From: an uncultured Eubacteriales bacterium
Lineage (GTDB): Bacteria; Bacillota; Clostridia; Oscillospirales; Acutalibacteraceae
Reading direction: 5' to 3'
NCBI GenBank assembly: GCA_951801675.1
Contig: CATONX010000004.1
Coordinates: 62,001-126,000 of the forward strand
DNA length: 64,000 bases
A model generated the notes under the pieces. That model did not search any database. It had not been told where the DNA came from and worked only from the letters and a program-made list of their open reading frames with translations. Shown here piece after piece: positions 1 to 64,000 of the stretch. Each line of letters begins with the position of its first letter. Position 1 is the stretch's first letter. The translations under genes and the position numbers were made by a program.

Positions 1-2579
1 AAGATGTCGCCCTCTTTGATGTCGTTAAACTTCATCAGGCCGATGCCGCATTCGTAGCCCTGGGCCACTTCCCGCACGTCGTCTTTAAACCGCTTGAGGG
101 AATCGATCTTGTCCTCGGAGATGACGATGCCGTCACGCACCACCCGGATTTCCGACTGGCGGGTAACTTTGCCGTCGAGCACGTAGCAGCCCGCCACCGT
201 GCCCACGTTTGAAATCTTGTACACCGCGCGCACCTCGATGCGGCCCTGGGCCACCTCCCGGTACTTGGGTGCGAGCATTCCCTTCATGGCCGCTTCGATT
301 TCCTCGATGCAGTCGTAAATGATGCGATACAGGCGGATATCCACCCCGTCGCGCTCGGCGTTGGACTGAGCCACCGGGTCGGGACGCACGTTAAAGCCGA
401 CAATGATGGCGTTGGAGGCATTTGCGAGCATCACGTCCGACTCGGACACGGCGCCCACCGCTCCGTGGATCACGCGGACCTTTACCTCATCGTTGGACAG
501 CTTTTCCAGGGACTGGCGCACCGCTTCCACCGAGCCCTGTACGTCCGCCTTGACGATAATGTTGAGCTCCTTCATCTCGCCTTCCTGCATCTGGCTGAAG
601 AGGTTGTCGAGGGTGACCTTCTGGTAGGCGGCGAACTGCTCTTCCTTCATTTCCTGCTTGCGCTGCTCCACCAGTTCTCTGGCGAGCTTCTCGTCGGAGA
701 CGGCGTTGAACACGTCGCCGGCGCTGGGCACTTCCGCAAGGCCCGTGATTTCCACCGGCACGGAGGGTCCGGCTTCCTCGACGCGGTTGCCGCGGTCGTC
801 CACCATGGCGCGCACACGGCCTACCGCCGTACCCGCCACAATCACGTCGCCGGCATGAAGCGTACCGTTTTGCACCAGCACCGTCGCCACCGGGCCACGG
901 CCCTTGTCAAGCCGCGCTTCGATGACCGTGCCTTTGCCCGCCCGGTCGGGGTTTGCTTTGAGCTCCATCATATCCGCCTGGAGAATGATCATTTCCAACA
1001 GGCTGTCGATCCCGGTGCGCTGCTTGGCGGAAACTGGTACACAGATGGTGCTACCGCCCCATTCCTCGGGCACCAGCTCGTATTCGGTCAGCTGCTGCTT
1101 GATGCGGTCCGGATCGGCGCCGGGCTTGTCGATCTTATTGATGGCCACGATGATGGCCACACCTGCGGCCTTCGCGTGGTTGATGGCTTCCACGGTTTGG
1201 GGCATGATGCCGTCGTCCGCCGCCACCACCAGCACGGCGATGTCGGTGACCTGGGCGCCTCTGGCCCGCATGGAGGTAAACGCCGCATGGCCGGGGGTAT
1301 CCAGGAAGGTCACTTCCCGGTCACCCAAGTAAACCCGGTAAGCACCGATGTGCTGGGTAATGCCGCCCGCCTCGGTCGAGGTGACGTTGGCATCGCGGAT
1401 GGCATCGAGCAGAGAGGTCTTGCCGTGGTCCACGTGGCCCATGACCACCACAACCGGCGTTCTGGGCTGGAGGTTGTCATCGGTGTCCTCACTGTCGTCG
1501 ATGATCTGCTCTTCAATGGTGACTACCACTTCCCGCTCGGTCTTGGCATGGAACTCCATGGCGACCAACGTGGCGGTATCAAAGTCAATCTCCTGGTTGA
1601 TGGTGGCCATGACCCCCATCAGCATGAGCTTTTTGATGACCTCGGAGGAGGTGGCCTTCAGCCGTGCGGCCAGCTCGCCTACGGTGATCATCTCCGGGAT
1701 GGTAATGGTCATCTGCTTTTTCTGACGCTCGGCCGCGATTCTCTTGAGACGCTCGGCCTCGGTCTCCCGGCGGGAATTGTATTGCTTGCGGCCCCGGTTA
1801 TAGAACTGGGAACGCTGGGTCAGCTTCTGCTTTTGGACGATGTTGTCCTTCTTGGCGCGGTCGGGCGCCAGCTGCTCGAACTTTTCGTTGTACTTGTCAA
1901 GCTGCACCACCGCGCTGCGGGTATCCACTGTACGGCGTTCACGCGGGCCCTTGATGGGGGCCTGCTGCTGCGGCCGCTGAGGGGGCTGGGCTGCAGCCCG
2001 CTGGCTGGTGGGACGGGGCTGGCCGCCCACCGGGGTAATTCTTCCGCCGGGGCGAGCCTTGCTCTGGCCCTGACCGGCCGGACGAGCCTGGCCGCCGGGC
2101 GCGGGGCCCACGGGGGTAATCCGTCCGCCGGGTCTCGCCTTGCTCTGGCCTTGGCCGGCCGGAGCGGCGGGACGGGCCTGGCCACCGGGCGCAGGCGCTA
2201 CGGGCGTAATCTTTCCGCCGGGGCGGGCCTTGCTTTGGCCCTGAGCGGCCGGAGCGGCAGGCGCCGCGGGAGGCGCAACCGGCGCTTTTGCAGCCGGGGC
2301 CTCGGCGGGTTTCGCCGACTCCTCTTTAAAGACCGGAGTAGGCGCCTGGGCAGGCGCTTCCTTCGGCTCTTCCTTCACGCCGGAGGCAAAGTACTCGTCG
2401 AAGTTCTCTACCTCGCTGTCTTTTGTAAACGTTTCGAACACCACGTCCAGCTCTTCTTCTGTAAGCGCGGTCATGTGCTTTTTGGGTTCCTCAAAATATT
2501 CACCCAACAGGTCCACTACCTGCTTGCTGGGCAGATTGAAATCCTTTGCCACCTCGTGGACTCGGTATTTATTCATCAT
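1..2579 (-). CDS. infB: Translation initiation factor IF-2 (3' end cut by window)
   Basis: IF-2 is the GTPase that places initiator tRNA on the 30S subunit and promotes 70S joining in the cytoplasm. About 859 codons are visible. The order is a short N-terminal helical domain ([13 protein letters not shown]), a Pro/Ala/Gly-rich linker with tandem repeats, then the G domain with P-loop [14 protein letters not shown] and NKID, and domains II to IV running off the left edge at GDI. The ATG at 2579 overlaps the ylxQ stop (ATGA), so the genes are translationally coupled. It is the fifth gene of the rimP-nusA-ylxR-ylxQ-infB operon read from the promoter near 4.9 kb. The normal end, and the rbfA that usually follows, lie outside the window. 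Identification is certain; only completeness is unknown. Confidence 0.97.
2005..2255 (-). repeat. Tandem GQSKARPGG repeat in the IF-2 linker
   Basis: Within infB the linker repeats the peptide GQSKARPGG(K/R)ITPV three times, at about 2031-2072, 2111-2152 and 2209-2250, each followed by a Pro/Gly stretch ending GGQARP. The DNA copies are similar enough to recombine, so copy number could vary among strains. IF-2 N-terminal linkers are known to be low in complexity and variable in length, so no specific function is inferred. Confidence 0.85.
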
Positions 2580-2902
2580 AACGCAGTTCCTCCTTCATTC
2601 TCGAAGCGGCAAAGCTCCCTGACCTTTTTGGCGAATCCGGCGTCGTTGACCGAAATCACACCCACCCGTTTGCCGATTGCCATGCCGATTTCATCCATAC
2701 TCTGCCCAAGGCGCAGGCATTCCTGCCCCCACTCTTCGCAGACCGATTCGATTCCCGACGCCGAACGGCTTGAAAAATCCCGCGCCAGAAGCACGACCCT
2801 GGTTTCGCCCTTGGCGATGGAGCTTTTCACCGGGTCCATCCCCATGGTGATCTTCCCCGCCCGCCTGGCGATCCCTAACAGGTTAAGCAGCTTATCCTTC
2901 AT
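2576..2902 (-). CDS. ylxQ: YlxQ, L7Ae/L30e-like RNA-binding protein
   Basis: This 108-residue protein of the ribosomal L7Ae/L30e fold is encoded between ylxR and infB, its usual place in Firmicutes. It begins [17 protein letters not shown] and carries the motif [15 protein letters not shown] followed by VVLLARDFS, typical of the family. The in-frame ATG at 2965 is rejected because it lies inside ylxR; the ATG at 2902 overlaps the ylxR stop by 11 bases and starts exactly at the conserved N-terminus. Members bind structured RNA, but the physiological target is not settled. The stop overlaps the infB start. Confidence 0.93.
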
Positions 2903-3161
2903 CTGTCGCGATTTCCTCCTCCATCTGGTCGTACACCTGCGGGGAAATGGCACAGGAAAACGCACGCTCCAGCCGTCTGGCCTTTCTGGCCGCCCGCAGG
3001 CACGTCACATCCTTGCACACATAGGCGCCCCGCCCCGGCTTCTTTCCCGTCAGGTCGAGAGAAATCTCGCCCTGTGGGCTTTTCACTACCCGCACCAGCT
3101 CCTTCTTCGGCTTCATCTCGCCGCAGCCGGTGCACATTCGCATGGGAATCTTTTTTTGCAT
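2892..3161 (-). CDS. ylxR: YlxR/RnpM family RNA-binding protein (DUF448)
   Basis: An 89-residue basic protein with the family hallmarks RMCTGCGEMKPKKEL near the N-terminus and GRGAYVC in the middle. In Bacillus subtilis the orthologue, renamed RnpM, binds the RNA of RNase P and modulates its activity; older work links YlxR to transcription control. Here it follows nusA after 48 bases and overlaps ylxQ, the conserved operon order. Function is inferred by family. Confidence 0.94.
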   Translation of the reverse strand: MQKKIPMRMCTGCGEMKPKKELVRVVKSPQGEISLDLTGKKPGRGAYVCKDVTCLRAARKARRLERAFSCAISPQVYDQMEEEIATDEG

Positions 3162-3209
3162 TCGAATACCTCTTGTATCATAAAATCACGGTCAAAAAGA
3201 CCGATTTGG

Positions 3210-4259
3210 TTATTCGCCGTAAAACCCGCTTTCCGGGCGGATGTCGATCTTCCAGCCGGTGAGCTTGGCGGCAAGGCGGGCGTTCTGGCCCTTGTTGCCG
3301 ATGGCCAGGGAAAGCTGCCCGTCGGGCACCGTGGCCTTACAGGCATGCGCGCCGTCCGGATCCACTTCCACATTCAGGACGGTCGCCGGAGAAAGGGCCT
3401 CGGCAATGAACTTGGCAGGATCATCGCTGTACTTGACGATGTCGATCTTCTCGCCGCCCAACTCGTCGACGATCTTGCCGACCCGCACGCCCTTATTGCC
3501 GATGCAGGCGCCCACCGCGTCCACCTTGTCGTCCCGGCTCATGACCGCCAGCTTCGTGCGCGAGCCCGCTTCTCTGGAAACCGCCTTGATTTCCACCGTA
3601 CCGTCGTAAATCTCCGGCACCTCCATCTCAAAGAGGCGCTTAACAAGCCCCGGATGGGTGCGGGAAATGATCGCCTTGGGTCCGCGCTCGGTATCTTTGA
3701 CCTCCACCACGTAGACTTTTACGTGATCGCCCTCGTGCAGCTCCTCGTCGGGCACCTGCTCGTTTTTCATCAGAATCGCTTCCGCCCGGCCGATCTCCAC
3801 CGTCACCGCCCCGGTCTTCGGGTCGATGCGCTGGACCACCGCCGTCACCAGCTCCTGCTGGCGGCTTTGGAACTCCGCCGCAATCTGGCCGCGCTCGGCT
3901 TCCCGAATGCCCTGACGGATGACGTGCTTGGCGGTCTGAGCCGCGATGCGTCCGAACTGCTTGGTTTCCAGCTTCACCCGGACCACGTCGCCCATTTGCG
4001 CCTTCTTCGAGGACTTGCGGGCTTCGTCCAGCAGGATCTCCGTATCCGGGTCCTCTACCTCTTCCACTACCGTCTTTTTCAAATAGACCTCGAACTTGTT
4101 CTTATCCGGGTCCACTTCGATTTCCACATTGTCATGCCCGCCGTAATCGCGCTTGACCGCGATGACGATGGCCGCGTTGATCTTTTCAAGCAGATAATCC
4201 GCCGGAATTCCCTTTTCCTTCTCAAGCAGGCGCAGCGCCTCAAAAAACTCGGTGTTCAT
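3210..4259 (-). CDS. nusA: Transcription termination/antitermination factor NusA
   Basis: NusA binds RNA polymerase and nascent RNA and tunes pausing, termination and antitermination. The 349-residue protein has the N-terminal RNAP-binding domain (residues 1-125), an S1 domain (about 135-200) and two KH domains marked by CIGNKGVRVGKIVDELGG and AIGNKGQNARLAAKLTG. It lacks the C-terminal acidic repeats of the enterobacterial protein, as is normal for Firmicutes. The gene begins 6 bases after rimP stops and shares its transcript. Confidence 0.97.
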   Translation of the reverse strand: MNTEFFEALRLLEKEKGIPADYLLEKINAAIVIAVKRDYGGHDNVEIEVDPDKNKFEVYLKKTVVEEVEDPDTEILLDEARKSSKKAQMGDVVRVKLETKQFGRIAAQTAKHVIRQGIREAERGQIAAEFQSRQQELVTAVVQRIDPKTGAVTVEIGRAEAILMKNEQVPDEELHEGDHVKVYVVEVKDTERGPKAIISRTHPGLVKRLFEMEVPEIYDGTVEIKAVSREAGSRTKLAVMSRDDKVDAVGACIGNKGVRVGKIVDELGGEKIDIVKYSDDPAKFIAEALSPATVLNVEVDPDGAHACKATVPDGQLSLAIGNKGQNARLAAKLTGWKIDIRPESGFYGE

Positions 4260-4265
4260 TTTCCC

Positions 4266-4751
4266 TTAACCTCCAAAATAATCGTCAACCAAACGGCACA
4301 AAGCCGTGTCCTTCAGTGAAAAGCGCTGTACGCCGCCGAGCTCGTCTGTCAGCTCGATCAAACCGTTCTCAAATCCGGTCAGTGTGCCTTTGAATTCCCG
4401 CCTGCCTTCCAAAGGGCGGATCAGGCGCAGATATACCGTTTCTCCCATGCACGCTTCAAAATGAGCGGGCCGGGTCAGCTCCCGTTCAATGCCCGGGGAC
4501 GAAACCTCCAGGCAATAGGATTGCGCAATCGGGTCGGCTTCATCCAAAACCGGGTCGATGACACGCGAGAACGCCTCGCAGTCGTCCAAAGACACGCCGC
4601 CCTCCTTATCGATGAAAATGCGCAGATACCAGGACGCGCCTTCCTTTAAAAAGCGCACGTCCCACAAATCGAGTTCCAGTTTAGCAGCCACCGGCTCGCA
4701 CAGGTTCCAGACCGTGGCGGCCGTGTTGCCGCCGTGGGATGCATTTGCCAT
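4266..4751 (-). CDS. rimP: Ribosome maturation factor RimP (intact copy)
   Basis: RimP assists 30S maturation. The 161-residue product has the N-terminal RimP domain (LWDVRFLKEG, LRIFIDKEGGVSLDDC, VSSPGIERELTR) and a C-terminal SH3-like domain (FKGTLTGFENGLIELTD). The ATG at 4751 is chosen because GGAGG lies 7 bases upstream and the protein then starts at the family N-terminus; a longer frame to 4847 would begin inside the leader hairpin. It is the first gene of the nusA-infB operon. Its first 338 bases are repeated exactly at 5365-5702. Confidence 0.95.
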   Translation of the reverse strand: MANASHGGNTAATVWNLCEPVAAKLELDLWDVRFLKEGASWYLRIFIDKEGGVSLDDCEAFSRVIDPVLDEADPIAQSYCLEVSSPGIERELTRPAHFEACMGETVYLRLIRPLEGRREFKGTLTGFENGLIELTDELGGVQRFSLKDTALCRLVDDYFGG

Positions 4752-4824
4752 AGATTCCTCCAACTCCGCCGCCAAGCCCGGTTCCCGTAGTTTTGGTCCC
4801 CGGTAAAATCGGCGTAATACAAAC

Positions 4825-4853
4825 GAAAGAGCGGGTGCAGCACCCACTCTTTC
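4825..4853 (-). promoter_or_regulatory. Leader hairpin of the rimP-nusA-infB operon
   Basis: The arms GAAAGAGYGGGTG and CACCCRCTCTTTC pair over 13 positions with one wobble around a 3-base loop, between the promoter and rimP. There is no long U-tract, so it is more likely a regulatory or stabilising leader structure than a full terminator. The same hairpin recurs at 5776-5804 in copy 2. Confidence 0.7.
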
Positions 4854-4878
4854 ATCAACGGTTTATTTACAAGTACGT

Positions 4879-4907
4879 ATTATAGCACGTGTCTTTCCGA
4901 TTTACAA
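4879..4907 (-). promoter_or_regulatory. Sigma-A promoter of the rimP-nusA-infB operon
   Basis: TTGTAA and TATAAT are separated by 17 bases and read towards rimP. This leaves a leader of about 120 bases containing the hairpin. Confidence 0.85.
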
Positions 4908-5279
4908 GCCTTTTTTGAAAAAATCCCCATAAAAGCGCATTTCCTTGTACCAAAGAAGGCGTTGGCTTTGCTTTTGTCCTTATTTTCGCCAAAAAACCGG
5001 ATGCACCTTTTTTGAAGGCGATCCGGGCTTTTTCTGAAAAAAGGAATGCCGACCAGATCTTTGGCCAGAAAACCGCTTTTCTGGGATAAAAAGCGGAATC
5101 GTCAGCCACCGACTGGTCGGCAATATGGAGAAGGTACAGCCGCGCCGTTCCAAAATTGGGGATCCTAGAACAAGCGCAACTGTGAAACGTGATGACTAAG
5201 AAGAAAGAAGGAAAATATTGGTTCCCTTGTTCGGTAAACCTAGTATACTGTCTCTCAGTCACACGACGGTCACAAATCG

Positions 5280-5702
5280 TTATTTGTTTTTTATTTTCGG
5301 TCCATATACGAATTTGCCGGTTTGATGGCACGCAAATTGGTATGCAGTTTGACATCGTCGCCCTGGGCGGATCAGGCGCAGATATACCGTTTCTCCCATG
5401 CACGCTTCAAAATGAGCGGGCCGGGTCAGCTCCCGTTCAATGCCCGGGGACGAAACCTCCAGGCAATAGGATTGCGCAATCGGGTCGGCTTCATCCAAAA
5501 CCGGGTCGATGACACGCGAGAACGCCTCGCAGTCGTCCAAAGACACGCCGCCCTCCTTATCGATGAAAATGCGCAGATACCAGGACGCGCCTTCCTTTAA
5601 AAAGCGCACGTCCCACAAATCGAGTTCCAGTTTAGCAGCCACCGGCTCGCACAGGTTCCAGACCGTGGCGGCCGTGTTGCCGCCGTGGGATGCATTTGCC
5701 AT
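5280..5702 (-). pseudogene. Truncated rimP made by the tandem duplication
   Basis: The first 112 codons are identical to intact rimP. At the duplication junction (5365) the frame runs into the duplicated regulator tail out of frame and stops after about 28 foreign residues. The SH3-like C-terminal domain and part of the N-terminal domain are lost. Its promoter, leader and ribosome binding site are intact copies, so a 140-residue chimera could still be made; it might be inert or interfere with RimP. It is called a pseudogene because the conserved domain is broken. Confidence 0.85.
5291..5366 (-). pseudogene. Duplicated 3' fragment of the SARP-like regulator
   Basis: About the last 24 codons and the stop of the regulator at 6242-7459 are repeated here between truncated rimP and the rimP promoter. 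It has no start and is a passive product of the duplication. Confidence 0.85.
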
Positions 5703-6317
5703 AGATTCCTCCAACTCCGCCGCCAAGCCCGGTTCCCGTAGTTTTGGTCCCCGGTAAAATCGGCGTAATACAAACGAAAGAGCGGGTGCAGCACCCACTC
5801 TTTCATCAACGGTTTATTTACAAGTACGTATTATAGCACGTGTCTTTCCGATTTACAAGCCTTTTTTGAAAAAATCCCCATAAAAGCGCATTTCCTTGTA
5901 CCAAAGAAGGCGTTGGCTTTGCTTTTGTCCTTATTTTCGCCAAAAAACCGGATGCACCTTTTTTGAAGGCGATCCGGGCTTTTTCTGAAAAAAGGAATGC
6001 CGACCAGATCTTTGGCCAGAAAACCGCTTTTCTGGGATAAAAAGCGGAATCGTCAGCCACCGACTGGTCGGCAATATGGAGAAGGTACAGCCGCGCCGTT
6101 CCAAAATTGGGGATCCTAGAACAAGCGCAACTGTGAAACGTGATGACTAAGAAGAAAGAAGGAAAATATTGGTTCCCTTGTTCGGTAAACCTAGTATACT
6201 GTCTCTCAGTCACACGACGGTCACAAATCGTTATTTGTTTTTTATTTTCGGTCCATATACGAATTTGCCGGTTTGATGGCACGCAAATTGGTATGCAGTT
6301 TGACATCGTCGCCCTGG
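5365..6317. repeat. Tandem duplication, copy 2 (951 bp plus GG)
   Basis: This copy holds the truncated rimP gene, a second rimP promoter and leader, and the true 3' end of the SARP-like regulator. The absence of visible differences from copy 1, even in non-coding DNA, means either a very recent duplication or an assembly artefact. Confidence 0.95.
5830..5858 (-). promoter_or_regulatory. Duplicated sigma-A promoter before truncated rimP
   Basis: An exact copy of the promoter at 4879-4907 (TTGTAA, 17 bases, TATAAT). The rest of 5703-6241 is the duplicated AT-rich intergenic region, in which I see no gene. With both promoters in series, transcription of the nusA-infB operon could be raised. Confidence 0.8.
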
Positions 6318-7459
6318 TAGGTCTGCATAAAAAAACGCGTGATCCGCTCGAGCACCCCCAGGCCGTCCTCATACCGGCTCAGCGGCAGCATTACCACCAG
6401 CTGGGTGGAACTATAGGTGGACACGACATCGCCGCGCCTGAGCTGACTGCACACGCAGTTTCGCAGAACCGCCATCACGCTCGGAATGGTGCTGGAATCG
6501 GGGAGTTCATCCTCGCGGTCGGTGAAGGTGAACAAAGCGATATAGATACTCTGGCCGGTGCGCAGAATCCAGCGCGCCAACATCCGGTAAATATTTCGGA
6601 ATACGTCGTAGTCGCAGTAAAAGGCGCCCGCACATTGGCTGCTTTCCTGCAAATCTTTCTGAATCACTTGCAAATCCATCTCCAGATTATGTATTTTCCG
6701 GTGAAGGAGCCGGTAAAGCTGTACGGTGGATTCCGACAGCTCCACTCCCAGTTCATTATAAAACGTGTCCCGCAGCCGGTCATAATGGCTGATGGCTTTG
6801 GAAGGATTGCCTGTTTTGTAATATCCGTATAAAAGAGCCTGGTGAACGTCTTCCGACAAGGGGCAATGCAGCACCGCTCTTTCACACACCACCACCACTT
6901 CATCATACCGGCGAAGGGCAATCAGCAGTTCACAAAGATTCAGGACACACTCGTTATAAATCGTGGAATAATACGCGCTTTTGGATACCACCCAGTCCAT
7001 ATAAGACGATTTGGGAAGAAATTCTCCCTGGTAAAGGGCCGCCGCTTCCTGGTAAAGACGAATGCGTTCTTCCTTCGGCAGACGTTCATCGCCTGCTTTT
7101 TTCCAAAGCGTCTCGAATTCCACCGTGTCCATCCAGCAAGGGATGAGGGAATTCCAAACATAGGTGCTTCGTTCAAACTGTATGAAAGATACCTTTTCCC
7201 CTTTCGGTATCAATTCATTGAGCTGCTTGCGCGCTCGATAGACCAAATTTTTCAGTGTGCCCAAGGGGTTTGCAAATTCCTCGTCCCCCCAAAGCGCCTC
7301 CATCAGGTATTCCTGGGAAACGTCCTTGCCACGATGCGCCAGCAGAAATTCAATCAGTGCCCATACTTTTTTGGTGCGCCCGACATTTTCCGTAAGCTCC
7401 TTATCCCCATATCGGATGGAAAAGCCGCCGAACATGCACACCTTCAGATCTTTCTCCAT
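6242..7459 (-). CDS. SARP-like transcriptional regulator with BTAD domain
   Basis: A 405-residue predicted activator. Residues 1-100 form an OmpR-type winged helix (KVCMFGGFSIRYGDKEL, with ALWGDEEFANPLGTLKN as the recognition region). Residues 110-255 form a bacterial transcriptional activation domain of TPR type (EFETLWKKAGD, YQGEFLP). Residues 270-395 resemble a degenerate nucleotide-cyclase fold (RRGDVVSTYSSTQLVVMLP) without a GGDEF motif. The start has AAGGAG upstream. Related proteins in Clostridia often control carbohydrate or surface genes, but no target is shown here. Its 3' end is repeated at 5291-5366. Confidence 0.8.
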   Translation of the reverse strand: MEKDLKVCMFGGFSIRYGDKELTENVGRTKKVWALIEFLLAHRGKDVSQEYLMEALWGDEEFANPLGTLKNLVYRARKQLNELIPKGEKVSFIQFERSTYVWNSLIPCWMDTVEFETLWKKAGDERLPKEERIRLYQEAAALYQGEFLPKSSYMDWVVSKSAYYSTIYNECVLNLCELLIALRRYDEVVVVCERAVLHCPLSEDVHQALLYGYYKTGNPSKAISHYDRLRDTFYNELGVELSESTVQLYRLLHRKIHNLEMDLQVIQKDLQESSQCAGAFYCDYDVFRNIYRMLARWILRTGQSIYIALFTFTDREDELPDSSTIPSVMAVLRNCVCSQLRRGDVVSTYSSTQLVVMLPLSRYEDGLGVLERITRFFMQTYQGDDVKLHTNLRAIKPANSYMDRK

Positions 7460-7527
7460 GGTTTCTCCTTCTCTAAATGGGATCTACCGTATTTTTCATC
7501 CAAGCCTCCCGATTATCAATTGTCTTG

Positions 7528-7555
7528 ATTATACCATACAAGTGAAAAAACTCAA
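7528..7555 (-). promoter_or_regulatory. Promoter of the SARP-like regulator
   Basis: TTGAGT and TATAAT with a 16-base spacer, about 65 bases upstream of the ATG at 7459. Confidence 0.7.
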
Positions 7556-7700
7556 GAATTCTTTCACCTGCGCCTTTTTACTTTTATCGGTCACAAATGG
7601 GACAATTATTCGTGTGCGTTCCTTCCGACTTCCAGTGCAAAACCGGCCTGGTTCCTGCCATTACCCGGCATTTCCTGTACCTTTGTTTCTCTTTGCCTGC

Positions 7701-7740
7701 AAAAGAAAACGGCGCCGCTTCGTAGCGGCGCCTGTTTTCT
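7701..7740 (-). terminator. Terminator after the ech-hyp operon
   Basis: A perfect 9-bp stem GGCGCCGCT/AGCGGCGCC with a TCGT loop is flanked by AAAAC and GTTTTCTTTT, so it can also pair further. It lies 210 bases past the hypE stop. The 7741-7952 stretch between it and hypE shows no convincing gene. Confidence 0.75.
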
Positions 7741-7952
7741 ATGAAAGAAGAAGGAGATGAAAATGAAAAAGCATGTGGTTTGTGAATCTTGTTTTTCCCT
7801 GCGACTATAGAATACCAAAGGGATGTGACGAAACTTTTCAATTCCCGTAAGCAAAGAGAAAACAAAGCATGAATGGAATGTGAAGACGGCAAAAGAACCT
7901 GCGGAAAACAGCTGGTTTTTATCTCTTTCGCACGGGCTCTTTCCTGCCGTTT

Positions 7953-8939
7953 CTAACAGATTCGGGGCAGACCCTCTCCGTAAAGCGCGGGAACCCGTCT
8001 GGTTCCTCCCAGTCTTGTGTTCATCCACACACCGGCTTCGCCGGGCCCTTCCACCCTTCCGATGACCGACGCATGCGCGCAGTACCGCGCCGCTTTCAGC
8101 GCCGCCAAAGCCCGGTCCTCGTCCTGCTTTGCCACCGCTACCACAAACTTTCCTTCATTGCCCATGGTAAGGGGGTCGAGGCCCAGAATGCCGCAGAAGG
8201 CCTCCACTTCTTTTGACACCGGCACAGCCTCTTCCTCCAACCGGATCCCATGGCCCGACTGCTGGGCCCACTCATTTAGTACAGTAGCAAGCCCGCCCCG
8301 GGTTACGTCCCGCATGGCCTTTACCTGCACGCCCGCTTCGAAAAGGGCGGCGACTCCTTCGCAAAGAGGGGCGCAGTCGCTGCGGATTTCATTCTCGATC
8401 CCCATACGCGCACTAAGGATGGCCGCATGATGATCCCCTAACGTTCCCGACAGCAACAGCACGTCCCCTTCCCGGCAATGGTCAGCGCCCAGTTCCCGGT
8501 CTGCAGGGAGAAAACCAACGCCGGCGGTGTTGATATAGACGCCGCCCTTGCCTTCCACCACCTTGGTATCCCCGGCCACCACGCTCACGCCGGCTTCCCG
8601 GGCAGTGTCCGCCATGGAGGCGGCGATGCGCTCGAGCTCCGAAAGCTCCGCCCCTTCCTCCAAAATAAAGCCGCAGGTCAGGTACTTCGGGGTCGCTCCG
8701 CTCATGAGCAGGTCGTTGACCGTACCGCAGACCGAAAGGCGGCCGATGTCCCCGCCGGGGAAAAAGAGGGGGGTGACCACAAAGCTATCGGTAGTGAGTG
8801 CCAAGCGATGCGCGCCCGGCACCACCGCCGCGTCCTCCATTTTCGCAAGAACCGGGTTTTGAAACCGGGACGCAAACACTTGCTCGATCAGGGCGGCGGT
8901 TTCCTGCCCGCCGCTTCCGTGGGCCATCGTGATTTTCAT
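7953..8939 (-). CDS. hypE: Hydrogenase maturation protein HypE
   Basis: HypE takes the carbamoyl group made by HypF on its C-terminal cysteine and dehydrates it to the cyanide ligand of the [NiFe] site. The 328-residue protein starts MKITMAHGSGGQE, has the AIR-synthase-like ATP-binding core (TTDSFVVTPLFFPGGDIG, MRDVTRGGLATVLNE) and ends in the required PRIC with the acceptor cysteine last. An upstream in-frame start lies inside hypD and is rejected. The start overlaps the hypD stop by 4 bases. It is the last gene of the ech-hyp operon. Confidence 0.96.
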   Translation of the reverse strand: MKITMAHGSGGQETAALIEQVFASRFQNPVLAKMEDAAVVPGAHRLALTTDSFVVTPLFFPGGDIGRLSVCGTVNDLLMSGATPKYLTCGFILEEGAELSELERIAASMADTAREAGVSVVAGDTKVVEGKGGVYINTAGVGFLPADRELGADHCREGDVLLLSGTLGDHHAAILSARMGIENEIRSDCAPLCEGVAALFEAGVQVKAMRDVTRGGLATVLNEWAQQSGHGIRLEEEAVPVSKEVEAFCGILGLDPLTMGNEGKFVVAVAKQDEDRALAALKAARYCAHASVIGRVEGPGEAGVWMNTRLGGTRRVPALYGEGLPRIC

Positions 8940-9979
8940 CGGCTGATTCCTCCTTCTGCGCTCAAAAACGCGTGGTAGCAGCTCCCCTCGGTGGACACCA
9001 TGCACGCTCCCTGGGGCGTCGTGGGAGTGCAGGCTTTCCCAAAGAGAGGGCAGCCGGCAGGTTCCAGCCTGCCCACCAGCACCTGTGCGCACCGGCAGGC
9101 CTGGTTCGCCTCCCGGTCCTCCATAAGCCCCCCGCTTCCCGCGTCGAACCGTTCGTACTCCGCTTTCAGCTTAAGGCCGGAATCTTTTATGATCCCGATG
9201 CCCCGCCAAGCCGCGTCGCAGGGGACAAAGCATTCCTTCACCGCTTCCCAAGCCTGCCGGTTCCCGTCCCGGGTCACCACCGAAGGATACAGGTTTAGAA
9301 CCGTTCCCTTTCCTGTGCTTTTGGTAAGCCCATACAAAGCGGCAAGAATGGATTCCCCGGAGAACCCGGCCACCGCAAAGGGAAGCCGGTAACGCTCCGC
9401 CAGGGGCTCAAAGAGGCGGCTGCCGGTGACTACGCTCACATGGCCGGGAGCCAGAAAGCCGTCCACCTGCCCCTGCCGGCAGACCCAGTCGATCGCCGGG
9501 GGCATGGTTTTCAAAGAAGTGAGCAGGCGGATGTTTTCGATTCCTTGCTCCTTCGCCCGTTTTAAAAGCAGAGCATACACCGGCGCGGTGGTTTCAAACC
9601 CCACCGCTGCGAAAACAAAGGTTTGATCCGGGTTTTTCCTTGCCAGCTCCAAAACCTCCATAGGGGAATACACCATCTGCACCCGGCCGCCCTCGGCCTT
9701 CCCGTCGGAAAGACTTCCTTTGCTCCCCGGCACCCGCAGCAGGTCCCCGAAGGAAACCACCACCGTGTCCGGTTCTTTCGAGAGGGCGATGAGCCGGTCG
9801 AGATACGCGGTCACGGTCACGCAGACCGGGCAGCCGGGACCCGATACCAGGCGGATGGTTTCCGGCAGAAGGCTTCGAATGCCGTTTTTGGCGATGGCGG
9901 CGGTATGGGTGCCGCACACTTCCATAAACTGCACCGGCGGGCCGTCGTATCGCCGGATGGCGGTTATTAGGTCGGTCAT
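8936..9979 (-). CDS. hypD: Hydrogenase maturation protein HypD
   Basis: HypD is a [4Fe-4S] protein that forms a scaffold with HypC, holding the Fe(CN)2CO unit during [NiFe] assembly. The 347 residues show FMEVCGTHT near the N-terminus, SGPGCPVCVT with two conserved cysteines, and a cysteine-rich C-terminal part (ACRCAQVL, GCPLFGKAC) that carries the cluster. It overlaps hypC and hypE by ATGA junctions, which fits coupled translation. Confidence 0.97.
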   Translation of the reverse strand: MTDLITAIRRYDGPPVQFMEVCGTHTAAIAKNGIRSLLPETIRLVSGPGCPVCVTVTAYLDRLIALSKEPDTVVVSFGDLLRVPGSKGSLSDGKAEGGRVQMVYSPMEVLELARKNPDQTFVFAAVGFETTAPVYALLLKRAKEQGIENIRLLTSLKTMPPAIDWVCRQGQVDGFLAPGHVSVVTGSRLFEPLAERYRLPFAVAGFSGESILAALYGLTKSTGKGTVLNLYPSVVTRDGNRQAWEAVKECFVPCDAAWRGIGIIKDSGLKLKAEYERFDAGSGGLMEDREANQACRCAQVLVGRLEPAGCPLFGKACTPTTPQGACMVSTEGSCYHAFLSAEGGISR

Positions 9980-10188
9980 AACGCCTCCAGCTCCGCGAAC
10001 AGGTCGGTGAGGCTGTCCCCTTCTTCTTTGGAAAGCACCTGCAAAATGCAGCCCGCGTGCACCAGCACATAGTCCCCAGGCTTTGCCTTTACAAGGCCCG
10101 CCTCCGCCTGAACGCGGTTGCCGTTAAAGTCCACCGTGGCCTTGGTTCCTTCCAGTTTGATTACCTTGCCCGGCAATGCTACACACAT
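9976..10188 (-). CDS. hypC: Hydrogenase maturation chaperone HypC
   Basis: A 70-residue chaperone that binds HypD and the hydrogenase large subunit. The start at 10188 gives the obligatory MCVALPGKV, whose cysteine 2 ligates the iron; a longer frame to 10221 would bury that cysteine. The middle shows YVLVHAGCILQVL, typical of HypC/HybG. It sits between hypF and hypD. Confidence 0.96.
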   Translation of the reverse strand: MCVALPGKVIKLEGTKATVDFNGNRVQAEAGLVKAKPGDYVLVHAGCILQVLSKEEGDSLTDLFAELEAL

Positions 10189-10193
10189 GCTTC

Positions 10194-12458
10194 TCATCCT
10201 CCGCCTTTCTTTTGCATCCATACACCCAGATACGCCTGGCCCAGAGCCAGCGAGCCGTCGTTCACCGGTGTTTTCTCGTTAAGATAAACCGAAAACCCGT
10301 CCGCTTGCAGCCGGTCAAGGCACTTCGTCAGCAGCAGCCGGTTAAAAAACACCCCGCCGCATAAGGCCACCTTATTTTCTCCCGTCTCGGCTCGGATCTG
10401 GCGGCAGACATCCGTCACCATCTGCGCCGCCGCTTCGTGAAACCCCAGCGCCAGGGCACCCGGATCTGCCCCTTTGTCAGAATACTGTCCAAGTTGCGAA
10501 AACAGCTCCGTCTGCCCGACCTGGAGAACTCCGTTTCTTTCCGAAAGCGGGAAGGAAAGGGTCACGGGGGAAACACCCGCTTCTTTCGCGGCCGTTGCCG
10601 CATGTTCCAGCGCCTGCGCGCATTCCCCTTCGTACCGGTTTCGCTCGCCCAGCCCCAGCCGGGCGCTGACCCCGTCAAACAGGCGGCCCATGCTCGAATA
10701 CGCGGCCACGTTTATCTTCGCCTCAACCGCCCGGCGCACCAGAGAAAACCGGTCATCCCCGCATTCCTCTCCCGCCGCCAGACGGTAGCACAGGGCGGTC
10801 AAAGATGCGTCCTTCGCCGCTTGGTCCCCGCCGCAAATAGGCAGGTAGGACAGGTGCGCCATGCGCGTCATCCGCTCCTCCTCGCAAAGCAGGAACTCCC
10901 CGCCCCACACGGCCCCGTCCATTCCATAGCCGGTGCCGTCAAAGGCAACGCCGATGCAGCGGCCAAGCTCGTGCTCGGCCATTACCGACGCCGCATGCGC
11001 GTGGTGATGCTGCACCTTGAGAAGGGGGACGCCCCGTTTTTGAGCCAACACCTGCGCCAGGCGGACGGACTGGTAACCGGGATGCCGGTCACAAATCACA
11101 GCACTCGGACGGATACGGAAAATCCGTTCCATCCGCGCAAGGGTTTGCTCAAACAAGGTCTGGGTTTCCTCGTCGTCCAAGTCCCCCAGGTGCTGGCTGA
11201 GATAGAGGGAGTCCCCGTGCAAAAGGCCGAAGCTGCCCTTCAGGTCCCCGCCCATCGCCAGCAGGTCCGCTTTTGTTTTCACCGGCAGCGTCACCGGCAG
11301 GGGAACGTATCCCCTCGCCCTTCGGCTGAGCTGCACCTTTCCTTTGACCACCCGGGCAACCGAGTCGTCCAGCGGGGTGAGAATCTCCCGGTTGTGGGAC
11401 AAAACCCCATCCACCAGCCCATTGAGCAGCGAGAAAGCCTCCTCATCCCGAAACACCATGGGCCGCCCGCTTTGATTGGCGCTGGTGGCCACCAAGGGGC
11501 CGCATTCGTCCAGAAGCAGCTGCTGCAAGGGCGTGCAGGGCAAGAACACGCCCAACTCCCGGCTTTCTCCCGCCACCGCCCGGCAGAAGGGATCCTTCCC
11601 CTTTCGAAGCAGGACGATGGGCCGGGCCGGAGAACCAAGCAGCTCTTCCTCCGCGGGGCTGACCGGGCAGTGGGCTCGGATGGCAGAAAGGCTTGGGTAA
11701 AGGACCGCAAAGGGTTTCCCTTCCCGGCCCTTCGCCTTTCGCAGGCGGCAAACCGCCTCCTCATCATAGGGCGAACAGCAAAGCTGGTATCCCGCCATTC
11801 CCTTCACGGCGACCACTCCGCCCGCTTTCAAAACCCGGACCGCCTGCTTCACGGCTTCATCCCCCTGCAGAGCCCGGCGTTTTGTCCCGTCCGTCCAGGT
11901 AAACGCCACCTGAGGGCCGCAGTCTGGACAGGAAATGGTCTGGGCGTGCCGCCGCCTGCCGTCCCCCTGATACTCGGCCTTGCAGGCCGGGCACATGGCG
12001 AAGGCATCCATGGTGGTGGTTTCCCGGTCATAGGGAATGTCCTTTAAAATGCTGTACCGGGGCCCGCAGGAGACACAGCTGATGAGGGGATGCCGGTAGC
12101 GGCGGTTATGGGGGTCTCTAAGCTCCCGCAGGCAAGCGTCACACACCGGCAGATCTGGAGGCAGCACCGGGGCGGCACGGTCACCGTCCTCGCTTGAAAC
12201 GATGGAAAACCCGTCGAACGCCTCTTCTTTTGCAGGAGCGACCTGTACGTCGGCCACCACCGCACCCGGCGGCACAACGCAAGAGAGGCGGTGGACCAAT
12301 TCATCCATCGCCTCTTTTGAACCATTGACGACGATGGTCACCACCCCGCCGTTGTTGCGCACCGTTCCCGTCAGGGAAAGGGAGGATGCCTGGCGGGCCA
12401 CAAAGGGGCGGAATCCCACCCCCTGCACCACGCCCCGCACGGTCACCGTCCAGGTCAT
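10194..12458 (-). CDS. hypF: Carbamoyltransferase HypF
   Basis: HypF uses carbamoyl phosphate and ATP to make carbamoyl-adenylate and passes the carbamoyl to HypE. The 754 residues contain an acylphosphatase domain (VRGVVQGVGFRPFV), two zinc-finger blocks (CDACLREL with CVSCGPRYS; CPACKAEY with CPDCGP), a YrdC domain (AGGVVAVKGMAGYQLCC) and a Kae1-like domain (VQHHHAHAASVMAEH, GVAFDGTGYGMDGAVWGGE). The start at 12458 overlaps the hypA stop by 4 bases; an upstream frame runs inside hypA and is rejected. Confidence 0.97.
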   Translation of the reverse strand: MTWTVTVRGVVQGVGFRPFVARQASSLSLTGTVRNNGGVVTIVVNGSKEAMDELVHRLSCVVPPGAVVADVQVAPAKEEAFDGFSIVSSEDGDRAAPVLPPDLPVCDACLRELRDPHNRRYRHPLISCVSCGPRYSILKDIPYDRETTTMDAFAMCPACKAEYQGDGRRRHAQTISCPDCGPQVAFTWTDGTKRRALQGDEAVKQAVRVLKAGGVVAVKGMAGYQLCCSPYDEEAVCRLRKAKGREGKPFAVLYPSLSAIRAHCPVSPAEEELLGSPARPIVLLRKGKDPFCRAVAGESRELGVFLPCTPLQQLLLDECGPLVATSANQSGRPMVFRDEEAFSLLNGLVDGVLSHNREILTPLDDSVARVVKGKVQLSRRARGYVPLPVTLPVKTKADLLAMGGDLKGSFGLLHGDSLYLSQHLGDLDDEETQTLFEQTLARMERIFRIRPSAVICDRHPGYQSVRLAQVLAQKRGVPLLKVQHHHAHAASVMAEHELGRCIGVAFDGTGYGMDGAVWGGEFLLCEEERMTRMAHLSYLPICGGDQAAKDASLTALCYRLAAGEECGDDRFSLVRRAVEAKINVAAYSSMGRLFDGVSARLGLGERNRYEGECAQALEHAATAAKEAGVSPVTLSFPLSERNGVLQVGQTELFSQLGQYSDKGADPGALALGFHEAAAQMVTDVCRQIRAETGENKVALCGGVFFNRLLLTKCLDRLQADGFSVYLNEKTPVNDGSLALGQAYLGVWMQKKGGG

Positions 12459-12796
12459 AGCAGCTCGGCGCTCTTGATCTCGATCTGGGTGCCTACGTCG
12501 GTAGGCTCCCCTTCCACGCCGCAGTCCGGGCAGGTTAAGTGCATGGGCTTGCGCTCGAAAAGCTTGCCACACTGCGGGCACTTGAGCTTCGCCTTCACGT
12601 GCTCGACGCAAATTTGGGCGCCTTCGCAGACCGTTCCCGCGGACACTTCGTCAAAGTACATGCGGATGCTCTCTTCCGAATAGCCGCAGCTGTCCCCCAT
12701 CACCAGGGTGATCTTCGTGACCTTACGCTTGCCCTGCTTGCTTGCCTGGGCCACGCCGTAGTTTACCATATCCACGGCCTTATGATAATCGTGCAT
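12455..12796 (-). CDS. hypA: Hydrogenase nickel chaperone HypA
   Basis: HypA delivers nickel to the hydrogenase large subunit. The 113-residue protein starts MHDYHKA, with the N-terminal Met-His nickel site, and has two CxxC pairs (CPQCGKLF and CPDCGVEG) for structural zinc. It follows echF after 57 bases in the same direction. No hypB GTPase is encoded in this cluster, so nickel insertion must rely on HypA alone, on hypB elsewhere, or on another factor. Confidence 0.95.
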   Translation of the reverse strand: MHDYHKAVDMVNYGVAQASKQGKRKVTKITLVMGDSCGYSEESIRMYFDEVSAGTVCEGAQICVEHVKAKLKCPQCGKLFERKPMHLTCPDCGVEGEPTDVGTQIEIKSAELL

Positions 12797-12853
12797 GGAT
12801 TTTACGCCTCCTATTCGTAGTAATTCTACAAAACATTACAATATGTATTCCTT

Positions 12854-13237
12854 TTATTCCGGTTTTGCAGCGGTTGCCGGCGATTCCTTGGGCGGTTCGG
12901 GTGGCTTTTCCACCGTATCCACCCGCTTGTGTGCGTCCGGCTGTGGGTAGCTTTTCTCCATATGCAGGCACTTCTTCGGGCAGCTTTCCACGCAGCTGTT
13001 GCACTGGATGCAGCCGAAGCGCTCGATGCTCCAGGTCCGTGCCGCCCGGTCCACCTGGATGGCTCCCGCCGGGCACTTGCGCATGCACATGCCGCACAGG
13101 ATACAGGCGTCCATATCGATGGCCACCTGGCCCCGGGTACGCTCCGGATAGTCTCTGGGCTCGGCCGGGTAAGGCCGGGTGACGGGTTTTGAAAACAGGT
13201 TTTTCATCGCCACCCGGGTAAAATTCATAATGTTCAT
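12854..13237 (-). CDS. echF: Ech hydrogenase polyferredoxin subunit EchF
   Basis: A 127-residue protein with two [4Fe-4S] motifs, CILCGMCMRKCP and CIQCNSCVESCP, equivalent to NuoI. It should pass electrons from reduced ferredoxin to EchC. The proline- and lysine-rich C-terminal tail of about 30 residues is not part of the conserved core. It follows echE by 22 bases. Confidence 0.93.
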   Translation of the reverse strand: MNIMNFTRVAMKNLFSKPVTRPYPAEPRDYPERTRGQVAIDMDACILCGMCMRKCPAGAIQVDRAARTWSIERFGCIQCNSCVESCPKKCLHMEKSYPQPDAHKRVDTVEKPPEPPKESPATAAKPE

Positions 13238-13259
13238 CCAAATCTCCCCTTTCCTGCGG

Positions 13260-14345
13260 TTACCGCTCGGTGCAGCTGATGCACGGGTCGATGGTCAGAA
13301 TCAAAATCGGCACGTCCGCCAGCTGGCAGCCCTTGAGGGTTTCGAGCATGGCGGGCAGGTTTGCAAAGGTGGGGGTGCGCACCCGCACCCGATCTAAAAA
13401 CTTGGTGCCGTTCGCCTTGACGTAATAGATGGCTTCTCCTCTTGGCTGCTCCACCCGCATGAAATGCTCCCCGTCCGGGAACCCCTTCACCGGCACGGCG
13501 ATCTCCCCGTCGGGGATTTTCGCCGCCGCCTGGCGGATGAGGTCAAAGCTCTGGAAGATTTCTTTGATACGCACCTGGGTGCGGGCGTAGCAGTCGCCCA
13601 CGTCGCTGGTAATGGGTTCGAAGTCCAAGTCCGGATAGGCGGCGTAGCCCAGCTTGCGGGTGTCCCGGTCAATCCCGGAGGCTCGCATAAAAGGCCCGAC
13701 CGCGCCGAAATCATGGGCCTGCTGCTTGGTCAGAAACCCGACCCCCTGCAAGCGGCTGTTGACCGCGTAGTCATTCAAAAAGGTCTTCGAAAGGATGCGC
13801 AGCTCCTTCTCCATGCCGTCAAACAACGCCACAAAACTTTTGAGCATGTCCGCGTCCATGTCCTTGCGGACGCCGCCGATCTTGTTGACCGAGAAGATGA
13901 CCCGGCCGCCGGTGGACACCTCAAACATATCGAGAATCTTTTCTCTCAGCCGCCAGCTCTGCATAAACAGACTTTCAAACCCGAACGCGTCCGCCAAAAG
14001 CCCCAGCCACAGAAGATGGCTGTGGATGCGGGACATTTCGCACCAAATGGTGCGCAGGTAATGGGCCCTCTGAGGAACCTCCACCTTCATGATTCGCTCC
14101 ACCGCCTCGCAGTAGCCCATGCCGTGCATGAAGCTGCAAATGCCGCAGATGCGCTCGGCCACGTACACATATTCGTGAAAATCCTTCTTTTCCACCAGCT
14201 TTTCCAAGCCCCGGTGGACAAAGCCGATGGAGGGGACGGCCTCCACCACCTTTTCGTCCTCCAGCACCAGATCCAGATGGATGGGCTCAGGCAGCACCGG
14301 ATGCTGGGGACCGAAGGGCACTACACTTCGCGTCGCCACGTTCAA
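13260..14345 (-). CDS. echE: Ech [NiFe]-hydrogenase catalytic large subunit EchE
   Basis: This 361-residue subunit holds the nickel-iron site and interconverts H2 and protons. The four ligand cysteines are in RICGIC (about residue 66) and DPCISC at the C-terminus. The protein ends DPCISCTER: the final arginine takes the place of the conserved His/Arg, and the stop follows at once, so there is no C-terminal extension for a maturation endopeptidase to remove. Similarity to NuoD marks it as group 4. It starts 7 bases after the echD stop. Confidence 0.96.
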   Translation of the reverse strand: MNVATRSVVPFGPQHPVLPEPIHLDLVLEDEKVVEAVPSIGFVHRGLEKLVEKKDFHEYVYVAERICGICSFMHGMGYCEAVERIMKVEVPQRAHYLRTIWCEMSRIHSHLLWLGLLADAFGFESLFMQSWRLREKILDMFEVSTGGRVIFSVNKIGGVRKDMDADMLKSFVALFDGMEKELRILSKTFLNDYAVNSRLQGVGFLTKQQAHDFGAVGPFMRASGIDRDTRKLGYAAYPDLDFEPITSDVGDCYARTQVRIKEIFQSFDLIRQAAAKIPDGEIAVPVKGFPDGEHFMRVEQPRGEAIYYVKANGTKFLDRVRVRTPTFANLPAMLETLKGCQLADVPILILTIDPCISCTER

Positions 14346-14352
14346 CGCCTCC

Positions 14353-14688
14353 TTATTTGAAGGGCGTTTGCTGCTCGATGCGATACAGCTTGCCCTTGTA
14401 GTCGGGTGAAATCAACTGAATGGGAACCCCAAACAGGTCGGTAATCTCGTTTTCATAGAGAAACGCAGGCTCATAGATGTTGCTGATGCTCATGATTTGC
14501 GCATGCGGCCCGACAATAAGGCGCAGGTGCGCCATCTCATAGCCTCTGCCGAAGGAATAGGTCAATTCGTACCCTTCCTTTGTGGTCGTAGCGCAGATCT
14601 GGATGAGCCGGTAGCCGTCGTGCTTGATCTGCAGCACGTGGGGGACCAGGTCCCCCGGGCCGATGGTGAGGATTTCGCCGTCGATCAT
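14353..14688 (-). CDS. echD: Ech hydrogenase subunit EchD (NuoC-like)
   Basis: A 111-residue soluble subunit related to NuoC, with the family block ISNIYEPAFLYENEITDLFGV. It links the large subunit to the complex and binds no cofactor. The start at 14688 follows the echC stop by one base; the longer frame to 14817 lies inside echC and is rejected. Confidence 0.9.
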   Translation of the reverse strand: MIDGEILTIGPGDLVPHVLQIKHDGYRLIQICATTTKEGYELTYSFGRGYEMAHLRLIVGPHAQIMSISNIYEPAFLYENEITDLFGVPIQLISPDYKGKLYRIEQQTPFK

Positions 14689-14689
14689 G

Positions 14690-15145
14690 TTAGCCCGCCT
14701 CCTTTGGGTCCGGCGCCGGCTGCTCCGCCGCCTTTTTTCGCTTCTGGTCCAACAGGGCCACCGCTTTGACCACCCCGTCCATGATGGCTTCCGGACGGGC
14801 GGCGCAGCCGGGAACATAAATGTCCACCGGCAGCACGGTGTCCACCCCGCCTTGGATGTTATAGCATTCCTTGAAGATGCCGCCGTTGCAGGCGCAGATG
14901 CCCACCGCGACCACCACCTTGGGCTTTGGCATCTGGTTATAGATCTGCCGGACCACCTGGGCGTTCTGGTGGTTGATGCCGCCGGTGATCAAAAAGATGT
15001 CCGCGTGCTTGGGGTTGCCGGTATTGATGACGCCGAACCGCTCCACGTCGTACACCGGCGTCAGGCAGGCGAGCACCTCGATGTCGCAGCCGTTGCAGCT
15101 TGAGCCGTCGTAATGGAGCAGCCACGGGGATTTGGATACGTTCAT
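14690..15145 (-). CDS. echC: Ech hydrogenase small subunit EchC
   Basis: The 151-residue small subunit, related to NuoB, carries the proximal [4Fe-4S] cluster. Ligand cysteines are visible in SSCNGCDIEV, VGICACNGG and VPGCAARPEA. It transfers electrons between EchF and EchE. It follows echB by 13 bases. Confidence 0.95.
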   Translation of the reverse strand: MNVSKSPWLLHYDGSSCNGCDIEVLACLTPVYDVERFGVINTGNPKHADIFLITGGINHQNAQVVRQIYNQMPKPKVVVAVGICACNGGIFKECYNIQGGVDTVLPVDIYVPGCAARPEAIMDGVVKAVALLDQKRKKAAEQPAPDPKEAG

Positions 15146-15158
15146 GCGCTCTCCCCCT

Positions 15159-16031
15159 TTACTTAATCATGGTAAGAATCAACAGGTTGATCACGCCGGC
15201 CACCAGGGTGACCGCCCAGGTGGTTTTGAGCATGTTCTGCCACTTGACCCGGGGAAACACGTTGTCAATGAGGATTTCGAGGAAATAGGAAACGAGGATC
15301 ACAGCCACCGCCACAATCCAGCTCCACCACGTGGAGTTGACAATAAAGAGGCCCACTACCCCCAGCAGGAACACGTTTTCATACCAATGGGACAGTTCCA
15401 CACAGGCTAGGATATTGCCGGAAAGCTCGGTGGTCAAACCTTTGACCATCTCCTGATGAGCGTGGTGAGTGGTACTCAGGTCATAGGGGGATTTGCGGAA
15501 TTTGATGGTGAGGATAAACAAAAAGCCGACGAAAATTCCCGGCAGATAGCCGATGGCCGACTCTTTGGCCGCAATGATGTCCATCACCGAAAAGCTGCCG
15601 GTAGAGATATAAAACCCGATGGCCGCCAGCAGCACCATGGGCTCATAGGCCATCATCTGCATCAGCTCCCGCTGGGCGCCCATGGCGCTGTAGGGAGAGT
15701 TCGCCGAGCAGGCGGACATGATGAAAAAGATGCCTGCCAGCGTCAAGGCGAAGAAAACCAGCAGGATGTCCCCGCCGAAGAAGAAAAGCCCGCCGGTAAA
15801 GACGATGAACAGCAGAAAGCCGTAAACCAAAAAATCCTGGACGTTATTGACCACCACCGACTGCTTTTTAAACAGCTTAAAGAGATCGTAGAAGGGCTGC
15901 CAGACGGACGGGCCCTTGCGCCCCTGCATCCGGGCAGAGATCTTTCGGTCAAAGCCCGCGAGCAATCCGCCCAGCAAGGGGGCCAGCAGCACATAGCCCG
16001 CCACCCAAACGATACGCCAGATCAGCTCCAT
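15159..16031 (-). CDS. echB: Ech hydrogenase membrane subunit EchB (NuoH-like)
   Basis: A 290-residue integral membrane protein with about eight predicted helices and the NuoH-type motifs GFDRKISARMQGRKGPS and EMVKGLTTELSG. It forms the contact between the hydrophilic arm and the ion-pumping part. ATG 16031, two bases after the echA stop, is preferred over 16055 because GGAGGT lies just upstream and the first eight residues of the longer form are inside echA. Confidence 0.94.
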   Translation of the reverse strand: MELIWRIVWVAGYVLLAPLLGGLLAGFDRKISARMQGRKGPSVWQPFYDLFKLFKKQSVVVNNVQDFLVYGFLLFIVFTGGLFFFGGDILLVFFALTLAGIFFIMSACSANSPYSAMGAQRELMQMMAYEPMVLLAAIGFYISTGSFSVMDIIAAKESAIGYLPGIFVGFLFILTIKFRKSPYDLSTTHHAHQEMVKGLTTELSGNILACVELSHWYENVFLLGVVGLFIVNSTWWSWIVAVAVILVSYFLEILIDNVFPRVKWQNMLKTTWAVTLVAGVINLLILTMIK

Positions 16032-16032
16032 G

Positions 16033-17940
16033 TCAGACGGCACCTCCGATCGCAATGGTCATCAGCACCAGAAGGGCGGCGGTGGATAAAATCAGGGAAG
16101 GCTTTAGAAGCTTCTTTTCCCCGAAGTACTCCTCCATATACCAGTTGGCCAGGTACATGGGCTTTTCCTTTCCGTAGGAATCCACGAAAGCCCGGTCATT
16201 GCCGGCGTTGGCCCCGCCCATGTAGGACATGACGATTTTCCGCTTCTTGCCGAAGGTGAGAAACCGCACCGCAATGGGCAAAACCACGATGGCACACAGC
16301 ATGATGAGCATGATATAAAGGTTGCCTGAACTGATGATGGCCGGCAGGGTCTCATGGAACATGTCCGCCAGGAAAGGCTCCACCAGGTAGGTGGAGACAA
16401 AGGGGAAGGAGATGCACAGCCCGATCATCAGAAAGGCCTGGGAAATCAGCGAAAACCATTCACTTCCCTTTACGGTGTTGGGGAGGCGCTCCGAGTTATG
16501 GATCATGGCCACCAGCTTTCCGAGCCACTTGGTCCAGTAAAACAGCGTAGTGGCGGAGCCGAAGATCAAAAACACCACCAAAAGAATGCTCTTGGAGTCC
16601 ACAAAGGCTTTCAGCGCCGCCCATTTGGAAATGAGCATGCCGAAGGGAGCCAGGAACATGCCCGCGATGCCCACGATCATAACAAACGCCATTTCCGGCA
16701 GCTTGACGATCAGGCCGTGCATGTCTTCAATGTTGCGGCTGCCGATGCTGTTTTCCACCGCGCCCACCGACAGGAACATCAGCGACTTGGACACGGCGTG
16801 GAACATCATCAGCAGAATGCCCGCCCAGACCGCCTCGTGCATTCCGACCCCCGCGCAGGCGGCGATCAGCCCTAAGTTGGATACCGTGGAATAGGCCAGC
16901 ACCTTCTTGCCGTCACTCTGGGAGATGGCAAGCATGGAGGTAGCCAGGAAGGTAAAGCCGCCGATGGTGGTGACCATGGTGCCTGCTAAGTTGCCGCACA
17001 TGGCCGGGGCCAAGCGGATGAGCAGGTACACGCCCGCCTTGACCATGGTGGCCGAGTGAAGGAGGGCAGATGTGGGGGTAGGAGCCACCATGGCGCCTAA
17101 GAGCCAGCCGCTGAAGGGAAGCTGGGCGCTTTTGGTAAGCCCTGCGAAGGCAAGCAAAATCACCGGGATAATGGCGACGGTGGTGCCGCTGCCCATGGCC
17201 ACCAGGTCTTGCAGGGTACTTACGTGCAGCACGAGGGCCGCGTACACAATGGCCACCGCAAACCCAAGACCGCCCAGCAGGTTCATCCACAAAGCCCGAA
17301 ACGAATTATGCACCGCTTCCTGGGTACGGTTGTACCCGATGAGCAGAAAGGAGCAAAGGCTGGTAATCTCCCAGAAGAAATACATCCATGTCAAGCTGCT
17401 CGAGAAGATCAGGCCGAACATGGCTCCCAAGAACACAAAAAGCATGGCGAAGAAAAAAGCCCGCCGGTCCTCATATTCCTTATGCCTGGCGTGGTAATCC
17501 TTCATGTACCCCACCGCGTAGACACAGATCAGGCAGCCGACGATGCCCACGATCAGCACCATAATCACGGTAAGCTTATCGGAAAAAATACGATTGCCCG
17601 CAATCTCATTTTTTCCGGTAAGCTCCAGCCATGCGATCAGTCCCGTCTGCGCCACCGACAAGAGTGCCACATAGTACTTACGAAACCGAAACCCATAAAA
17701 TACAATCAGGCCCATCAGGCCGATTTCCGCCGCCAAGATCCCCATATCGATGGCCTTGGTCTCCGGCAGCAGCGACAAATCGCCGCCTCCGATGAGCGCG
17801 TCGGCAGCAAACCACACCACTCCCGCCACAATGGCGATGCAGCAGGCAAAAATAAAATACTTGCGCCCCTTTCCATGCCGCTTCATGAATGCCAGCGTAA
17901 ACGCCGCCAAAAAGGGGAACACGATCAAAAATGCAATCAT
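16033..17940 (-). CDS. echA: Ech hydrogenase ion-translocating subunit EchA (NuoL/MrpD-like)
   Basis: A 635-residue membrane protein with some 14 to 16 predicted helices, homologous to NuoL and the Mrp antiporters. Recognisable parts are FFWEITSLCSFLLIGY and the lysine-containing AGLTKSAQLPFSGWLLGAMVAPTPTSALLHSATMV segment around residues 210-250. It should pump H+ or Na+ as ferredoxin electrons reduce protons. ATG 17940 starts at MIAFLIVFPF; a TTG six bases upstream is closer to the AAGGAGGG site and is a fair alternative. It is the first gene of the operon. Confidence 0.94.
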   Translation of the reverse strand: MIAFLIVFPFLAAFTLAFMKRHGKGRKYFIFACCIAIVAGVVWFAADALIGGGDLSLLPETKAIDMGILAAEIGLMGLIVFYGFRFRKYYVALLSVAQTGLIAWLELTGKNEIAGNRIFSDKLTVIMVLIVGIVGCLICVYAVGYMKDYHARHKEYEDRRAFFFAMLFVFLGAMFGLIFSSSLTWMYFFWEITSLCSFLLIGYNRTQEAVHNSFRALWMNLLGGLGFAVAIVYAALVLHVSTLQDLVAMGSGTTVAIIPVILLAFAGLTKSAQLPFSGWLLGAMVAPTPTSALLHSATMVKAGVYLLIRLAPAMCGNLAGTMVTTIGGFTFLATSMLAISQSDGKKVLAYSTVSNLGLIAACAGVGMHEAVWAGILLMMFHAVSKSLMFLSVGAVENSIGSRNIEDMHGLIVKLPEMAFVMIVGIAGMFLAPFGMLISKWAALKAFVDSKSILLVVFLIFGSATTLFYWTKWLGKLVAMIHNSERLPNTVKGSEWFSLISQAFLMIGLCISFPFVSTYLVEPFLADMFHETLPAIISSGNLYIMLIMLCAIVVLPIAVRFLTFGKKRKIVMSYMGGANAGNDRAFVDSYGKEKPMYLANWYMEEYFGEKKLLKPSLILSTAALLVLMTIAIGGAV

Positions 17941-17996
17941 TGGCAAAGCGAATCCCTCCTTCTTACGAAACCCGTACCGGCAAAACAAAACGAAAC

Positions 17997-18019
17997 CCCT
18001 GCCGCAATAACCGGCAGGG
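17997..18019 (-). promoter_or_regulatory. Terminator-like hairpin in the echA leader
   Basis: CCCTGCCG and CGGCAGGG pair across a 7-base loop and are followed on the minus strand by GGTTTCGTTTTGTTTTG. Upstream in the same leader, GTCCG and CGGAC can close a second domain. The leader is about 175 bases, long for this window, which suggests attenuation or a ligand-binding RNA. I do not recognise a known riboswitch class. Confidence 0.5.
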
Positions 18020-18123
18020 TCCCTTACAGGCATATCGCGCGGTCCGCCCCAAAAGCAGGGCAAAACCGGTTCTGCTTGGTCTGTTTGTGTTCAAATCGGA
18101 CGGATTTTATTTTTTCTGCTCTT

Positions 18124-18152
18124 ATATTACTTCACCCGACATCATAAGTCAA
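18124..18152 (-). promoter_or_regulatory. Promoter of the ech-hyp operon
   Basis: TTGACT and TAATAT with a 17-base spacer, reading towards echA. The region 18153-18527 between this promoter and the arabinanase has no gene; it is AT-rich and holds the palindrome at 18400. Confidence 0.75.
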
Positions 18153-18399
18153 TAACCCCCTCTTTTGAACCTCCCGTTTCCTCCTTTTTACAGTCTAACG
18201 TCGGTAGAATTTGGGCTTTGCCGCTTTTCCTTGGCGCGGGCCGGACGCCGCAGAACAAGGATCGTCACTGGTAATGGCATTTCTTTTTTCATCGGGCGCA
18301 CCCGCGGCCATCGATTTCTCCGAACAAAAGCAAAAAAATAGGTAAAAAATCATACAATACAAAAAAGCAGTACAAACATCTCTATTTTTTTGCTTTCTC

Positions 18400-18413
18400 C
18401 ATGTACATACATG
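18400..18413 (+). promoter_or_regulatory. Palindrome upstream of the arabinanase gene
   Basis: CATGTA-CA-TACATG is a perfect inverted repeat just before a possible extended -10 (TGTGATATT, 18412-18420). Its position fits an operator for a sugar-responsive repressor, but no regulator is assigned. Confidence 0.45.
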
Positions 18414-18527
18414 TGATATTATCGAGGCAACGGTAAAAACCCCAAAATAATCAGTAAAAGAGGTGAAATTCTATCTTTTTTCACGAACCCACTTTCCATC
18501 CACACAACGAATAAGGAGGAAGAAAAA

Positions 18528-21500
18528 ATGAAAGGAAAGAAAACACTCGGCATTCTTCTCGCGGCGGCAATGACCTCCTGCTTATTGTTCACCGGAGTCC
18601 CGGCAGGAGCGGCCGGGCCGGTGATCACCGCCTCCATGAGCCAGCCCGCTTACGGGCTGGGCACACCGGCTGTAGCGACGGTGGTTACCTCGGACACGGT
18701 AAACAAATGTTATCTGGCAAATGAATCGGGCATGGGCCTGGTTTCAGAGCGAACTTGTAAAGACAACTTGGATGGCACCTGCACCTGGACCATTTCTCTG
18801 TCACTGGCCACCAAAGGTGTACGGACGCTTAAAGTGATGGCCGACGGGGCGGATACCGGGGTTACCGTCTCCTTTTCTTTGGTGGAGCACTATGAGCCGC
18901 CCCATACGGCGCCCTCCCTGCTTCGCGCCGAAGGGCCGCAAACGGGCTCGGTCAACCAGCCCTTCCCGGTGACGGTGGTTACCAACGACGCCACCGAATA
19001 TGTGGCGCTGTTCAACGAGTCGGGCACCGGCATGGTTTCCACCCGAGTCTTCTCAGACAATGGGGACGGCACCCGCACCTGGCTGCTGATGACGAGCCTG
19101 GCCACCCGGGGAACCCGCAGCTTCTCGGTGAAAATCGCGGACGCCTCTAGGATCTGGCAAGACACGGAGGCTGCCGTTTGCGTCCGGCTCGGCGTGGACC
19201 AGGAGCCGCAATACGAAACGGCGCAGGCAAAAAGCCGCTCCTCGGTACACGATCCCTCTATCGTCCAGGACAAGGACACCGGGGAATACTACATCTTCGG
19301 CTCCAATCAGGGCGTCGCCAAGTCCTCCGACCTCATTAATTGGAGCACGGTGCGCTGCCAGCTTTACGGCGAGGACGTGGCCTCCAATCTGGCCGGCTCT
19401 TTCGCCTGGGCCGGGTATAAGGACGGGAGCACCAATGCCGGCAACGGGATGGCCCTGTGGGCGCCCGACGTGATTTACAATCCCCAGTACAAAAACGCCG
19501 ACGGCAGCAAGGGCGCTTACATGATTTATTACCCCGTCTGTTCCAACCACAAGCGGGGCGCCATCGGCTATGCGGTGTCCCAAAGCATCACCGGCCCCTA
19601 TCAGTACGGGGATACCATCCTCTACTCGGGCTTTACCCTCACCGGCGGGCCGGATGAAGAAGGAACCACGGCGGATACCATCTGGACCCGCACCAACCTG
19701 CCTGGGCTGATTGAAAACGGCACCATCGAAGGGCTTCGGGACAGCTGGTTCAATGAAGACGGCAGCTACAACATTGTCGATCATGCCATGCCCATCGACC
19801 CGGCGGTCTTCTTCGACGAGGATGGGCGGCTGTGGATGGTCTACGGCGGCGCCATGCTCATTGAGCTCGACCCCGCCACCGGCGCGGCCAAATACCCCGG
19901 AAAGGACGGGAAAACCGAAGGCGGCAACGACATCGACCGTTATTTCGGCATCCGCATCGCCGGCGGCTTCTATAAGGGCGGCGAAGGCGCGTACATCGAG
20001 TACGACAAGGAGAGCGGCTATTACTATCTCTATGTGACCTACGGGCAGATCACGGAAGGGTACAACCAGCGGCTGTTCCGCTCGAAAAACGTCACCGGTC
20101 CCTATCTGGACGCCAAGGGGCAAAACGCCGCCTTTGCGGACGATACGGTAACCCCCTCCGATTACGGCATCAAGGTCATGGGCAACTACAAGTTCTCAAA
20201 CCTGAGCCAGGGCTACAGGCACGGCGGGCACAATTCCATCTATACCGACGAAAACGGGCAGATGTACAACATCTATCATCAGCGCTTTGAGCGGGGAGCC
20301 CGCCATGAAGACCGCATCCACCAGCTGTTTCGAAATGCCCAGGGCTGGCCGGTGATGGCGGTGTATGAAAACGCCGGCGACGTCATCTCTCAAACCGGCT
20401 ATGCCATGGACGAGGTTGTGGGGTACTATGAGTTTGTCAACCACGGCACCCTTTCGAGCTCCGGCATGCTCGACACCTTCCTTGTTCGCCTCAACGAGGA
20501 CGGTTCCATCACCGGCGATCTGGAAGGAAGCTGGAGCATGACCGACGGCACTTATTATATGAGCGCTGCCATCAACGGCGTGACCTACGACGGCGTTTTC
20601 TTCAAGCAGCAGGATGAATCCGGCCTCAAGCGCCAGGTGATGACCTTCTCGGCCATCGGGTCAAACAACGAAACCATCTGGGGCAGCCGGCTTTCTCAAA
20701 GCGACCGGGACCTGGCCGCTGCCGAAAGCGCTGCCAACGCCCTGTCCCTCGCGGCAAACGTGCACGCCGACTTGGCGCTGCGCACCAGGGGCAATTATGA
20801 AACCCGCATCTTCTGGACCACCAGCGATCCTTCCGTTTTGACGGCCAGCGGAGTGGCGCATCGCCAGGCAGAGGATCGACCCGTGACTTTAACCGCCTAC
20901 GTCATGAAAAACGGAGCGGTGGCCGTGCGGACCTTTGACGTAACCGTCGAAGCTACTCAAAGCGGCGTACAGGCTTTTGACGGCAAGCCTCTTTACCAGT
21001 TCTCCTTCTCCAATACCGACGGGGCCTTTACCAAAAATACCGGCTCTCTTGTAGGCGCCGGGCTGCTTACCGGCGACGGGGCGGTGGTAACCGATTCGGA
21101 CAAAGGCCTGGTACTCTCCACTTCCGGCGCAGGTGCGCTCACCCTGCCGGGTGACACCCTTTCCGGCCTGACCGAGGGTTTCTCGGTATGCTTCTGGGTC
21201 AAAACCAGCGGTTCTTCTTCCCTCTTTGAAGCGTCGGGAGAAGGCTTCTCAACGGTCATCGGTTCGGATCTGCGGGCAACCGTGCAGGCAAACGGCCAGA
21301 CCATACGCACGGGGGAGGCCGCTCAGGCGCTGCCTGCGGGCGAATGGGCCTGCGTCACCTATAGTGTAGGCCGCACCGGCATGGACGTGTACCTCAACGG
21401 CAGGTTGGTTTCCTCCGCGAAAGCGGATCTCTCTCTTGTTTTTGCGGACGGCGGACTTAACCGTCTCACCGTAAAAGCGGGTGCCGGTTCAGGCGCGGCT

Positions 21501-22067
21501 CTTCTCGACGACATGGCCATCTACGCGCCCGCCCTGACCGCCGACCAGGCAAACGCCATGGTTGACCCGGACATCGCTTGGCAGACCAGCTGGCAGATCG
21601 ATTTTGGCACCCAAACCTCCGCCATCTGGGGCGGCTTTACCCAGATGACCGACCAGACCCTTTACAAAAAGGTAGGGCTTTTGCAGGGATACGGTTTTGA
21701 AGGCCCGGTTCAGTCGGGAGCTACCCCCATCGGCGGCGCAAAAATCTGCGACTTTGTGTATGCAAAGGGCGGTGAACCATACACCTTCAAGATGGATTTG
21801 CCGAACGGCACCTATCGGGTGTTTATGTACACCGGCGCCAAGGACGCCATCAACACCACCAACTTCTATTTCCAGGATCAGGCGGACGATGTGCACACCC
21901 AAGTGACGCCGGAAGGGGTCGCTTCGGACAACTACGGCGGACCCAATACCTATATGGTTGAGGTTACCGATCAATTGCTGACGGTCACCATTTGGGGCGA
22001 CGCTTCCCTGGGGGCGGACGCCACTACCGGCAGGCTCAATTCCATTGAAATCACCCGGTTGAGCTGA
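18528..22067 (+). CDS. Secreted multidomain endo-1,5-alpha-L-arabinanase (GH43)
   Basis: This 1179-residue exported enzyme should cut arabinan side chains of pectin. A signal peptide ends near residue 29 (GVPAGAAG). Two repeats of about 90 residues follow (31-117 and 130-222; ESGMGLVS and ESGTGMVS), matching the C-terminus of the lyase at 43795. The GH43 five-bladed domain spans about 235-600, with catalytic acids in VHDPSIV, IDPAVFF and GGEGAYI. Next comes a GH43 C-terminal domain (YYEFVNHGT, TIWGSRL; about 620-725), an Ig-like segment, a LamG-like lectin domain (about 815-990) and a C-terminal galactose-binding-like domain with YKKVGLLQGYGFEG. The layout resembles Abn2 of B. subtilis with added modules. 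AAGGAGG precedes the ATG. No dockerin or sortase motif is visible. Confidence 0.9.
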   Translation: MKGKKTLGILLAAAMTSCLLFTGVPAGAAGPVITASMSQPAYGLGTPAVATVVTSDTVNKCYLANESGMGLVSERTCKDNLDGTCTWTISLSLATKGVRTLKVMADGADTGVTVSFSLVEHYEPPHTAPSLLRAEGPQTGSVNQPFPVTVVTNDATEYVALFNESGTGMVSTRVFSDNGDGTRTWLLMTSLATRGTRSFSVKIADASRIWQDTEAAVCVRLGVDQEPQYETAQAKSRSSVHDPSIVQDKDTGEYYIFGSNQGVAKSSDLINWSTVRCQLYGEDVASNLAGSFAWAGYKDGSTNAGNGMALWAPDVIYNPQYKNADGSKGAYMIYYPVCSNHKRGAIGYAVSQSITGPYQYGDTILYSGFTLTGGPDEEGTTADTIWTRTNLPGLIENGTIEGLRDSWFNEDGSYNIVDHAMPIDPAVFFDEDGRLWMVYGGAMLIELDPATGAAKYPGKDGKTEGGNDIDRYFGIRIAGGFYKGGEGAYIEYDKESGYYYLYVTYGQITEGYNQRLFRSKNVTGPYLDAKGQNAAFADDTVTPSDYGIKVMGNYKFSNLSQGYRHGGHNSIYTDENGQMYNIYHQRFERGARHEDRIHQLFRNAQGWPVMAVYENAGDVISQTGYAMDEVVGYYEFVNHGTLSSSGMLDTFLVRLNEDGSITGDLEGSWSMTDGTYYMSAAINGVTYDGVFFKQQDESGLKRQVMTFSAIGSNNETIWGSRLSQSDRDLAAAESAANALSLAANVHADLALRTRGNYETRIFWTTSDPSVLTASGVAHRQAEDRPVTLTAYVMKNGAVAVRTFDVTVEATQSGVQAFDGKPLYQFSFSNTDGAFTKNTGSLVGAGLLTGDGAVVTDSDKGLVLSTSGAGALTLPGDTLSGLTEGFSVCFWVKTSGSSSLFEASGEGFSTVIGSDLRATVQANGQTIRTGEAAQALPAGEWACVTYSVGRTGMDVYLNGRLVSSAKADLSLVFADGGLNRLTVKAGAGSGAALLDDMAIYAPALTADQANAMVDPDIAWQTSWQIDFGTQTSAIWGGFTQMTDQTLYKKVGLLQGYGFEGPVQSGATPIGGAKICDFVYAKGGEPYTFKMDLPNGTYRVFMYTGAKDAINTTNFYFQDQADDVHTQVTPEGVASDNYGGPNTYMVEVTDQLLTVTIWGDASLGADATTGRLNSIEITRLS

Positions 22068-22090
22068 TTGCTTCCTTCTTTGACCCAACC

Positions 22091-22130
22091 GAAAGAGGGG
22101 GCGGGAAATCCCGCCCCCTCTCCTTTTTTC
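22091..22130 (+). terminator. Terminator of the arabinanase gene
   Basis: GAGGGGGCGGGA and TCCCGCCCCCTC form a 12-bp stem followed by TCCTTTTTT, 25 bases after the stop. It may also end transcription from the convergent gene at 22155. Confidence 0.9.
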
Positions 22131-22154
22131 ATTATTTTTCAGAAAATCGCCATA

Positions 22155-23348
22155 TTACAGATGCGCTGGCGTTTTTTCGGCTGCAAGTGTTTTCTCCCGC
22201 CTATCTCTGCCGGAAGGAGGCGTACCGTGCAGCGCCCGAGAGGCGATCAGCGTGGTTACCGGGATCGCCAGAATCACTGCGATGCTGCCGGAAAGGCCGC
22301 GGATCACTTCCACTACCAGAAGATCCAGATTGATGAGCGCGATATACGGCAGCGAATACATATAATAAACCAGCAGGATATTCAGACTGCTGCCGGTAAA
22401 GGCCAGAATGAGGGTGTTGGTCATGGTGCCCATAATGTCCTTGCCCACGTTCATCCCCGAACGCCACAGCTGCTTCTGGGTCAGGGTAGGGTCGATGCTT
22501 TTCATCTCGGTCAGGGAGGACGCGATGGACATGGCCGTGTCCATTACCGCGCCAAGGGCTGCGATCAGAATGCCCGCAAAAAGCAGATCCTTGACCCGCA
22601 GGGCGGTGGAATCGGAGATAAACAGCAAAAGCTCCGCTTCCGATTCGTTTAAGGTGGAGACATGGGAAATGGCACCGGCGGCGTAGGCGATGACGCCGGC
22701 GAACATGGTACATACACTGCAGCTGACGGCGGCGATGACTGTCTTTTTGCAAAAACCGTTGAGTGCCAGGAGGGTCACGGCGGTAGAGAGCACCACCACA
22801 ACCACGGCAGCCAGAATGGGTTCCACGCCTTTGATGATCATGGGAAGGAACAAAAAGAGGACGCAGAGAATGGTAAAGGCCAGGGACGCGATGGATTTGA
22901 GCCCTTTCTTTCTTCCAAAAAGGAGTACCACCGCTAAAAACAGAGCCAACAGGGCATAGAGGTAGTTTTCCCGGCTGTAGTTGACGACGCTGGTGGTCAC
23001 AAACCCGTCAAAGCTGGAGATGACAAGCTCGGTGCCCACACTGGCGGGCTTGTTGTTGACGCGCTGGACGTAGTTGATGGCAGTGGTGCTGCGGCCGGAA
23101 AACTCGCCGGTGAGAATCTCCAGCTTGAGCCATTGCTTTCCGATCTGGATAAAATCATAATCCGGGTCGGGGCCCATATCCTCTTTCTCCACCTCGATGA
23201 CCCGGGCCTTTTCGTAAGCAATGCCGTCCTGGTAGTCGCCGGGCTTTTGGTAGTCGAGGGTGGTGTTGAAAACATAGAGAAACGCAAAAAAGCCGGCGAG
23301 GAACACAATCCAGGCGGCGGTGCCGATTTTCTTCTTGGGATTTTTCAT
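22155..23348 (-). CDS. YibE/F family membrane protein
   Basis: A 397-residue protein with an N-terminal helix, an extracellular domain of about 100 residues (TTAINYVQRVNNKPASVG), then about seven helices. The motifs LKDLLFAGILIAALGAVMDTAMS-like and MGTMTNTLILAFTGSSL identify the YibE/F family (the first is seen here as VKDLLFAGILIAALGA). The family has no established function; some members sit near stress or transport genes. ATG 23348 is chosen at MKNPKKKIG over 23381. It stands alone between the arabinanase and the phosphatase unit. Confidence 0.85.
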   Translation of the reverse strand: MKNPKKKIGTAAWIVFLAGFFAFLYVFNTTLDYQKPGDYQDGIAYEKARVIEVEKEDMGPDPDYDFIQIGKQWLKLEILTGEFSGRSTTAINYVQRVNNKPASVGTELVISSFDGFVTTSVVNYSRENYLYALLALFLAVVLLFGRKKGLKSIASLAFTILCVLFLFLPMIIKGVEPILAAVVVVVLSTAVTLLALNGFCKKTVIAAVSCSVCTMFAGVIAYAAGAISHVSTLNESEAELLLFISDSTALRVKDLLFAGILIAALGAVMDTAMSIASSLTEMKSIDPTLTQKQLWRSGMNVGKDIMGTMTNTLILAFTGSSLNILLVYYMYSLPYIALINLDLLVVEVIRGLSGSIAVILAIPVTTLIASRALHGTPPSGRDRREKTLAAEKTPAHL

Positions 23349-23388
23349 AAGGCAGACATCCTGTCTTTTTATTTGTAGCAACCATTTG

Positions 23389-23420
23389 GGAGCAGGGCGG
23401 CGGGAGGGCCGCCCCGCTCC
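23389..23420 (-). terminator. Hairpin between the phosphatase and the YibE/F gene
   Basis: A 13-bp stem (GGAGCAGGGCGGC with GCCGCCCCGCTCC, one mismatch) lies 40 bases past the phosphatase stop. On the minus strand it is not followed by a clear U-tract, so it may be only a weak terminator or a mRNA end protector. Confidence 0.45.
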
Positions 23421-23457
23421 TTTTAAGGGGGGTGTAAGGAAGAATCGCGTAAGGGGG

Positions 23458-25446
23458 TTACGCGGCGAGATAGCTTTGGATGAGGATATAATCCTTGGTG
23501 TCTACCACACCGTCGCGGTCAATATCGCAGCGGGTCTCGGTAGTGGACTGGTAGTAGGACAGGGCGATGGAAAGATCGGCAAGAGTCACTTTTGCGTCGC
23601 CGTTGATGTCGGAAGCGGCGCGGTAGGAGTAGATTTCGGTGACCACCGTGTCCTCACCCAGATTGGGGGTGACGTCGATGGCGTCAAAGCTGCCGTCCTC
23701 ATTGGTGACCTTCTGGGCGCTCTGGGCTTTCACCAGGGTGACGGTGGTGTCGCCCACGGGTGCGGTTTCCTTGAGCTTGAAGGTGAAGGTAGCCACGTTG
23801 GTTTTGCCTTCGTTGGTCACGGTATCGCTGGTACCGATGACGATGCCGGCCTTGCCGCTTTCATCGGTGGTGTTGGAGAAGAGGGTGTTTTCCAGGTTGC
23901 TTTGGGCGCAAACCAGTTCAAGCACGTTCTCATCGTAGTGGATTTCGGCCTGGTAGGCATTTACATCCTTGAGGTTCTCCATAGAGACGGTGTAGGAAAC
24001 GGTGTCGCCCTTTTCCACGATGCCAAGGTCGGAGCCTTCGATAGAGGCCACCTGTACGTCGCGGGTCACGGTCAGGGTGTCGTAGAGGTATTTTTCGGTG
24101 GTGATGGTGTCGGTGTTGGGATCATACTTGAACATGTAAGTGTTAAGAGTGAAGGAATCCTGGGAGACTTCCATTTCTACGATGACCTGCTCCTTCTTCA
24201 CGTCGCTGCCGGTGTCGGTGGAGTTGACGTCCAGGAAGGCGTAGTTCGGGATAAGCGGGTCGCCTTCGGAAACGGTGTAGTTCTTCTGGGAATACCATTT
24301 CAGGCCGCCGGCATGTCCGCCGACCATGTAGAGCGGCGCGTTTTCCGGCTTCTGGGTTTCACCGGCGGCGTTGACCACCCGGTCGGCCTTCTGGCCGTCC
24401 TCGGTGATAAAGCCGCGGGAATACACATGGTCGTGGCCCTGGAGAACCATATCCACATCCAGCTGGGCGAAAATCGGGCACCAGAACTTTCTGGCCGCCA
24501 TAACATCGGAGTCGGTAATGTGGGAAGCGCCGGTATAAAGAGACTTATGGAAGCCCACGATGGTCCACTGGCCCGCCGCCTTGGCTTCGGCCACCGCTTC
24601 ACGCAGCATCACTTCCTGCTGGGCTCTGGCGTCGGCGTTGTTCTTGGCCTCTTCCAGGTTGAGCATGATGAACTTAGCCGGTCCGTAATCAAAGGTGTAA
24701 GCCACCTGGCCGGCTTCAGCAGGGGCGTTGATGTGGCTGTTGAGGGTGTTGTTATCGTGGTTGCCGCGGACCGCCGCGATGGTGTTGTTGGCAAACATGT
24801 CCTGGCCGCCGGTGGGGAACGCGCCGGAATTGTTGAAGAGCAATTCCCACTGGCTCTCGCTGGTGGCGGTGTCGGTGATGTCACCGGCTAAGTATACGAA
24901 ATCCAGGTCTGGGATCTTGTTGACCTCGGCAAGGGTGGCGCCCAGTGCCTTCGCGTCGCTCTCTCTGGCAACCTGGGTGTCCGCCAGATAAGCGAACTTG
25001 AAGCTGTCGGTGCTGCCCTTGGCGGGAGCGGTCTTGAACTTACCCTCGTAAGTATCGGCGCCCTCCCCCACCGTGTAGGTATAAGTGGTGTCGGGTTCCA
25101 GACCGGAAACCACAATCTTATGGAAGCACTTGTTGGCCTGGCCGAAGTTGGACTCGCCTACAAAGCTCTGGGTAGCGGTGTCTCCCTGTTTTTTCACCGT
25201 GATGACCGAGGGGCATTCGGCGGCGGTGGTGTAGGTGACGTTTACCTGGGTGGAAGGATCGTCGCCCATGTGGACGTTGAGCTGGCGGGGCGTCTTGTCG
25301 GTGGCACCTTCGGCAGCCGCGGCCACAATCGGCACGGGCTCGCTGGCGGCGGGCGCCGCGTAGGCCATAGACGTGGTGAACGCGCCCATCAGCAGGACCG
25401 ACGCGGCCGCTAAGCTGATGGCTTTCTTCATGCTTTTCATCTTCAT
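23458..25446 (-). CDS. Secreted purple-acid-phosphatase-like protein with cohesin and dockerin domains
   Basis: A 662-residue exported phosphoesterase. A signal peptide (MKKAISLAAASVLLMGAF) is followed by a PAP N-terminal FN3-like domain (about 55-145) and a metallophosphatase domain (about 148-400) with LADTQV, AGDITD, RGNHDN, GFHKS and GHDHVYSR as metal ligands. A cohesin-like domain at about 470-580 (YTVSMENLKDVNAYQAEIHY) precedes a C-terminal type I dockerin with two calcium loops, DINGDAKVTLAD and DIDRDGVVDTKD. It lies 9 bases after the cohesin-like gene at 25456 and is probably co-transcribed. It could release phosphate from extracellular organic phosphates while docked in a surface complex. 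Confidence 0.88.
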   Translation of the reverse strand: MKMKSMKKAISLAAASVLLMGAFTTSMAYAAPAASEPVPIVAAAAEGATDKTPRQLNVHMGDDPSTQVNVTYTTAAECPSVITVKKQGDTATQSFVGESNFGQANKCFHKIVVSGLEPDTTYTYTVGEGADTYEGKFKTAPAKGSTDSFKFAYLADTQVARESDAKALGATLAEVNKIPDLDFVYLAGDITDTATSESQWELLFNNSGAFPTGGQDMFANNTIAAVRGNHDNNTLNSHINAPAEAGQVAYTFDYGPAKFIMLNLEEAKNNADARAQQEVMLREAVAEAKAAGQWTIVGFHKSLYTGASHITDSDVMAARKFWCPIFAQLDVDMVLQGHDHVYSRGFITEDGQKADRVVNAAGETQKPENAPLYMVGGHAGGLKWYSQKNYTVSEGDPLIPNYAFLDVNSTDTGSDVKKEQVIVEMEVSQDSFTLNTYMFKYDPNTDTITTEKYLYDTLTVTRDVQVASIEGSDLGIVEKGDTVSYTVSMENLKDVNAYQAEIHYDENVLELVCAQSNLENTLFSNTTDESGKAGIVIGTSDTVTNEGKTNVATFTFKLKETAPVGDTTVTLVKAQSAQKVTNEDGSFDAIDVTPNLGEDTVVTEIYSYRAASDINGDAKVTLADLSIALSYYQSTTETRCDIDRDGVVDTKDYILIQSYLAA

Positions 25447-25455
25447 CTGGGAAAT

Positions 25456-26286
25456 TTACCTCTCTTTCTTACTCGCCGTTTTTTTCGACTGTATGATCAC
25501 ACACACCAAAGCCACATTCAGCGTGGCGCTTGCAAGCAGACCGATGAGCAGGCCCATATTCACGCCGCTGGTGGAGGGATTTGGGGTGGCATCACCCTGG
25601 GATGGGCTGGAGGAAAGCTGGGAGCTGTCCTCATTTGGGGCAGAAACCGGAGGATTGGACGAAGTAGTACCGGCCGGGTCCGAAGAGATCCCGCTCTGGG
25701 GAGAAGAGACGGAGGAACTTCCTGAGCTTGCCGGAGACGACGTCTGTTCGGAGCCGGAGGACGAATCCGAAGGGGTACCCGGTTTCGCACCTTCGGGCGG
25801 GGTTAACGGGGGCACCGGCGTTTCGTCTCCCTCCCGGTCTAGAAGGATTTGCTTTTGCGGCGTCAGGAGCGTTTCATCCACTCCGCCGCCGCTGATTTGG
25901 TAGACGCTTACGTATTGCAGGGCGACGGCGCTGTCCGTCTTCCCGGAGTAGGACAGGGTAACAATTGCGTTCACCGACCCTTCAAAGGCATTGCTGCCGG
26001 AGAAAAAGCTAAACCAGGTAATTCCCCGCGCTTCGGTAGGCGCAGTGACCGAGCCGGAGGCGTTTTCAAAGCGGACCGATTCCACCCGAACGCCGTCAGC
26101 ACATTGCAGGCCGAATTCCGCTCCGGCATAGGGTCCGTCGTTATCCACTGTCAGGGTAATCTGAGCCTGGGTCTGCCCCGCCGTTAGAGTAACTCGGTCA
26201 GCAGCGGTCACCGAAGCGGCAAACGCCTGAAACGGCAGACAGAGAAGAAGCATCCCGCAAAGCAGGACGGCGATGCATGTTTTCAT
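25456..26286 (-). CDS. Membrane-anchored cohesin-like surface protein
   Basis: A 276-residue protein with a signal peptide (ends AFAAS), a cohesin-like beta-sandwich at about 25-155 (VTLTAGQTQAQITLTVDND, AGAEFGLQC), a Pro/Ser/Thr-rich wall-spanning linker at about 155-240 and a single C-terminal helix with tail KKTASKKER. There is no LPxTG motif, so anchoring is by the membrane helix. It is the first gene of a pair with the cohesin/dockerin phosphatase. A role as a small scaffold holding dockerin proteins at the surface is inferred. The domain is divergent, so a non-cohesin Ig-like fold is possible. Confidence 0.75.
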   Translation of the reverse strand: MKTCIAVLLCGMLLLCLPFQAFAASVTAADRVTLTAGQTQAQITLTVDNDGPYAGAEFGLQCADGVRVESVRFENASGSVTAPTEARGITWFSFFSGSNAFEGSVNAIVTLSYSGKTDSAVALQYVSVYQISGGGVDETLLTPQKQILLDREGDETPVPPLTPPEGAKPGTPSDSSSGSEQTSSPASSGSSSVSSPQSGISSDPAGTTSSNPPVSAPNEDSSQLSSSPSQGDATPNPSTSGVNMGLLIGLLASATLNVALVCVIIQSKKTASKKER

Positions 26287-26484
26287 TTGATTTGTTCCCT
26301 CCCTTTTGACAGACTCAAGTGTATCCGTCCCGCGTAAAGAGAAAACGGGCGGCGGATAAAAACCAGGTAAAATCCGGATAAACTCCTACCTTTTCCGAAG
26401 GCCCGCTCTGCTCAAGATGCACAATTTTTCACGCCCGTCTCCTGCGCACAATCGCCAAACTTTCGCCAGAAGCCAAATTTGCGT

Positions 26485-26514
26485 TTGCACCGGGAAAACG
26501 AAAGATGATAAAAT
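26485..26514 (+). promoter_or_regulatory. Promoter of the 80-residue protein gene
   Basis: TTGCAC and TAAAAT with an 18-base spacer, 25 bases before the GTG start. The rest of 26287-26484 shows no gene. Confidence 0.6.
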
Positions 26515-26539
26515 AGAGTAGGAAAAGGAGGCTACCGCT

Positions 26540-26782
26540 GTGAAACGAATCAAATGTGCGTGCCTGGAAAAGACGCTTCATTTTCAGCTCAGAGAGGACC
26601 TGGACCGCGCAGCCGCCATCGGCGCCGTGCAGGACGAGGTGGCTCATTACAAGGGCACATTGGAACGCAACAAAACGAAGTACCGCATTCTTGAGGAAGC
26701 AACCCAACCGGACGGCTCGGTGGTCCTCAAGCTGAAAATGCAGTATAACAACACCCCGGTCGGCGATTATCTCGACGACTGA
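26540..26782 (+). CDS. Conserved small protein of unknown function (80 residues)
   Basis: It starts with GTG at 26540, 8 bases after GGAGG. The product is mixed-charge and soluble, with MKRIKCACLEK at the N-terminus, a helical middle (LREDLDRAAAIGAVQDEV) and a two-stranded end (YRILEEATQPDGSVVLKLKM). I do not recognise a family. Its own promoter and a strong terminator make it a single-gene transcript and support it being real. Confidence 0.75.
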   Translation: MKRIKCACLEKTLHFQLREDLDRAAAIGAVQDEVAHYKGTLERNKTKYRILEEATQPDGSVVLKLKMQYNNTPVGDYLDD

Positions 26783-26823
26783 TTGGTTCTTCCTTTGCCT
26801 CAATATCAACTCCTTATCATCCT

Positions 26824-26870
26824 AAAAAGCAGGGCCTGCGAAGGAATATCCTTCGCAGGCCCTGCTTTTT
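26824..26870 (+). terminator. Bidirectional terminator
   Basis: A long stem (AGCAGGGCCTGCGAAGGA with its complement, about 20 bp with the A/T flanks) is followed by T6 on the plus strand and by T5 on the minus strand. It separates the small protein gene from carD, which converge here. Confidence 0.92.
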
Positions 26871-26903
26871 TCTTTATCTGTTTGCAGCCAATTCGCTTTG
26901 CCC

Positions 26904-27437
26904 TTAGGACGCGTGCGCTCCGCTTTCCTCCCCGGCAGCCATGCCCACGCGTGCTTCTATATACCGGGGCACCTCTTCCTTGGGAATCCCTAAGGAAACC
27001 GAAAGCTCTCCGAACAGCAGGTCTTCCGCCCGTTTCATGAACCGCTCGTCGAGAGCGCCGAATTTCTTCTTTTGCTGCTCCATCCCCTGCTTCTTGGCAT
27101 ACAGGGACATGGTCAGCTCAACCAAATCCGCGCAGTCATGGGTTTTCAGCGACGCCTCATAGTGTTCCACCAGTTCGCGCAGCACACGGGTCTCAAACGC
27201 ATCGGCCCGCATGGAGGGAATCCGGTCGATCAGCTGTTCGGCCTCTTCCCTGGTCAGGACCGGCCGCATAAAGACCTTTCCATTCTCCGCCGGCGTGGAG
27301 ATGGTGCATTCCTGATAGAGGGGCTTTAACACATAGTAAAGCCTCTCCTCTCCCTCGATCTCCAGCTTTTTGACGTCCATCACCTTACAAACGCCTGTGC
27401 TTCCATACAAAATCAATTCTCCGACCTGGTACAACAA
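26904..27437 (-). CDS. CarD-family RNA polymerase-binding regulator
   Basis: A 177-residue protein of the CarD/CdnL/TRCF-interaction family. Residues 1-65 form the Tudor-like RNAP-interacting domain (VGELILYGSTGVCKVMDV, YYVLKPLYQE). The helical C-terminal DNA-binding part has SLYAKKQGMEQQKKKFGALDE-like sequence, with KRAEDLLFGELSVSLGI near the end. Such proteins bind RNAP beta and stabilise open complexes, especially at rRNA promoters. A leader of about 340 bases precedes it (27438-27780) with no convincing gene. Confidence 0.88.
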   Translation of the reverse strand: MLYQVGELILYGSTGVCKVMDVKKLEIEGEERLYYVLKPLYQECTISTPAENGKVFMRPVLTREEAEQLIDRIPSMRADAFETRVLRELVEHYEASLKTHDCADLVELTMSLYAKKQGMEQQKKKFGALDERFMKRAEDLLFGELSVSLGIPKEEVPRYIEARVGMAAGEESGAHAS

Positions 27438-27736
27438 TTCCTGCCTCCAATCCGTCGATTCCGCTTCGGCCCACGGGCAGTTTCTGCCGCAATGCCGCTA
27501 GCGCAATATGTGTGTTTCTTCCCTATCCGGCGTATCACGGCGCGCGTTGGGCCGTCCTCTGCGTATGCGGGGACGCAGTCCGCCTGATACTGGCGGGCAT
27601 CTGCTCGAGCCCATCGGATCCACCTTCAAAAGTGCTGCTCTTTTCTGCTTGCGTCTCGCCTGCACACTGTTACCCGATTTTTTCTTTTCTACGCAGTTCC
27701 TTCGCTTTCCCCGGTCATAGGCCGGCGAAAAGAAAA

Positions 27737-27784
27737 AACGCACGGTCTTGACAACTGGACTTACGTTTGTCAAAACCGCGCGTT
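27737..27784 (-). terminator. Long hairpin with U-tract at the 5' end of the carD transcript
   Basis: Two 18-base arms (AACGCRCGGT then YTTGACAA) pair with two mismatches around a 12-base loop and are followed on the minus strand by TTTTTTCTTTTC. It lies directly downstream of the predicted carD promoter, so most transcripts could end within 60 bases. It is either an attenuator or a leftover terminator of another unit. Confidence 0.6.
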
Positions 27785-27787
27785 GTG

Positions 27788-27815
27788 TTTATATGTTACC
27801 ACAAAACAGGATCAA
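27788..27815 (-). promoter_or_regulatory. Possible carD promoter
   Basis: TTGATC and TATAAA with a 16-base spacer. The predicted start falls at the edge of the hairpin at 27737-27784. Confidence 0.5.
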
Positions 27816-27960
27816 AATGTAAGGGAAAAATAAAACCGCTCGGCAAAAAAGCGTGGAAAGGCTGCGCGTATTATGCCGGCAAGTGCTTCACAGCGATGGA
27901 AAGCCATCCATCAGGCTAATCCGCTCCATCTTTTCCTGGACTGAGAGGCCCATACGAACA

Positions 27961-28010
27961 ACGAAAAAAGAAAGCTTGGATAGGTCCGCATATGCGGACC
28001 TATCCAAGCC
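27961..28010 (-). terminator. Terminator of the diguanylate cyclase gene (36-bp perfect palindrome)
   Basis: Positions 27974-28009 are a perfect inverted repeat (GCTTGGATAGGTCCGCAT and its complement) followed on the minus strand by TTTCTTTTTT. It sits 58 bases after the stop at 28068. The remaining 27816-27960 shows no gene. Confidence 0.9.
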
Positions 28011-28067
28011 CACGTTCCTGTTTGCCACAAGGTTTGCAAAAAGACTTCTCCGCCTTGCGCCGTCCGG

Positions 28068-30596
28068 CTAGAAATCCTCTCCCTGCCGGTGCGTATTTTC
28101 CTCATGAGCCAATTGAAACCGATCCCGGCCGGCTTCCTTTGCCGAATAAAGCGCCCCGTCCGCCTGGCGGTACAGCTCCTCATAACCCATTCCCGCGTGC
28201 GACAGGGCCACCCCCACGCTGATGGTGACCACCCGCTGCGCGTCCAGTGCAATTTGGTGCACCGCTTCGCACAGGGCGGTACATTTCTTCGTCAGCGCCT
28301 CTTTGTCCCGGATCCGGGGCAGGTAAACCAGGAATTCGTCTCCTCCCGGGCGGCCGATTACATCCTCGTCCCGAAAGCTGCTTTGAAGCAGCTTTGCCAC
28401 CGATTTTAAGGTTTCGTCTCCGCGCATGTGGCCGTAGGTGTCGTTGATGGATTTGAACAAATCCACATCCAGGAGGAGCAACGCCCCTTTCTCGCCCGGG
28501 CGAAGCTCTGCGAGACGCTCCCCGATCAACTGTTTGCTGGCCTCGTTATTATACAGATGGGTCAGGCTGTCACGCCGGGCCTGCTCGCGAAGGCTCTCTC
28601 TTTCGTTCTTTTCCTCGTCGATAACGGAGGTTTTCCCGATGGCGTAGACCGGGACACCGGCACCGTCGCAGATGGTTTCCACCGTTACGCGCACCCAATG
28701 CCATTTCCCGTCCCTGCAGTACACATACATTTCCTGCACATGATTTTGAGCGGAATCCAAAATCTCAAGAAAGAGCCGCTGGCTTTTCCCTTCCGGACTG
28801 TCCGCGTCAAAGAGATTGCTTAAATCATAGTGCAAAATTTCCCCTTTGCCGCCGTTTTCCCCTGTCAAATCGTTGAGGATTAAATGTTTCTTTTTAAAAT
28901 CATATTCAAAGAACGCGTCGTTGGCGATGGAATAAAGCCGGACATGTTTTTGCAGCTCCAGCGAAATTGCCTTGCCGGCCCGGATGCGCTGGAGCAAAAT
29001 AACCACCAGCAGCGCCACGATCAACAAGAAAACGCATCCTACCGTCGCCAGAACCGGAATGGGATTTTTCTGAATAAAATACTCCACGGAAAAATCGGTC
29101 TTCTGCACAATGTTCTGATAGATTACCGACTGCAAATCGTCCGATGTCATGGACAAAACGGATTTGTTGAGCAGTCCCAGCAGGGTATGGTCCCCCTGCT
29201 TTGCCACGCCGAAGCAAATACGGTAAGAGGTATAGGTCTGGGGGATCATTTTCAGATCTTCGAATCCGGGCAGGTTGAGATAGTACTGCGCCGTATAGGT
29301 ATCCACATACGTGTAGTCCGCTTCCCGTCGGTTCACCGCGCGGATGCATTCGTCCATGGAATCATAGGGCACCACCGTCCCCACAAAGTAGCCGTCGTAC
29401 GTGCTCATTCTCGATAAGGCCAGCCGCTTTCCCTGGATGCTGTCCTCGCTCATTTCTTCGTGCATCAAAAGCGTGTAAGGGCTGGAAAGATAGGGCCTGG
29501 ACATGGCCAGATCCCGCTCCCGGGCAGTGGTATAGTCGTAAGGCATCCCCGCAATCAAGTCCACCTGGCCGTTTTTTGCCATGGTATAGAGTTCTTCCCA
29601 AGAAGACGCTCCCACCATGGAGAACTGCAGACCGGTGGCCTGCGAAATGTTCTTCAGAAGGTCCACGCCGATTCCTTTGAATTCTCCGGTTTTCTCATCC
29701 TTGTACTGAAAGGGAGGCTGGCTTTCCATCACCCCTACCCGCAAAACACCCGCTCCGCTGATATAGGCTTTGTCCTTCTCCGACAGGACAAACGTCCGGC
29801 TGGCTGGTGCAAAATATTTTTCATAGAGAGTGGTTTGAAAATACGGGTCGGCCTCTGTGATGCTGACAATGGCCTCGTTTAGCTCGGCGATCAGGTTGGA
29901 ATCGCTGTTTTTGGACATGAGAAAATAAAAGGGCTTGGGCGCAAACCGGATTACCGTACGCACGTTTTCCAAATAATTCATGCTGGTATTGAGCAGCGCG
30001 TCCGCCCGCCCTTCCTCAAGCGCCTTCACCATTTCTTCATTGCTGGAGCACTCGATGAACTCTGGCGTGATCAGATTCATCTCACAGTACTCGTTCAATT
30101 CCTGTACCATTCTCCCGGAAGTAGAGTAAACCGCTACCCGCAGAGTCTGTTCCTCCTGGGAGTCCACGATAATGCTCTGCCCGCCTTCGTTTAACACCTG
30201 CAGCACCGTTTCCGACGTGCCGTAGCTATACCCCGAATAGTTGTACCGCTTCCCCATGTCCTCGGAATAGAGCATTGCCCCCATCAGGTCCACCTGGCCG
30301 TTTTCCACCATTTCCATCAGGGTAACCAATTGCTCGTCCAAACTGCCCGCAACCTGCACAAATTCATAATTCCAGCCGGTATATTGGGCAATTTCTTCGA
30401 GATATTCATAGGTATATCCGTAATATTTCCCGTTTTCATCGATGTCCGTGATACTTTTCTGAATCGGATAGGCCACCCGGATGGTTCTGCTCGCCCCGGA
30501 CGACGTCAAAACAGGAAAAAGGCCGCCGCACAGCTGCAAAAACAGGACAAACAACAAACTCACGGCCTTGATTTGGAATCGTTTCTGCTGCCTCAC
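28068..30596 (-). CDS. Membrane diguanylate cyclase with two solute-binding sensor domains
   Basis: An 842-residue sensor that should make cyclic di-GMP. After an N-terminal signal anchor come two SBP_bac_3 domains (VAYPIQKSITDIDENGKYYG onward and VGVMESQPPFQYKDEKTGE onward), a transmembrane helix (VLATVGCVFLLIVALLVVIL), a PAS-like region and a GGDEF domain. The active site RPGGDEF is intact, and an RxxD inhibitory site (RDED) lies five residues before it. GTG 30596 is preferred because GGAGG stands six bases upstream and the promoter -10 would otherwise overlap the start at 30659. Amino acid or similar ligands are expected to bind the sensor domains. Confidence 0.92.
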   Translation of the reverse strand: MRQQKRFQIKAVSLLFVLFLQLCGGLFPVLTSSGASRTIRVAYPIQKSITDIDENGKYYGYTYEYLEEIAQYTGWNYEFVQVAGSLDEQLVTLMEMVENGQVDLMGAMLYSEDMGKRYNYSGYSYGTSETVLQVLNEGGQSIIVDSQEEQTLRVAVYSTSGRMVQELNEYCEMNLITPEFIECSSNEEMVKALEEGRADALLNTSMNYLENVRTVIRFAPKPFYFLMSKNSDSNLIAELNEAIVSITEADPYFQTTLYEKYFAPASRTFVLSEKDKAYISGAGVLRVGVMESQPPFQYKDEKTGEFKGIGVDLLKNISQATGLQFSMVGASSWEELYTMAKNGQVDLIAGMPYDYTTARERDLAMSRPYLSSPYTLLMHEEMSEDSIQGKRLALSRMSTYDGYFVGTVVPYDSMDECIRAVNRREADYTYVDTYTAQYYLNLPGFEDLKMIPQTYTSYRICFGVAKQGDHTLLGLLNKSVLSMTSDDLQSVIYQNIVQKTDFSVEYFIQKNPIPVLATVGCVFLLIVALLVVILLQRIRAGKAISLELQKHVRLYSIANDAFFEYDFKKKHLILNDLTGENGGKGEILHYDLSNLFDADSPEGKSQRLFLEILDSAQNHVQEMYVYCRDGKWHWVRVTVETICDGAGVPVYAIGKTSVIDEEKNERESLREQARRDSLTHLYNNEASKQLIGERLAELRPGEKGALLLLDVDLFKSINDTYGHMRGDETLKSVAKLLQSSFRDEDVIGRPGGDEFLVYLPRIRDKEALTKKCTALCEAVHQIALDAQRVVTISVGVALSHAGMGYEELYRQADGALYSAKEAGRDRFQLAHEENTHRQGEDF

Positions 30597-30665
30597 ATGG
30601 CTCCTCCCTGCACGGTGCGGTTTCCTGCTTGCTCCAAAATTACCACACGCTCTGCTCATTTCTTT

Positions 30666-30694
30666 ATTATAGCGGCGTAGCCCTCAAATAGCAA
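30666..30694 (-). promoter_or_regulatory. Promoter of the diguanylate cyclase gene
   Basis: TTGCTA and TATAAT with a 17-base spacer. Its position excludes the ATG at 30659 as the translation start. Confidence 0.8.
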
Positions 30695-30733
30695 CCAGGA
30701 GACGCGCAAAAGAACGATATGGCAGCTAAGTTT

Positions 30734-31261
30734 TCAGCAGCCGGCAGCCCCGCTTGGTTCAGACGCTTTGGGGATTTTTATCGCCCGGGACGGCCCGTTT
30801 GTGCCGTCGAGCCGGTGCATCCGCCTGCTTTTCTCCCGGATATACCGGATTTCCTGCGGAATCTCTTCCTCGGCAATGGTTTCGTGCACCGCGCAGGTCC
30901 CGGCGCTCTTTGCCGTCTCATAATACCAGCATTTGTATTTGATTACATCGAGCTGGGCCTGCAATTCGGCAATTTGCTCTTCCACCCGTTGCTTTTGCCT
31001 GCGAAACAGCTCCAGACGCTGCCCGATGGTGCCGTCTCCCTGCATGCCCAGGTCAATGAAGGCTTTGATGTCCTTGATGGGCATTCCCGTTTTTTTCAGG
31101 CACTCGATCAAAAACAGCCATTCAAAGTCGCTGTCCTTGAACATACGCACGCCGCTTTCGCTGCGGTCCACAAAAGGCAAAAGACCTTCCTTGGAATAAA
31201 ACCGCAGGGTATGGGGCGACAGGCCAATTTCTTTTGCGATTTCTCCTACGGTATAATACAT
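30734..31261 (-). CDS. MerR-family transcriptional regulator
   Basis: A 175-residue regulator starting MYYTVGEIAKEIGLSPHTLR, the MerR winged helix, followed by LRFYSKEGLLPF and a coiled coil (RRQKQRVEEQIAELQAQ). The C-terminal part has few cysteines, so metal sensing is unlikely. It resembles the aldehyde/redox type often paired with oxidoreductases. ATG 31261 has GGAGG eight bases upstream and is preferred to 31270. A MerR-like operator lies in its own leader. Confidence 0.85.
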   Translation of the reverse strand: MYYTVGEIAKEIGLSPHTLRFYSKEGLLPFVDRSESGVRMFKDSDFEWLFLIECLKKTGMPIKDIKAFIDLGMQGDGTIGQRLELFRRQKQRVEEQIAELQAQLDVIKYKCWYYETAKSAGTCAVHETIAEEEIPQEIRYIREKSRRMHRLDGTNGPSRAIKIPKASEPSGAAGC

Positions 31262-31299
31262 GCCAAACACCTCCGAAAAAACAGTTTGATTTCTCCTGG

Positions 31300-31317
31300 C
31301 TTAGAGTTCACTCTCAG
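31300..31317 (-). promoter_or_regulatory. MerR-type operator in the regulator's leader
   Basis: CTTAGAGT-TC-ACTCTCAG is an inverted repeat with 7 of 8 arm positions symmetrical, of the form known for MerR proteins. It lies just downstream of the predicted transcription start, which fits autorepression. Confidence 0.6.
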
Positions 31318-31327
31318 GTTCAAGCTG

Positions 31328-31356
31328 AATGTAGCACAAGCCGGATGCTGTGTCAA
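31328..31356 (-). promoter_or_regulatory. Promoter of the MerR-family gene
   Basis: TTGACA and TACATT separated by 17 bases. The stretch 31357-31544 upstream of it shows no gene. Confidence 0.75.
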
Positions 31357-31544
31357 GAACGCCGTCCCGGATGCATGACGGGCCTTTTTCCCGAAAACAG
31401 GCTGGAATCGCTATTCAGTCAAAAAGCCGCCAAGACGCGGGGCTTGCGTGGTATTCTCAATAACCCGATCCGAAAAGACCGGGGAACAGCCCCATCTGCA
31501 ACGTAACCTTCGCACCGGGTTGCCGCAACCAAAGGCCGGGGAAT

Positions 31545-31582
31545 GAAAAAAGTCCGTAACCATGAATGGTTACGGACTTTTT
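31545..31582 (-). terminator. Terminator hairpin behind repeat unit A
   Basis: AAAAGTCCGTAACCAT pairs with its complement around a 2-base loop and is followed by TTTTTTC on the minus strand. Confidence 0.8.
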
Positions 31583-31784
31583 GTGAGAGGCATGTGAAAC
31601 AGATATTTTAGCGTTTTCAGCAGGCGAATTCGAACCCTCGAGCCCCCGAAAAAGGTTGGTAGCAAACCGAAGCGTCGCGAGCGCGTTTATACCCTTTAGG
31701 GCACACGCAAGCGAGCAGCGAAGGCGCAGCGTGACCTTTTTCGGAAAAGGAGACGCGGCGGAATGAGCGCGCCGGTGACTTTTG
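31583..31784 (-). repeat. Structured repeat unit A next to tRNA-Ala
   Basis: About 200 bases, related to unit B at 31826-32020. Shared blocks are the GTTGGTAGC core, the GCGTTTA segment, the AAAAGGAG segment and the AGATATTTT segment. Arms CCGAAAAAGGT (31646-31656) and ACCTTTTTCGG (31734-31744) can form an 11-bp helix. No protein is encoded. Confidence 0.75.
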
Positions 31785-31825
31785 TAAAAAAAGTCGCCGC
31801 AAGCGATATACTGCTTGCGGCGATT
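31783..31825 (-). terminator. Terminator hairpin between repeat units A and B
   Basis: TCGCCGCAAGC (31794-31804) pairs with GCTTGCGGCGA (31813-31823), with T7 following on the minus strand. The right arm of unit A (GGTGACTTTT) can pair with the same bases, giving an alternative fold. Confidence 0.8.
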
Positions 31826-32020
31826 TGTGAAAGCCACATGAAAAAGATATTTTCAGCATTTCGGCGGTGGGAGTTGAACTCTCTCGAACTCGCAAAAAGT
31901 TGGTAGCGACAGCGAACCGTCGTGAGGGCGTTTACAACCGAACAGGTGAGCCGAGCGTGACTTTTTGCGAAAAGGAGGAGCAAGGGAGCGGGCGGATGGC
32001 TTATTTTCTGTCGCAGACAA
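31826..32020 (-). repeat. Structured repeat unit B next to tRNA-Ala
   Basis: The sister of unit A. Its arms TCGCAAAAAGT (31890-31900) and ACTTTTTGCGA (31960-31970) form the equivalent 11-bp helix although their sequence differs from that of unit A. The changes on the two sides compensate. Confidence 0.75.
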
Positions 32021-32055
32021 AAAATAAGCCGGAGCAAAGCGAACTTTGCTCCGAC
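32015..32055 (-). terminator. Terminator of the tRNA-Ala transcript
   Basis: GGAGCAAAG-CGAA-CTTTGCTCC hairpin starting 5 bases after the CCA end, followed on the minus strand by GGCTTATTTTTTG. Confidence 0.85.
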
Positions 32056-32056
32056 G

Positions 32057-32132
32057 TGGTGGAGCCTAGGGGAGTCGAACCCCTGACCTCTGCGATGCGA
32101 ACGCAGCGCTCTACCATCTGAGCTAAGACCCC
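32057..32132 (-). tRNA. tRNA-Ala (anticodon CGC)
   Basis: A full 76-base cloverleaf: acceptor GGGGTCT/AGGCTCC, D-arm GCTC/GAGC, anticodon arm CTGCG-TTCGCAT-CGCAG, T-arm AGGGG-TTCGACT-CCCCT and an encoded CCA. The anticodon CGC reads GCG, and the acceptor has the G3-U70 wobble that alanyl-tRNA synthetase requires. Confidence 0.97.
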
Positions 32133-32236
32133 AAATATTCTTCCTATTTCTACTTGCGGCTTTCCTTCTCTATGAAGGCCAAATAAGCATCCCGTCCATG
32201 CCCTTGTCGGCATGTCTTCTGTCAGCCGACCTAAAT

Positions 32237-32265
32237 ATTATATCGGCATCAAAACCTTTTGTCAA
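32237..32265 (-). promoter_or_regulatory. Consensus promoter of tRNA-Ala
   Basis: TTGACA, a 17-base spacer and TATAAT: a perfect sigma-A consensus, about 100 bases before the mature 5' end. Confidence 0.9.
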
Positions 32266-32338
32266 CACCCATTTTCCGATTTTTTCTTGTCTTTTTCCTT
32301 CCGAGCGTCCCGCATGGTTTTGTGAAACGGCAGCGTCC

Positions 32339-32899
32339 TTATAAAATATGATACCGGCCTTCCTTCACCGCATGCGCGGGCGGATTCTCCTGTGGAACGC
32401 CGACCCCCACCGAAAGGACCACTTCGTGCCTCTCTGGAAGTTCGAGCAGCTTGCGCAGTTCGTCCGCCTGCGGCTCAACGAACGCTTCATTGGGCGAACC
32501 TAAAATCACGCTACCAAGGCCCATTCCCTGGGCAGCCAGGGCAATGTTCTCGGCGGCAATGCCGCAGTCGAGATAGCTCCAGAAAGAAGAGGACGGCTCA
32601 CAGGAAATGAAAAACACCGTGGGCGCGTGAAAATAGATATCCGCATCGGGCTGATTGAGTTTTTGGAGGGTTTCCCCGTCCGCGGTTTTCTTCTGCTCCT
32701 CGATGGATGCACGGCTGATTTGCGCGAGAATCTCAGGGTTTTGCACTACGGTAAAATGCCAGGGCTGCCGGTCCATGGCGGAAGGAGACGCCAGCGCCGC
32801 AGTAATGAGCGCCTGAAGCTGTTCGCCGGTAATCTGCTCTCGACGGTAATCGCGGATGCTGCGGCGGTCTAATATGGCTTGCAAAACGGTGGATTTCAT
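32339..32899 (-). CDS. Nitroreductase family protein
   Basis: A 186-residue FMN-dependent oxidoreductase expected to act as a dimer on nitro or quinone compounds with NAD(P)H. The FMN phosphate site RRSIRDYR is near the N-terminus, ASPSAMDRQPWHF lies at 38-50, and AAENIALAAQGMGLGSVILG at about 115-134 is typical of the family. Its substrate is unknown. It has its own promoter and no operon partner. Confidence 0.92.
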   Translation of the reverse strand: MKSTVLQAILDRRSIRDYRREQITGEQLQALITAALASPSAMDRQPWHFTVVQNPEILAQISRASIEEQKKTADGETLQKLNQPDADIYFHAPTVFFISCEPSSSFWSYLDCGIAAENIALAAQGMGLGSVILGSPNEAFVEPQADELRKLLELPERHEVVLSVGVGVPQENPPAHAVKEGRYHIL

Positions 32900-32958
32900 G
32901 GCGTCCTCCTAATAAAAAAGCAGGCTGTCCTATTTTTCCCCTGCCTGTCATAGAATCA

Positions 32959-32988
32959 TTTATAACACGCTCTCTCTGCGATTGTCAA
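32959..32988 (-). promoter_or_regulatory. Promoter of the nitroreductase gene
   Basis: TTGACA and TATAAA with an 18-base spacer. It is divergent from the plus-strand promoter at 33000, only 11 bases away. Confidence 0.8.
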
Positions 32989-32999
32989 CCTTCTTTCGG

Positions 33000-33028
33000 T
33001 TGCGGGAGTTCTCCGGGCATGCTATAAT
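33000..33028 (+). promoter_or_regulatory. Promoter of the wall/division gene set
   Basis: TTGCGG and TATAAT with a 17-base spacer, about 70 bases before the small protein gene at 33101. Confidence 0.75.
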
Positions 33029-33100
33029 CGGAATACGAGTACCTTTTCCCCTTTTTCCACATAGGATAGGATGTATTCTTATGTCCAAGGAGGAATTGGT

Positions 33101-33286
33101 ATGTTAGAGTCCTGTGACGGGCTTTCTCTGAATGTAGCGGCGGCAGCCTTTGCCTCTGCTCTGGCCGAAGGCTTGACTTCTGATGAAATCGGGCTGCTGG
33201 CGTCATTTTTCAACGTAGTAGGAGACAGCCTGAACACCCTTGCGATTGCCAAAGCGCGCTGTACCTTTTCACAGCAATCCCAATAA
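33101..33286 (+). CDS. Small helical protein, DUF6774-like (61 residues)
   Basis: The ATG follows AAGGAGG by 7 bases. The product, MLESCDGLSLNVAAAAF and onward, is an amphipathic helical protein with LTSDEIGLLASFFNVVGDSL, a pattern I associate tentatively with the DUF6774 family of small clostridial proteins. Function is unknown. It may share a transcript with the FHA, FtsW-like and penicillin-binding genes that follow. Confidence 0.7.
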   Translation: MLESCDGLSLNVAAAAFASALAEGLTSDEIGLLASFFNVVGDSLNTLAIAKARCTFSQQSQ

Positions 33287-33358
33287 ATGCCCGCCCTTCC
33301 CCGTGCGGTCCGGCGGGAAACCCTTTTTATTCCCGCACGGAAAAGGAGTTTTGCCCAA

Positions 33359-33799
33359 ATGGCCGAATTCTTCGCCGCTTTCCCGGCTTTGCAGACCCTT
33401 GCGCAAATATTGTCGGAGGTGCTTCGCTGGCTGGTGATTCTGCCGGTTTTGGGGTTCGTGATCGTGTGGTTTCGCTCCATGCGCCAGGACCTTCCGGAAA
33501 ACACGCCCATCGCCGTGCTGGTAAACGCGGCGACCCGGGATGTGACCCGGATTGTAAACCCGGAAACGGCTATCGGCCGTTCCCGCAACTCGGACATTAT
33601 CCTGAATTTCCCCACCATCTCCCGCAACCACGCGGTAATCAGCTATCGAAAAAACGGCTGGCTCATCTTCGACACCAACTCGAAAACCGGCGTGTTCGTC
33701 AACGGGGAACGGGTGAAGAAAAGCGCACCGTTGAAAAACGGAGATGTGATTTCGCTGGGCGGGGTGACCTACGCCTTCAGCGACCGGATTATGGACTAG
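33359..33799 (+). CDS. Membrane-anchored FHA-domain protein
   Basis: A 146-residue protein with an N-terminal helix (VLRWLVILPVLGFVIVW) and a cytoplasmic forkhead-associated domain at about 65-140 showing IGRSRNSDIIL, ISRNHAVI and NSKTGVFVNGERV. FHA domains bind phosphothreonine, so it may connect a Ser/Thr kinase to the FtsW-like flippase/polymerase and PBP encoded next. ATG 33359 (AAAAGGAG upstream) gives a conserved-looking start; an ATG at 33287 is less likely. Confidence 0.85.
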   Translation: MAEFFAAFPALQTLAQILSEVLRWLVILPVLGFVIVWFRSMRQDLPENTPIAVLVNAATRDVTRIVNPETAIGRSRNSDIILNFPTISRNHAVISYRKNGWLIFDTNSKTGVFVNGERVKKSAPLKNGDVISLGGVTYAFSDRIMD

Positions 33800-33813
33800 A
33801 GAGGATGTGACGC

Positions 33814-35085
33814 ATGTTGGACAGCATCCGCATAGGAAAGCGAAAAAACGCAAAGCAGAAGCTGCGCAAATCCGTAACCCCGGCGGGCTTATTCGGCCTA
33901 TTGACCATTTTTCAGCTCATCTGTCTAATCCGTCTTTTGTTCTCCCACCGGGTGATGGAGAACCCGCTGCACCTGCTGGCGTTTGTGCTGCTCATCGGGG
34001 TGGAGTGGGTTTATTACGGATTTAGCCGGGCCATCGGGCGGGAACACATCGAATTGGAGGCCTCCGCCTTTTTCCTGACCTCCATCGGGTTTGTCGCCCT
34101 CACCGGCGTGCTTCCCTCGTCCACTTGGATGCAGCTGATGGGCGTAGTGGCGGGCCTGGTGGTGTATAACCTGGTCATCTGGTTCATGGGAAGCATTGAC
34201 CGGGTGGTCAAATACAAGGTATGGATCGGAGTGGGCGGCGTGGCGCTGCTGGCGGCCAACCTCATTTTCGGCAGCATCATCTACGGGGCGCAGAACTGGA
34301 TTAAAATTGGCCCCATCACCTTCCAGCCTTCCGAATTTGTGAAGATCGCGTTTGTGATGACGGGGACGGCCACGCTGGACCGGCTTCAGTCCTCCAGGCA
34401 CCTGACCTGGTTTTTGGCCTTCTTCGCGGTGTGCATGGGCGCCCTTTTCTACATGGGAGACTTCGGCACCGCCTGCATCTTCTTTGTGACCTTCTTGGTC
34501 ATCGCCTTCATGCGCTCGGGAGACTGGAAGACTTTGGTCCTTTTCTGCGTGGGCGCGGCGGCGGGCGCGGCGCTGATTCTGACCTTCAAGCCCTACATTG
34601 CGCGCCGGTTCGAGGCCTGGCGGCATGTCTGGGAATTTGCGGACACGTCCGGCTATCAGCAGACCCAGCTTCTCATGTCGGTGGCGAGCGGGGGGCTATT
34701 GGGCCTGGGGCCGGGGCTGGGGGTGCTGCACACGGTGGCGGCCTCCACCACCGACCTGATGTTCGGCATCGTGTGCGAGGAATGGGGGCTGCTTTTGGGA
34801 GCGGCGGCGGTGTCGGTCTATGTGGGCTGGGCGCTGTTTGCCGGCCGGCTCGCCGGGCGCACCCGTTCCTCGGTCTATTCCATTGCCGCCTGCGCGGCGG
34901 CCAGCCTGCTTCTCTTTCAGGCGGCGCTCAACCTGTTCGGCGTCACCGACATTCTCCCGCTGACCGGGGTAACTCTCCCCTTCGTCAGCCGGGGCAGCTC
35001 TTCTATGATTGCTTGCTGGGGGCTTTTGGGATTTATCAAAGCGGCGGATTCCAGAACCTATAAACAAGGGAGGCTTGCCGCATGA
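33814..35085 (+). CDS. FtsW/RodA/SpoVE-family peptidoglycan polymerase
   Basis: A 423-residue SEDS glycosyltransferase with about ten membrane helices. The family signatures NWIKIGPITFQPSEFVKIAF, the acidic loop MGDFGTA, and LPLTGVTLPFVSRGSSSM at the C-terminus are present. It polymerises lipid II with a cognate class B PBP, which here is the next gene, overlapping by 4 bases. Whether it serves division, elongation or sporulation cannot be told from sequence. Confidence 0.93.
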   Translation: MLDSIRIGKRKNAKQKLRKSVTPAGLFGLLTIFQLICLIRLLFSHRVMENPLHLLAFVLLIGVEWVYYGFSRAIGREHIELEASAFFLTSIGFVALTGVLPSSTWMQLMGVVAGLVVYNLVIWFMGSIDRVVKYKVWIGVGGVALLAANLIFGSIIYGAQNWIKIGPITFQPSEFVKIAFVMTGTATLDRLQSSRHLTWFLAFFAVCMGALFYMGDFGTACIFFVTFLVIAFMRSGDWKTLVLFCVGAAAGAALILTFKPYIARRFEAWRHVWEFADTSGYQQTQLLMSVASGGLLGLGPGLGVLHTVAASTTDLMFGIVCEEWGLLLGAAAVSVYVGWALFAGRLAGRTRSSVYSIAACAAASLLLFQAALNLFGVTDILPLTGVTLPFVSRGSSSMIACWGLLGFIKAADSRTYKQGRLAA

Positions 35086-36467
35086 AAAAGGTCATTCACC
35101 GGGCCATTTTGGTCTACATCCTCATCGGCCTGTTCTGCATTGGGATGGCCGCCTTTTTCATCACCTGGTTTTGCAACGGATCGGATTGGGTGATGAACGA
35201 ACGAAACCGGCACATCTACGCAAACGGCCTGATGCAGAACACCGGCGAAATCTACGACCGGGACGGGGTGAAGCTCGCCTACTCGGAAAACGGGCTTCGC
35301 TATTACGCAGAGGATCCCGCTGTGAGAGAAGCTTTGCTGCACACGGTGGGCGATACGGAGAACTTTATCTCCAAGAGCATTCAAAAGCAGTATGCCGCCG
35401 GTCTTTCCGGCTATAACCTGGTAGGCGGGGTACACATGCTGGAGGAATGGAACCAGGGGGGCAAGGTCAACCTGACGGTGAGCGCCGAGGTAAGCCGCGT
35501 GGCTCTCGAGCAGCTCGCCGGGCGCAAGGGCGCGGTGTGCGTCTACAATTACAAGACCGGCGAGGTGCTCTGCTCGGTGAGCACCCCTTCCTACGACCCG
35601 GAAAACAAGCCGGACATGGATCCCAATTCCGAGCAGTACCAAGGTGTTTACGTCAACCGGGTTTTGTCCGGGCTTTATCCGCCCGGCTCTACCTTTAAGC
35701 TGGTGACGGCGGCGGCCGCCATTGAGAACATTCCCGATATTATGACCCGGGAATTCGTCTGCCCCGGCCAGTATCAGGCTTCCGATGGGGTCATCAAATG
35801 CAACGGGGTGCATGGGAAACTGAATTTTGAAGAAGCGCTGGCCCAGTCGTGCAACTCGGTGTTTTCCCAGGTGGCCATTGAGCTGGGGACGGTGCGCATG
35901 ACCGAGAAGGCGCAAAAAATGGGCTTTAACGGGGAGTTTGCGGTGGATGGTCTTTCCTACCCCGGCGGAAGCTACAAGGTGTCAGATGCAGGCGCTGCGG
36001 ATTTGGGATGGTCGGGCATCGGCCAGTACACCGATATGGCAAACCCCTTCACCATGATGACCATTGCAGGAGGCATCGGCAACGGCGGCACGATGGTGCA
36101 GCCCAGGCTGGTAAACGACGTGCTCGGGCCCTTAAATATCCCCACCCACATCGGCAAAACCGCCGAGGGGGCAAAAATCATGGAAAGCTCCACCGCCTCG
36201 ATGTTGGCGGACATGATGCACGGGGCGGTGCTCAACAACTATGGGGCCAACAATTTTGCAGGGCTTGACCTGTGCGCAAAAACAGGTACGGCGGAGGTCA
36301 ACGACTCCTCGAAGCCCCACGCCTGGTTTGTGGGCTTTGTGCGAAACGAGGAAGCGCCGCTGGCTTTCGCGGTGGTGATTGAGAACGGCGGCTCCGGGTT
36401 CAAGGCAGCCGGGTCGGTGGCAAACGCGGTGTTGCAAAAGAGCGTGGAGGTATTGAATCAAAAATAG
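35082..36467 (+). CDS. Class B penicillin-binding protein (transpeptidase)
   Basis: A 461-residue single-pass protein that cross-links peptidoglycan. After a helix at residues 8-28 and a short dimerisation part (GEIYDRDGVKLAYS), the transpeptidase domain shows STFK (nucleophile serine, in PPGSTFKLVT), SCN (AQSCNSVF) and KTGTAEV. It is shorter than PBP2/PBP3 and matches the PbpA-like proteins that accompany FtsW and FHA genes in Clostridia. Confidence 0.93.
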   Translation: MKKVIHRAILVYILIGLFCIGMAAFFITWFCNGSDWVMNERNRHIYANGLMQNTGEIYDRDGVKLAYSENGLRYYAEDPAVREALLHTVGDTENFISKSIQKQYAAGLSGYNLVGGVHMLEEWNQGGKVNLTVSAEVSRVALEQLAGRKGAVCVYNYKTGEVLCSVSTPSYDPENKPDMDPNSEQYQGVYVNRVLSGLYPPGSTFKLVTAAAAIENIPDIMTREFVCPGQYQASDGVIKCNGVHGKLNFEEALAQSCNSVFSQVAIELGTVRMTEKAQKMGFNGEFAVDGLSYPGGSYKVSDAGAADLGWSGIGQYTDMANPFTMMTIAGGIGNGGTMVQPRLVNDVLGPLNIPTHIGKTAEGAKIMESSTASMLADMMHGAVLNNYGANNFAGLDLCAKTGTAEVNDSSKPHAWFVGFVRNEEAPLAFAVVIENGGSGFKAAGSVANAVLQKSVEVLNQK

Positions 36468-36470
36468 GGC

Positions 36471-36499
36471 TTGACAATTGCGTCTGCTTGTTTTACAAT
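36471..36499 (+). promoter_or_regulatory. Promoter of the ribU transcript
   Basis: TTGACA and TACAAT with a 17-base spacer, just after the PBP stop and before the FMN riboswitch. Confidence 0.85.
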
Positions 36500-36527
36500 G
36501 CAAGCCAAAGAAAAAAGTGCATACATT

Positions 36528-36680
36528 CCTTTGGGCAGGGCGAGCAGGAGCCTTTTCGGTTCTTGTGATTCCCGACCGGTGGTGATGCCAGCTTTGACTG
36601 GATAAGTCCAACAGCCCCAACAGCCGATGCGGTGAGAATCCGCAACCGCCAGTATAGTCTGAATGGGAAAGGAAGAGGAA
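36528..36680 (+). promoter_or_regulatory. FMN riboswitch (RFN element)
   Basis: The sequence has the RFN core blocks GGGCAGGG, GATTCCCGACCGGTGGT, GCCGATGCGGTGAGAATCCG and CCGCCAGTATAGTCTGAATG, closed by a P1 helix TTCCTTT/AAAGGAA. It binds FMN and, through the terminator at 36754, should switch off the downstream riboflavin transporter when FMN is plentiful. Confidence 0.95.
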
Positions 36681-36753
36681 CCCGAATTGCAGGAATTCCC
36701 CGTAAATGGTCGAATTTTCGGTATATTTGGTTTATAATATTACGTTTTGTAAT

Positions 36754-36800
36754 AAAAAATCTTCTTTCCAAAGGAACCTTCGGAAAGAAGATTTTTTTAT
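36754..36800 (+). terminator. Riboswitch-controlled terminator
   Basis: AAATCTTCTTTCC pairs with GGAAAGAAGATTT, followed by a T-run. It stands between the FMN aptamer and ribU; an upstream TATTACGTTTTGTAATA hairpin region could act in the anti-terminated fold. Confidence 0.88.
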
Positions 36801-36876
36801 TTGCGGCGTCTCACACAGGGTTTGGATCCGCCCTGCGCAAACGTCAAATCTCATTTTGTAAGGGGAGGAACTACCT

Positions 36877-37392
36877 ATGACCAAATCCATGACCACCTTA
36901 CAGCGCCTGGTTGTCATCGCGCTGTTCGCCGCTTTGACCGCGGTAGCCACCATGTGCATCTCCATCCCGATTCCCGCCACCAACGGCTACATCAACATCG
37001 GGGACACCATCGTGTTTATCACAGCTCTCTTTTTCGGGCCGCTTGCGGGAGCTTTGTCCGGCGGCATCGGCTCGATGCTGGCAGACCTTTTGCTGGGCTA
37101 CGCCCACTGGGCCCCCTTCTCCCTGCTCATCAAGGCTGCGGAAGGCGCGGTGTGCGGTCTGATTGCCTACAAGGCTCTCAAGGGCAAAAAGTACTCCTGG
37201 CGGGCGATTGTGGGCATGATCGCAGCGGGGCTCGTGATGGTGCTCGGTTACTTCATCGGCGGCACCATTCTCAAGGGTTCCTGGGAGGTGGCGCTCACCT
37301 CCGTGCCCTCCAATCTCATTCAGGGAGGCGTATCGGCGGGGCTGGCCCTTGTTTTGTCGGTGCTGCTCAAGCAGGTGAAATACTTCCGGTAA
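36877..37392 (+). CDS. ribU: Riboflavin ECF transporter S component RibU
   Basis: A 171-residue membrane protein with six helices of the ECF substrate-binding family (MTTLQRLVVIALFAALTAV, INIGDTIVFITALFFGPLAG). The FMN riboswitch directly upstream points to riboflavin as substrate. It needs the shared EcfA/A'/T energising module, which is not in the window. GGGGAGG precedes the ATG. Confidence 0.9.
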   Translation: MTKSMTTLQRLVVIALFAALTAVATMCISIPIPATNGYINIGDTIVFITALFFGPLAGALSGGIGSMLADLLLGYAHWAPFSLLIKAAEGAVCGLIAYKALKGKKYSWRAIVGMIAAGLVMVLGYFIGGTILKGSWEVALTSVPSNLIQGGVSAGLALVLSVLLKQVKYFR

Positions 37393-37398
37393 CGGGAG

Positions 37399-37962
37399 CT
37401 ACTTTTCCAGGGCTTTTAAAAGAGCGGCCATGTTTTTGCCCAGGTTCTCAAAGGTGCGGACTCCTTCTTCGTCCTTTTGGGCGTCTCCGATGTCCCGGGC
37501 GAGAGTTAAGTTCCAATAGGTGGAGCCGGGGACGATCATCTGCTTGATGCCGAAGAAGAAGTTGATGGCGGCGTAGGCGAAGGTACCGCCTGCCCGGCGG
37601 GCGGCTACCACGGGAGCGCCCACCTTGCCGGCCAGCGTCTGGCCCAGGGCGGAACCCGCCCGGTCGATCAGGGCTTTGGTTTCGGTGTTGATGTTGGCAA
37701 AATAGACAGGCGATCCGATGAGGATGCCGTCGGCCTCCCTCATCTTGTCTATGTACCCGTTCATCCCATCGTCGGGCAGAACGCAGTGACCGCCGTTTTT
37801 CTTACATCCGCCGCAGGCCCGGCAGCCGGCCAGGGTATGGCCGCCCACCTGGACAAGCTCCGTGTCGATTCCCGCTTGTTCCAGCTCGTTGAGCACCACC
37901 TTCAGGCTGAAAGCGGTGTTCCCGTTTTTGCGGGGGCTTCCGTTGAATGCAACTACTTTCAT
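37399..37962 (-). CDS. Iron-sulfur flavoprotein / NADPH-dependent FMN reductase family
   Basis: A 187-residue flavodoxin-fold protein. The FMN phosphate loop is GSPRKNGNT near the N-terminus, and CRACGGCKKNGGHC at about 47-60 fits the compact cysteine motif of archaeal and clostridial iron-sulfur flavoproteins, which carry a [4Fe-4S] cluster. ILIGSPVYFANI marks the second flavin loop. It probably moves electrons between ferredoxin and small acceptors. It converges with ribU with only 6 bases between the stops. Confidence 0.85.
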   Translation of the reverse strand: MKVVAFNGSPRKNGNTAFSLKVVLNELEQAGIDTELVQVGGHTLAGCRACGGCKKNGGHCVLPDDGMNGYIDKMREADGILIGSPVYFANINTETKALIDRAGSALGQTLAGKVGAPVVAARRAGGTFAYAAINFFFGIKQMIVPGSTYWNLTLARDIGDAQKDEEGVRTFENLGKNMAALLKALEK

Positions 37963-38019
37963 AATCAGGCTCCTTTCTCAAAGGGAAGGATGGGAAAACC
38001 CATCCGAACGGTATGTACG

Positions 38020-38066
38020 AAAGCCGGAGCCCCGTCGCTGCGTAAACAGCGCGGGGTCCCGGCTTT
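38020..38066 (-). terminator. Hairpin downstream of the DUF6440-like gene
   Basis: AAAGCCGGGACCCCG and CGGGGCTCCGGCTTT can pair with a small internal mismatch; a short TTTCGT follows on the minus strand. A moderate terminator before the flavoprotein gene. Confidence 0.5.
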
Positions 38067-38086
38067 GCTGTGCATGGTACCTTGGA

Positions 38087-38272
38087 TTATTCCTCCGGCT
38101 GCACCGGGGTGATCACCGGCTTGCCGTCGCGCCCGAGCATCACGGTCAGCCCACCCGCGTATCCGCAAGCATGGTACAGGTAATTGACACCGGTTTCCCG
38201 GTCCACCCAAATTTCAAAGGGTTCCATAACTCCCTGGCTGAAGATTTTCTGAAATCGGTCGGATTTTTTCAT
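38087..38272 (-). CDS. Small conserved protein, DUF6440-like (61 residues)
   Basis: A short soluble protein with MKKSDRFQKIFSQGVMEPFE, VDRETGVNYLYHACGYAGGL and LGRDGKPVITP. The pattern of a Tyr-Gly-Gly beta-hairpin followed by DGKP matches my recollection of the DUF6440 family; function is unknown. It overlaps the gene at 38269 by 4 bases, so the two are translated together. Confidence 0.78.
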   Translation of the reverse strand: MKKSDRFQKIFSQGVMEPFEIWVDRETGVNYLYHACGYAGGLTVMLGRDGKPVITPVQPEE

Positions 38273-38865
38273 CGGCTTTCTTCCTTTTCTACCGGTTCTT
38301 CCTTGACAAAACCAGTGTGTTCAGCCATGCTCTGGATCACGTCCAAAAAGCGCAGGTAGAGCGCCTTGCCCAGTTGGGCGCAAACGCTGTCCCCCGGCCG
38401 GCCGCAGAGCATGGAAAAGGTCTGGCCGATGGCGGCCGCCACGTTGCGGCCCCGGTGGTACTCGAGAAAATAAAAGGAGAAGGCAAAGGAGCGCTCCACA
38501 TCATCATAAATTTGGGGCGCGTCCCGTTTGAGCGTTTCATAAAAGGTGGACAAGGCCGCCCGGGCACAGTGGGCGTTGGGAACGTACTTGTCAAACCCCA
38601 CCACCGCCGCAAACGCCAGCAGCATCTGGCGCTGCTCGCGCATCTGGGCGTTCTCCGAGCTGTCCATTCCGAAAAAGCTTTCCCCGTTGTCGGCGTACAC
38701 CTCGGCTGCCGCCGCCGCGCCCAGGCCACGGGCCTTTTCTAGGTTCCCGTTTTCTTTTTCCCGGTTGAGCTCCCGCAGGGACGCTTCCGCGTCTAAGTCC
38801 GCCACAGAGGAAATTTCCCGGGACGGATGGCTGCCGGCAATGCGGATGTCGTTGTCTTCACACAT
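38269..38865 (-). CDS. Conserved hypothetical protein (198 residues)
   Basis: No family recognised. The protein is soluble and mostly helical, with an acidic N-terminus (MCEDNDIRIAG), a polar charged stretch (LRELNREKENGNLEKA) and a hydrophobic helical core (MLLAFAAVVGFDKYVP, RSFAFSFYFLEYHRGRNV). GGGAGG precedes the ATG. It lies in a three-gene unit: TSCPD protein, this gene, then the DUF6440-like gene. Confidence 0.75.
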   Translation of the reverse strand: MCEDNDIRIAGSHPSREISSVADLDAEASLRELNREKENGNLEKARGLGAAAAAEVYADNGESFFGMDSSENAQMREQRQMLLAFAAVVGFDKYVPNAHCARAALSTFYETLKRDAPQIYDDVERSFAFSFYFLEYHRGRNVAAAIGQTFSMLCGRPGDSVCAQLGKALYLRFLDVIQSMAEHTGFVKEEPVEKEESR

Positions 38866-38894
38866 GGGAATGCCTCCCTTTGTTTCTTTGGATT

Positions 38895-39164
38895 CTAGGC
38901 TTGTTGCTCCCGGTCCTGCTTGTCCTTGGCTTTGCGCACGGCGATGGCCAGCTGGTCGGGACAGGAGGTGGACTTAAACCCGCAGGTTGTCCCCTTTAAT
39001 AAGGTTTCCACCTGATCGACGGTCATCCCCTGCACCAGCTTGGCGATTCCCTTTAAATTGCCGTTGCAGCCGCCGTCGAACCGGACCGATTCGATCTTGT
39101 CCCCGTCGAGCGTCACATGAATGGCCCGCGAACAGGTGCCTCTGGTTTGATAGACGTATTCCAT
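38895..39164 (-). CDS. TSCPD-domain protein (TIGR03905 type)
   Basis: An 89-residue protein, MEYVYQTRGTCSRAIHV to the end, with the naming motif STSCPDQLA and the conserved FDGGCNGNLKGIAKL. The same domain is found fused to adenosylcobalamin-dependent ribonucleotide reductases, where it may bind metal through its cysteines; the free-standing form has no proven role. ATG 39164 is chosen because the longer frame to 39398 runs inside the malic enzyme gene. Confidence 0.88.
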   Translation of the reverse strand: MEYVYQTRGTCSRAIHVTLDGDKIESVRFDGGCNGNLKGIAKLVQGMTVDQVETLLKGTTCGFKSTSCPDQLAIAVRKAKDKQDREQQA

Positions 39165-39273
39165 GAATTTTGTTCCCGCCTTTTGCTGTTTTAACTGCAA
39201 GCGGGAAAAGAGGCCGTTCTCTACGGTATATGCAGCCTTGTCCCGCTCTATACTATGGATGAAAAAAGAATGG

Positions 39274-40446
39274 TTAAATCCTTGCGATTCCTTCCGCTTT
39301 TGCGGCCGCGGCGACCGCCTTTGCCACCGCATCGGCCACGCCCGGTTCAAAAGGCTCGGGCAGGATATACGAGTCGCAAAGCTTGTCCGCCGGGACAAAG
39401 TCCGCCAGCGCTCTAGAGGCCGCCACCTTCATGCCCTCGGTAATGTCCCGTGCCCGCACGGCCAGCGCTCCTTTGAAGATGCCGGGGAAGGCCAGCACAT
39501 TGTTGATCTGATTGGGATAGTCCGACCGGCCGGTGCCCACCACCGCCGCGCCGCCTGCTTTGGCTTCGTCGGGCATGATTTCGGGAACCGGGTTTGCCAT
39601 GGCAAATACCACCGGGTCCTTCGCCATGGAAGCGACCATGTCCCTGGTCACAAGCCCCGGGCGGGAAACGCCGATGAACGCATCCGCTCCTTTGAGCATG
39701 TCGGCCAGAGTCCCTTGTTTTTTCTCCCGGTTGGTGACCGCCGCCATCTCCTTCTGGGCGGGATTGAGCCACTCGGCCCCTTCGTACACGGCGCCTTCCT
39801 TGTCGCACAAAATCAGGCTGCCCACCGAAAGCTGCAAAAGAAGCTTTCCGATGGCGATGCCCGCCGCGCCCGCGCCGTTGATGACCACAGTAGCGTCCTT
39901 AAGCCGCTTGCCCACCACCTTGAGTGCGTTTTGCATGGCGGCGGCGGCGATGATGGCGGTGCCGTGCTGGTCGTCATGAAAAACCGGAACGTCGCAGCAT
40001 TCCTTGAGACGGCGTTCGATTTCAAAGCAGCGGGGGGCGGAAATGTCCTCCAGGTTGATGCCGCCGAAGCTTTTGGAAATGAGCCGGACGGTTTCGACGA
40101 TTTTGTCCGGGTCCTTGCTGTCCACGCAAATGGGGAATGCGTCAATGTCCGCAAATGCCTTGAAGAGGGCGCATTTGCCTTCCATGACCGGCATGGCGGC
40201 CTCGGGGCCGATGTCTCCCAGGCCCAAAACGGCGGTGCCGTCGGTGATCACCGCCACCAGGTTATGCCGCCTCGTCAGCTCGTAGGATTTCGACGGGTCC
40301 TTCTCAATGACCAGGCAAGGCTGTGCCACTCCCGGCGTATACGCAAGCGACAGCTCCTCCCGGCTGTTTACCGGGACGGTGGCCTTGACCTCGATCTTTC
40401 CTTTCCATTCGTAATGCTTTTGCAGCGCCAGTTCCTTGATGTCCAT
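39274..40446 (-). CDS. NAD-dependent malic enzyme
   Basis: A 390-residue cytoplasmic enzyme converting malate to pyruvate and CO2 with NAD(P)+. It shows the malic N-domain (LAYTPGVAQPC with the catalytic Tyr; VTDGTAVLGLGDIGP as ITDGTAVLGLGDIGP), the metal site FHDDQHGTA and the Rossmann loop INGAGAAGIAIG. The short length is that of the bacterial single-domain type without a phosphotransacetylase tail. It could feed pyruvate to the dehydrogenase encoded at 50-55.7 kb. It has a divergent promoter shared with the acyl-CoA synthetase. Confidence 0.95.
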   Translation of the reverse strand: MDIKELALQKHYEWKGKIEVKATVPVNSREELSLAYTPGVAQPCLVIEKDPSKSYELTRRHNLVAVITDGTAVLGLGDIGPEAAMPVMEGKCALFKAFADIDAFPICVDSKDPDKIVETVRLISKSFGGINLEDISAPRCFEIERRLKECCDVPVFHDDQHGTAIIAAAAMQNALKVVGKRLKDATVVINGAGAAGIAIGKLLLQLSVGSLILCDKEGAVYEGAEWLNPAQKEMAAVTNREKKQGTLADMLKGADAFIGVSRPGLVTRDMVASMAKDPVVFAMANPVPEIMPDEAKAGGAAVVGTGRSDYPNQINNVLAFPGIFKGALAVRARDITEGMKVAASRALADFVPADKLCDSYILPEPFEPGVADAVAKAVAAAAKAEGIARI

Positions 40447-40516
40447 CCTTTTCCTCCCTATCGCCGCGGATTCCCGGTAAAAGCCTGAAACCGCGGCCGG
40501 GCAAGGGCAAAAAGAA

Positions 40517-40545
40517 TTGCTTTTTCCCCCTGCCTGCTCTATAAT
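40517..40545 (+). promoter_or_regulatory. Promoter of the acyl-CoA synthetase gene
   Basis: TTGCTT and TATAAT with a 17-base spacer. The start codon lies 150 bases further, with no gene in between. Confidence 0.7.
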
Positions 40546-40567
40546 GAATAACGAAATAAGTCTATTT

Positions 40568-40596
40568 ATTATACACCATGCCAGTCTTCAAAACAA
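40568..40596 (-). promoter_or_regulatory. Promoter of the malic enzyme gene
   Basis: TTGTTT and TATAAT with a 17-base spacer. The two divergent promoters transcribe across each other, so their activities may be linked. Confidence 0.65.
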
Positions 40597-40694
40597 GTGT
40601 ACGCGGCGGCAAAGGGCAGAGAAAAGCAAGGTGCGGTTCCCTCCCCTTTGCCGCGGCCGATTTCTATCAATCTACTGCAAAGGATGTACCCAAT

Positions 40695-42356
40695 ATGAGC
40701 ATCGATCTCCCTATGCTCGACACCATGTACGAGCAGCTGCACGCTACGGTGGAGCGGTATCCCCATTCCACGGCCCTGATTTACTACGGCACCCATCTTT
40801 CCTTTTCCCAGCTTGACGACCTCGTTAACGGCTGTGCGGCGGGACTCAAAGCGCTGGGAATCAAAAGAGGGGACCGCGTGACCATCTGCATGCCGAACCT
40901 TCCCCAGACCATCGCTGTGATTTACGCGGTCAATAAAGTCGGGGCGGTATGCAACATGCTCCATCCCTTATCTGCGGCAGCGGAGGTTCGGCATGGGGTG
41001 GAGCTGGTGAAAAGCAAAGTGGCGTTCTGCTTTGACATATCGGAAAAGGCTTTTGACGGCCTCCCGGTCACCTTAATCTGCTGCAAAACCGCCCAGTTCT
41101 TTGAAAAGACTCCGGTGGGCTTTGTGCGGGGCAAGGTGTACCTGCACCGCACGAAGGACAAGCGTGGCCCGGCCCAGGTGGGGCATAAGCTCAGCTGGCA
41201 GGCCTTCTTAGACGGGGGCAAGGCTTATCTCAAACGTCACGGGATTCCGCCCACGGTGGGCACACGGGACGACACGGCCGCCATTATGTACACCGGCGGC
41301 ACCACCGGCAGCCCCAAAGGGGTCATGCTCTCCAACGACGCGGTCAACCATTTATCCTTTCAGATGTTTCCCATCGCCAAGGACGTTCTTGCGTCCGACG
41401 GGATGCTGGGGGCGCTGCCGGTTTTTCACGGGTTTGGTTTCGCGCTGTGTATGCACACGGCCATGTGCGTGGGAATGCGGTACGCGCTCATTCCCCGCTT
41501 TGATCCGAAAGATTGCTGCAACATGATCATAAAAGAAAAAATTTCGCTGATTTTCAGCGTGCCCGCCTTTTTTGAGGGGCTTCTCAAGTGCGGCGGCCTC
41601 AAGGGGCAGGACCTTTCCTTTATCCGCCTGGTAGGCTCGGGAGGCGATATTGTTTCCGACGACCTGAAGGCGCGGATGGACGCTTTACTCAAAGAGGGCG
41701 GTTCGGATACCTATCTCATCTCCGGGTACGGGCTGACCGAGTGCGTCACCGCCTGCACCATGGCCCCGCCGGTAGAGAAGGTGGGGACCGGCTGTGTGGG
41801 AACTCCTTTCGATGGAAACGAGATGAAGGTGGTGCGCCTTGGCTCCACAGAAACGATTGTGGAGGAAGACGGAGAAATCTGCATCACCGGCCCGACGCTG
41901 ATGAAGGGCTATTGGCAGGATGAGGAAGAGACTGCCAAGGTGTTAAAGCGCCATCCGGACGGCAAGCTTTGGTTGCATACAGGAGACATCGGGCGCATCG
42001 GTCAGGACGGACAGCTATACTTCAAGCAGCGGCTCAAGCGGGTGCTCAAGGTGTCCGGGTACTTGATTTACCCATCGGTGATTGAGGAGCGGCTGCGGTG
42101 CAACTCTTTGGTGGAGGACTGCTGCGTGGTAGGGGTACAGACCGCAAGCGGCACCAAGGTCAAGGCCTATGTGGTGCCCCAGAAACCGGCGAAAACGCAA
42201 AACGAACAGGAACTCCTGGCGGAGGAGCTCAAACGCTATTCTTCCCAGACCCTCAACCGGTGGAGCATCCCGGCCCAGGTGGAGTTCCTCCCCGAGCTTC
42301 CCCGCACCAAAATCGGGAAGGTGGACTTCAAGGCATTGGAAGCCAGGCAGTCCTAA
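40695..42356 (+). CDS. AMP-dependent acyl-CoA synthetase/ligase
   Basis: A 553-residue adenylate-forming enzyme. Core motifs are YTGGTTGSPKGVML (phosphate loop), SGYGLTECV, HTGDIGRIGQDG and a C-terminal RTKIGKVDFKAL with the catalytic lysine. The substrate is probably a fatty or aryl acid but is not fixed by sequence; a non-ribosomal or surface-polymer role is possible since a pyruvyl transferase follows 24 bases later. ATG 40695 (AAAGGATG upstream) is preferred over 40578, which would add a tail without family similarity. Confidence 0.88.
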   Translation: MSIDLPMLDTMYEQLHATVERYPHSTALIYYGTHLSFSQLDDLVNGCAAGLKALGIKRGDRVTICMPNLPQTIAVIYAVNKVGAVCNMLHPLSAAAEVRHGVELVKSKVAFCFDISEKAFDGLPVTLICCKTAQFFEKTPVGFVRGKVYLHRTKDKRGPAQVGHKLSWQAFLDGGKAYLKRHGIPPTVGTRDDTAAIMYTGGTTGSPKGVMLSNDAVNHLSFQMFPIAKDVLASDGMLGALPVFHGFGFALCMHTAMCVGMRYALIPRFDPKDCCNMIIKEKISLIFSVPAFFEGLLKCGGLKGQDLSFIRLVGSGGDIVSDDLKARMDALLKEGGSDTYLISGYGLTECVTACTMAPPVEKVGTGCVGTPFDGNEMKVVRLGSTETIVEEDGEICITGPTLMKGYWQDEEETAKVLKRHPDGKLWLHTGDIGRIGQDGQLYFKQRLKRVLKVSGYLIYPSVIEERLRCNSLVEDCCVVGVQTASGTKVKAYVVPQKPAKTQNEQELLAEELKRYSSQTLNRWSIPAQVEFLPELPRTKIGKVDFKALEARQS

Positions 42357-42380
42357 TGTTAGGCAAAGGAGGACGCATGT

Positions 42381-43448
42381 TTGAAAATCCTACTATATGC
42401 CTATCTTGACCGCAATTTCGGGGATGACTGTATGGTCCGTCTCTTTTTACAGGCCTTCCCGGAGCATGAAGTATACCTGTGCTGCCGGGACGACACGCTG
42501 CTGCTTCCCTTTATGGACCTGCCCAACCTGCGGGTGTTCCGCGGCTCCCTGAAGGCCGCATCCAAGGACAAACGCTTTGACGCGGGGGTTTACATCGGCG
42601 GCTCTATTTTCATCATTCATTCCTTAAAACACGCGCTGGTACGGGTGCTCACACAGGACCTGGCCTTGTGGCGGTTTTTACGCAAGGACGGGCTTTTGGC
42701 CTACATCGGCTGCAACCTAGGTCCTTTTGCCTGGAAACACGGGAAACGCCTGGCCCGGTACGAGCTGAAAAAGGCCTCTCTGACCACGGTGCGCGACCGG
42801 TATTCCCTGTCGGTGGCACAGGGGCGCAACTGCCGGTATCACGCGGACCTGCTTTTTGCCAGGAACCTGCCGTGGGTAGAGCATTTGGGAGAATTCCTCG
42901 GCATCACCTGCTACAACAATTTTCAGCACGCAGGCGTATGTGAAAAGAACGCGGTGTTTCTGGCTGAACTTGCGGACCAGTATATCGAACGCACGGGAAA
43001 GGGTGTCTTTCTCTTTGCTTTCGACACGGGCGCGGAGAACGACCTGTTCGCCGCTCACCTGGTCCTTTCCCATATGAAAAACAAAGAGAAGGCACAGGTG
43101 GTCGCTCATCTCGATAACGGGGAAACGGTGCTTGCCGCTATGAGGCAGTGCCGCACACTTGTCTGCGTGCGGCTGCACGCGGCGGTGACGGCGCTGCAAA
43201 TGGGTCTGCCGTTAGTCCCGGTAGCCTATTCGGACAAGATGATCCGCCTGCTTGATGAGCTTTCCATTCCAGGCAAGCGGTACCAATGGGGGACGCTGTG
43301 GGAACAGCCGGTCTCGCAGGTGCTCGACGAGGCACTGGCAGCTCCCAGGCCCCAGGTGGACAAGGAAGCGTTGGCCCGGGACGCATATGGGCATATCGAG
43401 GACCTAAAGGCGCTGTTCTCCCAATGGGAAGCGCGGCACAAACGATAG
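42381..43448 (+). CDS. Polysaccharide pyruvyl transferase family protein
   Basis: A 355-residue enzyme of the CsaB/WcaK family, which adds ketal-linked pyruvate from phosphoenolpyruvate to surface sugars. Signs are NFGDDCMV at the N-terminus, YIGGSIFI and the C-terminal VCVRLHAAVTALQMGLPLVPV with the conserved Arg-His. It begins with TTG 42381, nine bases after AAAGGAGG; a nearby ATG at 42377 is in another frame and stops after ten codons. Probably co-transcribed with the acyl-CoA synthetase. Confidence 0.85.
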   Translation: MKILLYAYLDRNFGDDCMVRLFLQAFPEHEVYLCCRDDTLLLPFMDLPNLRVFRGSLKAASKDKRFDAGVYIGGSIFIIHSLKHALVRVLTQDLALWRFLRKDGLLAYIGCNLGPFAWKHGKRLARYELKKASLTTVRDRYSLSVAQGRNCRYHADLLFARNLPWVEHLGEFLGITCYNNFQHAGVCEKNAVFLAELADQYIERTGKGVFLFAFDTGAENDLFAAHLVLSHMKNKEKAQVVAHLDNGETVLAAMRQCRTLVCVRLHAAVTALQMGLPLVPVAYSDKMIRLLDELSIPGKRYQWGTLWEQPVSQVLDEALAAPRPQVDKEALARDAYGHIEDLKALFSQWEARHKR

Positions 43449-43493
43449 GTTCTCGGCTCTTGGCAGATAGGACCGATTGTGAGGAAATACGCA

Positions 43494-43530
43494 AAGAGGG
43501 AAGCCAGCGGCTTCCCTCTTTGTTTGTGCT
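43494..43530 (+). terminator. Terminator after the pyruvyl transferase gene
   Basis: AAAGAGGGAAGCC-AGC-GGCTTCCCTCTTT hairpin followed by GTTTGT. The 43531-43702 stretch holds no gene that I can see. Confidence 0.85.
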
Positions 43531-43702
43531 TGGATGATTGTCCCCAAGGTGCCTAAGGCAGTGGGAAACCGCTTTCGCTGCAAGACGATAACAAAGGCAG
43601 CCGGCGGCGGCGCTGGGCGTCTTTTCCCGCCGCTCGGAACGATGGGAAGAAGCGCTATTCATAAGGGGACACTTTCATCGGGTACATCTGGTGGTTCCCC
43701 TT

Positions 43703-43745
43703 AACCAAAAAACAAAGGCGCAGGGGAAATCCCCTGCGCCTTTGC
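43703..43745 (-). terminator. Terminator of the rhamnogalacturonan lyase gene
   Basis: CAAAGGCGCAGGGG and its complement form a 14-bp stem, followed on the minus strand by TTTTTTGG, 50 bases past the stop. Confidence 0.9.
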
Positions 43746-43794
43746 CGCTATCCGCGGAGAATGGTATAGATTGCTGTTTTCTGCGAAACCGAAA

Positions 43795-46700
43795 CTACCG
43801 GGTGATTCTCACCGTGTAGTTGATATCGGTCGCTTCGTACACGCGGTCTGCTCCGGCCACGCGCACATTGAGGGTACGGGTGCCGATGGAACCAACGCTG
43901 GTGGCGTAAGTCCAGGTGCGGGTGCCGTCCGCATTGTCCACATAGTCCAGAGAAGCCGGGGCGAGGCCCATGCCGTTCTCGTTGAAGAGGCGCACGTAGG
44001 AAACCGCCTGGTTGGTCTTAATGGTGACCTCGAAGGTCTGGTTCGCCTTGACGGTGGCCTTACCATTGACGGAGATGGCTTCCGGCGCTTCCTCGGCGGG
44101 AGGCGCAACCGTCTCGTTTGCAATGGCGAAGCTCACGGTTGCGCCGGTGTCTTCGTAATCCGCAAACACCTTCAGGGTACGCGTACCGACCGTGCCGAGG
44201 CTCAGCTTGAGGGTCCAGGTCAGGGTGTTGTCTTCGTTGAGGACGGGCTCCTCATGGGTGCTGACCAGGCCATTGCCCAGCTCATTGGCCAAGTAGACAA
44301 AGTCCACATTCTTGCCGGTGGTAACGGTGACCGTGATCTCGCTGTTGGGCTTATAGGAAAGCGCATCCGTCTCAGCGGTAACCGGGGTGTTGGAATAGTA
44401 CATGGGATAGGTGGGCAGTTCCATTGCGAGAACCTGATCCTTCACGTCCTCGCCCAGGTAGAAGCCCAGGTGCGGCGGCTGGTTGTAGCAGCCGTTCTGA
44501 TTGGCGACCGCGTTGCGGTAAACCGGATCATGCATGAGGGTATAGATCATGTAGTCGGTGGGAATGGCGGTAGTGTAGATGCGCAGCTCGGAAGAATCCG
44601 CCGCACGGGTGACGATTTCCTCACGCCAGTCGCCAAGGATATCGGCGGCCAGGTTCGGGGTGTTCTTGGTGCCGTTGTTGGTCAGGGTACCTTCGAACAC
44701 GTCGAGGACATCCATATCGTTGGTTTCCCAATTGTACTTGTAGATGGTCTGGGCGGTGTAGCCGTCGGGAGCGCCGATGTTCTGGCCATCGGGCATTTCA
44801 GACAGCAGGTCGCCGTCCCAGTAAGCGCGCCAGTTGCAGGAGAAATTGACGCATTTCTCTTCCGCGATGACGTCACCGTAGACATTGTAGATGGAGCCGG
44901 CGGGAACCTGGCCGGGAGTCTCGTTGCCGGGACGCTGGGACCAGATTTCAAAGCCGGGGTTCGGAGTGATGTTGGCAGCTACGCCGCGGCCGGCGTCAAA
45001 GTTACCGATCTTATGGCCCAGCAGACGGGCGCCGTTGCCGGCGTCGCTCAGGGCATAGTTGACAATGGATCTGCTGTCCTCATAGGGGGAGAATACCTGG
45101 AGGCGGGACGAGCCCGGGATCATGGCAGCCAGATGGATGGTATCGCCGTGAGCGACGCTGTCCATACCGTTTTTGCCGTTCTTGACCCAAAGGACGGAGC
45201 CGTCGTGGTCAATGGCGATGGAACCGAGGAGCACTTCGTCATAACCGTCGGCATCCAGGTCACCGGCGGCGTTATTGTGGTTTCCTCTGCCGCCGGTGCT
45301 GTCGCCCCAAACGTCAGAATCAAAGGTCCAAACTTCCTGCAGCATGTCGTCCACCAGCTGATAGGCGACGACAGTGGTTCTGGCATAGTAGCCGCGGTTC
45401 ATGAAGGCGGTCGGACGAACCGCGCCCTCTTCGCTGGAGGCGATATCCGGAATAAAGCCGAACGCGCAGTTGTAGCGGTCGGAACGGTTGTAAGAGGTGT
45501 CACCCCAGGAGCGGACGTTGCCCACCGGGAACGCGTAGTCACAGTAATCGATGACTTCACCGGTAAGGCCGTCGATGGCGATCATGTATTCGTTACCGCC
45601 GCCAATGTGACCGGTGCCGGAACCGGAGAGGATCACATTGGTGCCTTCCAGAGAAGGATCGCCCACCACGTCGATGATGGTGGATTCGTCGTTCATGTCG
45701 ATCTTGCCCTCGGCGTTGGGGGCATAGGTACGGGTGCCGTCGGCGCCTTTAATCAGGAACTCCGCCTTGCCGTCCATATCAAAGTCGTAGAAGAGGAACT
45801 GGCTGTAGTGAGCACCGGAGGAGACGTTATAGCCCATGTTGAGTCTCCACAGCAAGGTGCCGTCGAGCTTGTAGCAGTCAAAGAAAGTGGGGCTGCTCAA
45901 AACACCGGAGGTACCGGAGTCGAACTGGTTGGAAGGATACCACTTGACGACGATTTCATATTCGCCGTCGCCATCCACGTCAGCAACGCCGGCATCGTTG
46001 GCAGAGTAGGTCGCTATCACCTTGCCCGCAATATCCGGATGGTCGCCCGGATACTGCAGCGGGATAGCCATGTAGTTTTTCTCCCATGCAGCCGTTTCCG
46101 CGCTCATGGAGGAAATGCCGCTCAGGATGGTTTCCACGGCATACTTGTCGCCGGGTTTGCCGGCCGCGTCCACAAAGTTGGTCACCGTGGTGATGGGCTG
46201 GGCGTTGATCTTCTCACCGTTGCGGTAGAGATTGAAGGCGATGTCCTTGCCGTACTCGGAAGCGAGCAGACGCCAGGAAACAAAGATACCGTCGTCAGAC
46301 TTGAGGGCAACCACGCCGCGGTCGAGCCATTCCATGGCGCGCTCGTAGCCATTGTAGTTGGTGCCCAGGTCCGCATAGCTGACGCGCTGGGTAGCGGTAA
46401 GATTTTTGGTCAGCTCATAAGGAACCGCATCACTGCCTTCGATCGGATCTCTCGCCACGATGCTGGCGGTGTAGATATAGACGCCTTCCTTGGAAGCGTC
46501 AAAGGGATTCTGAGAAGTCCAGCCGGAGATATCCGCCTGGATCCACTTGCCGTTGCTCAGCTTTACCGGCACAGTAGCGGGCAGGGCGGGCGCCTCGGTC
46601 TGCGGATAATCCACCTGAATGGTGATCATTTCCTGGACGGATTCCACATAGTGATACTTGTGATAATCCATCTTGAAGGATGCCACCAGATTGCGGGGAT

Positions 46701-47667
46701 TCTCGGTTCCTTCCAGAACCAGCGGGGCCGTATAGGTATAGGTCTGGAACACGGCCGGGTCAAACGCCGGTTCGCTGGTCCACTGGCCGACCTTGATGGC
46801 CTTCGAGGAACCATCGCCCATCAGAGCAGTCACTTCGGTGGGCAGGTCGATGGGATCGATGGAGGCCTGTACGTAATTGGCAGGCTGTTCGATGGACAGG
46901 ATGTTGTTAGCCGCGTACGGCTCATAAGAGATCTTGAAGTTATCCAGATCCTCATACACCGTGACCGGGTTTCCGCTGTTGCGGCCGCCCCAGAACACCA
47001 TGCGGTTGAAGTTTGCATGGTTGGCTCCAATGGCAATGTCACTGAACACGGTGGCAGTAGCGCCTTCCACGTCACGGGGCGTGAGAGAAACGCTCATCTT
47101 GTGGTTGACAAAGTCAAAGTCCAGAACCACCTTATACCAGGTCTTGGTGGGAAGGCCGGTGTTGGTAATCTTGGTGGTGGCGGGATTGCCGTCCACAACC
47201 AGGTCGTTAAGGTTGCGAATGCTTCCGTAGGGGCCGGCTACAAAGCCCAGCTGGCCTTTATTGCCGAACACGAACTGGAACATGATGGAATTGGTGTTGG
47301 CGCTGTAGAAGCGCAGGGCGCCTACGTTTCTAACGTTGGGCACATCACCGGGACGGAAATCGAAGGAAAGCTGAAGGGATTTTGAATCGATGTAATCGAA
47401 TTCCTTCATGCTTCCGCGGTCGCCGTTGCCCTGCTGATGCCAGGTTTCCAGGTACTTGTTGCCGTTTTCTTCGGCAAGGTGAACGTCAAAGACACCCGTG
47501 CTTCCTACGAGGTCTTTGTTGCCTACGGTTCCCCAGAATTGTTCGAAGTCACCCTCGAAGTCATCAAAGAAGGGATTCGCAGGTGCCGCGCCAAACGCAG
47601 TCATCGGCACAATGCCAAAGAGCATGACTACGCTTAACAGGATCGCGAGCAGTTTCTTTGCTTTCAT
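43795..47667 (-). CDS. Secreted rhamnogalacturonan lyase (PL11) with accessory modules
   Basis: A 1290-residue exported enzyme that should cleave the rhamnogalacturonan-I backbone of pectin by beta-elimination. After a signal peptide (MKAKKLLAILLSVVMLFGIV), residues about 30-245 form a LamG-like domain and 250-410 hold Ig/FN3-like modules. The PL11 beta-propeller covers about 430-1090: RAMEWLDRGVVALKSDDGIF, VADVDGDGEYEIVVKW, YDFDMDGKAEFL, GDLDADGYDEVL and ADILGDWREEIV include calcium-binding loops. The last 196 residues are two repeats (VYLANELGNGLVS, VRLFNENGMGLAP) shared with the arabinanase. ATG 47667 has AGGAGG upstream. It resembles YesW/YesX but is twice as long. Confidence 0.93.
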   Translation of the reverse strand: MKAKKLLAILLSVVMLFGIVPMTAFGAAPANPFFDDFEGDFEQFWGTVGNKDLVGSTGVFDVHLAEENGNKYLETWHQQGNGDRGSMKEFDYIDSKSLQLSFDFRPGDVPNVRNVGALRFYSANTNSIMFQFVFGNKGQLGFVAGPYGSIRNLNDLVVDGNPATTKITNTGLPTKTWYKVVLDFDFVNHKMSVSLTPRDVEGATATVFSDIAIGANHANFNRMVFWGGRNSGNPVTVYEDLDNFKISYEPYAANNILSIEQPANYVQASIDPIDLPTEVTALMGDGSSKAIKVGQWTSEPAFDPAVFQTYTYTAPLVLEGTENPRNLVASFKMDYHKYHYVESVQEMITIQVDYPQTEAPALPATVPVKLSNGKWIQADISGWTSQNPFDASKEGVYIYTASIVARDPIEGSDAVPYELTKNLTATQRVSYADLGTNYNGYERAMEWLDRGVVALKSDDGIFVSWRLLASEYGKDIAFNLYRNGEKINAQPITTVTNFVDAAGKPGDKYAVETILSGISSMSAETAAWEKNYMAIPLQYPGDHPDIAGKVIATYSANDAGVADVDGDGEYEIVVKWYPSNQFDSGTSGVLSSPTFFDCYKLDGTLLWRLNMGYNVSSGAHYSQFLFYDFDMDGKAEFLIKGADGTRTYAPNAEGKIDMNDESTIIDVVGDPSLEGTNVILSGSGTGHIGGGNEYMIAIDGLTGEVIDYCDYAFPVGNVRSWGDTSYNRSDRYNCAFGFIPDIASSEEGAVRPTAFMNRGYYARTTVVAYQLVDDMLQEVWTFDSDVWGDSTGGRGNHNNAAGDLDADGYDEVLLGSIAIDHDGSVLWVKNGKNGMDSVAHGDTIHLAAMIPGSSRLQVFSPYEDSRSIVNYALSDAGNGARLLGHKIGNFDAGRGVAANITPNPGFEIWSQRPGNETPGQVPAGSIYNVYGDVIAEEKCVNFSCNWRAYWDGDLLSEMPDGQNIGAPDGYTAQTIYKYNWETNDMDVLDVFEGTLTNNGTKNTPNLAADILGDWREEIVTRAADSSELRIYTTAIPTDYMIYTLMHDPVYRNAVANQNGCYNQPPHLGFYLGEDVKDQVLAMELPTYPMYYSNTPVTAETDALSYKPNSEITVTVTTGKNVDFVYLANELGNGLVSTHEEPVLNEDNTLTWTLKLSLGTVGTRTLKVFADYEDTGATVSFAIANETVAPPAEEAPEAISVNGKATVKANQTFEVTIKTNQAVSYVRLFNENGMGLAPASLDYVDNADGTRTWTYATSVGSIGTRTLNVRVAGADRVYEATDINYTVRITR

Positions 47668-47718
47668 TTTCTCTCCTCCTAATACATTTTGGCCATAAAT
47701 TGGTATGGCTTGTCTAAC

Positions 47719-47747
47719 ATTATGCATTTTTCTCTCTGTAATGTCAA
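47719..47747 (-). promoter_or_regulatory. Promoter of the rhamnogalacturonan lyase gene
   Basis: TTGACA and CATAAT with a 17-base spacer, about 50 bases before the ATG. Confidence 0.75.
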
Positions 47748-47860
47748 TTTCGAAAAGGTAAAATTTTATACTGATTTTTTGCACTATTATAAGTTATTAT
47801 CAAATGTTCATACAACTTTTTATGAAATAATACACATAAAATTTCATATTCATGGAAAAA

Positions 47861-47905
47861 CACAAAAAAACAACCAGATTACAGACACTGTAATCTGGTT
47901 GTTTT
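47861..47905 (-). terminator. Terminator of the dehydrogenase operon
   Basis: A perfect 16-bp stem (AACAACCAGATTACAG and complement, loop ACA) with T-runs on both sides, 15 bases after the PHP gene stop. Confidence 0.93.
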
Positions 47906-47919
47906 TATATGGACTATTG

Positions 47920-49233
47920 TTACATAATCGGATTCTTTTTTCCGTGCCAGAAGAAATACTCCTGGGTACCCATCTGCCGATAGGTCTGGATGCGCTGGGT
48001 AATGTCTTCATCTTTGGCAATGGACTCTTTGGAAAAGAGGGACTGCTCCAGGTTTTTGGTGGCGGCCAGCTCGTGGCCGATGAGCGCCCAGGTGGAGTCG
48101 AAAAGGTTGGCAAACTCCGGGTTTTCCATGGCCTTGCAGATGAAGGACTGGCGGGGCTGGTTGATGTCCTCCCCGGAAATCTCCATGAGGTTGTAGCGGG
48201 CGCAGTACTGCTTGATACGTCCCAGCTGCTCCATGGTGTTGCGGGAGGGCATGTAGGTCACGGCGTTGAAGCCAAGCGCATGGATGGCTTCGAACAGCTC
48301 GTCGATGTACTGGTCCTCAAACCGCTGGGCCTTCTTGTCGCCGGTAACCGACTCGCCCACATCGCCCAAATACGCGTAGGCGCTGATAGCCCCGATTTCC
48401 CTGGCGAACTCCACCGCTTCCCTAGCATGGGGGCATTCGTCGGTGGCTTCGATGTAGAACTTCGGGACGAATTCGCTTTTGAGTACACCCAGCAGGTCGT
48501 ACATGGCGTGGGGATTCTGCTCATCCAGGAGATACCCTTCGATTTTCGAGGAAATGTTCAGCCTCATTTCGGTTTTCAGGAAGGTGACAAGGGCCTCCCC
48601 TTTCCCGTACTTTTCGATGATTTTGTTGGCAAGGGCCGCAGTAATGTGCCGCTCGGTGATGGAACCATTGCGGGCGTTCTCGGAAATGGGATACACGTCC
48701 TCGTCAAAATCCACCGACAAACCGTAGGGCGCCACCAGCTCGTTGATCTTCTTGGTCATGGCGCGGTTTCGCACGTTGCGCGCCTCCCGGTAGGGGCGGA
48801 TGAAGGCCTCCACCTTATCGATCTGGGTGTGGGGGATGCCGTGAATGGCCATGTAAAAGATGGATTCCTGGTCGGGGTTGTTGATCCGCCGGCCGTAAAG
48901 GGGGGTGTCGTCGGCTTTGGCACGCAGCTCCATGCCGATGGTGGTGGCCATTCCCACAATCTCACCGGCCTTGATGAACTCCCTGGCACCCGCGATGGAA
49001 TCGTGGTCCATGATACCCGCCGTCTGCAGGCCCGCCTGATAGGCCATCCATACTGCCTTGGTGGGCGAATAGGGCGAAAAGGAATAAGTCGTGTGGATGT
49101 GGTTGTTGACGGAGTTGAGCTGCTTTGGTGCCTCTATCTCCCCGTTCTGGATCTTCTGCATGAGCGCTTTCAATGCGTCCAGCCGGTCCCAGCTGTCCGG
49201 TGCGTTTAACTGGGCGATCAGCTCGTCAAACAT
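47920..49233 (-). CDS. PHP-domain metal-dependent phosphoesterase
   Basis: A 437-residue protein with PHP motifs NNHIHTTYSFSPYSP (metal histidines) and GIMDHDSIAGAREF near the N-terminus, and further conserved acidic/histidine motifs downstream (YIEATDECPHAREAV). The large insert and length differ from histidinol phosphatases and from DNA polymerase PHP domains; the substrate is unknown. It is the last gene of the dehydrogenase operon, 31 bases after lplA. AAAGGAGAGG precedes the ATG at 49233. Confidence 0.82.
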   Translation of the reverse strand: MFDELIAQLNAPDSWDRLDALKALMQKIQNGEIEAPKQLNSVNNHIHTTYSFSPYSPTKAVWMAYQAGLQTAGIMDHDSIAGAREFIKAGEIVGMATTIGMELRAKADDTPLYGRRINNPDQESIFYMAIHGIPHTQIDKVEAFIRPYREARNVRNRAMTKKINELVAPYGLSVDFDEDVYPISENARNGSITERHITAALANKIIEKYGKGEALVTFLKTEMRLNISSKIEGYLLDEQNPHAMYDLLGVLKSEFVPKFYIEATDECPHAREAVEFAREIGAISAYAYLGDVGESVTGDKKAQRFEDQYIDELFEAIHALGFNAVTYMPSRNTMEQLGRIKQYCARYNLMEISGEDINQPRQSFICKAMENPEFANLFDSTWALIGHELAATKNLEQSLFSKESIAKDEDITQRIQTYRQMGTQEYFFWHGKKNPIM

Positions 49234-49264
49234 GTGGTCCTCTCCTTTCAATTCCGTTCTTCTT

Positions 49265-50236
49265 TTAAAAAAGCGCCGCGGCAAAGTCAACCGCGTTGGC
49301 GCCCCATAGGCAACGCTCCACCTGTGCGTCCGAAAGAGACTGCTCTACCGCGCTTCTCTCATGAGGGACACCGGTGAGGGCCTCCTCCAGCAGGGAAACA
49401 TCCCGGTCCCCGAAAAAGTCCCCGAACACGCGGATGGCGGCAATGCGGCCCTCCTTGACGTTGAGGTGGATCTCCGCCGTGCCGCTTGCAAACTTGTATT
49501 CCGCGTACACCTGGTATTTGGGAGAATCTCCATAGTTCCAGGCCCAGGTGGCGTATTTTTCTTCCCGCAGCTTGGCGATAGCGGCCTTGTCCGCTTCGGT
49601 CAGGGAATATACCTGCGCGTCCCCGGCGCAGACCTCTTTCGCCACATGACCGATGAAATCCTCCACCGTCATGGGAGCTTTCAGGTGCTCGGAAATGTTC
49701 GTCACCCGAGAGCGTACCGACGCGACCCCTTTGGACTGGATTTTCCCCGGCTTTACCTTCAAAGCATCGGTCAGGTCGGCCATGTCCGCGGAAAAAAGCA
49801 GCGTTCCATGGTGCATCATCCGGCCGTTTCTGACGCATTGGGCGGTGCCGGAGAACTTCCGTTCCCCGATGCACAGGTCGTTTCGTCCCCTTAGAGCGGC
49901 GTCCACTCCAAGGGACTTGAGCGCCCGCAGAATCGGCTGGGAGAAATGAGCAAAGTCGGTGGCATGGCCGCTGCCGGACACGAGAAAGGTATAGTTGACA
50001 TTCCCAAGATCGTGAAACACCGCGCCGCCGCCAGTTAAACGGCGCACCACCGGGATGCGGTGGGCGGTGACGTAATCGTAATTGATTTCCGACATGGTGT
50101 TCTGGTTGCGCCCGACGATGATGGCCGGGGCATTGCGCCAGAGCATGAAGATATCCTCCTGGAAGGTGGTCAGAAGGTACTCTTCCGCGGCCAGGTTAAA
50201 ATAGGGGTCGGTGGAAGCGTTGAAAATATACAGCAT
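49265..50236 (-). CDS. lplA: Lipoate-protein ligase A
   Basis: A 323-residue enzyme that activates lipoate with ATP and attaches it to lipoyl domains. It has the signature RRLTGGGAVFHDLGNVNYTF, the lysine motif KFSGTAQ and a C-terminal accessory domain (HLNVKEGRIAAIRVFGDFFG). Its place behind the dehydrogenase genes marks E2 (54263) as the natural target. Confidence 0.95.
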   Translation of the reverse strand: MLYIFNASTDPYFNLAAEEYLLTTFQEDIFMLWRNAPAIIVGRNQNTMSEINYDYVTAHRIPVVRRLTGGGAVFHDLGNVNYTFLVSGSGHATDFAHFSQPILRALKSLGVDAALRGRNDLCIGERKFSGTAQCVRNGRMMHHGTLLFSADMADLTDALKVKPGKIQSKGVASVRSRVTNISEHLKAPMTVEDFIGHVAKEVCAGDAQVYSLTEADKAAIAKLREEKYATWAWNYGDSPKYQVYAEYKFASGTAEIHLNVKEGRIAAIRVFGDFFGDRDVSLLEEALTGVPHERSAVEQSLSDAQVERCLWGANAVDFAAALF

Positions 50237-50316
50237 AAAACGGTTCGAGCTCCTGTGGAAAAGAATGCCTGGCTTTTCCCAGGCTCTTTTTTCTCAAAAA
50301 AGCCCGGAATAGCAGG

Positions 50317-50344
50317 ACAGGGGCAATTTTTCAATTGCCCCTGT
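50317..50344 (-). terminator. Hairpin between E1 and lplA
   Basis: ACAGGGGCAATT-TTTC-AATTGCCCCTGT hairpin just past the E1 stop. It lacks a U-tract on the minus strand, so it may stabilise the upstream mRNA and give lower lplA expression instead of full termination. Confidence 0.5.
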
Positions 50345-50366
50345 GCAGTTGTTTTGTTGTGTTCCC

Positions 50367-52841
50367 TTACACGCCCAGCTTGCTGCGGCGGAGCATCTCT
50401 CCGTCGGTGAAGTTGGCCTCGGGGGTGTAGCCACTGAGCGGCATGATGCGCTCGTGGATGGCGTCGATAAAGGTGGACGGCTGCGGGAAGAAGAACTTCT
50501 CCATCTCGTAGCAGGGAGTGATCCAGTTGCGAGAACCCACCACCACAGGCGGTGCATCCAGGTAATCGAAGGCCAGAGCGGTGATCTTTTCGGCCATTTC
50601 CGCCATGATGGAGCCGCGCTCGCAGGCGTCGCCCGCGATGATGATCTTGCCGGTCTTCTTCACCGACTCGATGACCTTGTCGTAGTTGAAGGGAACCATG
50701 GAACGGGCGTCGATGACCTCGGCGGAGACGTTGTACTTCTCCTGCAGGGTCTTCGCCGCGTCCAGAGCACGGTAGAGGGTGGCGCCGATGGTCAGGATGG
50801 TAATGTCTTTACCTTCGCGCTTAACGTCCGGCTCGCCGAAGGGAACCTCGTAGGACTCGGTGGGCACGCCGCCTTCGTGGAACTGCTCGCCCACGTCGTA
50901 AATGCGCTGGCTTTCGAAGAAGATGACCGGATCGGTGCCGTTGAGAGCGGCGGTCATCAAGCCCTTGGCGTCATAGGGGGTGGCCGGGAAGGCGACCTTC
51001 AGGCCCGGAATATGGGAAACGAGAGCGGTCCAATCCTGAGAGTGCTGGGCGCCGTACTTGGAACCCACCGACACGCGGATGACCACCGGCATTTTCAGGA
51101 TACCGGCGCTCATGGACTGCCACTTGGAAAGCTGGTTGAAGATTTCGTCGCCCGCGCAGCCCAGGAAGTCGCAGTACATCAGTTCCGCGATGACGCGGCC
51201 GCCCGCCATGGCGTAGCCGACGGCGGAACCGACGATGGCGGCTTCGGAGATGGGGGAGTTAAAGAAGCGGTGATAGGGAACCGCCTCGGTTAAGCCGCGG
51301 TAAACCGCGTAAGCGCCGCCCCAGTCACGCACGTCTTCGCCGTAGGCGATGAGGGTGGGATCTTCGTAGAATTTATCGAGAACGGCTTCAAAGATACCGT
51401 CTCTGAGCTGGAAGACCTTGTTCTTGGAAACGGGCTTGCCGTTCTTATCAAAGCCGAAGCGCTCCTTGCGGGCAATCTGCTGCACACGCGGGTTTTCTTC
51501 CTTGGGCATGAGCATCTCGCTCTCCCGGTCTTCCATCTTGGCGACCTTCTGGTTGGAGAACATGATGCTTTCGATGGCGTCAGGCTGCTTTGTAAGGTCG
51601 ATGCGGGGCGAAACCACCGGATCGGCGGCCAGGCCGCAAACCTTGGTGATGAGAGACTTGACGTCCTCGCGGATCGCGGCAAACTCGTCCGCGCTGGCAA
51701 CGCCGGCAGCGGTCATCTTCGCCTCGTAGCCTTCCAGCACATCCTCCTTCGCCCAGGCGTCCATTTCCTCCTTGGTGCGGTAGGTGGAAGCGTCCGACGG
51801 GGAGTGGCCGGCCATACGGTAGGTAACCACGTCCAGAAGGACCGGGCCTTCGCCCTGCTCCAAGAGCGCCTTCTTGCGGCGCATGGCTTCGATGACGGCC
51901 AAGGGATTGTAGCCGTCCACACGTTCGGCATGCATCTGGGCGGGGTTGATGCCGGCGCCCGCGCGGGCCAGGAAGTCGTAACCCATGGTTTCGCCGCGGG
52001 TCTGGCCGCCCATGCCGTACTGGTTGTTGAAGATGTTGAAGAGGATCGGGAGGCCCTTGTTGTAGCCTTCCTCCCACAGCTGCTTGATCTGGTCCATGGC
52101 GGACATCATCATGGCTTCCCAGACCGGGCCGCGGCCCATGGAAGCGTCGCCGATGTTGGCGATGACGATGCCGTCCTTGGCGTTGCTTCTCTTATAGAGA
52201 GCGGCGCCCATGGCGATGGTGGCGGAACCGCCGACGATGGCGTTGTTGGGATAGATGCCGAAGGGCGTGAAGAACGCGTGCATGGAACCGCCGATGCCCT
52301 TATTAAAGCCGTTCTCCTTGGCGAAGATTTCGGCCAGAGCGCCGTACACCAAGAAGTCGGTGGCCAGCTCTTTGACGTCGCCCGGGTTCTTCTGCTTGCC
52401 CTCGATGGCCTTGAGGGTCTTGCCGCCCAGGAAGTTCTCCATCACGTCCATGAGCTCCTTGTCCGACAGCTTCTCGATGGCGGACAGGCCCTTGGCAAGG
52501 ATTTCGCCGTGGCTGCGGTGAGAACCGAAGATGTAGTCGTTGATGTTGAGAATATAAGCCTGGCCCACGGCGCTGGCCTCCTGGCCCATGGAAAGATGGG
52601 CGGGGCCGGGGTTGTTGTACTCGACGCCGTTGTAGGAATTGGTGGTCTTGATGAGATAGAGCATGGTCTCAAACTCGCGGATGATGGCCATGTCCCGGTA
52701 AATGCGCATAAAATCGGCCTTGGAGTAGTTTTCCTTCTCCTGCTCGATGGTGCGGTCGTACTGGTTGACCGGAATGTCCTCAAAATGAATGGTTCCCTTG
52801 GCACGCAGGAACTTCGGGTCGACGAATTGTGACTTTGGCAT
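50367..52841 (-). CDS. 2-oxo acid (pyruvate-type) dehydrogenase E1, fused alpha and beta subunits
   Basis: An 824-residue thiamine diphosphate enzyme decarboxylating a 2-oxo acid, probably pyruvate or acetoin, and reductively acylating E2. Residues 1-400 are E1-alpha ([24 protein letters not shown] site [16 protein letters not shown] with NNQYGMGGQ). Residues 470-824 are E1-beta ([43 protein letters not shown]). The two are separate genes in most bacteria; here one frame carries both with a linker of about 65 residues. It follows lpd by 43 bases. Confidence 0.92.
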
Positions 52842-52884
52842 GCTTATAACACTCCTTTAATCTTGGTTCGGCAAATTCAGCGAA

Positions 52885-54249
52885 TTAAAACTTGAACAGC
52901 GTTTCGCGGATGATCTCACAGACAGTGGGATGGGGGAATACCAATTCCTTGGCGTCGTCCACCCGCATTTCCGTCTCGATCATCAGCGCCGCGCCGTAAA
53001 TCATTTCGGACACGTAGCTGCCCATCAGGTGCACGCCGATGATGCGGCGGGATTTCTTTTCCACCAGGATCTTGCACAGGCTTTCGCCGCCCTCGTTCTC
53101 CGCCACATAGCGGCCGGAATAAATGAAGGGAAGCTTCTGGCAGTCGTAATCGATGCCCTTCGCCTTGGCGGTTTCCTCGGTTTCACCCACGCAGGCAACC
53201 TCCGGATAGGTGTAGATGACCGCCGGAATGGCCTCGTAGCGCATGTAGTCGCGCTTGCCGGTCATGTGGTTGACCGCCACCTCGGCCTCCCGGTAGGCGG
53301 TGTGCGCCAGCATGGACTTGCCGTTGACGTCGCCGGCCGCGTACACATTGGGGACGTTGGTCATCATGTGCCGGTCGGTGAGAATGGCGCCCCGGTCGGT
53401 GGCCACGCCGATGGTTTCCAGGCCGATGCCCTGGGTAACCGCACGGCGGCCGATGGAGCACAGCGCCTTCGTGGCCTTGCATTCGACGATCTTGCCGTCC
53501 TTTTCATAGACCACCGCGCCGTTTTTGACCTCGGTGACCTTGCTCGCGAGCTGGAAGTCCACGCCCTTCTTCTGGTAAGTCTTCAGAAGCAGCGCGGAGA
53601 TTTCGCTCTCGGTGGGGCCGGCAATGTGGTCGAGCATCTCGATGACGGTGACCTTGCTGCCTACCGAGTTAAAGTAAGAAGCCATTTCCAAACCGATGAC
53701 GCCGCCGCCGATGATGACGAGGCTCTCGGGGATTTCTTCCAAGTCCAGGATTTCCCGGTTGGTCATAACAAAACCGGCCTCGTAATTCTCCCGCAGGCCC
53801 GGGATGGGAGGCATGGCCGGCATGGAACCGGTGGCAATGAGGAGCTTCTTGCCCTTATATTCCTTGCCGCCCGCTTCCACCACAAAGCCTTCCGCGTCCT
53901 TGCCCTTGATGACGCCTTCTTCCGACACCACCTCTACGCCGTTTGCCTTCATGGCGCCGCGGATGCCGGAAACCAGGGTCTTGACCACCTTGTTCTTACG
54001 GGCGACCACCGCTTTATGGTCGATGGCCGCGCCCTCCACGCTCACGCCGAAAACGGAGGCGTGACGGGCATAGTCGAGCATTTTCGCGCTGTTTAAGAGC
54101 GCCTTGGAAGGGATGCAGCCTTCGTTGAGGCAGACGCCACCCAATGCCCGCTTTTCAATGACGACGGTTTTTAAGCCCGCATGACCCGCGCGCTCGCCCG
54201 CCAGGTAACCGGCCGGGCCGCCGCCCAATACAATCAGATCGTAGCTCAT
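52885..54249 (-). CDS. lpdA: Dihydrolipoyl dehydrogenase (E3)
   Basis: A 454-residue flavoprotein that reoxidises dihydrolipoamide with NAD+. It shows the FAD loop LGGGPAGYLAGERAG, the redox disulfide GGVCLNEGCIPSK, the NAD site IIGGGVIGLEMASYF, YAAGDVNG and the C-terminal catalytic histidine in FPHPTVCE. The last motif is HPTVCE where many enzymes have HPTLSE, a mild variation. It lies between E2 and E1 in the operon. Confidence 0.95.
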   Translation of the reverse strand: MSYDLIVLGGGPAGYLAGERAGHAGLKTVVIEKRALGGVCLNEGCIPSKALLNSAKMLDYARHASVFGVSVEGAAIDHKAVVARKNKVVKTLVSGIRGAMKANGVEVVSEEGVIKGKDAEGFVVEAGGKEYKGKKLLIATGSMPAMPPIPGLRENYEAGFVMTNREILDLEEIPESLVIIGGGVIGLEMASYFNSVGSKVTVIEMLDHIAGPTESEISALLLKTYQKKGVDFQLASKVTEVKNGAVVYEKDGKIVECKATKALCSIGRRAVTQGIGLETIGVATDRGAILTDRHMMTNVPNVYAAGDVNGKSMLAHTAYREAEVAVNHMTGKRDYMRYEAIPAVIYTYPEVACVGETEETAKAKGIDYDCQKLPFIYSGRYVAENEGGESLCKILVEKKSRRIIGVHLMGSYVSEMIYGAALMIETEMRVDDAKELVFPHPTVCEIIRETLFKF

Positions 54250-54262
54250 GATGCTTGCCTCC

Positions 54263-55603
54263 TTATTTCGCCAGCAATACCGTGAAGTTTTCCAGCGCCG
54301 TGACCAGTTCCTTGAGGAAACGGGAAGCAGGCGCGCCGTCGATCACCCGATGGTCGGCGGTGAGGGAAAGGTTCATGGCCGGATAGGTTTTGATCTCACC
54401 GTTCACCACGCGGACCTTGGTCTCGATGGTGTTGACGCCCAGAATGGCGGTCTGCGGCGGATTGATGACAGGAGTAAAGCTTTCCATGCCCAGCGAGCCC
54501 AGGTTCGAAACCGTGAAGGTGCCGCCCGAAAGCAGGTCGGGCGCGATGGAGCCCTTCTGGCAGGCTGCCGCCAGCTCTTTGGCCTCCTTGGCGATTTCCG
54601 AGAGGCTCTTACAATCGGCGTTGCGGATGGTGGGAACCATCAGGCCGCGCTCGGTATCCACCGCCACACCCAGGTGCACGTGGGTAAACTGGCGCACCTT
54701 ATTGTCCACGCAGTGGGCGTTGAAGTCGGGGTGGTTCTTAAGAATGCGGGAAACGGCATAGAGGATCACGTCGTTGATGGTGATCTTGCCCACGTTCAGG
54801 GCTTCGCCGCCCGCCTTGACCAACCCACGGAACGCGTTGACCGCGGTCATGTCAAAGTGCATGTTATAAGTAAGCTGGGCAATGGTGGAGAGCGAATGAA
54901 TCATGTTCTTCGCAATCACCTTGCGGATGTTGGTCATGGGAACGTCCACATACTCAGGACCCTCGTCCGCCACGGCGGCTGCCGCGGCAGCGGGCGCTGC
55001 GGGGGCATTCAGGTCGGCCATACGGACGCGCCCGCCGATGCCGGTGCCCTCGATGCCGGAACCGGAACCCACAAAGCCGTCTCTGGCGGCGAAGGTGGCG
55101 GCGTTGCCGGAAGCGATCATGGCGTCAATGTCCCGCTCGATGATACGGCCGTTGGGGCCGGTAGCGGGAGCCACGGTATAATCGACGCCCTGACGGGCGG
55201 CCAGGTTCTTCGCCCGGGGCGAAATCTTGATGAATTCATCCGCGCTGCGGGAAACCGTCTGGGCGGGTGCGGTTTGAGCCGTCTCTTCAGCAGGGGCGCT
55301 GTCTTCGCTGGCGGCGGTCGCCTCTTCCTCTTCCCCGGCGGGCTTAAACTGGGCGGTGCTTTCCCCGGGATTGCCGATGACGCACACGTTCGTCAAACAA
55401 GGAACGTCGTCGCCTTCCTCAAAGAAGATGTCCAGCATGGTACCGGAGAGCTTGCTTTCCTCCTCGAACGAGGCTTTGTCCGTTTCGTAGGAAAAAAGGA
55501 TGTCGCCGGGCGCAACGGTGTCGCCCACCTTTTTATGCCACTTTGCAATGATACAGCTTTCCACCGACTGTCCCTGCCGCGGCATGATTACTGCTGTTGC
55601 CAT
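54263..55603 (-). CDS. Dihydrolipoyl acyltransferase (E2)
   Basis: The 446-residue core of the 2-oxo acid dehydrogenase. An N-terminal lipoyl domain has the target lysine in ETDKASFEE. A Glu/Ala/Pro linker, a peripheral-subunit binding domain (ISPRAKNLAARQGVDY), a second Ala-rich linker and the catalytic domain with the active site LTADHRVIDGAPASRF follow. ATG 55603 is chosen by AGGAGG and by MATAVIMPRQGQSVE, the normal start of a lipoyl domain; the longer frame would lie in the leader. It is the first gene of the operon. Confidence 0.94.
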   Translation of the reverse strand: MATAVIMPRQGQSVESCIIAKWHKKVGDTVAPGDILFSYETDKASFEEESKLSGTMLDIFFEEGDDVPCLTNVCVIGNPGESTAQFKPAGEEEEATAASEDSAPAEETAQTAPAQTVSRSADEFIKISPRAKNLAARQGVDYTVAPATGPNGRIIERDIDAMIASGNAATFAARDGFVGSGSGIEGTGIGGRVRMADLNAPAAPAAAAAAVADEGPEYVDVPMTNIRKVIAKNMIHSLSTIAQLTYNMHFDMTAVNAFRGLVKAGGEALNVGKITINDVILYAVSRILKNHPDFNAHCVDNKVRQFTHVHLGVAVDTERGLMVPTIRNADCKSLSEIAKEAKELAAACQKGSIAPDLLSGGTFTVSNLGSLGMESFTPVINPPQTAILGVNTIETKVRVVNGEIKTYPAMNLSLTADHRVIDGAPASRFLKELVTALENFTVLLAK

Positions 55604-55647
55604 TTGGTTCCCTCCTGCGTCTGTAATTGTAACATTTGTGTGAAGTT

Positions 55648-55663
55648 TTGTGAAATTTAACAC
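55648..55663 (-). promoter_or_regulatory. Rex-like operator in the dehydrogenase leader
   Basis: The plus strand reads TTGTGAAATTTAACAC, an imperfect palindrome (6 of 8 arm positions) close to the redox-repressor Rex form TTGT(G/T)A-N6-T(C/A)ACAA. It lies 10 to 25 bases after the predicted transcription start. The match is partial, so this is a candidate only. Confidence 0.4.
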
Positions 55664-55674
55664 TCGCTGATGTT

Positions 55675-55703
55675 ATTTTATCATTTACACCCCTTCCTGT
55701 CAA
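55675..55703 (-). promoter_or_regulatory. Promoter of the dehydrogenase operon
   Basis: TTGACA and TAAAAT with a 17-base spacer, about 70 bases before E2. It should drive E2, E3, E1, lplA and the PHP gene. Confidence 0.85.
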
Positions 55704-55769
55704 CCGCCTGACCAGTAAAACCCCATAATTTTTGTAAAGGTATTGTGTACAAATTCGAAACGTTTGTCC

Positions 55770-55798
55770 TTGTGGGAGGGCGCCGGATGGGGTACAAT
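55770..55798 (+). promoter_or_regulatory. Promoter of the AEC transporter gene
   Basis: TTGTGG and TACAAT with a 17-base spacer; GGAGGGG follows before the ATG at 55850. Confidence 0.7.
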
Positions 55799-55849
55799 AA
55801 AAACCGTGTGAAAAAGAACGGACATGCAACCGGTGTGGAGGGGTATTCT

Positions 55850-56770
55850 ATGCTTGACAGCATAACGGTCATTGCCGAACAGGTGGCGATGCTGTATTTG
55901 ATGATGGCGGCGGGGTTTTTCTGCTTTAAGAAAAAGCTCATCCGGGAAAACGGCGCAAAGCAGATGACCGACCTGCTTTTGTTTGTGGTTACGCCCTGTG
56001 TCATCGTTTCTTCCTTTGAAATCGAGTTCGACGCGGCGCTGCGCGACGGCATTCTGATTGCCACCGGTGTGGCGGTGGGCGCCCATGCCTTGGCTATCGG
56101 GATCGGGATGCTGTTTTTCAAAAAGGAGCCCGGTGCCCGCAAACGGGTGCTGCGCTTCTCGGTGGTGTTCTCCAACTGCGGCTTTATGTCCATCCCCCTG
56201 CTTTCCGCACTGCTTGGCAGCCGCGGGGTCATTTACGGGGCGGCTTACTTAGGCGTCTTTAACATCGTCCAGTGGACCTACGGCGTTTACCTGATGACCG
56301 GGGACCGCAAACAGGTGTCGGTCAAAAAAGCGATCCTGAATCCCGGCGTCATCGGCTTGGCGCTGGCCTTGCCTATCTTCTTTTTCTCCATCCGTCTGCC
56401 GGACGTCCTTTCCCAGACCATCGGACAGCTTGCAAACCTGAATACACCTCTGGCCATGGTGGTCATCGGGTGCCACATCGCGGCGGCGGACTTAAAACGG
56501 GCTTTCTTAGACAAGTCCATTTACCTGGCGCTGGTGCTGCGCCTTTTAGCGGCGCCCTTACTGGTCACCGCCCTGCTTCTCCCCTTCCACTTGGAACGGG
56601 ACCTGCTTCTCGCCTGCGTCATCCCCGCCAGCGCCCCGGCGGCGGCTACCACCGCTTTGTTCTCCGACCGGTTTGGCCAGGACACGGGACTTGCTTCCAG
56701 CATTGTGACGGTGACCACCTTGGTTTCCATTGTGACCATGCCGCTGCTGATTCTGGTGGCGTCCTTGTAA
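55850..56770 (+). CDS. AEC-family (auxin efflux carrier-like) transporter
   Basis: A 306-residue membrane protein with about ten helices in two halves. SVVFSNCGFMSIPLLSALLG in the first half and VIPASAPAAATTALFSDRFG in the second are the duplicated signature of bacterial malate/malonate-type AEC carriers. A dicarboxylate or similar anion is the likely substrate, which would suit a malic enzyme strain, but specificity is not given by sequence. ATG 55850 (GGAGGGG upstream) is chosen over 55745. Confidence 0.9.
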   Translation: MLDSITVIAEQVAMLYLMMAAGFFCFKKKLIRENGAKQMTDLLLFVVTPCVIVSSFEIEFDAALRDGILIATGVAVGAHALAIGIGMLFFKKEPGARKRVLRFSVVFSNCGFMSIPLLSALLGSRGVIYGAAYLGVFNIVQWTYGVYLMTGDRKQVSVKKAILNPGVIGLALALPIFFFSIRLPDVLSQTIGQLANLNTPLAMVVIGCHIAAADLKRAFLDKSIYLALVLRLLAAPLLVTALLLPFHLERDLLLACVIPASAPAAATTALFSDRFGQDTGLASSIVTVTTLVSIVTMPLLILVASL

Positions 56771-57060
56771 ATGTTATTATTGAGGGACTTCCGGGACTAT
56801 TTTCCCTGTGGTCTATGCCAAGTCTTTTCTTTCCCTGTGCGTTCCATATCGTTTGGATCAAGATAGAAAAGGCTTGGTTTTTTCCGCGAAGGCTAATCCC
56901 GGCGTTATCACAAGGCGAGAGGATCCCCGGCGAAACAGGACCAACCAGTCTTGTCCGAAGGGCCGCAGGTAGGGTGCAACGGGGCGGCGCTTGGCCCTCT
57001 CTGTCCCATGGGAAGTACGCCTGTCCCAGATCGGGCCGTCTTATGCTCTTTCCTGCCTGC
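56771..57060. other. Intergenic region with no gene seen
   Basis: 290 bases after the AEC transporter with no ORF that has a ribosome binding site and no recognisable RNA. It ends in the terminator at 57061, so the transporter mRNA may carry a long 3' end or a separate RNA may lie here. Confidence 0.5.
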
Positions 57061-57098
57061 AAAAAAGGAGCGGGACGCAGCGCGTCCGCTCCTTTTTT
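57061..57098 (+). terminator. Terminator downstream of the AEC transporter
   Basis: GGAGCGGGACGC-AGC-GCGTCCGCTCC hairpin (one bulged G) with A6 before and T6 after. Confidence 0.88.
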
Positions 57099-57138
57099 GC
57101 GGCTTTCTTTCCATTTTCTTCGCGGCAGCTGGTTCTCC

Positions 57139-57166
57139 TTGACAATTCTGCGATCTGCGGTATAAT
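57139..57166 (+). promoter_or_regulatory. Promoter of the DUF6530-like gene
   Basis: TTGACA and TATAAT, both perfect, with a 16-base spacer. Confidence 0.88.
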
Positions 57167-57168
57167 CA

Positions 57169-57197
57169 TTACTAGATTAGTAAATAACTAATTTAGT
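57169..57197 (+). promoter_or_regulatory. Interlocking palindromic operators at the transcription start
   Basis: Three overlapping perfect inverted repeats: TTACTA-GAT-TAGTAA, TTAGT-AAATA-ACTAA and ACTAA-T-TTAGT. They cover the predicted +1 of a consensus promoter, the place for a tight repressor. The AT-rich symmetry suggests a MarR-type dimer; no such gene is in the window. Confidence 0.65.
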
Positions 57198-57218
57198 AAA
57201 TTTATAGGAGGGATTGTC

Positions 57219-57731
57219 ATGAACATTCCCACTACCCTGAAGCACAAGCCGGTCATCGTATCGGAGAACTACGAGAACATCGACGGACGTTCGGCTTATC
57301 ATTCCGACGCAAAGGGGCTCTCTCTGGGCCTCGCCCAGTGGAACGACCGGGGCAAGGTGGACATTTCCGCCAAGGTCTGGCGGTACACGGGGGAAAAGTG
57401 GTCCAGGCAGTCGGAAGAGCTGCCCATGCACCGGGTCATCGACCTGGCCATCCTTCTGTGCCGGGCTAAGCTTTACTTTCAGGACGCCTACCGATACGAA
57501 AAGCTGTATGACCCCGATAAACCGGTGATCGACCGCATCGGCCTGCAGGGGGATGCGATGACGGTGTCGGTCTGCATGGAGAATCCCAAGCTCGATGAGG
57601 ACATCCGGCTTTTTCGAGATGCCCTGAGCCAGGACGATGAGTTCATCAGCGAGCGGCTTCACGTGCTGGCGAACCTGCTGGCGGAAATGGGGTATGGCAT
57701 GCGCAAGGATCCCGGCTATCCCCATAAGTGA
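57219..57731 (+). CDS. Conserved protein, DUF6530-like (170 residues)
   Basis: A soluble protein, MNIPTTLKHKPVIVSENYEN onward, with GLSLGLAQWNDRGKVDISAK and ELPMHRVIDLAILLCRAKLYF. I link it tentatively to the DUF6530 family; no function is known. It is a single-gene unit with a strong promoter, a palindromic operator and its own terminator, so its expression is probably switched by a specific signal. Confidence 0.78.
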   Translation: MNIPTTLKHKPVIVSENYENIDGRSAYHSDAKGLSLGLAQWNDRGKVDISAKVWRYTGEKWSRQSEELPMHRVIDLAILLCRAKLYFQDAYRYEKLYDPDKPVIDRIGLQGDAMTVSVCMENPKLDEDIRLFRDALSQDDEFISERLHVLANLLAEMGYGMRKDPGYPHK

Positions 57732-57836
57732 GGAAAGCCGGCGTTTACCTGCTGGCTTGAACACAGCCGCAACAATGGATAAAGCAGCATTCTCGGCCGC
57801 TGACCACATGCGTCACGCGAGGGTTCCCCGGTAAAA

Positions 57837-57890
57837 AAACAGCAAGAGGGAGCGGATGGAATTTCACCCGCTCCCTCTTGCTGTTTTTCT
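57837..57890 (+). terminator. Terminator of the DUF6530-like gene
   Basis: AGCAAGAGGGAGCGG and its near-perfect complement CCGCTCCCTCTTGCT around a 14-base loop, followed by GTTTTTC. Confidence 0.9.
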
Positions 57891-58126
57891 GTACGAAGCC
57901 TGTCATCATTCATACGCAGCCGCAACCCGTTCTTTTACCCCGTGTTTCTTTGCATTTCTCGGACAAAGGGCAGTGGGACGATGTTCTCTCCTTAGAAAGC
58001 CCTTCCCGTTTTTTCCCAAAGGCACCCATCCGCCCTGACGGCATACACTGTACTGAGAGCGGCAGGGGCTTTGGTGGTTTTACACCGATGCCATGTCCCT
58101 GGCGTCCCGCTCTTTTGAGATAGATA
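57891..58126. other. Intergenic region with no gene seen
   Basis: The frames here lack ribosome binding sites and family similarity. The region separates two convergent units and may contain eroded sequence. Confidence 0.5.
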
Positions 58127-58154
58127 GGCCGGAGGATGCCTGCACCCTCCGGCC
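58127..58154 (-). terminator. Hairpin after the lipoprotein gene
   Basis: GGCCGGAGG pairs with CCTCCGGCC over a 10-base loop, 80 bases past the stop at 58235. The following TATCTATCTC is only weakly U-rich. Confidence 0.6.
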
Positions 58155-58234
58155 GCTCCTATCAAAAAGTCCGCTCCTCGCACCGCCGAATCCCATCCGG
58201 CCCGCAGTTTTATCCCTTCGGCGCGCTTACCCCA

Positions 58235-58819
58235 TCAGCCATTGTCGTCCTGGAATAGGAAAGGAACGCTTGCTTCTCCGCCTGGGGAAGCGGAAGAAGC
58301 CAAAACATAATAATATTCGTACAATGCCAGCGCACGGGTCCGGTAGAGATTGAGACGGACCAGTGCGTTGGTGTTGTTTTTCCGGGTGTCGTCCCCCTGG
58401 CGCACGCCGGTCATCACCCCGGCCAGAGCCAGGTGGTCGTCGGCGTACAGATCCCAGCTTTCCTGCTCGTTTTGCAGGGAGATGGACTGCTCGCTGCTGG
58501 CCGCGCCGTTTGCCAGAGAGAAAGCGTTGCTCATTTCATCCTTCCAATAGTCCCCGTAGCGCAAGGTTACCTCCAGCATCTCGTCGGAGGCGGCGTTCGC
58601 AATGGCGCCCGTCTCCCGGACAAAGGCCTTGTCCAGCGGGTTTTGGGCGGCAATTTCTTCAAAAGCGGTCCCCGTGCTGAACCGGGGCCGGAAGCCTTCC
58701 AGGTAGGCCGATTGGGTGGACGCGTTCCCGCCGGCAGACTGGGATTTGTTCTCGCAAGAGGACAGCATCAGCAAAATCGTGAGCACGCTTACAAGCAACA
58801 GGGAAATGGTTCGTTTCAT
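58235..58819 (-). CDS. Putative lipoprotein of unknown function
   Basis: A 194-residue protein with a lipoprotein signal peptide and lipobox LSSC (MKRTISLLLVSVLTILLMLSSC), then a Ser/Gln-rich linker and a mostly helical domain (SDEMLEVTLRYGDYWKDEM, ALVRLNLYRTRALALYEYYY). The spacing of Trp, Arg and Tyr faintly recalls LprI-type lysozyme inhibitors, but I would not assign it. It is coupled by ATGA overlap to the XRE regulator upstream, so its expression probably follows that regulator. Confidence 0.72.
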   Translation of the reverse strand: MKRTISLLLVSVLTILLMLSSCENKSQSAGGNASTQSAYLEGFRPRFSTGTAFEEIAAQNPLDKAFVRETGAIANAASDEMLEVTLRYGDYWKDEMSNAFSLANGAASSEQSISLQNEQESWDLYADDHLALAGVMTGVRQGDDTRKNNTNALVRLNLYRTRALALYEYYYVLASSASPGGEASVPFLFQDDNG

Positions 58820-59169
58820 TCCTTACGCTCCTTTTCTTCATCCGGCCGGCGCAGCGCCAGCAGCAAATTTTTCAGAATTTCCTCCACATATTCCCGCTTT
58901 TCCGGCGGACATTCTTCAAACAAATAGGCCACGGGAGTCTGCTCATGAGCGCCCCGTCCGCCAAACAGCACATAGTCCGCATCCAGCTCCAACAGCGTGC
59001 AAACGCGGTATAGCGTCTCCACCGACATGCCCTTCTGCCCGAGCTCAATATAAGAATAAAACCGAGAGGAGACGCCCAGTTCTTCCGCCACCTGTTCCCG
59101 GGTCAGACGCAGAAGCTCCCGCTTTAAGCGGATCCGTTTCCCCATCTGAACAGTCAAATTCTGGTTCAT
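58816..59169 (-). CDS. XRE-family transcriptional regulator
   Basis: A 117-residue protein with an HTH at about 10-62 (GKRIRLKRELLRLTREQVAE, LGVSSRFYSYIELGQKGMS) and a helical C-terminus (PEKREYVEEILKNLLLALR) for dimerisation. ATG 59169 is used because AGAGG lies 8 bases upstream; the GTG at 59178 overlaps that site. Two inverted repeats in its promoter suggest it represses its own operon with the lipoprotein. Confidence 0.87.
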   Translation of the reverse strand: MNQNLTVQMGKRIRLKRELLRLTREQVAEELGVSSRFYSYIELGQKGMSVETLYRVCTLLELDADYVLFGGRGAHEQTPVAYLFEECPPEKREYVEEILKNLLLALRRPDEEKERKE

Positions 59170-59183
59170 CTCCAACACCTCTT

Positions 59184-59198
59184 GGTTCTATTCTAACC
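59184..59198 (-). promoter_or_regulatory. Operator 1 of the XRE regulator, over its -10
   Basis: GGTTCTATTCTAACC is an inverted repeat (GGTT/AACC, with T-C/T-A next) that covers the predicted -10 TAGAAT of the minus-strand promoter. Confidence 0.6.
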
Positions 59199-59226
59199 AA
59201 ATACCTTGCCGCTAAAACGATATGTT

Positions 59227-59242
59227 GGTTCATTTTAGAACC
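59227..59242 (-). promoter_or_regulatory. Operator 2 of the XRE regulator
   Basis: GGTTCATTTTAGAACC, arms GGTTC/GAACC, lies 28 bases beyond operator 1 in the same pattern. Centre-to-centre spacing is about 43 bases, four helical turns, which suits cooperative binding. Confidence 0.6.
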
Positions 59243-59320
59243 ACAAGTTCATATCGCGTGTTTTTTTCACACATAGCAGCCGAAGGATAAGACCCGAACC
59301 CCTATAAAAGGAAAAAAAGA

Positions 59321-59349
59321 TTGATTCAGCTCGGTTTTTCTGGCATAAT
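59321..59349 (+). promoter_or_regulatory. Promoter of gltX-glnS
   Basis: TTGATT and CATAAT with a 17-base spacer, about 50 bases before the TTG start. Confidence 0.72.
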
Positions 59350-59405
59350 ACTCCTTATAACCAATTGTATTGCAGGTTTTTGAATGTGATCGGAGGTATC
59401 AGGCA

Positions 59406-61043
59406 TTGGACGATAAACAAGCTCTCGCCGCGCTGCTCTTTCCGCACGTGACCAAAACGCCGGAGGAGATTATGCAGAAATATCCCAGACGGGTACGGGA
59501 AAACGGAGAAAAGGTGACCCGGTTCGCTCCCAGCCCCACCGGCTTTTTGCACATCGGCGGTCTTTTTACCGCCATGGTCAACCGCCGGGTGGCGGCGGAC
59601 GGCGTCTGCTACCTGCGCATTGAGGATACGGATAAAAAGCGCGAGGTGGCCGACGGGGTCACCGGCATCATCGACGGCTTGCACAGCTTCGGCATCGACT
59701 TTGACGAAGGAATGACCGGCCCCCAGAGCGAAACCGGCGAGTACGGGCCTTACTTACAGTCCAAACGCAAGGAAATCTACCAGGTGTTCGCCAAGTCCCT
59801 GGTGGAAAAGGGCTTTGCCTATCCGTGCTTCTGCACCGAGGAAGCCCTTGCCCAGCAGCGGGCCGAGCAGGAAGCGCAGAAGCAAAACCCCGGCTACTAC
59901 GGCCGGTGGGCCGCTTGCCGGGAGCTAACGCTTGAGGACATCAAAGCCCGCTTAGAGCGCGGCGAGCCTTTTGTGCTGCGGCTGCGCTCCCCCGGCCGCC
60001 CCGACCACAAGTGTTCTTTTAAGGACGCGGTCAAGGGCAAGATTGAAATGCCGGAAAACGAGCAGGACATTGTTTTGTTAAAGCGCGACGGCATCCCCAC
60101 CTACCACTTTGCTCACGCGGTGGACGACACGCTGATGGGCACCACCCATGTCATCCGCGGGGATGAGTGGATTTCCTCGGCGCCGGTGCATTTGCAGCTT
60201 TTTTATGTGCTGGGCTTTAAGCCGCCTGTCTATGCCCACGTGTCCCCCATCATGAAGGAGGAGGACGGAGGCAAACGCAAGCTGAGCAAACGCAAGGACC
60301 CGGAAGCGTCGGTGGAATACTACCGGCAGGAGGGATACCCGGCGGCAAGCGTCATCGAATACCTGCTGACCATTGCCAACTCCAATTTTGAGGACTGGCG
60401 CAAGGCAAACCCCAAGGCGGACAACCGGGAGTTTCCCTTTAAGCTGTCGGCCATGAGCCGGTCGGGCGCGCTCTTTGACCTGAAAAAGCTCAACGACGTG
60501 AGCAAAAACGTCATTTCGGTCATGCCGGCCAAGGAGGTCTTTGCGCTGGCGGCCGGGTGGGCCAGGGAATACGACCCGCCGCTTTTCGAACTTCTCAGCA
60601 GGGACAAAGCGTTCGCCACCGCGATTTTCGACATCGACCGCACGCCGGTCAAGCCGCGCAAGGACATCGGCAAGTGGAGCGACGTGCGCGATTACGTGAG
60701 TTACTTCTATGACGAGCTCTGGGACCGGCAGCGCCCGATGCCGGAGAACCTTTCCAAAGAGGACGTAAGGGCGGTACTGTCGGCTTATCTGGACGCCTAT
60801 AATCCCGCTCACAGCAAGGACGAATGGTTTGCCGCAATCAAGGATTTGTGCGAACCGCTGGGCTTTGCAAGAGAGGTCAAGGAATATAAGAAAAACCCGG
60901 ACGGGTACAAAGGGCATGTGGGAGATGTGAGTTCTATTCTCCGCATCGCGGTGACCGGACGGAAGAATACCCCCGATTTGTACGCGATTATGCAGCTTCT
61001 GGGCGAAGAACAGGTGCGCCAGAGGCTTTCGGAATGCCTGTAA
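59406..61043 (+). CDS. gltX: Glutamate--tRNA ligase (GluRS2 type)
   Basis: A 545-residue class I synthetase with [13 protein letters not shown] (HIGH-like) and [11 protein letters not shown] (KMSKS-like), plus the N-terminal extension [17 protein letters not shown] seen in the clostridial GluRS2 branch. It charges tRNA-Glu; some GluRS2 enzymes discriminate in favour of tRNA-Gln, but glnS next door makes that less needed. TTG 59406 is preferred because GGAGG stands nine bases upstream; the TTG at 59370 has no such site. Confidence 0.93.
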
Positions 61044-61092
61044 AGGCGGTTTGCTTGCGGGTGAAAAAACGGGAAAACGAGGAGGACGTTTC

Positions 61093-62754
61093 ATGGAAAC
61101 GAGCGTAAATTTCATTCATGAGGCCATCAACGCCGATTTGGAGGCCGGGGTATACGACCGGGTACAGACCCGGTTTCCGCCCGAGCCCAACGGTTATCTG
61201 CACATCGGCCACGCCAAGGCCATCAGCATCAATTTCGGCACGGCAAAGAAGTATAACGGCATCTGCAACCTGCGCTTCGACGACACGAATCCCACCAAGG
61301 AGGATGTGGAATACGTGGAGTCGATCATGGAGGACATTCGGTGGCTGGGATACCAGTGGGACAACGTGTATTACGCGTCCGACTACTTTCCGTTTATCCA
61401 CGCCTGCGCGGTCAAGCTCATTGAGAAAGGCAAGGCCTACGTGTGCGACCTGACGGCGGACGAAATCCGGGAATACCGGGGAACTCTGACCGAGCCGGGC
61501 AAAGAAAGCCCTTATCGTAACCGCTCGGTGGAGGAAAACCTGGACTTATTCGCCCGGATGACCGCCGGAGAATTTGAAACCGGGACAAAGGTACTGCGGG
61601 CGAAGATCGACATGGCTTCCCCCAACCTGAACATGCGCGACCCGATCATTTACCGGGTGCTCAAGGCCACCCACCACCGCACCGGGGATCAGTGGTGCGT
61701 CTATCCCATGTACGACTTTGCGCATCCTTTGTCCGACGCGGCGGAGAAGGTGACCCATTCCCTGTGCTCGCTGGAATTTGAGGATCACCGGCCGCTTTAC
61801 GACTGGGTGCTTCGGGAAGTGGGAATCGAGCAGCCGCCCCGGCAGATCGAATTCGCCCGCCTGAACTTAAACTACATGCTCACCTCCAAGCGCAAGTGCC
61901 TCAAGCTGGTAAAAGACCATATCGTGTCCGGCTGGGACGACCCGCGCATGTCCACCTTAAGCGGTATGCGGCGGCGGGGGTATCCCCCGGAAGCCATCCG
62001 AGACTTCTGCGAGCGCATCGGCGTGGCGAAGGCGGCAAGCGTGGTGGACTACGCGCTGCTGGAATTCTGCGTGCGCGACGAGCTGAGCAGAAAAGCACCC
62101 CGAGCCATGGCGGTGCTGCGTCCGCTCAAAGTCATTGTGGACAACTATCCTGATTCCAAAACCGAGGACATTGAGATCGAGCTGCATCCCGACCGGCCGG
62201 AGCTGGGTACGCGGACGGTTACCTTCTCGAAGGAGCTTTACATTGAGCGGGAGGATTTCATGGAAGACCCGCCCAAGGGGTATTTCCGTCTCTGCCCGGA
62301 CAAGGAGGTTCGCTTAAAGAGCGCCTACTTTGTGAAGTTCAGCCATGCGGACAAGGATGAGGACGGCAACATCCTAGCGGTGCATGTGACCTACGATCCC
62401 GCTTCCCGGGGCGGCAACTCGCCGGACGGGCGCAAGGTCAAGGGCACGATCCACTGGGTCAGCGCCGAAAAAGCGGTGGACGCCGAAGTGCGGCTCTACG
62501 ACCGGCTTTTCGCGGTGGAAAACCCGTCGGACGAGCGTGGCGTGGAGAGCTTTGAGGACAATTTAAACCCCGATTCCCTCCTGGTGCTTACCGGGTGCAA
62601 GCTGGAGGAAACCCTCGAAGGTGCCAAGCCGGGCGAGACCTTCCAGTTCATGCGAAACGGGTACTTTACCGTGGACCCGGACACCACCGAACACCGCCTG
62701 GTGTTCAACCGTACGGTAGCGCTCAAGGATTCTTGGGCAAAGGCCAAAAAATAA
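61093..62754 (+). CDS. glnS: Glutamine--tRNA ligase
   Basis: A 553-residue class I synthetase. It has [17 protein letters not shown] (HIGH) and the lysine-rich [11 protein letters not shown] in place of VMSKRKL, and the C-terminal anticodon-binding beta-barrels ([20 protein letters not shown]). GlnRS is absent from many Firmicutes that use the GatCAB route, so its presence is informative. GAGGAGG precedes ATG 61093, 49 bases after gltX; one transcript is likely. Confidence 0.95.
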
Positions 62755-62771
62755 AGCGCGGCGGTTATGAC

Positions 62772-62815
62772 AGAAAAAGAGGGCCTGGAACAACATGTTC
62801 CAGGCCCTCTTTTTG
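62772..62815 (+). terminator. Terminator after glnS
   Basis: AGAGGGCCTGGAACA and its exact complement form a 15-bp stem with loop ACA, followed by TTTTTG. Confidence 0.92.
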
Positions 62816-62822
62816 CGCTTCG

Positions 62823-62939
62823 TCAGATGGAAGAGAAGAGCATAACCGGTCCCAGCCAATACCCCACCAGCAAAATGCCGACGATGATCACCGCCAAACA
62901 GATTGCGCAGGACACACCATAAAACGTTCTGCTGCGCAT
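62823..62939 (-). CDS. Small membrane protein (38 residues)
   Basis: A short frame MRSRTFYGVSCAICLAVIIV, then GILLVGYWLGPVMLFSSI, with one hydrophobic helix and a basic N-terminus (Arg-Ser-Arg inside). GGGAGGGAGAGC lies just before the ATG at 62939. The gene is convergent with glnS and has only the shared terminator between. Its size hides it from most gene finders. Function unknown. Confidence 0.62.
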   Translation of the reverse strand: MRSRTFYGVSCAICLAVIIVGILLVGYWLGPVMLFSSI

Positions 62940-63129
62940 TGCTCTCCCTCCCATCGACTAACTTTGTCCATTCAGACATCTCTCATACCTATAAGACGAG
63001 AGCGGACGGCAAAACGTTGCAGAAAATCGGAAATTTCTTTGCGCGATTTTTCCGCCCGCCATGCATATTGCCCCGCCGAACAAGCAAAATAAAGGTTGTA
63101 CACTATATTATTGAAAGGCTGGAGAGAAT

Positions 63130-64000
63130 ATGACGGATTTGGTACATGGAAATCCTTTGTGGACTGCGATAAATGCCGTGCCGGTTCAGTACCCATGGCT
63201 GGAAAAGGACGAAACCTGCGAGGTGGCTGTGGTGGGCGCAGGGCTCACCGGGGCGATGATCGCCTACCAGTTTGCCAAAGCGGGGATCGACACGGTGCTG
63301 CTGGCCGGATCGTCCATCGGCTACGGGAGCACCTCGGTAAGCACGGGGCTTTTGGAATACGACGCGGCTGGAACGCTGACGGAGCTGACGGAAAAAATCG
63401 GCTCGGACGAAGCGGTGCGCGTGTATGAAATGGCCGAAGCGGCAGTGCACAAGATGGAGCGCATGATCGGCGAGCTGCCCGACAACGCGGGCTTTACCCG
63501 CCGGGACAGCCTCTATTACTGCGACTACCCTGAGCATGATGACTTTATTCACGAGGAATACCTCAAGCGGCGGCACACTGGTTTTGACGTGGAGCTGATT
63601 GACCGGACGGCGGCGAAGGACCGATACTCCTTCCCCATTTCCAGCGGCATCGTGAGCAAAAACGCGTCGGCGGAGGTGGACCCCTATCGTCTGACCCATG
63701 CGCTGGTGGCGGCGGCGAAGCAAGCGGGCGCCCGTATCTACGAGCATTCCCGCATTTTTAACATCGTCACCGACGACAAGCGCCAGACCCAGGACCAGGT
63801 GCTAAGCTCCGTCACCCGCCACTACGTCTACGCCAACAAGGTGGTCATCGCCTCCGGCTACGAGGCGGCCCAGTTTACCGGAGGCCTCACCAGCCAGAGC
63901 ACCGTTTTTGCCATGGCGACGAAGCCGGTGGAAGGATTCGCGGGCTGGGAGGACCGGAGCATTCTGCGAAACCACGACTGCCCCGAGCTTTACCTGCGCA
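63130..64000 (+). CDS. FAD-dependent oxidoreductase, DAO/DadA type (3' end cut by window)
   Basis: About 290 codons are visible. The Rossmann loop VAVVGAGLTGAMIAYQFAKAG at about 37-57 and the FAD ribose region (STSVSTGLLEYD) mark the D-amino acid oxidase/glycine oxidase fold; KVVIASGYEAAQF near residue 237 is the second FAD signature. It could oxidise an amine or an amino acid. A C-terminal Rieske-like domain, common in one subgroup, would lie outside the window. GGAG is five bases before the ATG. Confidence 0.88.
   Translation, partial: MTDLVHGNPLWTAINAVPVQYPWLEKDETCEVAVVGAGLTGAMIAYQFAKAGIDTVLLAGSSIGYGSTSVSTGLLEYDAAGTLTELTEKIGSDEAVRVYEMAEAAVHKMERMIGELPDNAGFTRRDSLYYCDYPEHDDFIHEEYLKRRHTGFDVELIDRTAAKDRYSFPISSGIVSKNASAEVDPYRLTHALVAAAKQAGARIYEHSRIFNIVTDDKRQTQDQVLSSVTRHYVYANKVVIASGYEAAQFTGGLTSQSTVFAMATKPVEGFAGWEDRSILRNHDCPELYLR

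Follow-up and report, generated by a model that had tools for sequence, protein, structure and literature searches.

A two-unit repeat of about 190 residues, in which a unit of type A is followed by a unit of type B (each about 95 residues), recurs on 20 proteins of a single uncultured Eubacteriales genome, and we tentatively propose, at a little short of an even chance, that this A-B pair is a non-covalent module displaying secreted enzymes on the producer's own surface. The proposal, drawn from sequence comparison, is based on the terminal position of the pair, its independence of cargo and the few dockerins in the genomes rich in it, together with cohesin proteins that end in a distant pair and a prophage tail copy nested among the B units of the host.

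An A-B pair common to an arabinanase and a rhamnogalacturonan lyase

The window, i.e. the whole stretch of 64,000 nucleotides that was analysed, encodes two secreted pectin-directed enzymes bearing the pair, a GH43 arabinanase and a PL11 rhamnogalacturonan lyase (Table 1), with unit limits set by HMMs A and B made from copies in the same genome. Searching with the arabinanase module recovers that of the lyase (E 4.4e-41, 44% identity), which bears out the earlier note's observation that the two enzymes have an A-B pair in common, and the two arabinanase units match one another as well (phmmer, 42.6 bits). The true start of the lyase probably lies near 47667, at a Met that, as judged by eye, precedes the signal peptide.

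Table 1 Coordinates of pair-bearing proteins, their units and related features (positions in the window unless a contig or locus is named)
Feature	Position	Strand	Basis or remark
Secreted GH43 arabinanase, pair N-terminal	18528..22067	+	ORF, 1179 aa; GH43, GH43_C, aBig_2, Laminin_G_3 by Pfam
Arabinanase unit A	18618..18890	+	HMM A, 114 bits; Ig-like in model
Arabinanase unit B	18909..19190	+	HMM B, 110 bits; Ig-like in model
Secreted purple acid phosphatase	23458-25446	-	One cohesin and one type I dockerin, C-terminal
Secreted PL11 rhamnogalacturonan lyase, pair C-terminal	43795..47784	-	ORF; RGI_lyase and RGL11_C
Lyase unit A	44113..44391	-	HMM A, 117 bits
Lyase unit B, running up to the stop codon	43798..44088	-	HMM B, 126 bits; Ig-like in model, pLDDT 97.6
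Truncated A-B pair (L032)	C26:6634-7149		172-aa frame
Prophage tail protein, B-only copy	C3:170697-172346		547 aa
SLH match	C3:39571-39705		618-aa frame without the pair
Protein of ~450 aa with B-like unit	L088:3458-4831	-	
Protein of ~450 aa with B-like unit	L092:2967-4322		
Protein of ~450 aa with B-like unit	L093:2135-3421	-	
Protein of ~450 aa with B-like unit	L094:4961-6325	-	
Open frame ending in units (L131)	G003:C8:17000-36000		3899 aa

The model of the pair consists of two Ig-like sandwiches, all strands (pLDDT 89.0, pTM 0.53), and lyase unit B modelled alone is likewise Ig-like and all strands (pTM 0.88). The predicted fold is that of an Ig-like beta sandwich, and its structural matches in the PDB are Ig-like too: comparison of the pair (VIA) gives invasin (Z 9.4, 165 aligned, rmsd 13.7), with other Ig tandems alike, and comparison of unit B gives RAGE (Z 9.2, 95 aligned, rmsd 2.8), with many Ig proteins tied. 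As far as the models go, these matches are generic to the Ig fold, and no solved wall-anchoring module stood out among the matches listed.

Conservation was read from 67 distinct pairs in the fetched loci, each with both units above 30 bits and a linker shorter than 40 residues, a set that covers part of the pairs in G001, G002, G009, G160 and G165 and leaves aside those whose first unit is B-like or weak (e.g. L104, L107, L131, L133 and L134). Unit A keeps E36 in 66 of the 67 pairs and both G67 and R69 in all of them; in unit B, N133, G165 and R167 are kept in 67 and E134 in 66. The invariant Glu and the G-x-R motif occupy equivalent places in the two units. In the unit B model, Asn and Glu lie in a loop following a strand and Gly and Arg open a later strand, and these invariant residues may make up a site for binding or a bridge within the unit.

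Neither Pfam or NCBIfam models nor a PDB sequence search gave a consistent family for the units. The widest match is A2M_BRD, on 16 of 29 members (best E 5.5e-6), with the scores seen (17.6-21.5) below its cut-off of 22.7; other families match fewer. A known named domain is disfavoured by these searches and by the generic Ig nature of the fold matches; the earlier note's view that no named domain fits is supported for Pfam and NCBIfam, no characterised domain matching consistently.

Twenty intact pairs in one genome

In the genome that holds the window (G000; 2.36 Mb, 48 contigs), the single arabinanase module finds 23 places at E <= 1e-3 and a 20-row profile (A1) finds 24, so the likeness between modules is not one of chance. 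Of the 24 places, 20 are intact pairs and one is a truncated pair; a further one, on a prophage tail protein, has unit B alone, and the other two (on C22 and at C2:160312) are single and weak. The earlier note had described the pair in two proteins; both do carry it, but intact pairs in this genome number 20, and confinement of the repeats to two proteins, which the note had named, if it came without conserved surface residues, as refuting its reading, is contradicted by these copies and by those in other genera.

The order of the units is fixed, A and then B. The pair forms the extreme C-terminus in 18 of the 20 intact copies and is N-terminal in two, both GH43 arabinanases; the opposite ends reported for the arabinanase (N-terminal) and the lyase (C-terminal) are thus correct for these two enzymes, but the ends are used very unevenly. 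A signal peptide was recognised by eye at the start of 19 of the 20 proteins, and the printed sequence of the twentieth broke off inside one. By Pfam, the cargo consists of nine PL11 lyases, three GH43 enzymes, three GDSL esterases, one glucuronyl esterase, one protein with a 3-keto-disaccharide hydrolase domain and FIVAR, and one with fn3 and FG-GAP; two of the 20 have no family over its cut-off. Other Ig-type domains, e.g. Big_4 and aBig_2, also occur on pair enzymes.

Association with PL11 is close throughout the genus (g1): the module is present on 9/9 PL11 open frames in G000, 6/6 in G001 (leaving out an additional match below the cut-off) and 8/9 in G002, where one of the eight, lying at a contig end, has just its unit A and the ninth is a contig-edge fragment. 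The truncated pair (L032) lies about 3 kb after the glucuronyl esterase and is nearly identical to that enzyme's pair; it is either the remnant of a recent duplication or an assembly effect.

The pair changes cargo between genera

Of 60 relatives, 6 have profile matches at E <= 1e-3, the own genome being searched besides. With the own genome included, such matches occur in 32/398 genomes sampled from the family, 5/394 from the order, 5/391 from the class and 2/398 from the phylum, in overlapping samples with at most eight candidates scored per genome and profiles built from g1 only. Strong pairs (best E < 1e-30) are found in seven genomes of three genera within one family: G000, G001 and G002 (g1), G003 and G160 (g2), and G009 and G165 (g8). 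The uncultured Clostridia MAG records CAMLYM01 and CAJFTS01, which agree with G001 and G002 in contig numbers and coordinates, were taken as these genomes and do not count as extra evidence. Of the 67 distinct pairs, 62 end 0-19 residues before the C-terminus, and the remaining five belong to two N-terminal GH43 groups (L001, L068 and L069; L002 and L070), L068 being cut by the end of its contig. Most matched units in distant relatives from other genera are C-terminal as well.

The cargo shifts from genus to genus. The pair ends GH38, GH2, GH92 and GH130 enzymes in G009 (four scanned), a GH127 enzyme in G160, where the other pair protein scanned gave no Pfam hit, and a BspA-type LRR protein in G003. 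G003 also encodes an M28 peptidase that has the pair at its C-terminus, with a first unit scoring as B. A search for PL11 gave no match in G003, G009, G160 or G165. The module therefore does not follow pectin, and pectin, which the earlier note had put forward as a possible ligand, is disfavoured.

On enzymes of this sort, beta-sandwich modules with two units frequently bind the substrate, and the cargo in the own genome mostly acts on pectin side chains or backbone. A role as a carbohydrate-binding module for the enzyme's substrate, e.g. pectin, nevertheless seems very doubtful to us, as in genera without a PL11 match the same pair is borne by proteins of alpha-mannosidase type and by GH127, LRR and peptidase proteins, and no CBM family is consistent on the pairs (CBM_2 matches one of 29 members, weakly). 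Pectin binding is unlikely to be the module's job in view of this shift of cargo.

Some g8 proteins have A-B-B or A-B-B-B arrays. C-terminal A-B-B-B arrays end proteins of more than 2000 aa in G009 (L096) and G165 (L129), from which it follows that B can multiply while A remains single. The open frame L131 of G003, of which a part of 1669 aa was scanned and has no Pfam match, also ends in units and may encode a giant surface protein. Four genomes (G000, G001, G002 and G009) encode a conserved secreted protein of some 450 aa in which a B-like unit, weak at 25-31 bits, lies close to the N-terminus; the conserved C-terminal part of this protein has no Pfam match, and the suggestion, made by eye, of a wall hydrolase fitted with a targeting unit (L088) found no support in one PDB sequence search.

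A and B are old and separate types

A tree of 142 units requires 2 changes between A and B, compared with 47.5 in shuffles (0/500 as low), and 10 changes among seven type-by-genus groups, compared with 77.6; the tree has few columns and many open forks, and types were first assigned by the g1-built HMMs. Two g1 A units, apparently L013 and L022, fall with B. These results indicate that A and B are distinct types that had parted before g1, g2 and g8 separated, and that amplification of the pairs took place in each genus separately. The earlier note's idea of a moving unit with a job of its own gains from this, as well as from the spread of the pair over 20 proteins of several enzyme classes.

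Such persistence also bears on whether the pair could be a passive cap or spacer, making the C-terminus of long secreted enzymes more stable or shielding it, with no particular binding partner. We regard this as distinctly unlikely: the presence of A-B on every g1 PL11 frame save a contig-edge fragment exceeds loose decoration, as does the separation of types A and B across three genera, and a terminal unit has nothing to space. The generic Ig fold would nonetheless suit a cap, a structural role could account for the invariant Gly, Glu and Arg, Big_4 and aBig_2 are already present on the enzymes, and one distant genome (G1104) encodes a GH106 protein with a B-like unit ahead of an LPXTG signal, an arrangement in which the B-like unit is not itself the anchor.

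A B unit on a prophage tail protein

On contig C3 of the own genome, the genes for a tape measure protein (phrog_1533), Dit (phrog_33) and a Tal-like minor tail protein (phrog_538) are directly followed by that of the B-unit protein, then by further genes and an amidase-LysM endolysin. The N-terminal relatives of this protein in the phage records listed are annotated as tail or structural and span residues 3-184, short of the B unit; PHROGs label some relatives of the N-terminal part as head proteins. G001 and G002 encode a B-unit protein in a like setting (in G001 by frame lengths only), so a copy directly after Tal is present in 3/3 g1 genomes. The three phage B units form one group (SH-aLRT 94) nested in the g1 B units, the nearest forks enclosing this group having SH-aLRT values of 54-88. 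By eye, Arg is kept in all three phage units and Glu in one. In two scans of IMG/VR viral contigs, neither the phage protein nor the pair had an encoded relative. Most simply, the host's own phages would have taken unit B for a host-facing tail protein. Binding of mucus by Ig domains on phages is also described (PMC9853417).

Dockerins, cohesins and other attachment systems

The 10 genomes compared for dockerins, from five genera, show few in those rich in the module: one match each in G000, G001, G002, G009 and G165 and none in G160, compared with 21 in G003, 24 in G200, 24 in G335 and 5 in G019. The contrast is imperfect, because G003 has seven pairs alongside its 21 dockerins and one of its proteins (L134) combines B units with a dockerin; both facts, and the small number of genomes and genera, count against surface display. 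Despite its dockerins, G003 gave no match to the cohesin profile PF00963 at E <= 1e-3, so these dockerins may use an unusual partner.

In the dockerin-rich genus g86 (L115 and L116), cohesin proteins carry distant C-terminal units: G200 and G335 encode a protein of 635-655 aa with one cohesin (28.1 and 24.3 bits; cut-off 24.1) and weak C-terminal units, the last unit alone being scored in G200. By eye, these distant cohesin-bearing proteins have Tyr or another residue at the position of the invariant Arg.

The purple acid phosphatase of the window holds the only cohesin and the only dockerin match of the own genome, and a frame of the same length with cohesin and dockerin is found in G001 and G002. 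With one cohesin only, the phosphatase was set aside as a candidate scaffold.

Dockerin-like docking, in which a scaffold or a surface protein would offer a partner domain to the pair and so gather the enzymes in one complex, is the chief rival to wall binding but in our judgement unlikely. It would account for one terminal pair on most enzymes, placed as dockerins are, for two differing units in a fixed order and for the few dockerins in module-rich genomes; an unsystematic look, however, brought up no partner family, the lone cohesin of the own genome sits on a phosphatase bearing its own dockerin, and scaffold binding alone leaves the phage tail copy unexplained.

Signatures of other attachment systems are scarce in genomes that have many pairs. 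Pfam scans of the own-genome pair proteins gave neither type I dockerin (PF00404) nor SLH (PF00395), and the only SLH match in G000 is on a frame without the pair. The CW_binding_2 profile (PF04122) matched 0/10 genomes at E <= 1e-3, with control genomes positive. As to LPXTG sorting, 18 own-genome pair proteins end at unit B and Gram_pos_anchor was not reported in the Pfam scans.

A possible surface-display system

We return to display on the producer's surface as the preferred reading. The enzyme would be exported via its signal peptide, its two Ig-like units would bind a component of the envelope, most likely wall glycan, and it would remain on the cell, where its products would be open to uptake. 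The prophage would have acquired unit B as a means of recognising that surface. In the dockerin-rich genus, the distant pair on cohesin proteins would anchor a scaffold, and in genera rich in the module each enzyme would attach by its own pair.

Several observations speak against display: LPXTG follows a B-like unit in G1104 and sortases are present in 6/6 genomes, the Glu is retained in a single phage copy, Ig domains on phages can have other uses, and two GH43 proteins bear the pair N-terminally. A broader claim, that one Clostridia family has an undescribed surface-display system in which a two-unit Ig-like anchor replaced dockerin-cohesin or SLH, was amplified per genus onto the degradative enzymes in use there and gave one unit to prophage tails for recognition of the host, we hold to be possible, with the balance leaning somewhat against it. 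No published description of such a module was recognised in PMC titles and abstract openings, a scope outside which most subscription papers fall.

Should the pair prove to be an anchor, the set of enzymes that these genera display could be read from it, surface and released enzymes would become separable by sequence, and anaerobes would gain a new tag for surface display; it would also provide a testable link between enzyme display and phage recognition of the bacterium.

Comparison with known systems

As an anchor, the pair could, with nearly even confidence on our part, work like SLH or CWB2 repeats while being a member of neither. Like CWB2 of Clostridioides difficile and other Firmicutes, it consists of non-identical tandem repeats, one set per protein, on many unrelated proteins. 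CWB2 repeats are not interchangeable (PMC4973711), and A and B, comparably, keep their type and order. The pair differs from CWB2 in having two units in the own-genome copies rather than three tandem repeats, in its predicted Ig-like fold and in the lack of a PF04122 match in 10/10 genomes; the ligand of CWB2 is PSII.

SLH is a terminal surface module on many enzymes and cohesin proteins. The pair resembles it as a terminal module of many enzymes and differs in its all-beta prediction. Type I dockerins likewise put two related units at the C-terminal end of numerous degradative enzymes, but the length of the pair, about 190 residues, and its predicted Ig-like fold set it apart. Finally, the pair shares a general fold and scattered weak matches with bacterial Ig-like domains (Pfam Big, A2M_BRD, filamin-like); no single one of these families covers the copies, and both units of the pair have the invariant Glu and G-x-R.

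Follow-up and report, generated by a model that had tools for sequence, protein, structure and literature searches.

The 64,000-nucleotide stretch analysed here (the window; contig CATONX010000004.1, positions 62,001 to 126,000, assembly GCA_951801675.1) carries a single tRNA gene, tRNA-Ala(CGC), and two units, B and A, that lie in tandem 3' of it in its own direction, giving the order tRNA-Ala(CGC), B, A, terminator hairpin (Table 1). Each unit contains a hairpin, here called P1, and is closed by a short segment resembling the T-arm of a tRNA, here called the T-segment. The first-pass annotation had described the two hairpins, and both were confirmed at the positions and with the arms it gave: CCGAAAAAGGT/ACCTTTTTCGG in A (31646-31656 and 31734-31744, enclosing 77 nt) and TCGCAAAAAGT/ACTTTTTGCGA in B (31890-31900 and 31960-31970, enclosing 59 nt). 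Its estimate that about two thirds of the sequence is shared agrees with the 70% match measured over 84 nt. The same annotation had assigned a trailing terminator to each unit; the hairpin following B proved to be the start of unit A, and the one behind A probably represents the terminator of the tRNA in a displaced position. Right at the CCA of the tRNA, ahead of B, stands a terminator hairpin as well, so that read-through into the units should not be the default. When the window was searched against Rfam, only the tRNA reached threshold, and the P1 and unit sequences matched no family.

Table 1. Parts of the tandem units behind tRNA-Ala(CGC), in window coordinates
Feature	Position	Strand	Remarks
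tRNA-Ala(CGC)	32057..32132	-	CCA encoded; ARAGORN; insertion point right after the final A
Unit B, 231 bp, non-coding integrative unit	31826..32056	-	between tRNA CCA and unit A; absent in G002
B leading hairpin CGTCGGAGCAAAG..CTTTGCTCCGG	32029..32056	-	terminator-like, immediately after CCA
B second hairpin GGCTTATTTT..AAAATAAGCC	31998..32030	-	93% complementary
B P1 hairpin (arms of the first-pass annotation plus inner helix)	31890..31970	-	family model R1 score 111 bits
B T-segment: T-arm-like start, AAAATATCTTTTTCAT core, ACA end	31826..31883	-	model R2 score 71 bits
Unit A, 244 bp, older tandem member	31582..31825	-	A-like unit alone behind same tRNA in G002
A leading hairpin TCGCCGCAAGC..GCTTGCGGCGA and T run	31786..31823	-	
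A P1 hairpin, apex 18 nt longer than in B	31646..31744	-	R1 score 76 bits
A T-segment	31582..31639	-	R2 score 49 bits
Perfect 17-bp hairpin and T run after A	31546..31582	-	probably displaced tRNA terminator (role inferred)

Comparison within the genus yielded an allelic series behind tRNA-Ala(CGC), with no unit in G001, an A-like unit alone in G002, and B plus A in the window. The joints are exact, as the CCA is followed in G001 by the genome's own terminator, in G002 by AAGCGCCGCAAGC and the A-like unit, and in the window by CGTCGG...TTTCACA (the 231 bp of B) and then AATCGCCGCAAGC and A, with the dinucleotide CA bounding B on both sides. The series and its joints indicate that B was cleanly inserted between the tRNA and A, or else cleanly lost elsewhere. 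As a separate observation, the slot behind the same tRNA-Ala in G001 (L178:1345-2993) holds genes for an ArsR-like regulator, a permease and a thioredoxin-like protein instead of A and B.

P1 folds as one hairpin of ~80 nt, with a 10-bp outer helix, a covarying inner helix and the conserved internal-loop bases CACGC / CGCTACCA. Across 70 aligned relatives, 96.2% of cells were paired, as against 87.2% after shuffling, and 12 of the 22 pairs had changed on both sides, in keeping with the earlier claim that the arm differences are compensatory. The covariation score was 0.297 compared with 0.132 for shuffled alignments (0/500), a test that the tool warns is inflated by relatedness, and for this reason more weight is given to the slide control, in which displaced versions scored 0.088 at most, and to the variety of pair types, as in one example pair with 34 CG, 21 GC, 7 UA and 2 AU. 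Compensatory change in the P1 arms is not due to chance, and our guess is that the hairpin acts as a structure for recombination or mobilisation.

Further copies, which the first-pass annotation had proposed to look for in this genome and its relatives, were found in both. The genome of the window contains five P1 hairpins, namely A, B and one each behind tRNA-Arg(ACG), tRNA-Ser(CGA) and tRNA-Pro(TGG), all on the tRNA strand, and B is 100% identical over 180 bp to the copy behind tRNA-Arg(ACG). Among the genomes compared, which are mostly metagenome bins, copies were detected by blastn in 9 of 60 relatives, and a covariance model detected P1 in 22 of 197 genomes of the order and in 2 of 299 genomes drawn from the phylum, both of them inside the order. 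Such a patchy distribution fits mobility. Unit B had no match in phage and plasmid collections, and viral contigs gave one 17-mer match whose context did not match. A pattern scan of named genomes produced at least 118 stretches, and the real matches listed from it belong mostly to Clostridia (Oscillospiraceae, Acutalibacter, Christensenellaceae).

The position of P1 relative to tRNA genes was counted for 88 copies among the matches listed, those at contig ends having been left out. In 39 of these, P1 lies less than 150 nt behind a same-strand tRNA (mode 75 nt, 25 tRNA kinds), and in a further 11 less than 700 nt behind one; there was no case of an opposite-strand tRNA or of a downstream tRNA. 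The remaining 38 have no near tRNA, and among them tmRNA precedes L144 and, at second order, L085, cut-off tRNA 3' ends precede L158, L050 and L089, and a T-segment-like end precedes L130. Thus the question raised at the outset, whether copies follow other tRNA genes, is answered affirmatively for at least 25 tRNA kinds among the matches listed. CA stands directly before 67 of 134 unit starts, as against a background of 6%. One further set of copies is of another kind: in G168, twelve copies of a P1 variant (L213-L224), which begins GCGTCGTCGC and ends ..TTGCGTGCTGTCGCACGC, are dispersed between genes, most of them near-identical and all without tRNA or T-segment, and these represent a recent burst. 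A recognisable T-segment is present in just 16 of 104 P1 units of the pattern set (among the matches listed), and this scarcity, together with the dispersed copies of G168, shows that P1 and the T-segment are separate modules and that P1 may move by another route. Units L010 and L030, which have no T-segment, share a different tail, GCGCCTTCGGCGC...CCCTCGCACCA, that finishes like a tRNA CCA and constitutes a second end type.

The T-segment is 55 nt long (consensus GGTTCAACTCCCACCGCCGAAATGCCGAAAATATCTTTTTCATGTGGCTCTCACA), starts like a tRNA T-arm and ends in ACA (64 of 68 T-segments). It also stands behind genes, forming consecutive cassettes of one to two genes on one strand behind tRNAs. Examples are an array in G050 that reads tRNA-Ser, DUF6886, T, ORF, T, ORF, T, GNAT, T (where T denotes a T-segment), another in G140 that reads tRNA-Ser, GNAT, T, transglutaminase, T, P1+T, T, and two arrays in G166, behind tRNA-Val and tRNA-Tyr, composed of a 23S-IVP four-helix protein, a partner ORF and an HTH gene. 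Other cargo includes NUDIX, dCTP deaminase, DUF952, methyltransferase and sigma-factor genes, and many cassettes have no Pfam match. A sequence model placed T-segments in 58 of 197 genomes of the order and, at a stricter cut, in 7 of 293 genomes drawn from the class, including ten in G485, a member of another order, where five of six fetched regions lie behind tRNAs. A terminator-like hairpin follows within 85 nt in 45 of 68 cases, compared with 29 of 340 random places, and the longest flanking ORF is on the same strand in 51 cases and on the opposite strand in 11. A same-strand tRNA is found within 2.5 kb upstream of 26 of 42 T-segments (opposite 1, downstream 0), a share that is not fully unbiased because the loci were in part found via P1.

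Exact boundaries were also observed for the gene cassettes. An HTH cassette behind tRNA-Val in G485 is 93.7% identical over 1,570 bp to one in G050, a genome of a different order, and the homology stops at the last base of the T-segment. At the other end, one cassette that occurs in G166 behind both tRNA-Val and tRNA-Tyr (81% identical over 974 bp) has homology starting within the last bases of the tRNA.

Of the T-segments examined first, three closely trail the last gene of a large serine recombinase triplet (L294, L238 and L281), with a gap of 15-30 bp in L294 and L238 and one extra ORF between in L281. Triplets adjoined by a T-segment or T-arm-like end were seen in L294/L330, L238, L329, L331, L335, L336 and others, and belong to one clade, whose members are found mostly in triplets on conjugative-looking elements. 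In a protein search, the closest relatives of the recombinase that these T-segments follow had such an end after the stop codon, namely those in G106, G019, G187, G139 and G119 (65-100% identity) and, in the next tier, in G019:C58, G139, G106, G226 and G186 (48-54% identity); more distant recombinases showed no such end apart from one chance-like motif, the background being 177 of 3300 scanned intervals. On the tree, the end label requires 2 changes, compared with 9.4 when shuffled, and 10 of the 11 labelled rows group together with support of 89/88, the labels of L329 and L339 having been set by hand for a T-segment after an extra ORF or a motif near the edge of the scanned stretch. Gene order in G187 runs from tRNA-Ser(CGA) through ~40 kb with conjugative-looking genes (by eye) to the triplet and a T-arm-like end, and in G019 from tRNA-Trp through a truncated recombinase to a T-segment, an arrangement that would be compatible with decay of an ICE/IME. 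A search of the window's genome at E 1e-60 yielded no recombinase from this clade, and A and B are therefore probably stranded there.

The space between tRNA and unit is also entered by other kinds of recombinase. L230 has a tyrosine integrase followed by a cut-off tRNA 3' end and then a unit, and in L231 (G004) a single serine recombinase lies beside a unit, so a recombinase next to a unit is no proof by itself. The 605-aa serine recombinase of G004 was considered as a driver and rejected, as it is part of a ~11-kb element between tRNA-Ala(GGC) and its unit. That element, on G004:C9 (L239:10530-10605, L231:10126-11943), also carries type-I-restriction-like genes and has CTCCACCA at both ends.

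In total, A and B very probably belong to a mobile family and reached their place at the tRNA 3' end by insertion, and the first-pass proposal of a mobile repeat is borne out by the many copies in relatives, the exact joints, the tandem accretion and the occupation of other tRNA genes. The reading as a whole, which we consider likely, is that these are gene-less integrative units at the CCA of tRNA and tmRNA genes, probably moved by the serine recombinase clade; a serine-recombinase route for the units is itself likely to about the same degree. Units of ~230-245 bp would insert immediately 3' of the CCA, whatever the tRNA, and behind tmRNA too, and as each starts with a terminator-like hairpin, proper termination of the tRNA transcript should be preserved. 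The likeness of the T-segment to a tRNA 3' end would allow later units to join either at the tRNA or at the T-segment, giving tandems in which the newest unit sits next to the tRNA, as B does here. The candidate recombinases are those of the clade with a T-segment or T-arm-like end directly behind its genes, and a core of 2 bp, CA, would account for the use of any tRNA as target.

An unlikely alternative account is that these are ordinary tRNA-end islands, made by tyrosine integrases, decayed to small CIMEs that piled up and spread by homologous recombination between tRNA tails of similar sequence, with no dedicated system. The 3' ends of tRNA genes are the classic target of tyrosine integrases, accretion of CIMEs has been described (PMC5704250), the gene order of L230 is of this kind, and gene conversion could yield the 100% identity of B behind tRNA-Ala and tRNA-Arg. 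However, the right end of an island repeats its own tRNA, whereas here a single T-segment sequence stands behind many tRNAs and across orders, small single-gene cassettes with exact joints recur, and in the closest loci it is serine, not tyrosine, recombinases that directly precede T-segments. We regard as distinctly unlikely a hairpin mini-transposon of the IS200/IS605 or REP/RAYT type, moving as single-stranded DNA with a preference for hairpin-rich tRNA gene ends. The exact CCA/ACA joint, the tRNA strand bias and the T-segment held in common with gene cassettes are at odds with it, and no Y1/HUH transposase was noticed beside units in a non-systematic look, although covarying imperfect hairpins with conserved internal-loop bases, the near-identical dispersed copies in G168 and the absence of long terminal repeats would suit such an element.

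The first-pass annotation had also put forward a new RNA, supplied by read-through from the tRNA, and selection of the hairpin as a small RNA or structured tRNA trailer would account for compensatory change, conserved loop bases and the location behind tRNAs. It is nevertheless very improbable, as a terminator hairpin lies between the tRNA and P1 in both window units and in most of the copies that were read, many copies are found away from any tRNA, P1 is distributed patchily (22 of 197 genomes), and Rfam matched nothing beyond the tRNA in the window and only tRNA and tmRNA at other copies. An RNA function of P1 is not supported.

The integrative units and their T-segments share features with several known systems. 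An integron cassette is defined by an attC site recombined by the IntI tyrosine recombinase, and the arrays here resemble those of integrons in being one-strand series of one- to two-gene cassettes, each with a short conserved end site, in carrying similar kinds of cargo and in that the anchor end appears to be where new cassettes come in. They differ in that the anchor is a tRNA 3' end and not attI, the end site copies the tRNA T-arm, the associated recombinases are of the large serine type, 230-bp units without genes are frequent and a terminator stands at the unit start. IntI was not seen among 40 proteins scanned or in the mapped loci, and by eye the T-segment lacks attC-like end boxes. 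More tentatively, the system may be a serine-recombinase counterpart of the integron, in which the tRNA or tmRNA 3' end is the capture site, the T-segment the cassette site and the triplet-bearing conjugative elements the enzyme source.

Gene capture behind tRNAs is usually attributed to tyrosine integrases, with one tRNA per element. A and B keep both ends, contain no recombinase gene of their own and stand in tandem at the target, as do CIMEs and accreted ICEs or IMEs, in which site-specific tandem accretion leaves integrase-less remnants with their ends and an intact target (PMC5704250), but the known tRNA cases involve tyrosine integrases with one tRNA target each, whereas here one end sequence is common to many tRNA kinds and tmRNA, and units are as small as ~230 bp. 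Streptococcus ICEs with a serine integrase triplet integrate into mutT, traG or hsdM, disrupting them, with direct repeats of 2-8 bp (PMC4701971); they likewise end in three genes for large serine recombinases beside the attachment site, and their repeats would fit the CA seen here, although the T-arm-mimicking end and the target at the base after CCA are different. Use of tRNA genes by serine recombinases has been called rare (PMC3218068), and the Mycobacterium AICEs and phage phiRSM1, which combine a serine recombinase with a tRNA target, use one tRNA gene each, with no cassette arrays described there.

REP/RAYT and IS200/IS605-derived repeats are short intergenic hairpins with mismatched stems, as is P1, which differs in its longer hairpin, its fixed place at tRNA ends and its T-segment end. 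In our open literature search no description of the unit family was found, and this family, large in gut Clostridia and present behind almost any tRNA gene, is apparently undescribed. If the proposed reading is true, gut Clostridia gather cassettes with a single gene or none behind many tRNA genes simultaneously, and a common tRNA-mimicking end behind at least 25 tRNA kinds would explain a large unannotated share of their gene-content variation. Integron-like capture outside integrons would follow from this shared end, serine recombinases would gain a target present in every genome, and the T-segment would make cassettes and element borders searchable.

Two further observations concern neighbouring structures and enzymes. 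The 5' arm of the leading hairpin of B (32043-32052) can also pair with a stretch just 5' of P1 (31975-31985), GGAGCAA with TTGCTCC, and across copies this third arm before P1 (GGAGCAA/TTGCTCC, GGAACA/TGTTCC) gives a match of 5.28 compared with 4.93 for permuted pairs (0/300), a lead that could stem from the relatedness of the copies. In L322, L325 and L326, paired serine recombinase genes from another clade terminate facing a tRNA-Leu or tRNA-Pro 3' end, and serine recombinase targeting of tRNAs may thus be commoner than thought.
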